From positions 1 to 34,527 of the forward strand of contig JAABSJ010000040.1 of the NCBI GenBank assembly GCA_011390515.1: a stretch of DNA of 34,527 nucleotides. The letters run 5' to 3'. The notes beneath the pieces are model-generated. The model was not told the origin of the DNA and ran no database searches. It was given only the letters and a program-made list of their open reading frames with translations. Position numbers and translations under genes: made by a program. Every line of letters begins with the position of its first letter. Positions within the stretch are counted from its first letter, which is position 1. This DNA is from Oscillatoria sp. GTDB lineage: Bacteria > Cyanobacteriota > Cyanobacteriia > Cyanobacteriales > Laspinemataceae. Below, piece after piece: positions 1 to 34,527 of this stretch.

Positions 1-1455
1 CCTATTTTAAAAGAATATGCGGAACGAGATGAGCGGATTAAGTTAGTGTTTCGCGAGGAAAATGGTCATATTTCTGCGGCATCTAATTCAGCGATCGCCT
101 TGGCAACTGGGGACTATATTGCCCTATTGGACCATGATGATATGCTCAATGCCGATGCCTTATATGAAATGGCTTTATGGCTGAATCTTCATCCCGATGC
201 GGATATGATTTATAGCGATGAAGATAAAGTAGATGACAGCAATATGCTGCGGGACCCGTTCTTTAAACCGGACTGGTGTCCTGATTCTTTTCTCTCGCGG
301 ATGTACACCTGCCACTTGGGATTGTATCGACGGGCGATCGTTGAGGAAATTGGCGGATTTAGAATCGGTTATGAAGGGTCTCAAGACTACGATTTTGTCT
401 TAAGATTTACGGAAAAAACCGATAAAATTTATCATATTCCCAAAATTCTCTACCACTGGCGCATTCATCCCCAATCCACCTCCAGCGACTTAGAAAGCAA
501 AAACTATGCCATTGATGCTGCCGAAAAAGCCCTCACGGAAGCATTAGTCCGACGAGGAGAACCGGGACGAGTCCTCCCCACTCCCGGAGGACACTGGATT
601 GTGCGCTATCATATCCAGGATTATCAGCGAGTTACGGTGATTATTCCCACCCGCAATTTAGGGTCAATTCTCAACACTTGCCTGACCTCAATTTTTGAGA
701 AAACCACTTATCCCAATTATGAAGTATTAGTCATTGATAATGGCAGCGATGAACCGGAAACCTTAGAGTTATTCAGTAAATGGGAGGCCAAAGAACCGGA
801 CCGATTTCGCTGCATTCAATACGACGTTCCCTTTAATTTTTCTAAAATTAATAACTATGCCGTAACCCAAGCGGAAGGCCAGTATTTGCTATTTTTAAAT
901 AACGATACCGAAGTGCTGGATGGGGAATGGATGACGGCGATGGTAGAACAGGTCCAACGTCCGAGTATTGGGGCCGTTGGGGCGTTGTTGTTGTACCCGG
1001 ATGATAGCATCCAACACGCCGGAGTGGTGATTGGATTAGGGGGAGTAGCGGGTCACAGTCATAAGCATTTTCCATCCCAAGTTCCGGGATATTACTATCA
1101 ACTGAAGACGGTGAATAATTATTCCGCAGTCACTGCGGCTTGTTTGATGTGTCGTCGGGAAGTGTTTGAATCCGTGGGAGGGTTTAATGAGGAAGATTTG
1201 AGTATTGCGTTTAATGATGTGGATTTGTGTTTGAAAATGGTGGAACAAGGGTATCGCAATCTCTATTTGCCTCATGTGGTTTTGTATCACTATGAATCAA
1301 AAAGTCGCGGATTTGAAGATACGCCGGAAAAAATTGCTCGGTTTTCTAAAGAGATTGACTATATGCGGAATCGCTGGAAAACGATCATTAAGCACGATCC
1401 ATGCTATAGTCCGAATTTAACTCGCGATCGCGAAGATTATAGTATCTGGATTTAA
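1..1455 (+). CDS. Tandem-domain GT2 glycosyltransferase, 5'-truncated by window
   Basis: The frame is open from base 1, so the N-terminus lies outside the window; the GTG at 46 is internal. Two GT-A (family 2) domains are visible. The end of the first carries the nucleotide-sugar motifs DHDD and SDEDK (around bases 130-230). A second complete domain begins at VTVIIPTRN (~base 635) and has FLNNDTE as its DxD-type metal site, followed by a GGFNE acceptor motif and the FNDVDLC segment. This layout is typical of bacterial enzymes that add successive sugars to O-antigen or exopolysaccharide chains at the cytoplasmic face of the membrane, using nucleotide sugars. The methyltransferase, sulfotransferase and GT4 genes downstream on the same strand support a surface-glycan role. 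Donor and acceptor sugars cannot be inferred. Confidence 0.92.
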   Translation, partial: PILKEYAERDERIKLVFREENGHISAASNSAIALATGDYIALLDHDDMLNADALYEMALWLNLHPDADMIYSDEDKVDDSNMLRDPFFKPDWCPDSFLSRMYTCHLGLYRRAIVEEIGGFRIGYEGSQDYDFVLRFTEKTDKIYHIPKILYHWRIHPQSTSSDLESKNYAIDAAEKALTEALVRRGEPGRVLPTPGGHWIVRYHIQDYQRVTVIIPTRNLGSILNTCLTSIFEKTTYPNYEVLVIDNGSDEPETLELFSKWEAKEPDRFRCIQYDVPFNFSKINNYAVTQAEGQYLLFLNNDTEVLDGEWMTAMVEQVQRPSIGAVGALLLYPDDSIQHAGVVIGLGGVAGHSHKHFPSQVPGYYYQLKTVNNYSAVTAACLMCRREVFESVGGFNEEDLSIAFNDVDLCLKMVEQGYRNLYLPHVVLYHYESKSRGFEDTPEKIARFSKEIDYMRNRWKTIIKHDPCYSPNLTRDREDYSIWI

Positions 1456-1508
1456 TCCAGTTTGATTTAAGTTAGGAAACCCATGAGCATCAGGATGTAA
1501 CCTCAGCG

Positions 1509-2762
1509 ATGAAAACGTTTAATACTTCCAATTTCAAGTCTTTTGCCAAAGCTTTGTTGGGTCGAAAGGATTTGCCCCTACCTGAGATTAAAACGCAGTC
1601 CCAGCCTTTTTTATACTGCATTGATTCTCCTCAACCTCAAGACGCAATATCAGCAGCGTTTGTGATTTTTAGTGGTTGGATTGTTGGGAAGGAATCGAGT
1701 CAGATTGAAGATGTCATTCTCTGTAATGAAACTGATGATATTTTCCCCTTAACGATCGTTGATCGCCCCGATGTGCAATCCGCCTATCCCAATCGGACTG
1801 CGATCGGCTTCCAAGAGTTTATTTTAACCCGTCAGCTTACCCTAGGAACCTCTTGGTTTATTCAGTTTTGGATGGATGAACAACTCTATCGCTTTCCCAT
1901 CGAGTTGTTTGTATCCGGAGAGTTGTGCGAGGAGTTTTCGCAGCAAAAACAAGCTAAATTAGCCAAAATTCGAGCGATTTTGCAATGTCCGGTTTGTGGC
2001 AGCGATCGCCTTTTTGTTCAGGACCCCGTTCTCTCTTGTCCCGACTGTGGGTCAGAATTTAAACTTAGTTCAAACCACTATAACTTTTTGAATCGCCAAT
2101 TAACCGAATATGGCAATGTTAAATCAACCGCTTCGATTTCCGCCAATGATTATGACCCAATTAGCCTCCAGTTAATCGAACAGCTTGCCAACGGATTAAT
2201 TTTAGATAATGGCTGCGGGTTGAGAAATTTCTATTATCCCAATGTCGTCAATTTAGATATTGTAGATTATCCCACCACCGATGTCATTAGTATTGGGGAA
2301 AAACTTCCATTTAAATCTAATTCATTCGATGCCGTCTTTTCCCTGGCGGTGTTGGAGCACGTTAAAAACCCCTTTGAATGCGCCAAAGAAATTACGCGGG
2401 TTCTCAAACCCGGGGGAACGCTTTATGCAGCAGTTCCCTTTCTCCAGCCTTTTCATGGCTATCCCGATCATTATTATAATATGACCAGCAGTGGTCTCAA
2501 AAATTTATTTAGTGAGTTAGAAGCCCTGGAATGTACCGTGGAACTGCCCGGATTACCTATCGCAGCTTTAACTTGGTTTCTCAACTCTTATGTCCAGGGG
2601 TTACCTCAACCCATTGCTAAATCATTCAAGGAGATGAAAATCGGGGATTTGTTAGCGCATCCTAATAGTTATATGGACCAAGATTTTGTGACCTTTCTCC
2701 ATCCCCAAACCAATGAAGAGTTAGCCTCTTGTAATTATTTGATTGCCAAGAAACCTTTATAA
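1509..2762 (+). CDS. SAM-dependent methyltransferase with zinc-ribbon (Trm112-like) domain
   Basis: A 417-aa protein with three parts. Residues ~40-140 form a domain of unknown function, probably beta-rich (contains GWIVGKESSQ). Residues 160-180 hold a zinc ribbon with Cys pairs CPVC (160/163) and CPDC (177/180). Residues ~215-415 form a class I methyltransferase: motif I is ILDNGCG (231-237), and FDAVFSLAVLEHV and VLKPGG are the usual later motifs. It probably methylates a sugar or lipid-linked glycan intermediate, as suggested by its place 53 bp after a GT2 gene and before a sulfotransferase. The start is the first ATG of the frame; no strong Shine-Dalgarno precedes it. The family assignment is secure but the substrate is inferred from context only. 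Confidence 0.88.
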   Translation: MKTFNTSNFKSFAKALLGRKDLPLPEIKTQSQPFLYCIDSPQPQDAISAAFVIFSGWIVGKESSQIEDVILCNETDDIFPLTIVDRPDVQSAYPNRTAIGFQEFILTRQLTLGTSWFIQFWMDEQLYRFPIELFVSGELCEEFSQQKQAKLAKIRAILQCPVCGSDRLFVQDPVLSCPDCGSEFKLSSNHYNFLNRQLTEYGNVKSTASISANDYDPISLQLIEQLANGLILDNGCGLRNFYYPNVVNLDIVDYPTTDVISIGEKLPFKSNSFDAVFSLAVLEHVKNPFECAKEITRVLKPGGTLYAAVPFLQPFHGYPDHYYNMTSSGLKNLFSELEALECTVELPGLPIAALTWFLNSYVQGLPQPIAKSFKEMKIGDLLAHPNSYMDQDFVTFLHPQTNEELASCNYLIAKKPL

Positions 2763-2828
2763 TTTATCCTTTGATTCCCTCACCTCTCCCCTGTCTAGTA
2801 GGATTGATTCGCGAATCCACCCTACTGT

Positions 2829-2887
2829 CTTAGGCTGCGGAGGCAGGCTTTGTCCCTGTAGCCCCACCCTTGAGGGTGTGGATTTTT
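2829..2887 (+). repeat. Dispersed ~60-bp double-hairpin repeat, copy 1 (diverged)
   Basis: A GC-rich stretch between the methyltransferase and the sulfotransferase. It matches the copies at 6012-6070 (reverse strand) and 7461-7520 but is more diverged, with broken pairing in the first hairpin. The conserved core reads TAGCCCCACCCTTGAGGGTG, and the CACCCTTGAGGGTG portion folds into a small hairpin followed by a T-rich run, so it may also end transcription of the upstream gene. Confidence 0.75.
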
Positions 2888-2909
2888 ATAGACTAACTCT
2901 AACTCAATT

Positions 2910-3656
2910 ATGCCAGATTTTCTGATTATCGGAACCCAAAAAGGAGGGACAACCTCTCTCTATCATTACTTGACTCAACATCCGCAAATTCTCCCTGCTA
3001 CTCAAAAAGAAGTTCATTTTTTTGACCTCAATTTTCATCACGGTATCGACTGGTATCGCCAACAATTTCCGGCCCGAGAATCGCAACCCTTAACACTGAC
3101 TGGAGAAGCGAGTCCTTATTATCTATTTCATCCCTTAGTTCCCCAGCGGGTTAAGGCGTTATTTCCCCGAGTCAAGCTGATTCTGTTGCTCAGAAATCCT
3201 GTACAAAGGGCCTGGTCTCATTATAATCATGAAGTGCGATTGGGATTTGAGACCCTTTCTTTTGCCGAGGCGATCGCCCAAGAATCGACAAGACTTGCCG
3301 GGGAAGTGGAAAAAATGTGGGCTGACCCCAACTATTATAGTTACAATCATCAACATTACACCTATTTATCCCGGGGAATTTATAGGAATCAACTCAAACC
3401 TTGGATGGAACTTTTCCCCAAAGAGCAATTCTTAATTCGTTCAAGCGAAGCCTTTTATGCCAATCCTGCGGCCACCCTCTCGGAAACTTTGGCATTTTTA
3501 GGGTTACCCCCGATAGAAATTGCCGACTATCCTAAGTACAATGCGGGAGAGTATGCCACCCTGCCGGATGGACTCCAATCCACCTTGAATCAGTATTTTC
3601 AGCCGCATAACCAGCAGCTTGTGGATGAATTTTCTCTCAATTTTTCTTGGGATTAA
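2910..3656 (+). CDS. Sulfotransferase family protein
   Basis: A 248-aa cytosolic sulfotransferase of the PAPS-dependent Sulfotransfer_1 fold. The 5'-phosphosulfate loop is GTQKGGTTSL (residues 8-17), starting almost at the N-terminus as in bacterial and heparan-type enzymes. The 3'-phosphate site is LLLRNPVQRAWSHY (residues ~92-105, with the expected Arg95 and Ser103). It would move sulfate from PAPS to a hydroxyl or amino group, most likely on a polysaccharide given its glycosyltransferase and methyltransferase neighbours; sulfated exopolysaccharides are common in cyanobacteria. The start ATG lies directly before PDFLIIG, the usual beginning of the fold. No clear ribosome-binding site is visible. 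The acceptor is unknown. Confidence 0.9.
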   Translation: MPDFLIIGTQKGGTTSLYHYLTQHPQILPATQKEVHFFDLNFHHGIDWYRQQFPARESQPLTLTGEASPYYLFHPLVPQRVKALFPRVKLILLLRNPVQRAWSHYNHEVRLGFETLSFAEAIAQESTRLAGEVEKMWADPNYYSYNHQHYTYLSRGIYRNQLKPWMELFPKEQFLIRSSEAFYANPAATLSETLAFLGLPPIEIADYPKYNAGEYATLPDGLQSTLNQYFQPHNQQLVDEFSLNFSWD

Positions 3657-3777
3657 ATTACCAAACTGTGGTAAAAGAATGCGGGGGGATGGTCATCCCG
3701 GTAGAGCACCGGGGTGGAGGATGAATCATCAAAGTTCGCTTGAATGTTGTCTCATAAGGGAGGTAGATGCCACCGCA

Positions 3778-4488
3778 ATGGAAAAACCCAATCACGGCAT
3801 TGACTATGAAGGGACCTGGGATGCTTATGCCGAAATGTGGCAAAAGTTGCATCCTGAACTCGATCGCATTGGCGATGAATGGATTGGCAAAGGGGCGGGC
3901 GCTGCTAGTACCCTAGCGGAATATGAAACCCTGATTGAACAGCGCTTCATTCAGCCTTATATCGGGCCAGAACATCGGGTTTTAGAAATCGGTGTGGGGG
4001 GTGGCAAAACTGGCGGATTGTTGCTGAAACACTGCAAAACGCTCATTTGTGCGGACATTTCTAGTAAAATGCTAGAGGCCACGCGATCGCACCTCGGGGA
4101 CGATCGCGTCACCTATCTCAAACTCGATGGACTGACTCTAAAGGCGATCGAAGCTAATTCTGTTGATGTCTGTTTCTGTTACGATACGATGGTGCATTTG
4201 GAACCTCGCGATATTTTCAATTATCTGACTCAAATTCCGGCCTTACTGCGAGGCGATCGGCTCTGTGTCTTTCACCATACCAACATTCTCAGCGAGTTAG
4301 GTTGGCAAAAGTTTTTGAGTGAATGGCATCTCAATTTAAAAGGACAACGGCATGGTTCCGCCTTTTCCGTGATGAGCGATCGCATCATGGAACAATTTCT
4401 CACCCATCTCAATTATGAAATTCTAGTCAAAGACACTCAGTCGGTTCCCCGAGATTGCGTTTGGGTCTGCAAAGCTCCAATTGTTTAA
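3778..4488 (+). CDS. Class I SAM-dependent methyltransferase
   Basis: A 236-aa protein from the ATG at 3778. I chose this start because the residues before it are Cys- and Arg-rich and unlike the family, and because a GGGAGG lies about 14 bases upstream. In-frame ATGs at 3721 and earlier remain possible. Motif I is VLEIGVGGG (residues 68-76), followed by the acidic residue region CADIS (91-95) and the motif LDGL; VCFCYDTMVHLEP is the post-motif II strand. It resembles the small methyltransferases that decorate sugars or lipids in surface-glycan clusters. It follows the sulfotransferase by 121 bases and may belong to the same transcription unit. The substrate cannot be named. Confidence 0.85.
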   Translation: MEKPNHGIDYEGTWDAYAEMWQKLHPELDRIGDEWIGKGAGAASTLAEYETLIEQRFIQPYIGPEHRVLEIGVGGGKTGGLLLKHCKTLICADISSKMLEATRSHLGDDRVTYLKLDGLTLKAIEANSVDVCFCYDTMVHLEPRDIFNYLTQIPALLRGDRLCVFHHTNILSELGWQKFLSEWHLNLKGQRHGSAFSVMSDRIMEQFLTHLNYEILVKDTQSVPRDCVWVCKAPIV

Positions 4489-4500
4489 TTTCACCCTTAC

Positions 4501-4668
4501 AGATTAGGAACAAAAGGGGGTTGGACCCTCATCCCCCAACCCCTTCTCCCAAAATGGGAGAAGGGGAGCAAGATTCAAAGTCCCTCTCCCCTTTTGGGAG
4601 AGGGATTTAGGGTGAGGGTAGCTTTCATGGGAATGCACTTATGATCTATCCCTTTTTGTTCCTAATCT
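4501..4668. mobile_element. MITE-like non-coding element with terminal inverted repeats and two inner hairpins
   Basis: The ends are inverted repeats: AGATTAGGAACAAAAGGG at 4501-4518 and its reverse complement (one extra A) at 4650-4668. Inside, 4540-4551 pairs perfectly with 4555-4566 (12-bp arms) and 4582-4590 pairs with 4596-4604 (9-bp arms). A third relation links ACCCTCA near 4525 to TGAGGGT near 4613. There is no coding capacity. The size and architecture fit a miniature inverted-repeat element mobilised in trans. I see no convincing target-site duplication. It fills the 231-bp gap before the GT4 gene and could also act as a transcription terminator. Confidence 0.6.
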
Positions 4669-4719
4669 TAATTTCCCCCCCTTATTTATTGTTCACCCTA
4701 ACTGTTGCAACTATAGCTC

Positions 4720-5961
4720 ATGCGAATCCTCTTTCTGCATCCTAACTTTCCGGCCCAGTTTCGTCATTTAGCCACCGTCTTAGGCAGTAATCCTAACAAT
4801 CAAGTTGTGTTTGGTACCAAAAATGAACGCCCTGAATGGGTAATTCCCGGCGTCAAAAAAGCCTTATTTGCACCCAGTCGCGACCCCCATCCGGGCACTC
4901 ACCATTATGTTCGTCCCCTAGAAAGTGCCGTGATTTATGGACAAGCGGTTTATCGCATGGCGGAACAACTGAAAACCCAAGGATTTGTCCCCGATGTAAT
5001 TTATGGGCATTCCGGTTGGGGTCCGACGACCTTTGCCAAGGATATCTATCCAGAAACCCCGTTAATGTGTTACTTTGAATGGTATTATCATGCCTACGGG
5101 TCCGATGCCAACTTTGACCCGAACGACCCGTTAAATGCGGATGATGTGGCTCGAATTCGCGTCAAAAATGCGCCGATTTTAATTGATTTAGCCTCCTGCG
5201 ATTGGGGCGTTTCTCCAACTTATTGGCAGCGATCGCAATTTCCCCCGGAATTTCATAGCAAACTTTCCGTTGTTCATGATGGCGTTGATACGGAATTTTT
5301 TAAACCTGACCCGGGTGCAAAATTAGTCCTTCCCAACCTAGATTTATCCCATGTAGATGAACTCGTGACTTATGTTGCCCGAGGCATGGAACCCTATCGC
5401 GGATTTCCTGAATTTATCGAAGCAGTGGGTTATATTCAGGAACGCCGTCCGAATTGTCATGTTGTCGTCGTCGGTTCCGATCGCGTTTGCTATGGCAAAT
5501 CCCTCCCCAATGGCGAAACCTACAAAGACTATATGCTCAAAAAAGTCCCCCTCGATTTAACCCGGGTTCACTTTGTCGGTTCCTTGCCTTATGGATTATA
5601 TTTAAAAGTCATTCAAGCATCGGACGTGCATATTTATCTCACGCGACCCTTTGTTCTATCTTGGTCCATGATTGAATCGATGTCTACAGGTTGCTTAGTT
5701 TTGGGGTCCGATACTCAACCTGTCCGAGAAGTAATCACCGATGGGGAAAATGGATTACTGGTAGACTTTTTCTCCCCCAAACAAATAGCCGATCGCGTGG
5801 ATGAAGTGTTCAATCATCCGACTCGCATGGCAGAGATTCGTAAAAAAGCCCGAGAAACGGCGATCGAACGTTATGCCATGCCAACCTTACTCAAGCGCCA
5901 TATTCAACTGATTGAAGATGTTGCTAGTGGTGTTTTAAATAACAAAAGTTTCACCGCATGA
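4720..5961 (+). CDS. Glycosyltransferase family 4 protein
   Basis: A 413-aa GT-B glycosyltransferase. The N-terminal Rossmann half starts MRILFLHPNFPAQF and contains the acceptor-side segment YGHSGWG and a YFEWYYHAYG stretch typical of the Glyco_trans_4 subfamily in cyanobacterial glycan clusters. The C-terminal GT1-type half has YVARGMEPYRGFPEFIEA, then SDVHIYLTRPFVLSWSMIE and the donor-binding segment DGENGLLVDFF. It is a retaining, nucleotide-sugar-dependent enzyme and needs no DxD metal site. It lies downstream of the glycan-modifying genes, from which it is separated by the MITE-like element, so it may have its own promoter. Family certain; sugar and linkage unknown. Confidence 0.9.
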   Translation: MRILFLHPNFPAQFRHLATVLGSNPNNQVVFGTKNERPEWVIPGVKKALFAPSRDPHPGTHHYVRPLESAVIYGQAVYRMAEQLKTQGFVPDVIYGHSGWGPTTFAKDIYPETPLMCYFEWYYHAYGSDANFDPNDPLNADDVARIRVKNAPILIDLASCDWGVSPTYWQRSQFPPEFHSKLSVVHDGVDTEFFKPDPGAKLVLPNLDLSHVDELVTYVARGMEPYRGFPEFIEAVGYIQERRPNCHVVVVGSDRVCYGKSLPNGETYKDYMLKKVPLDLTRVHFVGSLPYGLYLKVIQASDVHIYLTRPFVLSWSMIESMSTGCLVLGSDTQPVREVITDGENGLLVDFFSPKQIADRVDEVFNHPTRMAEIRKKARETAIERYAMPTLLKRHIQLIEDVASGVLNNKSFTA

Positions 5962-6011
5962 AGCTGTAGGGGCGATTCGGGAATCGCCCGGGATTGTTTG
6001 AATCGAATCTG

Positions 6012-6070
6012 CAAAAACCCGCACCCTCAAGGGTGGGGCTATACGGACGAAGCCCGCCTGCGCGGGCTAA
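6012..6070 (-). repeat. Dispersed ~60-bp double-hairpin repeat, copy 2 (inverted)
   Basis: The reverse complement of this stretch matches the copy at 7461-7520 almost base for base. It contains the hairpin GCCCGCCTGCGCGGGC and a second one around CACCCTCAAGGGTG. It lies just past the stop of the permease gene (which ends at 6081 on the minus strand) and past the GT4 gene on the plus strand, so it may terminate both. With copy 3 it forms an inverted pair around the permease gene. Confidence 0.85.
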
Positions 6071-6080
6071 GAGTATCAAG

Positions 6081-7424
6081 CTAATTCACTCCGAAAAATG
6101 ACCCGTAAATAATTCCACTCAGGGTTGCCATAACCACCACTAAAGCCACAAATACAAGTGTTTTTTGAGTTCCGATAATGCTGCGAATTACCAACATATT
6201 GGGCAGGGATAAAGCCGGTCCTGCTAACAATAACGCTAAAGCTGGACCTTGACCCATGCCATTGCCGATTAATCCTTGCAAAATCGGCACTTCGGTTAAG
6301 GTGGCAAAGTACATGAATGCCCCGGCAATGGCAGCAAAAAAGTTGGCAAAGATAGAATTTCCTCCCACCGCCTGGACCACCCATTCTGAGGGAATCAAGG
6401 CTTCATGATCCGGACGCCCTAATAACGCCCCGGCAATTAACACCCCAAACAATAATAGGGGTAAAATTTGTTTCGCATAATCCCAAGATAATTCAAACCA
6501 TTCCCCCGCTTCCTCTTTATTGGTACTGGTTAACCAAGACAATCCAACAACCGCAAAGGAGAAGGGAATCAGCGGTTGGTTGGGGAATTGCCAAGCGAGA
6601 ATGGCGGTACTCACAACAATTAAAGTGACTTTACCCGGATTGAGATGAAACCAGGCGATCGCAATTCCCGCTAACGCCAAACCCAACAGGCCAGTCATCC
6701 ACCATTTTAACCCATAAATTGCCGCCCAAATCCCCACATTTGTATCCGGTTGCGCCCAATTAGCAAAGATTAGAATCCCGACGAGAACCGCAAAAAATAG
6801 GGCAGTTTGCCAGAGGGGACGAGGGGTTTCCGAGTCCGATAATAGGGTTTTCGCCTGAATCTTCTGGGGTGGATCATGACGGAAAATCCACTGCATTGAT
6901 AAGCCAATCACAATGCTGAATACAATCGCCCCGATTGCCCGGGCAATTCCTAGTTGTAACCCTAAAATGCGGGCAGTGAGAATGATAGCGAGCACGTTAA
7001 TCGCTGGACCGGAATACAAAAAGGCGACTGCCGGACCCAAACCCGCCCCCATCCGATAAATTCCCGCAAATAAAGGCAAAACCGTACAGGAACAAACGGC
7101 TAAAATTGTACCGGATACCGAAGCCACACCATAAGCAAGAATGGGATTTGCCTTGGAACCCAGATATTTCATCACCCCATCTTCGCTGATAAAAACAGCA
7201 ATGGCCCCGGCAATAAAAAACGAGGGAATCAAGCATAATAAAACGTGCTCTTGAGCATACCATCGCACCAAATACAGGGCTTCCCAAACTGAATTTCGCA
7301 GTCGTTCTGACTGTTGTAACGCTTCAATCGGTAGATAAAAGAAGAGTAAAAAAACAGCAACAATCAGGGACAGTGGCTTCCACTGTTCTTTCCAAAACGG
7401 TGAAATTTGCATAAATTTTTCCAT
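6081..7424 (-). CDS. DUF318-type permease (ArsP / SO_0444-like efflux transporter)
   Basis: A 447-aa multi-spanning inner-membrane protein with about ten hydrophobic segments. The diagnostic part is residues 105-135: GTILAVCSCTVLPLFAGI with Cys111 and Cys113, then GAGLGPAVAFLYSGPAIN. A second related repeat near residues 360-410 (IAGAFMYFATLTEVPILQG, then LLAGPALSLPN) fits the internal duplication of UPF0718/DUF318 permeases. Known members export trivalent organoarsenicals (ArsP) or copper/zinc (SO_0444 type). The upstream thioredoxin-like gene and MerR control support a thiol-reactive metal or metalloid as substrate, but which one cannot be decided here. The start could be the ATG at 7424 or the one at 7412. 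The gene is flanked by inverted copies of a 60-bp repeat. Confidence 0.88.
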   Translation of the reverse strand: MEKFMQISPFWKEQWKPLSLIVAVFLLFFYLPIEALQQSERLRNSVWEALYLVRWYAQEHVLLCLIPSFFIAGAIAVFISEDGVMKYLGSKANPILAYGVASVSGTILAVCSCTVLPLFAGIYRMGAGLGPAVAFLYSGPAINVLAIILTARILGLQLGIARAIGAIVFSIVIGLSMQWIFRHDPPQKIQAKTLLSDSETPRPLWQTALFFAVLVGILIFANWAQPDTNVGIWAAIYGLKWWMTGLLGLALAGIAIAWFHLNPGKVTLIVVSTAILAWQFPNQPLIPFSFAVVGLSWLTSTNKEEAGEWFELSWDYAKQILPLLLFGVLIAGALLGRPDHEALIPSEWVVQAVGGNSIFANFFAAIAGAFMYFATLTEVPILQGLIGNGMGQGPALALLLAGPALSLPNMLVIRSIIGTQKTLVFVALVVVMATLSGIIYGSFFGVN

Positions 7425-7460
7425 GAATTAATACCAAATTTACTGCTCAAAAACTTTATT

Positions 7461-7520
7461 CTTGAGCCCGCGCAGGCGGGCTTCGTCCGTATAGCCCCAC
7501 CCTTCAGGGTGCGGGTTTTT
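7461..7520 (+). repeat. Dispersed ~60-bp double-hairpin repeat, copy 3
   Basis: GCCCGCGCAGGCGGGC forms the first hairpin, and CACCCTTCAGGGTG followed by CGGGTTTTT forms the second. It occupies most of the 98-bp gap between the thioredoxin-like gene and the permease gene, which are otherwise co-oriented. It may therefore attenuate read-through or stabilise mRNA ends. It is inverted relative to copy 2 at 6012-6070. Confidence 0.85.
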
Positions 7521-7522
7521 AT

Positions 7523-7765
7523 TTAACCCATCAGATAGGTTTGAATTTGTTCAGAGGTGGCAACTTTTCCCTGACTTACAAGGGTGTCATTAACCATCAA
7601 GGCTGGAGTTTTCATCACCCCGCGTTCAGCAATTTGCATTGGGTCCGTAATATGGAGGACTTCCGCCTCTAAGTTCAGGGTGGCGATCGCCTCTTTTGCG
7701 TTCGCTTCTAATTGCTGACACTTCTTACAACCCGTTCCTAACACTTCTATTTTGATAACACTCAT
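7523..7765 (-). CDS. Thioredoxin-family mini-protein (redox-active disulfide protein 2 type)
   Basis: An 80-aa thioredoxin-fold protein (Thioredoxin_3 type) with the dithiol CKKC at residues 13-16 and the cis-proline segment MKTPALMVND later. Proteins of this type are commonly encoded beside DUF318 permeases, where they may deliver or reduce a thiol-bound metal or metalloid before export; this role is inferred. The start is firm: AAGGAG lies about 10 bases before the ATG at 7765. It sits 44 bases after the DUF442 gene stop and is followed by repeat copy 3 and the permease, which fits one MerR-controlled transcript. Confidence 0.9.
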   Translation of the reverse strand: MSVIKIEVLGTGCKKCQQLEANAKEAIATLNLEAEVLHITDPMQIAERGVMKTPALMVNDTLVSQGKVATSEQIQTYLMG

Positions 7766-7809
7766 TTGCAGACTCCTTTTTAGTTACATTAAATCCGTCT
7801 AAAACCGCT

Positions 7810-8229
7810 TTACTCAAAGTAACTCTCAGCAAAAGTAGCGAGGGGACAATTGGGTTTTTGAGGAATTTCTAACGCTTCCCGTTGCTGTAAATATTGGGCC
7901 TTAGTCCAACCTTCTTGTTGCCCGAGAGTGAGTAGAGAAAAGACCCCCGCCCGCAAGCCGGAAGCACAGCGGGTATAGACAGGTTTTTCCGCAGTCTGAA
8001 GCGCAGTTTTAAAGGCGGTCAAGGTTTCATCATTCAGGGTTTGCATGGAGACTGGAACGCTCAGATATTCCAATCCCACGCCCTTCACGGTTTCCTGATC
8101 CAGTTGGGTTCCTTCCGCTGCGGGACATAAATCAATCACGGTTTTATAGCCGGTGGCGGCAAGATTTTCTAAAGATTGAACGTCCGCATCGGAACCAATG
8201 GCGAGGGTATCGGTGACCGTTTTAAACAT
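7810..8229 (-). CDS. DUF442 / beta-lactamase-hydrolase-like (rhodanese or phosphatase-like) protein
   Basis: 139 aa from the ATG at 8229. A longer frame reaches 8316, but it would run through the MerR-type promoter. AGGAGAG lies 7-8 bases before 8229 and the DUF442 fold starts exactly there (FKTVTDTLAIGSDA). The active-site loop is CASGLR (Cys88 to Arg93), the CxxGxR signature shared by DUF442 and rhodaneses. Members are linked to sulfur/persulfide handling or dephosphorylation; the exact reaction is unknown. As first gene of the unit with a mini-thioredoxin and a permease, it probably handles a thiol or sulfur species tied to metal stress. A Cys at residue 128 (PNCPLA) is near the C-terminus. 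Confidence 0.85.
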   Translation of the reverse strand: MFKTVTDTLAIGSDADVQSLENLAATGYKTVIDLCPAAEGTQLDQETVKGVGLEYLSVPVSMQTLNDETLTAFKTALQTAEKPVYTRCASGLRAGVFSLLTLGQQEGWTKAQYLQQREALEIPQKPNCPLATFAESYFE

Positions 8230-8271
8230 TAAAAACTCTCCTGACTTTGGGTTTAGCTGTGAATTACCTTC

Positions 8272-8303
8272 AGCGTAAGCCCTATACCTAGGTATAAAGT
8301 CAA
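8272..8303 (-). promoter_or_regulatory. MerR-family promoter with 14-bp palindromic operator
   Basis: On the minus strand, TTGACT (8303-8298) is a -35 box and TACGCT (8277-8272) a -10 box, separated by 20 bp. The spacer is centred on the perfect palindrome TATACCTAGGTATA (8283-8296). MerR-family activators bind exactly such dyads within overlong 19-20-bp spacers and untwist the promoter on metal binding. The element lies between the MerR gene and the ATG at 8229, so it should drive the DUF442, thioredoxin and permease genes. Confidence 0.85.
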
Positions 8304-8332
8304 GGGGTTTGGTCAAAAATTTTGAAAAGGGT

Positions 8333-8752
8333 TCAGGATGGTCCCTCTTGCGCTTCCAGGACCGTACATTCCTTGGCGGTATTCAGGGGATCCAGATTGG
8401 CGCGACAGCGATCGGCTAGAGGGACCAGTTCATCCCGCAACCCTTGCAACTGGCGAATTTTCTCCTCAATCCCCTGAATTTTCTGGTTGAGTCGGTCATA
8501 AACCGCTTGACAAGTGAGCGATCGGCCCTCTCTTAAAGCCAAAATGTCCTTAATTTCATCCAGGGTTAACCCCAAGGATTTCGCACGCACAATAAAGACC
8601 AGACGGTCCAAATCCGCCTGAGAAAACAGCCGATAACCCGCCTCTGTGCGTTGAGGAGAGGGGATTAATCCAATACGTTCATAAAAGTAAAGCGTTTGGG
8701 TGTTGAGTCCCAGACGACGAGAGACTTCGCCAATGTGGAACATAGTTTTCAC
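8333..8752 (-). CDS. MerR-family metal-responsive transcriptional activator
   Basis: 139 aa. The N-terminal winged helix begins FHIGEVSRRLGLNTQTLYFYERIGLI (residues 5-30, given here for position) and continues with the second helix-turn-helix half RTEAGYRLF. A long dimerisation helix follows at ~80-112. Cys81, Cys116 and Cys129 match the three-cysteine arrangement of heavy-metal MerR proteins (Hg, Pb, Zn or Cd sensors), with a distal Cys in the tail. It should bind the palindromic promoter directly downstream (8272-8303) and activate the detoxification genes. It is co-oriented with its targets rather than divergent, so read-through could add feedback. The inducing ion cannot be settled from sequence. 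Confidence 0.9.
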   Translation of the reverse strand: MKTMFHIGEVSRRLGLNTQTLYFYERIGLIPSPQRTEAGYRLFSQADLDRLVFIVRAKSLGLTLDEIKDILALREGRSLTCQAVYDRLNQKIQGIEEKIRQLQGLRDELVPLADRCRANLDPLNTAKECTVLEAQEGPS

Positions 8753-8853
8753 TCCATCATTATCTGATAAGTCTATGCTAATCCGGACTGTTGGTACAGT
8801 CGTGCTGATAGGAACTGTGCAGATTCACTCTTAATATCAGGACCTTATCAGGG

Positions 8854-9438
8854 TTAGGAATAGTCTGCGATCAAAGTTTTGATTCTATCTTCTAAATTGC
8901 CAATATCTTCGGGGCAAAGTTGGCGAATTCGGTCATACCGGCGTGCTGCTTCTTCTGCGAGGGGTTTGCGCCCTTCTCCCGGTGCATCTAATAACCTGCG
9001 CTGTTGAGAAAATGGCAAAAAGTAAGTTTCTTTAGGATTAATTTCTTGGCGAATGACCTGCCAATTATAATCCGGTGGTAAATCTTGACCCGCTAAAACC
9101 CAAACCTCGATTTCTTGCCACGCATTTTCAGCCAAAAATAACCGGCGATTCCCTAAAATTTGATGAGCTTTCGTTTCCAGTTTGTCGAGGGCAACTTTTC
9201 GCCCTTCCTTTCCATCGCGATCGACACAAAGCAAAAACAAATCGACCATCGGATACTGATTAATAATACTTTCAATATTTTCCCATTTTAACGCTTCGCT
9301 GACACCTCCCAAAAGAGGGTCTTGGCAAATTCTGATTTTAGCGCTAGGTTTACCCAGACTTTTCATCAAGGCAGTGATGATGGGTTTGAGCATATATTGG
9401 TCCTTGCGAAAGTCTTCAGGAATAACTAAAACCCTCAT
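8854..9438 (-). CDS. TOPRIM-like / DUF4276-type protein partnered with AAA ATPase
   Basis: A 194-aa protein. A TOPRIM-like pattern is visible: an early acidic residue after a hydrophobic strand (VLVIPED, Glu8), then LFLLCVDRDG with the DxD pair Asp73/Asp75, then LFLAENAWQEIEVWVLAG (Glu104, Glu109, Glu111), which resembles the ENAIEAWLLA segment of DUF4276/RloB-type proteins. The start codon overlaps the stop of the ATPase gene (ATGA at 9435-9438), so the two are translationally coupled. In OLD, Gabija and PARIS-like systems a TOPRIM nuclease or effector works with an SMC-like ATPase. The assignment to this class is inference from motifs and pairing; no nuclease activity is shown. Confidence 0.7.
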   Translation of the reverse strand: MRVLVIPEDFRKDQYMLKPIITALMKSLGKPSAKIRICQDPLLGGVSEALKWENIESIINQYPMVDLFLLCVDRDGKEGRKVALDKLETKAHQILGNRRLFLAENAWQEIEVWVLAGQDLPPDYNWQVIRQEINPKETYFLPFSQQRRLLDAPGEGRKPLAEEAARRYDRIRQLCPEDIGNLEDRIKTLIADYS

Positions 9439-10724
9439 TCTTCCCCCTCATCACTCATAAATTCCATCACATTCTCTAACCAAGCTGATTCGTGGAGGTG
9501 GGCGAGGGTTTGTTTTTCCAAAACCTCTTGAGCATTCGGGATATCTAAAATCCGGATGATTTTGGCATCGGGTCTATTTTCTAAACGGTAGGTTAACGAG
9601 ACAGATTCTAAGAGATTAGGACTTAAAAGTCTGAGTAATTGGGAGGAATGAGTGGTGGCAATCATTTGGATTTTCCCTTGAGAAACTTGCCGTTCAATCA
9701 ATTGCAGTAAGAGATGTAACCGAGTGGGATGGATGCCATTATCTAATTCTTCAAAAAAGTAGAGTTTTGCCGGAGATGAACCCAGTAATGCAGCTATCAT
9801 GGCTAGAAATCTCAGAGTTCCATCGGAAGCACTGTAGGCTGATATTTTTTGTCCACTCTTTTCGACTAAAGTCAATAAAATTTTTCCGGTAAAATCTGAT
9901 GGAAACTCAAAATCTTGAGCATCCATTGGGGTGAGTTCTTGTATCCACTCCAGCAGGATGGCCTTTTTTTGGGGGTCTTGACAAATATCAAACAAGACAG
10001 AGGAGAGATTTTCGCCGCGATCGCCTAAAATAGTTTGTCCTGGAACCGATGGCATCCGGATCGCTTCTGGATTGAGGTCCAGAAATTGTATATCATTGAG
10101 AGCATTTAAACATTGTTCTGATATAGATTGAATGTACGTCCAGTGTTTTCCTGCAAAATCCTCGGCCAACATATAAGATATTAATGTGTAAACATTGATT
10201 TCCGAAAATTGTGAAACAGCAGGTTTGCCAGGAGATAAATTTAGTTTATAATACTTTCCATCATCGGTCTTAGTCTGGAAATATTCCTCGGCCCCATCAT
10301 TAATTAAAGTGGATTCAAAAACCGGATTGTGGAAATTTTTAATGTGGAGTTTTTCTCGACACACTCGGGGACTTCTGCCACTTTTCCCTGGATTTACGGT
10401 AATGCCATATATAGCTTCTTGCTGTTCCTCTTGATAGTCAACCGTAAATTCCACTTCCAGGGTAAAGGTTTCAGCATTAAGAAACGTAATTTCTCGCGTC
10501 CCTCCGCGAATTCCGCGCCACTGTAAAACTCCCCCTTCTACATATTTTTCGCCCATAATTTCGGCGAGATTATAGCCACGAGCAATGCCATGCAAAAACC
10601 GCAAAGCATCTCTAATATTACTTTTTCCCGATGCATTGGTTCCGATTAACAATGTAAAAGGACCGAGGATGAGTTCCGCCTCTTGAAAATTCTTAAAGTT
10701 TTTTAGGCGTATTTTTTTTAGCAT
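9435..10724 (-). CDS. SMC/RecF-like AAA ATPase (AAA_21/AAA_15 type)
   Basis: A 429-aa ABC-class ATPase without a long coiled coil. It opens LKKIRLKNFKNFQEAEL, the usual N-terminal strand of RecF/SMC-like ATPases. Walker A is GTNASGKS (28-35), the signature region is SASDGTLRFLAMIAALL (298-314), Walker B is LYFFEELD (321-328) with the unusual FFEE in place of the common IDEP, and the H-loop is TTHSSQLL (357-364). It directly precedes and overlaps a TOPRIM-like gene. Such pairs act in phage defence (OLD, PARIS and related) or DNA repair; defence is my preferred reading but is inferred. The 183-bp gap upstream probably holds its promoter. Confidence 0.88.
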   Translation of the reverse strand: MLKKIRLKNFKNFQEAELILGPFTLLIGTNASGKSNIRDALRFLHGIARGYNLAEIMGEKYVEGGVLQWRGIRGGTREITFLNAETFTLEVEFTVDYQEEQQEAIYGITVNPGKSGRSPRVCREKLHIKNFHNPVFESTLINDGAEEYFQTKTDDGKYYKLNLSPGKPAVSQFSEINVYTLISYMLAEDFAGKHWTYIQSISEQCLNALNDIQFLDLNPEAIRMPSVPGQTILGDRGENLSSVLFDICQDPQKKAILLEWIQELTPMDAQDFEFPSDFTGKILLTLVEKSGQKISAYSASDGTLRFLAMIAALLGSSPAKLYFFEELDNGIHPTRLHLLLQLIERQVSQGKIQMIATTHSSQLLRLLSPNLLESVSLTYRLENRPDAKIIRILDIPNAQEVLEKQTLAHLHESAWLENVMEFMSDEGEE

Positions 10725-10850
10725 AAATTATAGAATGCCTATCTATGTTGTGATAAAAATTGCTAAGATTGATTATAACATTTCTTGAAAATTTCCAAAT
10801 TTCTGACTCTCATTGGCATCCAACTTATCTGGATGTGAGGAAAATGATTA

Positions 10851-10887
10851 TTGCTCCAATCTATTCTTTCTAAATAAATTGGAGCAA
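10851..10887. terminator. Hairpin downstream of rca
   Basis: TTGCTCCAAT (10851-10860) pairs perfectly with ATTGGAGCAA (10878-10887) around a 17-base loop, 21 bases past the rca stop on the minus strand. The T-run that would make it a classical intrinsic terminator is weak, so it may be a 3'-end processing or stability hairpin instead. Confidence 0.4.
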
Positions 10888-10907
10888 GGTTTTCTATACA
10901 ATCCTGA

Positions 10908-12215
10908 CTAATCAGGACGTTGGATGATGGTTTCCATGACTCGGCGCTTATTTGCATCAATTCCAAATAGGCGAACATATTCCCCGGCATAGTTGGCTAA
11001 ACAGGATTCTAAGGAGGCGATCGCCTCAGATTCATTCCCGGTTTGAATGCATCCACAACTTTGCCAGGACCCGGTTCTAAACCGACGGCGATCGACGTGC
11101 TCAATGCCAATCGGATAACCCTGTGACACTAACTGTCTGAGTTGTTTCAACGCATCCAAATCTAAGGTTGCTGTAGCAGATTGAGGTTGGTTTTGGGGAC
11201 GAGACACCTGCGCAGAGGGAGAACCATTGGATGCTGTGGATTGAGCGTTAAAACCCTGGTTTTCCTGACGGATTCCATTCCCCGAGATAGGCGGTTGTCC
11301 CGGCATAAATCCATAGCGTTGTGCCGTGTTACTTTCCGCCAAAGAACGGTTATAAGCAGCAACCAATCGCAACTCTTGAATATGGTGCTGTTCCTTCACC
11401 ATTTGTTCCCCTTTTTCTATCAGGTGTTCCAGGCGGAAATCGGGTTTAATAAAGCTATGCTTTTCCGTACTGTTGGCAACTTTTAGGCCAATTTTATCAA
11501 ATCCAGTTTGTTCAATAAAGGCTAAAATTTGCTCATCATAAATACTGGCGCGCAAAGCACTAAAAAAGTCTATGGATTGACCTTCAAATTTAGACACCAG
11601 TTGTTCAATTTGACCTCGATTCAGTCCATCAGGGGTAAAAATTCCAGTGACAATTTCTAATCGGTCCTCTCGATTAGGTTCCCAATAGAATTTGTCCATG
11701 CGTCCATCACGAACCAAGGGTGCATACAGAGTACCAAAGTCATTCCCGGTGACAATAATCGGCACCCGAGGTAACGGTTCACTATCGTAGCTACCGGGAA
11801 GCTGAACATTGGTGGGATTATCGGCAATATTCATCAATGTGGCATTGACTAATTGCGTATTCACGGTGTATTGGGTTCCGCTATCTACTCGTCCTGCACC
11901 GGCATCAATATCATTAATCATTAACACGGCTAATTTGCCATGTTTGCTAATAATATCCGCTGCTTCTCGATACCGAAAGCGCACCAACCTAGAAGGGTCA
12001 CCTGCATCTGGGCTTTCTAATTCCCCGGCGGATAGATGAATGGCTTGGACTTTCATCCGTTGGAAAACTAATTCACATTGGAAGGATTTTCCTTCTCCTT
12101 TGTGACCATGAATTCCTAAAATTAGCGGGGCGTTAATGCCCGGTAAGTCGAGGAAATTCTTGGTAATATGAACGGCTAATTTGTTGAGGAATCTGGGGGC
12201 GATATAGTAAGTCAT
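10908..12215 (-). CDS. rca: RuBisCO activase with C-terminal small-subunit-like domain
   Basis: 435 aa. The AAA+ module has Walker A GHKGEGKS (37-44), Walker B VLMINDIDAG (97-106) and the segment GTQYTVNTQLVNATLMNIAD known from plant and cyanobacterial activases. A Gln/Ser/Asn-rich linker (~300-348) leads to a RbcS-like (SSUL) domain from residue ~351: IEHVDRRRFRTGSWQSC, then YVRLFGIDANKRRV. The SSUL cysteines (Cys387, Cys389, Cys404) could allow redox control. The enzyme uses ATP to remove inhibitory sugar phosphates from RuBisCO; the SSUL domain binds the holoenzyme and recruits activase into carboxysomes. It lies near bicA, which fits a carbon-concentrating role. The C-terminal domain is clearly present and full length. 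Confidence 0.96.
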   Translation of the reverse strand: MTYYIAPRFLNKLAVHITKNFLDLPGINAPLILGIHGHKGEGKSFQCELVFQRMKVQAIHLSAGELESPDAGDPSRLVRFRYREAADIISKHGKLAVLMINDIDAGAGRVDSGTQYTVNTQLVNATLMNIADNPTNVQLPGSYDSEPLPRVPIIVTGNDFGTLYAPLVRDGRMDKFYWEPNREDRLEIVTGIFTPDGLNRGQIEQLVSKFEGQSIDFFSALRASIYDEQILAFIEQTGFDKIGLKVANSTEKHSFIKPDFRLEHLIEKGEQMVKEQHHIQELRLVAAYNRSLAESNTAQRYGFMPGQPPISGNGIRQENQGFNAQSTASNGSPSAQVSRPQNQPQSATATLDLDALKQLRQLVSQGYPIGIEHVDRRRFRTGSWQSCGCIQTGNESEAIASLESCLANYAGEYVRLFGIDANKRRVMETIIQRPD

Positions 12216-12310
12216 GAGATTAGAGTGAATGGGACAAAATCACAGGATAGAAAACGGGTGCGTCATACAAAATCCGGTTGTGATAGATCTGTAAAAACGA
12301 GGAAGCCATT

Positions 12311-12360
12311 GTAGGGTGGGCACTGCCCACCTACATTAAGGTGGGCAGTGCCCACCCTAC
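12311..12360. repeat. Perfect 22-bp inverted repeat, probable bidirectional terminator
   Basis: 12311-12332 is exactly complementary to 12339-12360, with a 6-base loop. The arm starts GTAGGGTGGGCACTGCCC. Each arm also contains the palindrome GGGCACTGCCC-like core. It sits 20 bases past the prfC stop on the minus strand and upstream of rca, so it probably ends the bicA-prfC transcript. Similar GTAGGGTGGGC palindromes are widespread as dispersed repeats in cyanobacterial genomes. Confidence 0.8.
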
Positions 12361-12380
12361 TTTTACTCTCCTCAAAAGGA

Positions 12381-14021
12381 TTAGGAGGGAGGAAGGGCGA
12401 TCGGGCTGACTTTGAGTTCGGGATGGTCGGCTAAATTTTGGTCCAAATTCCATTGATTGTTGAACAATAAAACGGGACGGTCCCATCGGTCTTTGGCGAT
12501 AAAGGTATTAAACAGGCGACCGACTTTTTCCAAGGTTTCCCAACCTCCGACGACCCATCGGGCGACGGAATAGGGTAAGATTTCTAGGCGAGTTTCCACC
12601 CCATATTCATTGATTAACCGGAATTGAACGACTTCAAATTGGAGTTGTCCAACGGCGGCTAAAATCGGGTCGCGCTTACTTTCATCGGTGGAGTTGAGAA
12701 TTTGCACTGCCCCTTCTTCTTGCAATTCTGAGACGCCTTTGTTGAAGTTTTTATACTTCGTCGGGTCAGCATTTTTCAGGAAGGCAAATAGTTCGGGGGA
12801 GAAGGAGGGAATTTCCGGATAGCGAATCGGTTTTCCCATGCAAACTGTGTCCCCGATCGCAAAGCTGCCTGGGTTATTTAATCCGACTACATCTCCGGCA
12901 TAGGCGACTTCTACGGTTTCCCGGTCCTGGGCAAATAGTTTCTGGGGACGGGAGAGGCGAATGGTCTTGCCGGTGCGAGTATGGGTCACTACCATGTCTT
13001 TTTCAAACTGACCGGAACAGACGCGCAAAAAGGCGACGCGATCGCGATGTTTCGGGTCCATGTTCGCCTGTAATTTGAACACAAATCCCGAAAATTCCGG
13101 ATAGGTTGGGGGAATTTCTCCCTGGTCGCTGTCATGGGGGGCCGGGGCGATCGCATAGTCTAAAAACGCCTCCAAAAATAACTCGACCCCAAAGTTATTC
13201 ATGGCACTACCAAAGAACACTGGGGTTAATTGGCCGTTATGAATTGCCTCTAAATCCAGTTCCGGACTGACTCCATCCAGCAATTCTAAATCCTCTTGAA
13301 GTTGTTGATACAACTCCGGTTCTATCAAGGATTTTAGGCGAGGGTCACCGATGGGAATGACGGTATCCGTCGCTTTCTTACTGCCGTGGGAGGCACTTTT
13401 TTCAAACAGGTGAATTTTTTGTTGACGGCGATCGACCACTCCCCGGAAGCGATCGCCTGTCCCGATCGGCCAGTTCACCACATAGGTGCTTAACCCGAGT
13501 TCCTGCTCAATTTCATCAATCAACTCCAGAGGGGATAAACTCGGGCGATCAAGTTTATTAATGAAGGTGAAAATCGGCAGTTGTCGCATCCGGCAGACTT
13601 CAAACAATTTCCGAGTTTGAGTCTCTAACCCTTTCGCCGCATCAATCAGCATCACTGCATTATCTGCTGCTGCCAGGGTGCGATAAGTATCCTCACTAAA
13701 ATCTTGGTGTCCGGGGGTATCCAACAGGTTCAATAAATGGTCTTGATACTGGAATTGCAGAACCGTGGAGGTAATCGAAATTCCCCGCTGTTGTTCCATT
13801 GCCATCCAGTCGGAGGTGGCACTCCGTTGGGCCCGTTTGGCTTTAACCGCCCCTGCTTCTTGGATTGCCCCTCCATACAGCAAGAGTTTTTCCGTAAGGG
13901 TGGTTTTACCAGCATCGGGGTGAGAAATGATGGCAAAATTTCGGCGACGATTCACTTCCCAATCGAGGCGATCGTCTGGGGAATTACCCTGAGTTTGTTC
14001 CGGTTGTATCTCTAGCTGCAT
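12381..14021 (-). CDS. prfC: Peptide chain release factor 3
   Basis: A 546-aa translational GTPase. G1 is [10 protein letters not shown] (residues ~33-42), the switch region has [12 protein letters not shown]3 is [12 protein letters not shown] and G4 is FINKLDR. The combination [18 protein letters not shown] and [16 protein letters not shown] separates RF3 from EF-G, and the length is normal. RF3 removes RF1/RF2 from ribosomes after peptide release, at the cost of GTP. The start is supported by GGAGG about 10 bases before the ATG. The gene follows bicA by only 29 bases, so the two may share a transcript although their functions look unrelated. Confidence 0.96.
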
Positions 14022-14050
14022 GATGTTCGTTCCTCCAAAGGTGTTCAGGA

Positions 14051-15763
14051 TTAAGCGTCAGAAATCGGTGAAAAAGGTTGCTGAATTTCATTATAGCTAA
14101 CGCTTTGTTTCTGCCGAACCATCGACAATCCTTCTTTGAGGGCCGTCAGGCGATCGCCCATCCAGTGGTTCCCCGGAATCAACCCGGCAATCCCCAATTT
14201 TTCTAAGCGACGCTTCACTTTGCCCGTTGCACCGACGACAATCACATCCCGTCCCGCATCGATCGCCTCTTGGATGGCATTTTCAATTGCCAGGGAAGAA
14301 GTCACCCCTAAAATCGGCACTTCACCCAAATCCACAATCAGCACATCATAATTGCCGATCGCATTATGTTCCCGGGCGATCGCTTTCGCAACCCCAAAAA
14401 TCATCGGTCCACTCAAATGGAACAGTAAAACCCGTCCATTTGCTAAATCTAAAACCTGTTTTTCCTCGGATGTCAACACAATTTGGTCATCGGCATCGGT
14501 AATCGCTTTCACCGATTGAGATTGCAGTTCATCCAAGCGCTCAATCGTCAAGATATTCGCAATAAATACCCCAACTGCAACCGCAACCATTAAATCGACA
14601 AAAACCGTGAGTAACACGACACTATAAACAATTCCAGCCGCCTTCAAGGAAATTTTGTGAACCCGCTTCAGGAATCCCCAATCAATAATATTAATCCCGA
14701 CCTTGAGGACAATTCCTGCTAACACGGCTAAGGGAATAACGGAAGTTAAAGGGGCCGCCCATAGCACCACAATCAACAGCACTAACGCCCGACTAATTCC
14801 GGCTAAAGCGGTTCTTCCCCCCGCTTGAATACTCACCACCGTTGCCGTCGTTGCCCCAGAACCAGCAATCCCGCCACATAATCCGGTAATTAAATTAGCA
14901 AACCCTTGGCCGATTAATTCTTTATTAGATTTATGTTCGGTCCGGGTCAAGCTGTCAGCTACCAAACAAGTTAACAGACAATCAATCGAACCTACAATCG
15001 CCAAAACTATCGCATTCACAAACATTAACCGCAAATTGTCCGCAGTAAATGTCGGCATCTGGAGTGTGGGTAAACCCGGGGTGATTTCTCCAATCGTGGC
15101 AATGGTGCGAATCTCCATTCCGCCAAATAAAACCAAAGAAATGCCCGTTCCAATCACTAAAGCCACCAGTTGCGGCGGCATAAAACGCTTCAGTTTAGCC
15201 GGATAAAGGAATAAAATGGCGAGAGTTGTTATCCCTAAAATCGTCTCCCAAGGATTAATATTTGCAATGAGATTTGGGAAGTTTTTGATTACCCCAATCA
15301 CCCCACCAGACGGCGTTTGTTGTCCGATAAAAGGGGCAATTTGCAGGAAAATTAAAATTACCCCAATTCCCGTCATAAAGCCGGAAATCACGTTATAAGG
15401 AAGCATCGTAATATACTTCCCTAATCGCAATACGCCAAATAGAATTTGGAAAACCCCCCCCATCATCACCACCGTAAATGCCATCGCCAGACCATTTTCT
15501 GGGTTATTTGCCATCAATTCGGCAATGACTGCGGTAACAATAACGGTCATCGGTCCTGTGGGTTCAGAAATCAGGCTGGGGGTACCGCCAAATAAGGCAG
15601 CAAAAAAGCCAACTAAAATCGCCCCCCATAACCCGGCTGAGGCCCCTGCCCCGGAAGCAATCCCGAAAGCGAGGGCCATTGGCAAGGCAACTACTGCAGC
15701 GGTTAATCCGCCAAAAATATCGCCTTTGAAGTTACGAAAATGGATGGTATTGGTGATCTGCAT
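14051..15763 (-). CDS. bicA: BicA-type sodium-dependent bicarbonate transporter (SulP family)
   Basis: 570 aa from the ATG at 15763 (GAGGAAA about 8 bases upstream; the upstream ATG at 15784 is less likely). The N-terminus [19 protein letters not shown] closely follows the start of the characterised BicA of Synechococcus PCC 7002 as I remember it. Other BicA-like stretches are [29 protein letters not shown] and [16 protein letters not shown] cytoplasmic STAS domain follows ([16 protein letters not shown] to the C-terminus), with the BicA-like [13 protein letters not shown]. It is a plasma-membrane, low-affinity, high-flux bicarbonate/Na+ symporter feeding the carbon-concentrating mechanism. 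It is preceded by a USP gene and a second SulP transporter. Confidence 0.93.
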
Positions 15764-15813
15764 AAAGAAGTTTCCTCGATTCAAAAATGACCCTAATTTT
15801 ATCTCAATTTAGA

Positions 15814-16677
15814 CTAACGAAATAACAATACCGGAATATTGCTACTTCTCAACATTTGGGCAGTGGTACTGCCAATGACTAAATTACGAATCCGACTATG
15901 ACCATAGGCACCCATGAGTAACAAGCTAATATTTTGTTCGGTAATATAGGAGGCGATCGCCTTTTCCGGTTCTCCCTCTAAACGGCAAATCACCGGGTTA
16001 AATCCAGCACCTTGCAAGGCTTGTTCTGCTTCCTGCAATCTGGGATTTGCCGTGGGACTGTCCTTACTTTTAGCCACCTTAACAATATGCAGGTCCACCC
16101 CCTTAAATAACGGGGATTCCCGCATAAATTGCAACATTTTCTGCGCCGTGGGACTGCCATCATAGGCCAACAATACCCGGTCAATCGGTTGATATTCCAG
16201 GGGAACTACCAGGCAAGGCTTCGGGCTACTTCGGACAATCCGTTCTAAATTCGCACCTAAATGACTCGAAGCAAAACTCGCTGCTTCTCCCCGTTTCCCT
16301 AATACAATTAAATCAGAACTTGCCTCAAACTCATCCAAGCAATCCACCAAAAAGCCGGTTTTATGGATCAGGTTAATGCAATCAACTCCTTCGGATTTGA
16401 GACGACTCGCAGCGGTTTGTAAAATCAGCTTGGCCCGTTGGTGGTTAATTTTGGCTTTTTCATGTTCCAACTCCACCAAGCGATTCAGCAAATTTTCCGA
16501 AGCATCAATCCCAATACTTCCGCTAAAGTTTCCGGTCGAAACTGCCTGTTGACTGCGAATATCCGTCACGCACAATACATCAATTTCCGCCTCTAGTTTG
16601 GTAGCCACATCAGCGCCATAACGATAGATGGTTTCTGCAAACAGCGATCCATCAGTGCAAATCAAAATCTTTTTCAT
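15814..16677 (-). CDS. Tandem-domain universal stress protein (UspA family)
   Basis: 287 aa from the ATG at 16677, one base after the stop of the SulP gene; a longer frame to 16791 would overlap that gene and has no USP homology. Two USP domains are visible: MKKILICTDGS at the N-terminus and DRVLLAYDGS near residue 155. The second domain keeps the full nucleotide-binding motif G-2x-G-9x-G-S/T (GAYGHSRIRNLVIGST); the first has a degenerate version (GKRGEAASFASSHLG). The near-contact with the SulP gene implies translational coupling. USP domains are often fused to or paired with SulP carriers in cyanobacteria, where nucleotide sensing may tune transport (inference). Confidence 0.92.
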   Translation of the reverse strand: MKKILICTDGSLFAETIYRYGADVATKLEAEIDVLCVTDIRSQQAVSTGNFSGSIGIDASENLLNRLVELEHEKAKINHQRAKLILQTAASRLKSEGVDCINLIHKTGFLVDCLDEFEASSDLIVLGKRGEAASFASSHLGANLERIVRSSPKPCLVVPLEYQPIDRVLLAYDGSPTAQKMLQFMRESPLFKGVDLHIVKVAKSKDSPTANPRLQEAEQALQGAGFNPVICRLEGEPEKAIASYITEQNISLLLMGAYGHSRIRNLVIGSTTAQMLRSSNIPVLLFR

Positions 16678-16678
16678 G

Positions 16679-18202
16679 TTATTGGGAATGATGGGATGGA
16701 TATTCGGATTCGTTCTGTTCTTTCCATTGGTCAGATTTGGGGGATAGATCCGGTTGTTTGTAGGTTGCCAATTTATCGTACAAGGTTGCACTGGCTTGAT
16801 TTAAACCGACTAATTCCACATCAGTTCCATTGCGGCGGAATTTAATCACGATTTTATCCAGCATCTCCACAGACCCTTGGTCCCAAAGATGGGCGTGAGT
16901 TAAATCTACCGTGACGCGATCAACCAATTCATTAAAATCAAATGACCCGATAAAATCTTCCTTGGATAAAAAGAAAATCTGTCCCGCAACTTGATAAATC
17001 CGGTGCGTTCCATCGGTACTGAGAACCTTATCCACAAAGACCAAATCGGCAATTTTGCGGGAGAAAAAAACCGTACTCATGACAATGCCCGTCACCACTC
17101 CCAAGGCAAAATTCTTCGTGAAAATTGTCACAAACATAGTGGTCAACATCACAGCGGTTTCACTGCGCGGAATCCGGGGAATATTTTTGACCGATGACCA
17201 ACGAAATGTCCCAATAGCTACCATAATCATCACGGCAACCAAGGTCGCCATTGGCATTTGCTTCACCCAATCCCGCAAAATCAGAATGGCAAATAATAGA
17301 AACACCCCAGACGCGAGGGTTGATAACCGTCCTCGTCCCCCGGATTGGACATTAATCACCGATTGTCCAATCATCCCACATCCGGCCATGCCGCCAAAAA
17401 AACTGGTGACAATATTGGCAATTCCTTGTCCTTTGGCTTCTTGGTTTTTATCACTAGGGGTATCGGTCAGTTCATCCACCAAGGAAGCGGTCAGAAATGA
17501 GGCTAATAACCCGACAATTGCCAAGGTTAGGGAATAGGGTAAAATAATCTGCAAAGTTTCTAAAGTCAGCGGAACTTGTGGCAGTGCAAAGAAGGGTAAG
17601 GTGGTGGGTAATTCTCCCATATCCCCAACCCTGGGTACTTCTAATTTGAGGGCGATCGCCGCGATCGTCATCACCGCCAATGCCACCAACGGAGAAGGCA
17701 CCGCTTTCGTAAACCGAGGCAGGATATAAATAATCGCCAAAGACAGACCTGTAAGCACATAAACTGCCACAGGAACATCCGTCAATTGTGGCAACTGGGC
17801 CATAAAAATTAACACCGCCAAAGCATTAATATAGCCAATGGTCACCGCCCGGGGAACGTATTTCATCTGCCGTCCCAGTTTGAGAAAACCAAACACAACT
17901 TGGATAATTCCCGTTAGCAACGTTGCCGCAAATAAATAGGGCAATCCATGATCCTTGACCAAATCAATCATCAGCAACGCCATCGCCCCCGTCGCCGCCG
18001 AAATTGACCCGGGTCTACCCCCTAAAAAGGCCGTCATCACGGCAATAATAAAGGATGCATAAAGTCCGACTTTGGGATCAACCCCAGCAATAATTGAAAA
18101 GGCGATCGCCTCGGGAATCAACGCCAAACCCACCACTGCACCCGCCAATAAATCCGCGCGCACATTTGAAAACCACTCTTGTCTGAGTCTGCGACTGTTC
18201 AA
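16679..18202 (-). CDS. SulP-family anion (bicarbonate or sulfate) transporter, TTG start
   Basis: 507 aa if translation starts at the TTG at 18202, which is preceded at perfect distance by GGGGAGG. The ATG-starting frame at 18268 adds 22 residues unlike SulP proteins and lacks such a site. The SulP core is clear: [20 protein letters not shown] near the N-terminus, [11 protein letters not shown], and a [15 protein letters not shown] loop. A C-terminal STAS domain follows (residues ~410-485: [20 protein letters not shown]). It may be a bicarbonate transporter given bicA downstream, but sulfate or other anions are possible. It is the first gene of a likely SulP-USP-bicA-prfC series. The 5' region contains a possibly structured leader. 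Confidence 0.9.
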
Positions 18203-18837
18203 GTTTCCTCCCCTAACATCATCAAAAGAATTGCGGCACAATAACGCCGTAAACCTAGCCAGAATCAAACTGACTCAATCGGAATTAATCCTGATAATTT
18301 TTAGCCTCAAACGCTGTTAATCCATATCCCACCGTGCCTTAACCGTTCAGGTTCGAGCATCCATTGCAGAGCATCTCCACCGCTTACGGTGGACAAGTTA
18401 GCTGAAACCTAGACAGAGAAACACTGACGAACAGGGACATGATTAGCTTTGGAGAAGGGGTAGGTCGTTTAGACCGGGTAAGTTGATTTTGCTGATCCAC
18501 ACCATACCATGAAACCTCCCCACAAAAAACCTCCCACGGGCGTTTCCGGAAAAAATCCCGAAAATCTTGATTCGGCGAGGGTTTGGGCTTTTTATGCGGG
18601 TCTTGTGTCCCAATTCCGGTACAGGATGGACCGACTTCAGGGGGCTTGGTTCATCCAGTCCCGGGGAATGGGGAATTAAGAGGCGATCGGCTTGAGTCTA
18701 CTAACCGACTGACTTGCAAATGCACAATCGAGGTTCACCTTCTACCCGATTAATCCTTAATCTGAATGGTGCTATAATCTCAATAAAAATATGCTAAAAT
18801 CAGGAGATAATCACTCTAAACTTTTTTGAAAAAGCAG
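18203..18837. other. Long intergenic region between SulP and hicB, with possible structured leader
   Basis: This 635-bp gap has no clear gene. On the minus strand, upstream of the SulP gene, about 18340-18420 contains a CCACCG/CGGTGG hairpin (18376-18391) with nearby repeats of GATGCTC, and could be a folded 5' leader. I could not match it to a riboswitch class I know. A 56-codon frame runs from the ATG at 18509 to 18679 on the plus strand without a ribosome-binding site; I give it low weight. The right end carries the hicB promoter. Confidence 0.5.
18750..18800 (+). promoter_or_regulatory. Probable hicBA promoter region
   Basis: A consensus -10 box TATAAT lies at 18773-18778 with a weak -35 (TTAATC, 18750-18755) at 17 bp. 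A second candidate is the extended -10 TGCTAAAAT ending at 18800. Either would give a short leader to hicB. Confidence 0.5.
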
Positions 18838-19065
18838 ATGAAAAAAACTCAACAACTCACTGCAATCATTGAACGAGAAGGTAATGGATATGTGTCTTTA
18901 TGTCCCGAACTAGATCTGGCGAGTCAAGGTGACACAGTGGAACAAGCTCGTTCTAATTTAATTGAAGCCTTAGAACTTTTTTTTGAGACGGCTAGTGCTT
19001 CAGAAATTGAGCGTCGATTAAATAATGAGGTTTGGGTAGAGTCACTGGAGATTAAAATTGGGTAA
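18838..19065 (+). CDS. hicB: HicB-family antitoxin
   Basis: 75 aa from the ATG at 18838 (the frame also opens at a TTG at 18826). The sequence is a partial RNase H-like HicB fold: TAIIEREGNGYVSLCPELD, then ASQGDTVEQARSNLIEALELFFE, the hallmark of small HicB antitoxins. It should bind and neutralise the HicA RNase encoded directly downstream with an 8-base overlap. Like many short HicB proteins it has no added DNA-binding domain that I can see, so autoregulation is uncertain. The antitoxin-first order is common in cyanobacteria. Confidence 0.92.
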   Translation: MKKTQQLTAIIEREGNGYVSLCPELDLASQGDTVEQARSNLIEALELFFETASASEIERRLNNEVWVESLEIKIG

Positions 19066-19285
19066 ATTACGAGTTTTGTCAGCAAAGGAAGTTTGCAAAA
19101 TTTTAGAAGAACATGGTTTTGTTGAAGTGAGAGTCAGAGGCAGCCATATTATTATGCAATTGCAAGAATTGGAATCAACTGTTACCGTTCCAGTTCCTAA
19201 CTATAAAGAATTAAAAATTGGTACGTTGCAGTCAATTATTCGTCAGTCTGGTTTGCCTCGCTCTTTGTTCGAGGTTGAGTCATAA
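19058..19285 (+). CDS. hicA: HicA-family mRNA interferase toxin
   Basis: 75 aa, read from the TTG at 19058, which overlaps the hicB end by 8 bases; no in-frame ATG fits better. It is a dsRNA-binding-like HicA fold with the catalytic histidine in VRGSHIIMQ (His30) and the typical tail TVTVPVPNYKELKIGTLQSI followed by IRQSGL. HicA enzymes cleave mRNA and tmRNA independently of the ribosome and arrest growth when HicB is lost. The protein looks intact. A dispersed repeat begins two bases after its stop codon. Confidence 0.92.
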   Translation: MGKLRVLSAKEVCKILEEHGFVEVRVRGSHIIMQLQELESTVTVPVPNYKELKIGTLQSIIRQSGLPRSLFEVES

Positions 19286-19287
19286 AT

Positions 19288-19379
19288 CAGCAAGGCGATC
19301 GCTGGTTAGTAGATTAAAAAATCAGAAATTCCACAACGGGCTAATCTCTTCAACCATCCCGCCGATGTTTAGTCTAAGC
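19288..19379 (+). repeat. Dispersed ~90-bp TA-island repeat, copy A
   Basis: Begins CAGCAAGGCGATCGCTGG and continues GTTAGTAGATTAAAAAATC. It matches copy B (20135-20226) at most positions and copy C (20806-20897) mainly in its first 40 bases. It lies directly between the hicA stop and the convergent vapC gene. No open frame or clear terminal inverted repeats are visible. Confidence 0.85.
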
Positions 19380-19416
19380 AGAAGTTGTAAATTGCGATCG
19401 CCTCCCTGAAGCGAAG

Positions 19417-19830
19417 TTAGGAGGGGACGATTTGAAATCCAGCTTGGAGAAAATGATGATCTAAAGTTAAAGCTGTAACAATCTCTCGTTCCTGCATAAC
19501 AATAAATGATAAACAATCAGTTAGAGAATAAGATTTATCTTGATGTCTTTTAAAATATTGCCATCCTTGGCTAAACAAATCTTGAGTAATCTCGATTAGC
19601 TCAATATCGGAACTTTCCAAAAAACGAGTCCCGACTTCAACTGCTTTAAAATGAAGATTCCGGCTGTTAAAAAATGTAACCACTTCATCAAAAATGTAAG
19701 TAGTCGTGACTATCCTGGGTTTAAATGGGGCTAAATCAGCCCAACTCCGTGCTACCTGTTGATGAGCATCTTCATTTCTAATTTCTAAAGCCAAAATATA
19801 GCTGGTATCCAAAAAGTAGATATTTTTCAC
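19417..19830 (-). CDS. vapC: PIN-domain toxin, VapC family
   Basis: 137 aa with the full set of PIN acidic residues: Asp8 (YFLDTS), Glu49 (YIFDEVV), Asp98 and Asp105 (HQDKSYSLTDCLSF) and Asp124 (ALTLDHHF). These coordinate Mg2+ or Mn2+ in a ribonuclease site; VapC toxins cut tRNA or rRNA and stop translation. The start overlaps the antitoxin stop by 4 bases (19827-19830), so the two are coupled. Length and motifs indicate an intact toxin. It is convergent with hicA, from which it is separated only by repeat copy A. Confidence 0.92.
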   Translation of the reverse strand: MKNIYFLDTSYILALEIRNEDAHQQVARSWADLAPFKPRIVTTTYIFDEVVTFFNSRNLHFKAVEVGTRFLESSDIELIEITQDLFSQGWQYFKRHQDKSYSLTDCLSFIVMQEREIVTALTLDHHFLQAGFQIVPS

Positions 19831-20036
19831 TGCTTATAAAGATAATTGTCGTGGTTAACAGCAGCATCTTTTACATCACAGTCAACAGGATTGGAACCTA
19901 AATCCCAAATAGAAGAGGTTCTCTTGATGCGCGTAATAATAATTTTATCATTTTCTTGGGTAAGCTCAAATTCTTGGTTTTCACCTAACATATCCTTTGG
20001 GATTAACAATCCTTGCTCGGTCGCTGTTAATTTCAT
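19827..20036 (-). CDS. AbrB/MazE-like antitoxin of the VapC pair
   Basis: 69 aa from the ATG at 20036; GGAGGT lies about 8 bases upstream, and the longer frame to 20141 has no family features. The N-terminal KLTATEQGLLIPKDML and FELTQENDKIIITRIK resemble a swapped-hairpin AbrB/MazE DNA-binding domain. The C-terminal ~30 residues (SIWDLGSNPVDCDVKDA) would be the toxin-binding tail; the SIWDLGSNPV type of motif recurs in antitoxins paired with PIN toxins. It should repress its own promoter and block the VapC encoded immediately downstream. The domain assignment is moderately sure and the pairing very likely. Confidence 0.82.
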   Translation of the reverse strand: MKLTATEQGLLIPKDMLGENQEFELTQENDKIIITRIKRTSSIWDLGSNPVDCDVKDAAVNHDNYLYKQ

Positions 20037-20134
20037 GCCGCCTGACCTCCATTGGTATTGAGTGAGTGGGTCTATTTGATTATAGTCTATTTGGGTGCGA
20101 TCACTCCCCAGGTCCGCCTCAGTCCCGTCATGGA

Positions 20135-20226
20135 TAAGCAAGGCGATCGCCGGTTAGTAGATTAAAAAATCAGAAATTCCAGAACGGGCTCATCTCTTCA
20201 ACCATCCCGGCGGTATTCAGCTATGC
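20135..20226 (+). repeat. Dispersed ~90-bp TA-island repeat, copy B
   Basis: Begins AAGCAAGGCGATCGCCGG and shares long identical stretches with copy A, including GTTAGTAGATTAAAAAATC and CATCTCTTCAACCATCCC-like sequence. It separates the AbrB/VapC module (minus) from the Phd-like antitoxin module (plus). Confidence 0.85.
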
Positions 20227-20411
20227 GGAACTTCAGCAATGGAAATGAAATACCTGCTTGATACCCATATTCGGCTTAAGAGGTCGGTTCTCAGGATTTA
20301 GACTAGGCAGGGATGGACACAGTGAATACAAACATCCGGCTCTATGACTGTGAAATTTATAAAAATAGCATTATCCTAGACAACACTGGCAAAGTTAACG
20401 CAGATGAAACT

Positions 20412-20645
20412 ATGTCGCCGAAAACCTTTGAGATTACTAGCTTACCGGAGAACTTAATCGAATTATTGGCAGATCTTCAGAATCAGACAGAGATCCTCTT
20501 AACTTCTGAAGGAGTACCTTTTGCCAAAGTGCTGCCATTGCCCAGTCAGCAACCTATGATACCGAAAGTCGGATTAAATTATGGGGCAATGGTGATGAGT
20601 GATGATTTTGATGAGCCTTTACCGGATGATTTTTGGGGTGTATGA
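20412..20645 (+). CDS. Phd/YefM-like antitoxin
   Basis: 77 aa from the ATG at 20412; an upstream frame to 20313 has no family resemblance. The N-terminal part KTFEITSLPENLIELLADLQ followed by TEILLTSEGVPFAKVLPLP is the Phd/YefM pattern (short helices, then a strand ending in 'G.P.A.L.P'). The acidic, Asp/Pro-rich tail (DDFDEPLPDDFWGV) is the usual toxin-binding peptide for VapC partners. Its stop overlaps the start of a PIN-type reading frame (ATGA), as in intact phd-vapC pairs, but that toxin is truncated, so this may be an orphan antitoxin. Confidence 0.85.
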   Translation: MSPKTFEITSLPENLIELLADLQNQTEILLTSEGVPFAKVLPLPSQQPMIPKVGLNYGAMVMSDDFDEPLPDDFWGV

Positions 20646-20785
20646 AAGTTTTATTAGATACTCATACTTTTATTTGGTGGGATAGTCAGCCCGAACAGTT
20701 GTCATCGGACATGGTGGAGTTTTTAACAAAACCCGATAGCGAGAAATTTGTCAGTGTTATAAGTTTATGGGTGTTATGGATTTAA
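20642..20785 (+). pseudogene. Truncated VapC (PIN-domain) toxin remnant
   Basis: Only 47 codons, against about 130 for the family. It starts MKVLLDTHTFIWW, the standard N-terminus of this VapC subgroup with catalytic Asp6, and runs to FVSVISLW. There homologues continue with a Glu (SLWEI-like), but this frame reads VLWI and stops. The catalytic Glu and the C-terminal acidic residues are missing. Repeat copy C starts 20 bases later, so the gene was probably broken by a deletion or insertion linked to that repeat. It is coupled to the upstream antitoxin by an ATGA overlap. Confidence 0.85.
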
Positions 20786-21149
20786 GCGATCGCATTCTGG
20801 AGTATAAGAAAGGCGATTAGGGGTTAGTAGATTAAAAAATAACCCATTACAAAACCGGCTAAATTTTTTAATAATTTCGGGGATATGAGGTCTAATCAAA
20901 ATGTTAAAACCCTTTGAAAAATGACTGTTTAAATTAGTGAATAGGTTTTTAAACATTTTTAAGATTAAGCTTCCCACACAGGAGGAGGAAGCGCTTAAAA
21001 CTAACATTTGAAACTAAACTATGTGGGAGTTTTTCTCAATGAAAATCAATGGCTGAACCGAAATATCATCATGGTTCACATAATTGGCGGGACTCGTGCT
21101 CTCCCTATAGATTGAGAGTTACTGCCGAAATATCGGTCTAGCTCTGTTG
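20786..21149. other. Intergenic region with repeat copy C, no gene seen
   Basis: A 364-bp AT-rich gap. The left part is repeat copy C. Around 20973-21025 a TCCCACA stretch and a TGTGGGA stretch form a loose inverted repeat with a long loop, followed by TTTTT. I see no credible coding frame; those present are AT-rich and lack family features. Confidence 0.5.
20806..20897 (+). repeat. Dispersed ~90-bp TA-island repeat, copy C (diverged)
   Basis: Begins AAGAAAGGCGATTAGGGG and shares GGTTAGTAGATTAAAAAAT exactly with copies A and B; the second half is more diverged. It abuts the truncated vapC remnant, which suggests a role in the break. Confidence 0.7.
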
Positions 21150-21341
21150 TTATCTTCCCAGAAGACGATCTATAAGAATCTTTAGTGCGACTTCCGTAAG
21201 CTTCAGAATTATCGGACCAGCGTTTTCTTTTAGCCATGCTAGTAAGCTCTCCTTAGATGCTCGAACTGCTTTTTGCTTTTGAGCGCTCTCTCGGGATAAT
21301 AATTGTCTTACTTGTTCTTCTTCTTCTGGTGTTAAAGCCAT
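21150..21341 (-). CDS. Small helical protein of unknown function
   Basis: 63 aa. I do not recognise the family. Residues 3-35 are strongly charged and helical (TPEEEEQVRQLLSRESAQKQ), and residues 41-63 form an amphipathic helix with a hydrophobic face (PIILKLTEVALKILIDRLL) ending in GR. GAGGTAGGG lies just before the ATG, so it is probably translated. It is the last gene of a three-gene minus-strand unit after two GTPases, 50 bases past the permuted GTPase, which suggests an accessory or membrane-contact role (inference only). Confidence 0.7.
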   Translation of the reverse strand: MALTPEEEEQVRQLLSRESAQKQKAVRASKESLLAWLKENAGPIILKLTEVALKILIDRLLGR

Positions 21342-21391
21342 AGATCCCTACCTCTGTTACTACCTGAATTGACCAATCAAAATCATTTTTT

Positions 21392-22258
21392 CTATCTTTT
21401 AGGAATAGGATGATTTTTTAAGAGTGCTGTAATTTGTTTAATCATTTCAATATCATCCGAAAAATCTCGTGTATTTGCTTGTAAAATAAGCAAAACTATA
21501 TCGCACTCAGGAATTATCGCTTCATAGATTTTCTTATACTCTGGATCTTCGGCTTCACTACGGCCATATCCAGGTAAATCGACCACAGTTAACGTTCCGC
21601 CTGTTGATAGGGTAAATTCTTTTGTCTGTGCCTTTGTCGTACCAACAGTTGTGGGGCTTGTTTTTAATTGAGCATTAAACAAATTATTAATGGTTGTTGT
21701 TTTCCCAACACCAGATTTGCCAATCACAGCTACTTTTGGTGGATATTTAGTTTCTTGTTCTAGTTTGTGCAAAATTGAATTGAATTCTTCATCAGACATA
21801 AAATTTTTCAGATAATCGGGATTGTTTTTATTAGAATCAGATTCTCCCTCAGCAGAGGTTCCCATTTTTCTACGCTTTTCATCTGCAACAGCTTTAATTT
21901 CTGAATCAGCTAATTCAAATGGATCGGCAGGTTCTACACTATCAATCTTAAATCCGGCCTCCGCATTTTGAATTATTTTCGTCAATAAAGGGATTAATCT
22001 GTAACGTTTGAACGCAGAATAGTATTCTATATTTATTGCAGATATTTCAGTCGAATTTTCAATCTGTTTTATAATATCTTGACAACGCTTATTTATCTGA
22101 TTTTCCGCATCATTGGTGGGACTATTTAACCGCTCATTCCAGCCGCCAGGAATCATTTGATCCACTTGATTTAAACCGACAACAATCCTAAACTGCCGGG
22201 TTGGTTTTCTTCTTCCCGACAACCAGTTAGATATCTTATTTTGTATTTCTTCAAACAT
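21392..22258 (-). CDS. Circularly permuted P-loop GTPase (order G4-G5-G1-G2-G3)
   Basis: 288 aa in one uninterrupted frame. The N-terminal third holds what is normally the C-terminal half of a GTPase: strand FRIVVGLNQVD with G4 NQVD (30-33), then YYSAFKRYRLIPLL as G5 (79-92) and a family tail (ADPFELADSEIKAVADE). A polar linker (~130-152) leads to the normal N-terminal half: G1 GKSGVGKTT (180-188), a Thr-rich switch I (203-208), G3 DLPGYG (227-232) and the following helix, ending HPIPKR. The start is solid: AAGGAG lies ~9 bases upstream, overlapping the end of the first GTPase gene. RsgA/YlqF/YqeH have this motif order, but the rest resembles Era/YfjP-like cyanobacterial GTPases. Confidence 0.88.
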   Translation of the reverse strand: MFEEIQNKISNWLSGRRKPTRQFRIVVGLNQVDQMIPGGWNERLNSPTNDAENQINKRCQDIIKQIENSTEISAINIEYYSAFKRYRLIPLLTKIIQNAEAGFKIDSVEPADPFELADSEIKAVADEKRRKMGTSAEGESDSNKNNPDYLKNFMSDEEFNSILHKLEQETKYPPKVAVIGKSGVGKTTTINNLFNAQLKTSPTTVGTTKAQTKEFTLSTGGTLTVVDLPGYGRSEAEDPEYKKIYEAIIPECDIVLLILQANTRDFSDDIEMIKQITALLKNHPIPKR

Positions 22259-22264
22259 ACTCGA

Positions 22265-22957
22265 TTAACTCCTTTTCAAGATTTTTGTTCTCAATTTTTC
22301 TATCCCCCATCCGTAAAAGGATGTGTAGGGTACGATGTGATTTTTCTGAAAGATTATCGATCCATTGATTGCTCCATCAAAAATGCCGTAAATATCAGCA
22401 ACTTTTTCGGGAATTATTTTGAGCTGGTCTTCGGAAGGTTCGGCTGTGGCAATTTTAAATGGCTTCTCGCCCTCATACACTCCCAGACAATCTATTTTGT
22501 TAAGGGCGACTATTAAAAATAAAGACTTTTTGAAAAAAGGTTTTAACTGCTTCAAAAAAATTTCATCCCGTTTGTAGGCCCTCGTATTAGCTTGAGTCAC
22601 CCAGACTAAGGAATCGGCTTGAGGAATCCATTTTTTGTAGTAAGCCATGTATTTTTTATCCCCAGCTAGACTCTCGCCAATTCCCGGTAGATCCACCACT
22701 CTTACTTGCTTATAGGGAAAACCCGAGTAATGAGAGGCATCTATATAGGCAATATGAGGCTTTTTAGTACAAGCCACAGCATGATCGGTGGCCCAGTTTA
22801 AGCCAAATAGGACGTTGAGGGTGCTGCTTTTTCCCACTCCAGTTTTGCCAAAAAATAAAACTGTTAGGGTGTCGTTTTTAACCCGGACTAAAGATTTGAT
22901 CCATTGGATTAAGGATCTGACGAGTTGGGCTAAAGGTCTGAGGATTTGTTTAAGCAT
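22265..22957 (-). CDS. Era/YfjP-like P-loop GTPase
   Basis: 230 aa with a conventional motif order: G1 GKTGVGKSS (~37-45), G3 DLPGIG (~89-94), G4 NKID and G5 YTSFYGWGIEKL near the C-terminus. The first 27 residues (LKQILRPLAQLVRSLIQWIK) form a basic amphipathic helix that could dock on membrane. It is followed 6 bases later by the permuted GTPase of the same broad family, so the two are probably co-translated and may heterodimerise. Substrate and partner are unknown. The Shine-Dalgarno before the ATG at 22957 is poor. Confidence 0.88.
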   Translation of the reverse strand: MLKQILRPLAQLVRSLIQWIKSLVRVKNDTLTVLFFGKTGVGKSSTLNVLFGLNWATDHAVACTKKPHIAYIDASHYSGFPYKQVRVVDLPGIGESLAGDKKYMAYYKKWIPQADSLVWVTQANTRAYKRDEIFLKQLKPFFKKSLFLIVALNKIDCLGVYEGEKPFKIATAEPSEDQLKIIPEKVADIYGIFDGAINGSIIFQKNHIVPYTSFYGWGIEKLRTKILKRS

Positions 22958-23148
22958 AAGACAAGGGGAGAATTATGACGCCCTTACTTTATCCCAGAAT
23001 TTAGAGGGTTGCTGTCCAGCTTATAAAATTGCTGTTCACTTAACTATAGTGCCACCCAATTGGTCTCCTGTCATCCCCTACGAGGTAGCATTTGGTGGCT
23101 AATTTATGAAGTGTTTGGCTTTTGAGAGGGTGACAAAAAGTGATGTTT

Positions 23149-23205
23149 GGTTGCTAAAGGTTGCAAAAAGATAAAAAAAGTAGTAGAATTACTAAAAACT
23201 ACTTT
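23149..23205 (+). promoter_or_regulatory. Promoter with overlapping direct and inverted repeats before NB-ARC gene
   Basis: TTGCAA (23161-23166) and TAGAAT (23184-23189) form -35 and -10 boxes with 17-bp spacing. Two 10-bp direct repeats, GGTTGCTAAA and GGTTGCAAAA (23149-23168), overlap the -35. AAAGTAGT (23177-23184) and ACTACTTT (23198-23205) form an inverted repeat across the -10 and the start site. The predicted leader is only ~12 bases and lacks a ribosome-binding site. Confidence 0.6.
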
Positions 23206-23207
23206 CT

Positions 23208-24587
23208 ATGTCACTGATGGATGTCCAAGAAGTCCTGAAATGGGCTGATGAGTTACTGCTAACCAAAACTGGGTCCCACTTAAATAGTTTGCAACAGGCA
23301 GTATTAGCAGGGGTCTGGAATAGTCAAAAATACAGGGAAATCGCGGATGAATATCACTGTACTGAAGCGAATGTTAAGAGGGTAGCTGGCAATTTATGGC
23401 AACTGTTCTCAGAAGAATTAGAGGAAAAAGTTAATAAATCTAATTTCCGCGCTACCCTTGAAAGGGTTTCTATATCAAATTCAAATGTAAGTAATAATTT
23501 TGTACATAGTAAATTTGTGCGAAGTAGCATCAATCTCTGTGGAGACAATTGGCACTCTGGGGAAGCCAGCCAAAACCGATCGCCCTCCACAACCTCCAAG
23601 CAAAAAGCCGAAAAACGCCACAACTTTACCGAAGCGCCGGAATTCGCTCATATTTACAACCGTAGCAATGAGATAACAAGGCTTAAAGGTTGGATACTTG
23701 ACGAAAAAATCCGCATTGTCAATCTCTGTGGGTTGCCGGGAATGGGGAAAACTGCCCTGGCTAGAGAACTGGTGGAACAGATTAAAGAGAATTTTGACTG
23801 TATTCTGTGGCGCAACTGTAGCAATACTCTGACGCTGCAATGCCTTAAAAGTCAATTAATTGAGTTTTTATCGGCAAATGGAGAAATCCAACTGCCTTCT
23901 CTGATTGACTATCTGCGATCGCACTCTTGCCTGATTATCCTCGATGAGTTACAAGAACTCTTTGCCAGTGGGGAATTAGCCGGAACCTATCTGCCGGATT
24001 GTCAAGAGTACGGCAAATTTTGGGAACAACTTGCCCGATCGCCTCATAATAGTTGCTTCCTTCTCCTCAGTTGGGAAACCCCTACGGAAATCGTCAGCCT
24101 AGAAAGAGAAAATCGTCACTGTCGGAGTTTAAATTTGGGGGGATTAGGAGAGTCTGCCGTAGATATTTTGGACTCTAAAGGATTAACTGATGCCGATAAA
24201 TGGGGGGAACTGATCCGGATTTATGGTGGTAACCCTTCCTGGTTAAATATCATTGCCTCTACGATTCAAGATTTATTTGATGGCAGTGTCGATCGCTTCT
24301 TATCCTATCCCAGTCTCTTTCTCGGAGACTTAGAATCCCGATTGCAAGGGTATTATCAACGGTTGTCGGAGTCGGAGAAACTGGTGATTCGGTGGTTGGC
24401 GAACCAGGAAGCATCGGATATTTTTCAAAAACCGGCTGAGTTGGCTTTGTCTGATGCTGATTTTTTGAAGGCGGTACAGTCTTTGAAGAAGCGGGGGTTA
24501 ATTGAAAAAGTTACTGGGAATGGATTGTCTCTGTTTGCAGTTCAGGGTTTATTTAAAGCGTATTTGATAGGGGGAGGGAACGACTGA
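23208..24587 (+). CDS. NB-ARC (STAND) ATPase with N-terminal vMAP-type HTH domain
   Basis: 459 aa. Residues ~5-75 match the helical N-terminal domain seen in many cyanobacterial NB-ARC proteins (LNSLQQAVLAGVWNSQKYRE, then IADEYHCTEANVKRVAGNLW). A variable linker (86-145) leads to NB-ARC: Walker A GLPGMGKT (175-182), Walker B LIILDELQE (242-250), sensor strand CFLLLSWE (283-290) and the GNP motif of the GxP loop (341-343). A winged helix follows (~380-455). The usual C-terminal WD40/TPR sensor repeats are absent, so it is a minimal STAND switch, or its sensor partner is a separate protein. STAND ATPases act in signalling and anti-phage immunity. It is divergent from the GTPase pair; its stop lies in a tandem repeat. 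Confidence 0.88.
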   Translation: MSLMDVQEVLKWADELLLTKTGSHLNSLQQAVLAGVWNSQKYREIADEYHCTEANVKRVAGNLWQLFSEELEEKVNKSNFRATLERVSISNSNVSNNFVHSKFVRSSINLCGDNWHSGEASQNRSPSTTSKQKAEKRHNFTEAPEFAHIYNRSNEITRLKGWILDEKIRIVNLCGLPGMGKTALARELVEQIKENFDCILWRNCSNTLTLQCLKSQLIEFLSANGEIQLPSLIDYLRSHSCLIILDELQELFASGELAGTYLPDCQEYGKFWEQLARSPHNSCFLLLSWETPTEIVSLERENRHCRSLNLGGLGESAVDILDSKGLTDADKWGELIRIYGGNPSWLNIIASTIQDLFDGSVDRFLSYPSLFLGDLESRLQGYYQRLSESEKLVIRWLANQEASDIFQKPAELALSDADFLKAVQSLKKRGLIEKVTGNGLSLFAVQGLFKAYLIGGGND

Positions 24588-24717
24588 CGTTGTTACTTAC
24601 GAACTTGGGAAAGATAACGACTGAAGTCGTTACTACGAACTAAGATAAGATAACGACTGAAGTCGTTACTACGAACTTGGGAAAGATAACGACTGAAGTC
24701 GTTACTACGAACTTGGG
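24579..24717. repeat. 36-bp-period tandem repeat array (four units)
   Basis: Units begin at 24579 (degenerate), 24616, 24652 and 24688. Each has a 25-bp conserved part starting with the palindrome AACGACTGAAGTCGTT and ending TACTACGAAC, followed by an 11-bp less conserved part. The first unit overlaps the stop codon of the NB-ARC gene and the last ends just before the MBOAT stop. The same unit recurs at 26357-26500. Confidence 0.9.
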
Positions 24718-26235
24718 TTAAAAATCGAAGTAGATATAGGGTAAGCCGCCTTCTGGGGCGAAAATCCAGACGGCATAGAGGCAAAGGGGAACTAAGGCTA
24801 TTTTAATGGGCCAGTTTAGTTGCAATTTTAAGCCGCGATTCATGGCGTAACTTAGGGTCATGATTAGCCAAATTAAGACTAACAATAAGGTGACTTCAAT
24901 GCGCTGCAAACCGAGGGTTTCTAGATAGACTTTCTGGGTGAATTGGATGTCTCCGGTATGTCCCCAGAAGTGCCGCATCACCCATCCGGATTCTCGGAGG
25001 TTGGGGAGGCGGAAGGGAATCCAGGCTAAAAAGACGAAGGTTTGAGTGAGAAACCAACTGAAGAGTATGCCGGGGATGGTTTTCCAGAGGAGTTTTAACC
25101 CATCGACTCGTTTGGAGAGGATATCGGTGAGGCGATGGACTGCTAAGGCGATGCCGTGCACTGCACCCCAGAGGATGAATCCCCAGGCGGCACCATGCCA
25201 TATTCCGGCGATTAACATGACGATGATTAAGTTGAGGCAGGTGCGGGTTAATCCGACTCGGGAACCGCCTAGGGGGAAATACAGATAGTTTCTTAACCAA
25301 TCTCCCAAGGTGATATGCCAGCGTCGCCAAAAGTCGGCGATGCTGGTGCTGAAGTAGGGGAAGTTGAAGTTTTTGGGGAGGTTGAATCCGAGGAGGATGG
25401 CACTGCCTCGGGCGATATCGACGTAACCGCTAAAGTCGAGAAACAGTTGCAAGCTATATGCTATGGTAGCAAGCCAAAGGTCACCGCTGCCGGCGCGTTG
25501 GACGTTTTCAAAGCTGAGGGTGACGAAGATTCCGAGGCGATCGGCAACGACGCCTTTTTTGAATGCGCCACAGGCAATCAACCAGAGTCCTTCTACCCAG
25601 TCATGGGAGGAGGGGAAAATTAGGGTTTTGAGTTGTCGTTGGAAGTGATGATACCGGGTGATGGGTCCGGAGATGAGTTTGGGAAAGAATAGTTTATAGG
25701 AGGCAAAGCGCAGAAATTGGGCGGAGGCGGGGGAACCGCGATAAACGTCGATGAGGTAGGCGATGCATTCAAAGACGAAAAAACTCAGTCCCAATGGGGG
25801 GAGAATGTTCTGTTGAAACCAACTGGCGGTTTCTTGGGCGGCGGGTAAGCCAAACCAGGTCCCTAGGGTGTTGAAGATGAAGGGAATGTATTTGAATCCG
25901 GCGAGGACCAGGATGTTGAAGAGGATGCCACCCCATAATCCGATGAGGCGGCGACGTTCCCAGGCGGCAAATTGGGTTTGCCAGTCGTCGGTGACAAGTT
26001 GCCAGGTTTGGGGGTTGGGTTGACGTTCGGAGGTTTTGGCGATCGCCTGTCCGATGCGGTAGTTAATCCAAGTCCCTATCAGCAGCAGGGGAATATATTC
26101 CACCTGGAGGGAGGTGTAAAAGACTAAGCTGGCAATTAACAGAATCCACAGGCGCGATCGCTGTTTGTTAACGGTCCAGTAGATACCCAGGATGCTTAGG
26201 AGAAAGAGGGCGTAGACAATCGAGATAAATGTCAT
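24718..26235 (-). CDS. MBOAT-family O-acyltransferase (AlgI/DltB-like)
   Basis: A 505-aa membrane protein with about ten hydrophobic segments. The family core is LFFPKLISGPITRYHHF (~182-198), FLDFSGYVDIARG (265-277), FWRRWHITLGDWLRNYLYFP (302-321) and IAGIWHGAAWGFILWG (342-357). His307 and the catalytic His347 are present. Such proteins move acetyl or other acyl groups across the membrane onto polysaccharides (alginate, peptidoglycan, teichoic acids). No SGNH/AlgJ-type partner lies next to it here, which is unusual for an acetylation system; the partner may be elsewhere. The gene is bracketed by two arrays of the same 36-bp repeat. Confidence 0.93.
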   Translation of the reverse strand: MTFISIVYALFLLSILGIYWTVNKQRSRLWILLIASLVFYTSLQVEYIPLLLIGTWINYRIGQAIAKTSERQPNPQTWQLVTDDWQTQFAAWERRRLIGLWGGILFNILVLAGFKYIPFIFNTLGTWFGLPAAQETASWFQQNILPPLGLSFFVFECIAYLIDVYRGSPASAQFLRFASYKLFFPKLISGPITRYHHFQRQLKTLIFPSSHDWVEGLWLIACGAFKKGVVADRLGIFVTLSFENVQRAGSGDLWLATIAYSLQLFLDFSGYVDIARGSAILLGFNLPKNFNFPYFSTSIADFWRRWHITLGDWLRNYLYFPLGGSRVGLTRTCLNLIIVMLIAGIWHGAAWGFILWGAVHGIALAVHRLTDILSKRVDGLKLLWKTIPGILFSWFLTQTFVFLAWIPFRLPNLRESGWVMRHFWGHTGDIQFTQKVYLETLGLQRIEVTLLLVLIWLIMTLSYAMNRGLKLQLNWPIKIALVPLCLYAVWIFAPEGGLPYIYFDF

Positions 26236-26290
26236 GTGCCAGTCTGTTAGAAGAAAGGGTTAGGAGGAGTTGGGGGAACGGAGGATTCAT

Positions 26291-26319
26291 AAAAAGCACT
26301 GGAATTCCAGGTGCTTTTA
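26291..26319 (-). terminator. Intrinsic terminator-like hairpin
   Basis: The arms AGCACTGGAA and TTCCAGGTGCT form a near-perfect palindrome centred on GAATTC, flanked by A-run and T-run. Read on the minus strand it ends with TTTTT, so it can stop transcription from the metalloprotease gene before the MBOAT gene. It may work in both directions. Confidence 0.65.
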
Positions 26320-26356
26320 GAGAATTGTACTTCATTGTCTTTACTCGGGAAGGGGG

Positions 26357-26500
26357 AACGACTGAAGTCTTTACTACGAACAGGAAGAAGCAACTTCAGT
26401 CGAATTTACTCAGGAGGAAGGATGAAGGTGGGAGGGGGGAACGACTGAAGTCGTTACTACGAACTTAAGAGGGATAACGACTGAAGTCGTTACTACGAAC
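26357..26500. repeat. Second array of the 36-bp repeat unit
   Basis: Units at 26357-26381, 26440-26464 and 26476-26500 carry the same 25-bp conserved part as the array at 24579-24717; the last two are spaced 36 bp. A degenerate inverted copy (ACTTCAGTCGAATTTACT) lies near 26393-26410. Together the arrays flank the MBOAT gene. Confidence 0.85.
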
Positions 26501-26556
26501 TTGCTGCTTTCTCCCATATCCTCCCTATCTCCCCCATCCTCCCTATCTCCCCTATC

Positions 26557-29418
26557 TCAACCCGACTGGAACTGTGCCTCTAGGGTTTTATCAATGCGAT
26601 CGCGGGTTTCCTCTAGGTGGGCTTTACTGGCGGTATCCAGATGTCGTCCGCGCCGTTTTAGGGTATTGTCCACTTGTTCTTGAAGTTGCCGTAAGTTATA
26701 GCGGGCTAGGGTTCGGGCTTCGTCAGGAACATTGGAGTTCCTCAAAACCATTGCGATTAACATCCCGAGATGTTCTCGTTGGAGACTCCTGCGAACACTG
26801 GAAATCACTTTTAGGTCATCGGGGCGATTAACAACTTCGGTCCAAATTCCCCCTTCTAGAGTGTCAAATAGTTCCTGCATGGTCAAGGCTTGACCCGGTT
26901 CTGTTTTTAATTCTAAATCCTGTAAGCGGATTAGCCTGGGATAGGAGAACAACTCGCGTAGAACGATCCGTTGCAGTAAATTAATCCGTTGATGAATGGG
27001 ATAATCCAGGGGATAAACCACGGGAACTGCACCCCAGTGATACCAGCGATCGGGGGCTAATTTATTCAGGAGTTGCGGCGGAAATTGTAACGCTGTTTCA
27101 TCGAAAATGTACTTTTGCAGCAATGCCAAACTCTGACGCTGTTTCTCCACCGATACAGGTTCAAAGGGTAAGCGTCCGTTGGCGTCAGCATGATTGCGAT
27201 TAAACCATTGCCCTCCAATATAAAGGGTGGTATTCATTGCCTGTCGGAAATAATAGGAAAACACCGTATCAAACATCCGACGGACATCGCTGAAACTTTC
27301 CCCACTGACGGGATAGCGGGTATCCAGGCGTTCCCACATTTCCCGGGCATTTTCCAACTGCCACTCGGAGTATTGCAACATATCTCCACTGAGGTCAAAC
27401 ATATTCGCCGCTGGGTTGAGAATATCCATCGAATCCTCATCGGGGGCATAAGCTAAATCAGGATTAGTGCTACTTTCATCGGCTATTCGTTGCAATTCCC
27501 GCTGTTCTTGTTGAGGCAGCATTCCAGGCAGGGGTTTATACCCGTATTCGATCGCCCATTCATCATAAGGACCGACTAACATGGGGAAAAAGTCACCCTG
27601 TTGCTGATCACTCGGTGCCAAGTTCACGGGTACATAGTCCATGACGGAGGCAACCATACCTTCTGTGCGAGTAATCGCTGTATTATGCAAATCCTCCGGT
27701 GATAACATGGTACTGCCGTGGAAGTTATGGCGCAGTCCCAAGGTATGACCGACTTCGTGGGCTGTGAGGAATGTTAGATACTGATTGATATATTGTGTCA
27801 TTTCCTCGCCACTGGGAAAGGCATTATGAAGCATGGACATACCCATTGCCCCGATCGCCAACTGTTGTGGTGCTTCCATGCCATAGCAGAGGTCGTATCT
27901 TTCCATCATCTTGCGGACGAAGCTGTGTACCTGGGGCGGTTGTTGGACTGGGGCACCGGAATTCCCCGTCATTGCTTCGGTGTTACCCATGCCTGGGTTG
28001 CCACTCATCCCGGGGAAGCAGGGAGACCCCTGTAACATTTTGCCCAAGAAGGTCATTTCTGAGGCATTGGGTTGTTGTTGAACCAGGGTGCGATATTCAT
28101 TTTTGATACTTCGCACGATATTCCCATCAATGAGAATATCCGCATCTAAAATTTCCCCGGTGAGGGGGTTGACGCGAGAGGGACCGACTCCTGCAAACCA
28201 GGATTGAAAGGAACTGGACCAGCGAATGGTGTTGTAACGCACATCTGACGGATCCCAAACCGCATTATCGGGCATCTGTCGGGCTTCGATCGCATTAATA
28301 AACCCAGCTTTCTCAAATGCCTGATTCCAGACTTCGATGCCTTCGCGAACCGCATCCCGATATTCTAAGGGAACGTTGTTTTCAATCCAGAAAATAATCG
28401 GTTGTTTCGGGTGCGAAAGTGGGGCATCGGGGTTTTCTTTTTCCAAATGCCAGCGGTTAATATAACGCTGGAAAGGTTCTTTACTGCGAGTGTCGGACAA
28501 ATCTTGATAGGCGGTGATAAAATAGCCGACTCGATTATCTGCGAATCGAGGACGAAAGCCATTGTTAACTGGCAGTGCGGAGAGGCTATAATTCACGTTT
28601 AGGGAAAACCCCCGACTATCGGGCAAACTCTGGACATTAGAGAATAAATCATCCCCACCCGTGAACCCATAGACGGACTCAATTTCTACATTGGCGGGGA
28701 AGGTTTGAACTCGCCCAAAATAGGATTTATCGGTATCTCGAACGTAGGCGGTTCCTAATAACCAGGGTAAAATTGACGTTAACCCACTAATATCCTGGCG
28801 CTCAATCAGGAGTTTATTGAGGTCAATCAGCAGGCTTTCCCGGTCGGGATGAATGCTTTCGATGGGTAAAGAAGCCAGAACAGAATCACTAAAGGATCGG
28901 TTGAGCGATCGCTCAATGGGATCTCCAGGATTTGCACGGAAATAAACATTCCTCACCCCAAAATGGATGTTTTTATTCACCCGTTTAAAGAAAAAGAGAA
29001 AATCCTGGAGAGGCATCCCTCGGAATAATCCCCCTTCTCCAATCCCAGATGCTAGGGTCATCACGGCTAGGAAGTTTGTATCCAGTTGTTCCGGCTGAAT
29101 CTCCAGGTAAACTTTGCCGGTTTTCTTATTGTGGTAAAGGGTGAAAAGTCCTGGGAGTTTTTCAGCATCTTTCACCACTTCATCAAATTTTTGCAAGGAA
29201 TCGCTGTCGTCGTCTTCCTCACTCTCCTCGCTGTTGTCGGTGTCCTCGTTGTCACCGTTTTCATCTTCCCACTCATTCGGGGTGGGAACGGGGATGTTTT
29301 GGCTGTAATATCTCGGTTCCGGCATTTGGCTATTGGCCTGACCCGAAAACAGTCCGAAGGTTACAGGCAAGATGAAAAATGCCAAAAACAAAATCAATAA
29401 TCGCTTGGCTTTTGACAT
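26557..29418 (-). CDS. Exported zinc-dependent metalloprotease (DUF5117/DUF4953 type)
   Basis: 953 aa from the ATG at 29418, chosen because a signal peptide starts there (KAKRLLILFLAFFILPVTFG) with GGAAG upstream; a frame to 29541 adds 41 basic residues. After the signal comes a very acidic linker (Glu/Asp/Asn-rich, ~45-75), then a DUF5117-like domain (FDEVVKDAEKLPGLFTLY onward) and a met-zincin catalytic domain with HEVGHTLGLRHNF (554-566), which supplies three His ligands and the catalytic Glu. The SVMDY Met-turn follows (~585). A long helical C-terminal domain completes the protein. It is predicted to act outside the inner membrane on unknown protein substrates. Length and motifs agree with the family, whose members are annotated but barely characterised. 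Confidence 0.9.
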   Translation of the reverse strand: MSKAKRLLILFLAFFILPVTFGLFSGQANSQMPEPRYYSQNIPVPTPNEWEDENGDNEDTDNSEESEEDDDSDSLQKFDEVVKDAEKLPGLFTLYHNKKTGKVYLEIQPEQLDTNFLAVMTLASGIGEGGLFRGMPLQDFLFFFKRVNKNIHFGVRNVYFRANPGDPIERSLNRSFSDSVLASLPIESIHPDRESLLIDLNKLLIERQDISGLTSILPWLLGTAYVRDTDKSYFGRVQTFPANVEIESVYGFTGGDDLFSNVQSLPDSRGFSLNVNYSLSALPVNNGFRPRFADNRVGYFITAYQDLSDTRSKEPFQRYINRWHLEKENPDAPLSHPKQPIIFWIENNVPLEYRDAVREGIEVWNQAFEKAGFINAIEARQMPDNAVWDPSDVRYNTIRWSSSFQSWFAGVGPSRVNPLTGEILDADILIDGNIVRSIKNEYRTLVQQQPNASEMTFLGKMLQGSPCFPGMSGNPGMGNTEAMTGNSGAPVQQPPQVHSFVRKMMERYDLCYGMEAPQQLAIGAMGMSMLHNAFPSGEEMTQYINQYLTFLTAHEVGHTLGLRHNFHGSTMLSPEDLHNTAITRTEGMVASVMDYVPVNLAPSDQQQGDFFPMLVGPYDEWAIEYGYKPLPGMLPQQEQRELQRIADESSTNPDLAYAPDEDSMDILNPAANMFDLSGDMLQYSEWQLENAREMWERLDTRYPVSGESFSDVRRMFDTVFSYYFRQAMNTTLYIGGQWFNRNHADANGRLPFEPVSVEKQRQSLALLQKYIFDETALQFPPQLLNKLAPDRWYHWGAVPVVYPLDYPIHQRINLLQRIVLRELFSYPRLIRLQDLELKTEPGQALTMQELFDTLEGGIWTEVVNRPDDLKVISSVRRSLQREHLGMLIAMVLRNSNVPDEARTLARYNLRQLQEQVDNTLKRRGRHLDTASKAHLEETRDRIDKTLEAQFQSG

Positions 29419-30511
29419 TTTCTGCTTCCCGTTTGATTGGAAGTCCAGCGAAAAAAATGTCTTGAGACTCTGGCTAATTTTCACGAAGAACCGCTTTAGG
29501 AAATTCCTCTGGGACGCGAATTTTCTCATCAGACGATGCATTAATATTTAGGGTGGGTGTTGAGTGGCGACTACATTCACAGGGGGAATGGTGGACCAGT
29601 GGAATGTTACTCAGGACAATTGTGCATAAACTGTTATGTTTCGGGTTAACATGAACTCCCCTCTGTTTAATTGACATAAGCACCAACAGTGCCGATCAAT
29701 ACTGACGGATCGATATCGATGGGCTGGAATGCTCCCAAGTAAGTGGTGCTTCATTATTCTAGAGTAACGGTTGCGCCTCAAAATGGCGATAGATTTAGGC
29801 CGGGAACACTCCTCTCAACGGGCAGGGCGATCGCCCTTCAGTTTGCCCTCTGCTACCTTGATGATTCCGGGGGAGAGGACTGCCGTCGCCCACCCAGATC
29901 CCAACTGCTGCATCCGCTTTCCTTCTTCCTTCCGCAAAATCTGGGTCTTCTATCCGGGATGAGTTTCATTCCCGCAGACAACCGAGGGGCAATCTTCCCT
30001 GGAAAACAAGCCCCATTCCGTAATTATCCCACTGCTGCAACATCAGCGATATCCCCCTAATCTGGACTAGATAGATTTCTCTCCCTGTATCACCACCGGA
30101 AGCACCCCTAATTTTTATATTGCCAAACTTGCAGGCTTTCTAACTCATTCAACCTGCGGCATTATGATGTTAAGGTGAGATTTTAGCTGTGAATTTATAG
30201 TCTACAATCTTATTATTATACCCTAGTTTATGGGTTTGCCTCTCATTTTTCTTGTTAAGAATTTTTAAAGCCCCAGAAGCGACAGCCGGATCTTCCGGCT
30301 AAAAAGAGTAGCCCTATCAAGGAAATAAATTTAATGACGAAAAATCGTTGTTTCATGTAGAGGTTTGGTCTCCAAACCCTCTTCAGGCGTAAAATTGAAG
30401 AGATCCCCCCACAATCCTGGCAAGTTGAGGTTTTGTACAAATCGCCGGATTCAATCCCCTCCCCTGAATCTTGGGGAGAGGACCGCAAGTGGCCCCAGCC
30501 TAATGGATGAA
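29419..30511. other. 1.1-kb intergenic region, no gene seen
   Basis: Between the metalloprotease start and the stop of the repeat membrane protein. A 105-codon plus-strand frame (29743-30060) has biased composition, no family motif and no ribosome-binding site, so I do not call it. Hairpins occur at 30284-30300 (AGCCGGA/TCCGGCT) and near 30458-30481 (CTCCCC/GGGGAG), the latter 30-55 bases past the stop of the downstream-reading gene and possibly its terminator. Around 30180-30240 is an AT-rich stretch. The promoter for the metalloprotease should lie near 29550-29700. Confidence 0.5.
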
Positions 30512-32821
30512 TTACTCAATCCGTTCGATCAGTGGGGGATTCTGAGAATCTCTCCCCATACCCTCGATGGGATCGATGGGCATAGGCGACGCAGAAGTTG
30601 CCGGGAGGACAGTTGGGGTCCGTGTGGGTTCTGATGGGGAGACGGGCGGATTGACCGATTCTCTCGGAGTTTCTTGGGGGAAGGGCGGAGGAGTGGGACT
30701 GGGGTCGATCGCCGCCGGACTCAGTTCCTGGACTCGCACCGGAGGCGGATTCAGAATGGTTTCCCATGTCTCAACTTCTCGCCGTGCCTGGTTATACAGA
30801 TTGGAATAAAATGGAATCATCCGAGCCAGTTCGATCGCCTGGGGAAGATTCTCCAAAGAGCGTTGTTGAGCCAGGGCCAAAATCCGTTGACTCCAGTCTT
30901 GAATCGCTGCATCCGCGCTAAAGCGTAAATTAGACTTAGAAGAGACTTGATTGGCCAAATCCATTGCCTGAATCAACCGTTCAGGACTTTGAGAAATATC
31001 TCCAAGCTGATAGGCGCGGTCCAGGAGTTGGCGATCGCGACCTTCCTGCTGCCAGGTTTGAATCGCAGACTGGGCCTCACTGTAAAGCAACCGACCGGGA
31101 CGAATGCCTTGGGCGGTGGCGATCGCCCCATTAATATTTCCCCATTGCGCCAAATTCCAGGCGCGGTCTAAGATAGGCTGGTCTTCCAGTCGTTGAATGT
31201 CCTCATTCCACCCCTCAATTTTGTCCTGGGCCTCGGTGTACAAAGCCCGTCCTGAACCCACCTTCCTAGCGGTATCGATCGCCGCTTGCAACGAAGCGCG
31301 ATCGCCGTAACTAGCTAGTTGGTCAGCTTGTCGCAGATAGGGCCGGTCTTCAGTCTCCTCAATTTGACTTTGCCACTCGTTAATTTCCTCCTGTGCTCGA
31401 TCCCAGACCAGATTGGTCCGACTGACCAGTTGAGCTTGGGCGATCGCCGAGCGCAAATTGTTCACATTCCCCGCCATCGCTAGATTTCGTGCCTGTTCTA
31501 GGTAGGCCACATCTTTGATGCTATCCTGCCACTGAGAGATTAACCGTTTGGCTTCCAGGTGCAAAGGGCGATCGGGGCCAATCACTTGGGCTTTGGCGAT
31601 CGCATCTTCCAAAGAGCGGACCGTGACCCGAGTGGCAATCGATTTCGCCCGAGTCAGTTCTATGAAATCCTCTGCCTCTTTTTTAACCGAACTGTTACCC
31701 GGAACTTGACGCGCAATGTAAATGGCATCTTCCCACTTCTGGTCATCACCATTTTTGCGGGCTAATGCGAGGATTTGCTTGGAAAAGTCAGTAGCTAAAG
31801 ACCGAGATTTTTTATATAACTTGCTCTGGGGTTCAATTTTATCCACCAGGGCGATCGCTTCGGTGATATTTTTAAGTTCTCCTTGTTTCGCTAGACTGCG
31901 GGCTTTCTCCAAAGTTTGACCTTCTTGCTGAGTCACCCGGATCAGTTGACTCAGGCTATCATAGCGCACCGTTTCCCAGTAAGTATTTTCCACGGAAAGC
32001 AGTTGTCGCATATAGCCCAGAGCTTGGTTCCAGTTTTCCTTTTCCAACTCTGACTCAGCATTTTTATAAAGCTTTTCCGCCTCATTCCAGATGGACTGCC
32101 AGCGAGTAATCCGTTCTTGGACTAAACCGGCAGCAGTCGTATTGCTGGGAATCTGACGGGCGGAGGCGATCGCTTCGGTGAGCTTGCCTTCATTAAATAT
32201 TTTCTCAGCCAAATCCAGCAGTTGTCCTGCCCATTTTTCAATCTGACGATTGATTTCCGGACGTAGGGGGTGGTCTGAGGGAAGTTGATGCACCTCAGCG
32301 ATCGCCCGCAACAACCCATCTACCGTTTGCTCACTCGCTGCTTGTTGAGCACAGTACAGATGTTCCGAACCCGAAGTCCAGCTACTCTCTCCACAATTGG
32401 GCGTTTCGGGAAGGCGCAATAACGTCAGTAACGCTGTTCCCCCCAGTCCTCCCGTCAACAGAAACGTGATCAGCGCCCAGAGTTGCCAATTGGTCAGCCA
32501 TTTCAGCCACCCATGCAGACGGCGATCGGAGGACCCACGGTCTCGATAGCGTTGACTTGACTCTAGTTGAGCCCTCGTACTCTGTCCGAAGCGCTTCGGG
32601 TTCCCAGACCCGGCGCGATCGGTAGCTTCTCCTCCGGAAGACACATCCGAACTCGAAGGCGGCAGGTGCAGATAGGAACCCTGGGGAGAACCCGCCCCAG
32701 CAGCACTCCCCCGGAACCCAGACAGGGACGATGCAGGCATTTTCGCCCCCGAGTCCGGTTGTCCCGACTCCGACGGCTGGGCGTTAGGCCACTGCTCTGG
32801 AAATTTGCGATCTTTAGTCAT
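30512..32821 (-). CDS. Single-pass membrane protein with ~55-residue helical repeats
   Basis: 769 aa. Residues 1-105 are a polar, Ser/Gly/Pro-rich cytoplasmic tail. One membrane segment follows (TNWQLWALITFLLTGGLGGT, ~110-136). Residues ~165-690 are alpha-helical repeats of about 55 residues with the pattern A..LA..G....L..AI..A..I..GR.LY.EA...I..W; the clearest three lie between ~440 and 610. The last ~70 residues are Pro/Thr/Ser-rich. The repeats are TPR- or SEL1-like in periodicity but do not match a family I can name. Similar cyanobacterial proteins are often labelled 'chromosome segregation ATPase', which is not supported here, as there is no P-loop. A scaffold or periplasmic binding role is inferred. 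Confidence 0.8.
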   Translation of the reverse strand: MTKDRKFPEQWPNAQPSESGQPDSGAKMPASSLSGFRGSAAGAGSPQGSYLHLPPSSSDVSSGGEATDRAGSGNPKRFGQSTRAQLESSQRYRDRGSSDRRLHGWLKWLTNWQLWALITFLLTGGLGGTALLTLLRLPETPNCGESSWTSGSEHLYCAQQAASEQTVDGLLRAIAEVHQLPSDHPLRPEINRQIEKWAGQLLDLAEKIFNEGKLTEAIASARQIPSNTTAAGLVQERITRWQSIWNEAEKLYKNAESELEKENWNQALGYMRQLLSVENTYWETVRYDSLSQLIRVTQQEGQTLEKARSLAKQGELKNITEAIALVDKIEPQSKLYKKSRSLATDFSKQILALARKNGDDQKWEDAIYIARQVPGNSSVKKEAEDFIELTRAKSIATRVTVRSLEDAIAKAQVIGPDRPLHLEAKRLISQWQDSIKDVAYLEQARNLAMAGNVNNLRSAIAQAQLVSRTNLVWDRAQEEINEWQSQIEETEDRPYLRQADQLASYGDRASLQAAIDTARKVGSGRALYTEAQDKIEGWNEDIQRLEDQPILDRAWNLAQWGNINGAIATAQGIRPGRLLYSEAQSAIQTWQQEGRDRQLLDRAYQLGDISQSPERLIQAMDLANQVSSKSNLRFSADAAIQDWSQRILALAQQRSLENLPQAIELARMIPFYSNLYNQARREVETWETILNPPPVRVQELSPAAIDPSPTPPPFPQETPRESVNPPVSPSEPTRTPTVLPATSASPMPIDPIEGMGRDSQNPPLIERIE

Positions 32822-33462
32822 AGCCCACCCGAAAACACTCTTGCGTCAGTCTTGCTTGGCTGTTTTAGAAAGACAGGTTTTACGATTCGGCCACAGTTCC
32901 AAAACCTAAATATTAGGTTCGATAAAAGCCGGTTATATTTTCCTCAATCTAGCACCAAGAATTATTTAGCTTAAGAGGTGCTAGAGCTTTTTTTTGGCAA
33001 CGCCGTTCGCTGCTCTACCTTTTCCTTCTAGGCGGATCTACATCTGCACCCCCCGCCTTTCCGGTTTTCTCTATCCTTCTCGTCATCGACAATCTGTAGA
33101 TTCCCAGCACCCAGATACCTTAACACAGTAGATCGAATCCTGGAAAACAGCTTATTCCAAAAGTTTTGAGAGTTAGCGCATCCAACAAGGAAGGACAATC
33201 AATTCTACCGTTGAGTGGTCAATCTGATTGATTGATTGCTTCTTATCTTCTCATGTTATTTTCAGTTGCGATCCCCACTTTTAAAAAAACTTCCCCCTAG
33301 GACTGCACACCCTAGAGGTTCACAACCCGGTTTTTGTACAGAATTTATACCAATTAGCAGCAAGTCTGGCCTATAAATCCGGTTTCTTCCGGTTACTGGA
33401 CCCCCATACTCGCCATGAATTTGATGCATGGGGGTTCAGGAACAGTTAGGCGATCGCCTCCA
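32822..33462. other. 641-bp intergenic region, no gene seen
   Basis: Between the repeat membrane protein and hslO. A GACCCCCAT ... ATGGGGGTTC inverted repeat (33399-33437) lies 26 bases past the hslO stop on the minus strand and may end its transcript, although no T-run follows. CTGATTGATTGATTG near 33220 is a short tandem run. No RNA gene was recognised. Confidence 0.45.
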
Positions 33463-34359
33463 TCAAGACTCCGCTTGCAAAGACCCAATCAGTTCCGTCA
33501 GTTGATCGGTGCTGGCGGTGTAAACTTCCCCACAGAAGTGACAAACCGCCTCGGCACCATCATCTTTCTCAATCATGTCCAGCAGTTCGTCTTCCCCGAG
33601 CAACTTCAACGCCCCTAACATCCGTTGATGAGAGCATCCGCAGTGGAAGCGCACCATTTGTCTCTCCGGTAAAATATTCAATCCCATATCTCCCAGCAAT
33701 TGCTCGAAAATATCCGGCAGGGATTTACCCGCTTGTAATAACGGTGTAAATCCCGACAAACTGGCAACCCGCGATTCCAACAGCGCCACAAGTTCATCAT
33801 CCGTTGCCGCTTTAGGCATCACCTGCAACAAAATTCCCCCGGACGCTTGCACCCCGGACGCCTCTACAAATACCCCCACCACCAGGGCCGAAGGGGTCTG
33901 CTCTGAAGTCACCAGATAATGAGCAATATCATCCCCAATTTCACCCGAAACCAGTTCCACGGTACTCGAATAGGGATACCCATATCCCACATCACGGACA
34001 ATGTAGAGATAGCCATCATTCCCGACAGCCCCCCCCACATCCAGTTTCCCGATCGCATTCGGCGGCAATTCTATCTCAGGATTATCCACATATCCCCGCA
34101 CAGTTCCATCTAATCCCGCATCCACGAGAATGCCGCCTAATGGTCCATTGCCTTTAAACCGAATATTCACCCGCGATCCCGGTCGCTTCATACTAGAAGC
34201 CAGGAGTAATCCCGATGACAGAGTACGTCCTAAGGCCGCCGTTGCCACATAAGAGAGCCCATGCCGCTGACGCGCATCTTCCGTCAACCGCGTCGTAATC
34301 ACCCCAACTGCTCGAATCCCTCCATCCGCTGCCGTTGCTCTAATCAGTTGATCTACCAT
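33463..34359 (-). CDS. hslO: Redox-regulated chaperone Hsp33
   Basis: 298 aa, full length. The N-terminal domain has the family segments AALGRTLSSGLLLASSMK (41-58) and GPLGGILVDAG (72-82). The C-terminal redox switch has CxC at Cys240/Cys242 (FHCGCS) and CxxC at Cys273/Cys276 (CHFCGE), which bind Zn2+ when reduced. Oxidation (HOCl, H2O2 plus heat) forms disulfides, releases zinc and turns Hsp33 into an ATP-independent holdase in the cytosol. All four cysteines are present. The gene stands alone on the minus strand. Confidence 0.97.
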   Translation of the reverse strand: MVDQLIRATAADGGIRAVGVITTRLTEDARQRHGLSYVATAALGRTLSSGLLLASSMKRPGSRVNIRFKGNGPLGGILVDAGLDGTVRGYVDNPEIELPPNAIGKLDVGGAVGNDGYLYIVRDVGYGYPYSSTVELVSGEIGDDIAHYLVTSEQTPSALVVGVFVEASGVQASGGILLQVMPKAATDDELVALLESRVASLSGFTPLLQAGKSLPDIFEQLLGDMGLNILPERQMVRFHCGCSHQRMLGALKLLGEDELLDMIEKDDGAEAVCHFCGEVYTASTDQLTELIGSLQAES

Positions 34360-34433
34360 GCCAAAACCTTACAATTCTTAACAAGTCATCTCAACTTTAT
34401 TCTAAAAGGGAGATGGGGGAGATGGGGGAGAGG

Positions 34434-34503
34434 TCATTGGTCATTGGTCATTGGTCATTGGTCATTGGTCATTGGTCATTGGTCATTGGTCATGGGTCAT
34501 GGG
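34434..34503. repeat. Heptanucleotide tandem repeat (GTCATTG)n
   Basis: Eight perfect GTCATTG units (34434-34489) and two variant GTCATGG units (34490-34503), preceded at 34409-34432 by a GGGGAGAT-type purine-rich repeat. Heptamer arrays of this kind (short tandemly repeated repetitive sequences) are known from filamentous cyanobacteria. The array lies upstream of hslO. Confidence 0.95.
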
Positions 34504-34527
34504 TGGATGGGGTGGATAGTTGTTCGT

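Follow-up and report, generated by a model that had tools for sequence, protein, structure and literature searches.

A GTPase gene with G4 and G5 ahead of G1

Does a bacterial GTPase gene whose G4 and G5 motifs precede G1, G2 and G3 belong to the permuted families already described, or does it represent a permutation that arose separately? The question is raised by a frame in a 34,527-nucleotide stretch of Oscillatoria sp. DNA (contig JAABSJ010000040.1; the whole stretch is called the window here). An earlier note, made from the letters alone, had described one intact frame preceded by a ribosome-binding site and carrying G4 and G5 ahead of G1 and G3, and all of this was confirmed, with motif positions that agree by residue. 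The frame, designated cpB, lies on the minus strand, which the note had left unstated, and reads from an ATG at 22258-22256 to a stop codon at 21392-21394 with zero internal stops (Table 1). An AGGAG was found before the ATG, and AAGGAG precedes cpB in all four Laspinema-group loci compared.

Along the cpB chain, the order is G4-G5-linker-G1-G2-G3. G4 is NQVD (residues 30-33; the strand 5 and G4 string GLNQVD spans 28-33), the G5-like motif is YSA (80-82), G1 is GKSGVGKT (180-187), the G2-like motif is TTVGTT (203-208) and G3 is DLPG (227-230), followed by a tyrosine and not by a glutamine. After G3 come helix 2, strand 4 (IVLLILQAN) and helix 3, and the chain stops six residues later. The tail ADPFELADSE (111-120) is followed by a variable linker, the helix SDEEFNSILHKLEQE and strand 1. 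From these motifs, cpB is predicted to bind and hydrolyze GTP.

Table 1. Features of the cpB locus in the window, and canonical homologue B at two other loci (last row)
Feature	Coordinates	Strand	Basis or remark
cpB, circularly permuted GTPase, 288 aa	21392..22258, including stop	-	ORF translation, motifs, orthologues
Ribosome-binding site of cpB, AGGAG	22269..22273	-	within final codons of gene A, 10 bases 5' of ATG
cpB N-terminal part, residues 24-118: strand 5 and G4 (22160-22171), G5 (22013-22021), helix 5	21905..22189	-	motifs; half-search against canonical B
cpB junction, residues 111-172: canonical C-terminal tail, short linker, canonical N-terminal helix SDEEFNSILHKLEQE	21743..21928	-	rotated alignment with canonical B
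cpB C-terminal part: G1 (21698-21721), G2 (21635-21652), G3 (21569-21580), helix 2/strand 4/helix 3 (21413-21544), chain end	21392..21742	-	motifs; helices and strands from low-confidence model
GTPase A, 230 aa, canonical G1-G3-G4	22265..22957	-	stops six bases short of cpB
Gene C, 63 aa, small protein, helical by sequence prediction	21150..21341	-	after cpB
Divergent HTH and NB-ARC (STAND-type) ATPase, 459 aa	23208..24587	+	NB-ARC above Pfam cut-off; HTH profile
Canonical B	L059 2862-3674 (271 codons); L061 2642-3442 (267 codons)		G1 at residue 52, G3 at 99, G4 at 165 of the frame

Predicted closure of the G domain

The earlier note had pointed to structure prediction as a way to see whether a complete G domain forms. 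The order of strands and helices in an AlphaFold2 model of cpB agreed with that read from the sequence, but at a mean pLDDT of 53 (four rows) the model was too poor to reveal a closed domain; the model of gene A reached 42 (four rows). A Foldseek search with the cpB model gave 11 matches at E 0.001 or better, including HflX, GTPBP6, EngB/YsxC, FeoB and an IRG, with low TM-scores (query-normalised 0.17-0.32 among the 50 matches listed).

The cpB chain is likely to fold into a single closed G domain. The tail, linker and helix, about 60 residues in all, would bridge helix 5 and strand 1 and close the domain, so that switch I, switch II and helix 2 would stay one stretch and only strand 5/G4 and G5 would come from the N-terminal part. 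Since switch II would be continuous with helix 2, no C-terminal domain should be needed to hold it, unlike in RsgA, YlqF and YqeH. Alternatively, the half-domains might pair in trans as a domain-swapped dimer or polymer, the permutation thereby building an obligate oligomer; a long and variable linker would permit such a swap, and the septin, IRG and AIG1-like relatives are oligomer-forming families. However, the linker is equally long enough for closure in cis and no structure shows a swap, making this arrangement unlikely.

Both halves of cpB come from one canonical GTPase

Two related genomes, G394 and G395, each carry the permuted gene plus a canonical homologue, B, which is about 270 residues long and lies in an equivalent operon. 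When the halves of cpB were compared separately with 54 proteins (three exact duplicates removed), both led to B. The N-terminal half found its best unpermuted match in the C-terminal part of the G394/G395 B proteins (50% over 94 aa, E ~1e-26; next 2e-10), and the best such match of the C-terminal half was again B (41% over 128 aa, E ~5e-34; next 2e-24). Swapping the halves, with rotations sampled in steps of 4, raised the alignment score of window cpB against B from 277 in native order to 476 on rotation at residue 140 (best rotation 477) and that of G394 cpB from 304 to 523, and none of seven controls (six canonical relatives and RsgA) gained on rotation. Rotated window cpB and canonical B share 104 identities among 229 aligned residues, and both have NQVD instead of NKxD at G4. 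The C-terminus HPIPKR had been expected to join FRIVVGLNQVD at the N-terminus, and the canonical homologue indeed reads straight across that join.

Phylogenetic analysis gave the same picture. In a 48-row tree of rotated or canonical domains (cpB_G262part, u_L067, L117gtp, Obg, A_G395, B_G395 and Ap_G395 left out; Der split into two domains), the six cpB sequences grouped together at 100/99, with B as their sister at 99/95. Trees of the separate halves (40 of the 48 rows, the other 8 being distant) also placed B as sister, at 94/94 for the G1-G3 half and 92/83 for the G4-G5 half. The half-tree values fall just short of what the program counts as firm (95 and 80), and the branches are long. In AU tests, a clade of cpB with RsgA was disfavoured (p 0.030, with a very long RsgA branch), and a clade of cpB with the A partners was not rejected (p 0.153), although B is the sister favoured in the unconstrained tree and in each half-tree. 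Together, these results show that the two parts of cpB are the swapped halves of one canonical GTPase, whose descendant B survives in G394 and G395. A fusion of halves from two different, separate full-length GTPases is thus out, as both halves share the same sister.

Since the other relatives of the clade have G1 ahead of G3 and, where it could be found, of the G4 part (the L043 protein has an isolated G4-like string at residue 16, read as chance), the permuted order is the derived state. We conclude that cpB is almost certainly a real, derived permutation. A likeness between the first residues of G394 cpB and canonical B (an LFxK leader in both) was too short to count.

The break differs from those of known permuted GTPases

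The YRG proteins (RsgA/YjeQ, YlqF/RbgA, YqeH and YawG) share the order G4-G5-G1-G2-G3 with cpB, and likewise have no glutamine after the DxPG of G3: the residue is a tyrosine in cpB and a hydrophobic one in YqeH, according to a section of PMC2848588. The earlier note had assigned cpB the same topology as RsgA, YlqF and YqeH, which holds for the motif order but not for the break. According to Elias and Novotny (PMC2430557, in part), strand 3 and helix 2 are not connected in YRG proteins, and in YqeH relocation has placed helix 2 N-terminally and switch II C-terminally (PMC2848588, in part). In RsgA of the window genome, as read from its sequence, the strand 4/helix 3 sequence directly precedes G4 (this RsgA was rotated by hand at the strand-4/helix-3 point for the alignment). 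In cpB, on the other hand, motifs and the low-confidence model place helix 2, strand 4 and helix 3 all after G3. YRG proteins are therefore cut just after G3/switch II, whereas the sequence reading of cpB puts its cut after helix 3, between helix 3 and strand 5. Motif order alone is a poor guide, because two independent permutations can share one order. cpB also differs in having no domain C-terminal to the G domain, as its chain ends 6 residues past predicted helix 3, and in its place in the tree.

Profile searches gave further evidence on whether cpB is a divergent YRG member. Besides the shared motif order, weak partial Pfam/NCBIfam matches to the three families speak for membership, all below cut-off (RsgA_GTPase, 21.6 of 30 bits; YqeH, 24.7 of 297.4; YlqF, 19.8 of 208.2). 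However, these matches span G1-G3 only, lie far below their cut-offs and are weaker than those to MMR_HSR1 (Pfam) and to YsxC, EngA and Era (NCBIfam, likewise below their cut-offs). With a different break, RsgA outside the cpB group in the tree, the AU result for RsgA and a canonical sister in existence, a YRG origin is extremely improbable, and we regard membership as ruled out by break, profiles and tree. As the earlier note had proposed, cpB is an independent permutation; it lies outside RsgA, YlqF and YqeH and has a new breakpoint.

The other known case, cpRAS, is also an independent permutation of the GTPase domain, but its order is G3-G4-G5-G1-G2, its break lies between strands 2 and 3 and it occurs in eukaryotic RAS-like proteins (PMC2430557, in part); in cpB, G3 comes last. 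As recounted in a portion of PMC2430557, an early survey (Anand et al. 2006) regarded YRG as the sole possibility for a permuted GTPase; cpRAS was one exception. Our full-text literature search (titles and abstract starts among the matches listed, with few subscription journals) returned YRG and cpRAS as the only permuted GTPases.

Family placement

Pfam MMR_HSR1 matched cpB with 54.8 bits (cut-off 21.9), and AIG1, Dynamin_N, IIGP, Septin and Gtr1_RagA also exceeded their cut-offs. Among PDB sequences, 55 distinct matches were obtained at E 0.01 or better, with septins, EngA, EngB and an immunity-related GTPase on top; all were partial, the best stretches lying within profile positions 99-280. 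Septin, EngA, EngB/YsxC, IRG and Era are thus distant, partial matches. Elsewhere in its own genome, cpB was best matched by gene A (38% across G1-G3, E 1.6e-11). Among 65 matching plasmid records, none covered 80% of cpB; of the 20 listed, five were annotated ykfA and others "GTPase family protein", each match being a single piece in the G1-G3 half (31-37% over 40-49% of the protein). The YfjP/YkfA-like proteins of E. coli and plasmids are therefore the best annotated relatives of that half among the plasmid matches listed, but those matches are confined to it. YkfA itself has the canonical motif order. Two short patterns gave 86 matches on viral contigs and no relative, which is weak as a negative. 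A viral or plasmid home for cpB did not emerge from these searches.

Sequence similarity thus identifies cpB as a TRAFAC GTPase near YfjP/YkfA and the septin-like branch, homologous over the whole G domain to those of the cyanobacterial B/YfjP-like kind and departing from their canonical order. Its flanks had earlier been likened to Era/YfjP-like GTPases: the YfjP part stood, through the ykfA-annotated plasmid matches, but Era proper gave weak, distant and partial matches.

The permuted gene is intact and under selection

The earlier note had also suggested looking for the same order in related genomes, and it was seen intact in six others (loci L005, L006, L007, L058/L060 and L063), at 61-81% identity; one further genome has a truncated copy. 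Six short patterns, run against 84,980 species genomes, returned 33 stretches, 3 of which encode a relative: those of Laspinema olomoucense D3b, Phormidium pseudopriestleyi FRX01 and Laspinema palackyanum D2a, all permuted and 75-81% identical in the best segment. Together with the window's genome, G394, G395 and G484, these make up the seven intact genomes; G387, G389 and G392 are apparently the same three strains (same frame lengths and gene C frames) and were counted once. A whole-genome protein-level search found the permuted gene in 6/14 genomes of the family, the window's included. It was present in 8/291 genomes of an order-wide sample, counting the truncated copy in G262. In a phylum sample, with a limit of E 1e-20, it was present in 2/386 genomes. 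For the order-wide and phylum samples, scoring was confined to the top 6 or 8 candidates of each genome. With the G395 copy as query, the families of G262 and G484 yielded 1/61 and 1/8 genomes, namely G262 and G484 themselves.

The dN/dS ratio of cpB was 0.11-0.37 in all 15 pairs of six distinct coding sequences, and that of gene A was 0.12-0.26; cpB is under purifying selection. A misassembly, a frameshift or a decaying remnant of two tandem GTPase genes with no one-protein function, which the tandem GTPase genes at the locus and the truncated G262 copy might suggest, is very improbable given seven genomes with the same intact frame (one of them, G395, a single contig; six are further assemblies, which rule out an assembly error here), these dN/dS values, the retention of all five motifs and the origin of both halves from one protein and not from A and B. 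Overall, we consider it likely that cpB is a true TRAFAC GTPase, kept by selection, that arose from one canonical GTPase by circular permutation; this is the best explanation of the data.

Two copies depart from the common form. In G262 (L064), the only copy is truncated, its frame beginning after G4 near a contig end. It lies in a 1.4-kb piece (L064 3127-4512) that holds cpB minus its first ~35 residues and three C-type frames and is 93% identical in DNA to G394, though G262 belongs to another family of the order; beyond this piece, no similarity was found between G262 and the G394/G395 loci. The G262 copy was probably moved horizontally. In Laspinema palackyanum, the start of cpB (L007 3827-4030) contains an imperfect repeat of ~26 residues with a second, altered G4-like motif, GLNQSD, ahead of GLNQVD; this is a small tandem duplication at the new N-terminus.

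Origin of the permutation

In canonical B, a short leader and then a helix precede strand 1, and the chain ends with the tail PADPTELISNPEVREF; in cpB, the B-type C-terminal tail runs directly into the B-type N-terminal helix. Because the cpB linker thus consists of a canonical tail followed by a canonical N-terminal helix, tandem duplication, already suspected in the earlier note, is the simplest reading. Two tandem B copies would have fused in frame, the C-terminal tail of copy 1 to the N-terminal helix of copy 2. The G1-G3 part of copy 1 and the G4-G5 part of copy 2 would then have been lost. This route of duplication, fusion and trimming is probably the correct one; a duplicated B-B intermediate was not seen among the genomes searched. 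As a separate matter, A and cpB are in the same frame in the window and at L005-L007, L058, L060 and L063, but read-through of the stop codon from A into cpB was given no weight because the canonical A'-B' genes of L059 are in different frames (2237 and 2862).

A conserved locus with two GTPases, small C proteins and an HTH protein

Gene A stands beside cpB in all seven intact loci, and one to three copies of gene C (frames of 62-78 codons) follow cpB in 8/8 permuted loci; C-type frames were also found in 2/2 B loci and 2/27 other canonical loci. The window's gene C had no Pfam match. The C family thus occurs as one to three tandem copies and at times as part of a longer frame, as in L059, where the first C-type frame is 200 codons long (3678-4277). 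It looks like an adaptor or effector module. A membrane-active tail is not supported for the window's gene C, as the hydrophobic moment of its last 20 residues was reached by a fraction of 0.875 of shuffles; for G394 gene C the fraction was 0.042, weakly supporting such a tail.

We examined 37 loci for the divergent gene, leaving out second copies of the same places and long distant relatives (frames >400 aa). A sigma-like HTH protein was head-to-head with the GTPase gene in 23 of these: 7/8 permuted loci, 2/2 B loci and 14/27 other canonical loci. The HTH profile was seeded from six of the 37 loci, and many loci have only ~1.5 kb of flank, so absences mean little; the match at L070 was weak (1.5e-5), and the HTH gene lay 1.1-1.4 kb off in L067, L042 and L053. 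As this HTH has 9 matches in the window genome, the pairing is, by informal judgement, hard to ascribe to chance. Of three HTH proteins scanned with Pfam, the window's (33.5 bits) and that of L062 (38 bits) exceeded the NB-ARC cut-off of 23.5, and the L059 protein had no Pfam match. The HTH protein also faces a single canonical GTPase (e.g. L062, L068 and L072), and HTH protein plus GTPase is a candidate for an undescribed two-gene system. The canonical A-B-C operons of G394/G395 (L059 and L061) resemble the cpB locus in their tandem GTPases, C-type protein and divergent HTH protein, B being the sister of cpB; they differ in the normal order of B and, in L059, in the long C-type frame and the HTH protein lacking a Pfam match.

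A working model of function

With moderate confidence, we propose that cpB acts as a nucleotide switch and has as its partner canonical GTPase A, encoded in the same operon; this nucleotide-dependent pair would control the small C proteins as adaptors or effectors, and the divergent HTH protein would serve as regulator or sensor of the system. Since tyrosine and not glutamine follows G3, as in the HAS type, in which a hydrophobic residue replaces the catalytic glutamine (PMC2848588, in part), a potassium-assisted mechanism is possible for cpB.

By analogy, the A-cpB pair, the C proteins and the HTH protein may work like NTP-dependent conflict (defence) systems; parts of PMC7159879 and PMC8195603 describe conflict and signalling systems built on GTPase and STAND switches. 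A defence or conflict role as such, suggested by gene context, is a tentative proposal. In PADLOC, both cpB (29.3 bits) and A (28.3 bits) matched LeoA-type GTPases weakly and partially. The DO-GTPase conflict systems are similar in their paralogous GTPase pairs (38% of those systems) and predicted defence role, but they contain GAP1 together with a Walker B glutamate and are nearly absent from cyanobacteria, according to a part of PMC7159879. The string "permut" occurs 0 times in PMC7159879 and once in PMC8195603, for a transglutaminase. Among five window proteins scanned against Pfam, none was named GAP1. The DO-GTPase profile, under what we take to be its Pfam name, was absent from all 16 Pfam families for A and from the 25 listed of 34 for cpB. 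Nothing in these scans pointed to the cpB locus being a DO-GTPase system.

Significance

On balance, we consider it reasonably likely that cpB is the product of a third, independent permutation of the GTPase fold in nature, at an undescribed break between helix 3 and strand 5, and recent enough for the unpermuted sister to survive in the same genomes with a matching operon layout. On this reading, cpB belongs to an undescribed cyanobacterial system in which two GTPases are accompanied by a divergent HTH(-NB-ARC) protein and by small helical proteins, and the permutation may have changed how the pair assembles. cpB adds another GTPase breakpoint, in bacteria, and its unpermuted sister is still present in a genome that also has the permuted gene; we know of no such sister for YRG. 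The cpB/B pair allows the route of duplication, fusion and trimming to be tested on two natural proteins, and comparison of cpB, B and swapped versions would address the effect of permutation on switch II, nucleotide turnover and pairing. The locus also flags an unstudied GTPase-pair system in cyanobacteria.

Other genes in the window

Beside the GTPase locus, a PIN-domain gene (46.4 bits) and a short overlapping upstream gene with no Pfam match (19417-20141) have a toxin-antitoxin layout. At 8854-10724, an AAA_21 ATPase (116 bits) is followed by an overlapping 194-aa gene with no Pfam match, the layout of a two-gene defence or OLD-like system. The window also encodes, at 10908-12215, a Rubisco activase AAA protein fused to a RuBisCO small-subunit-like domain.
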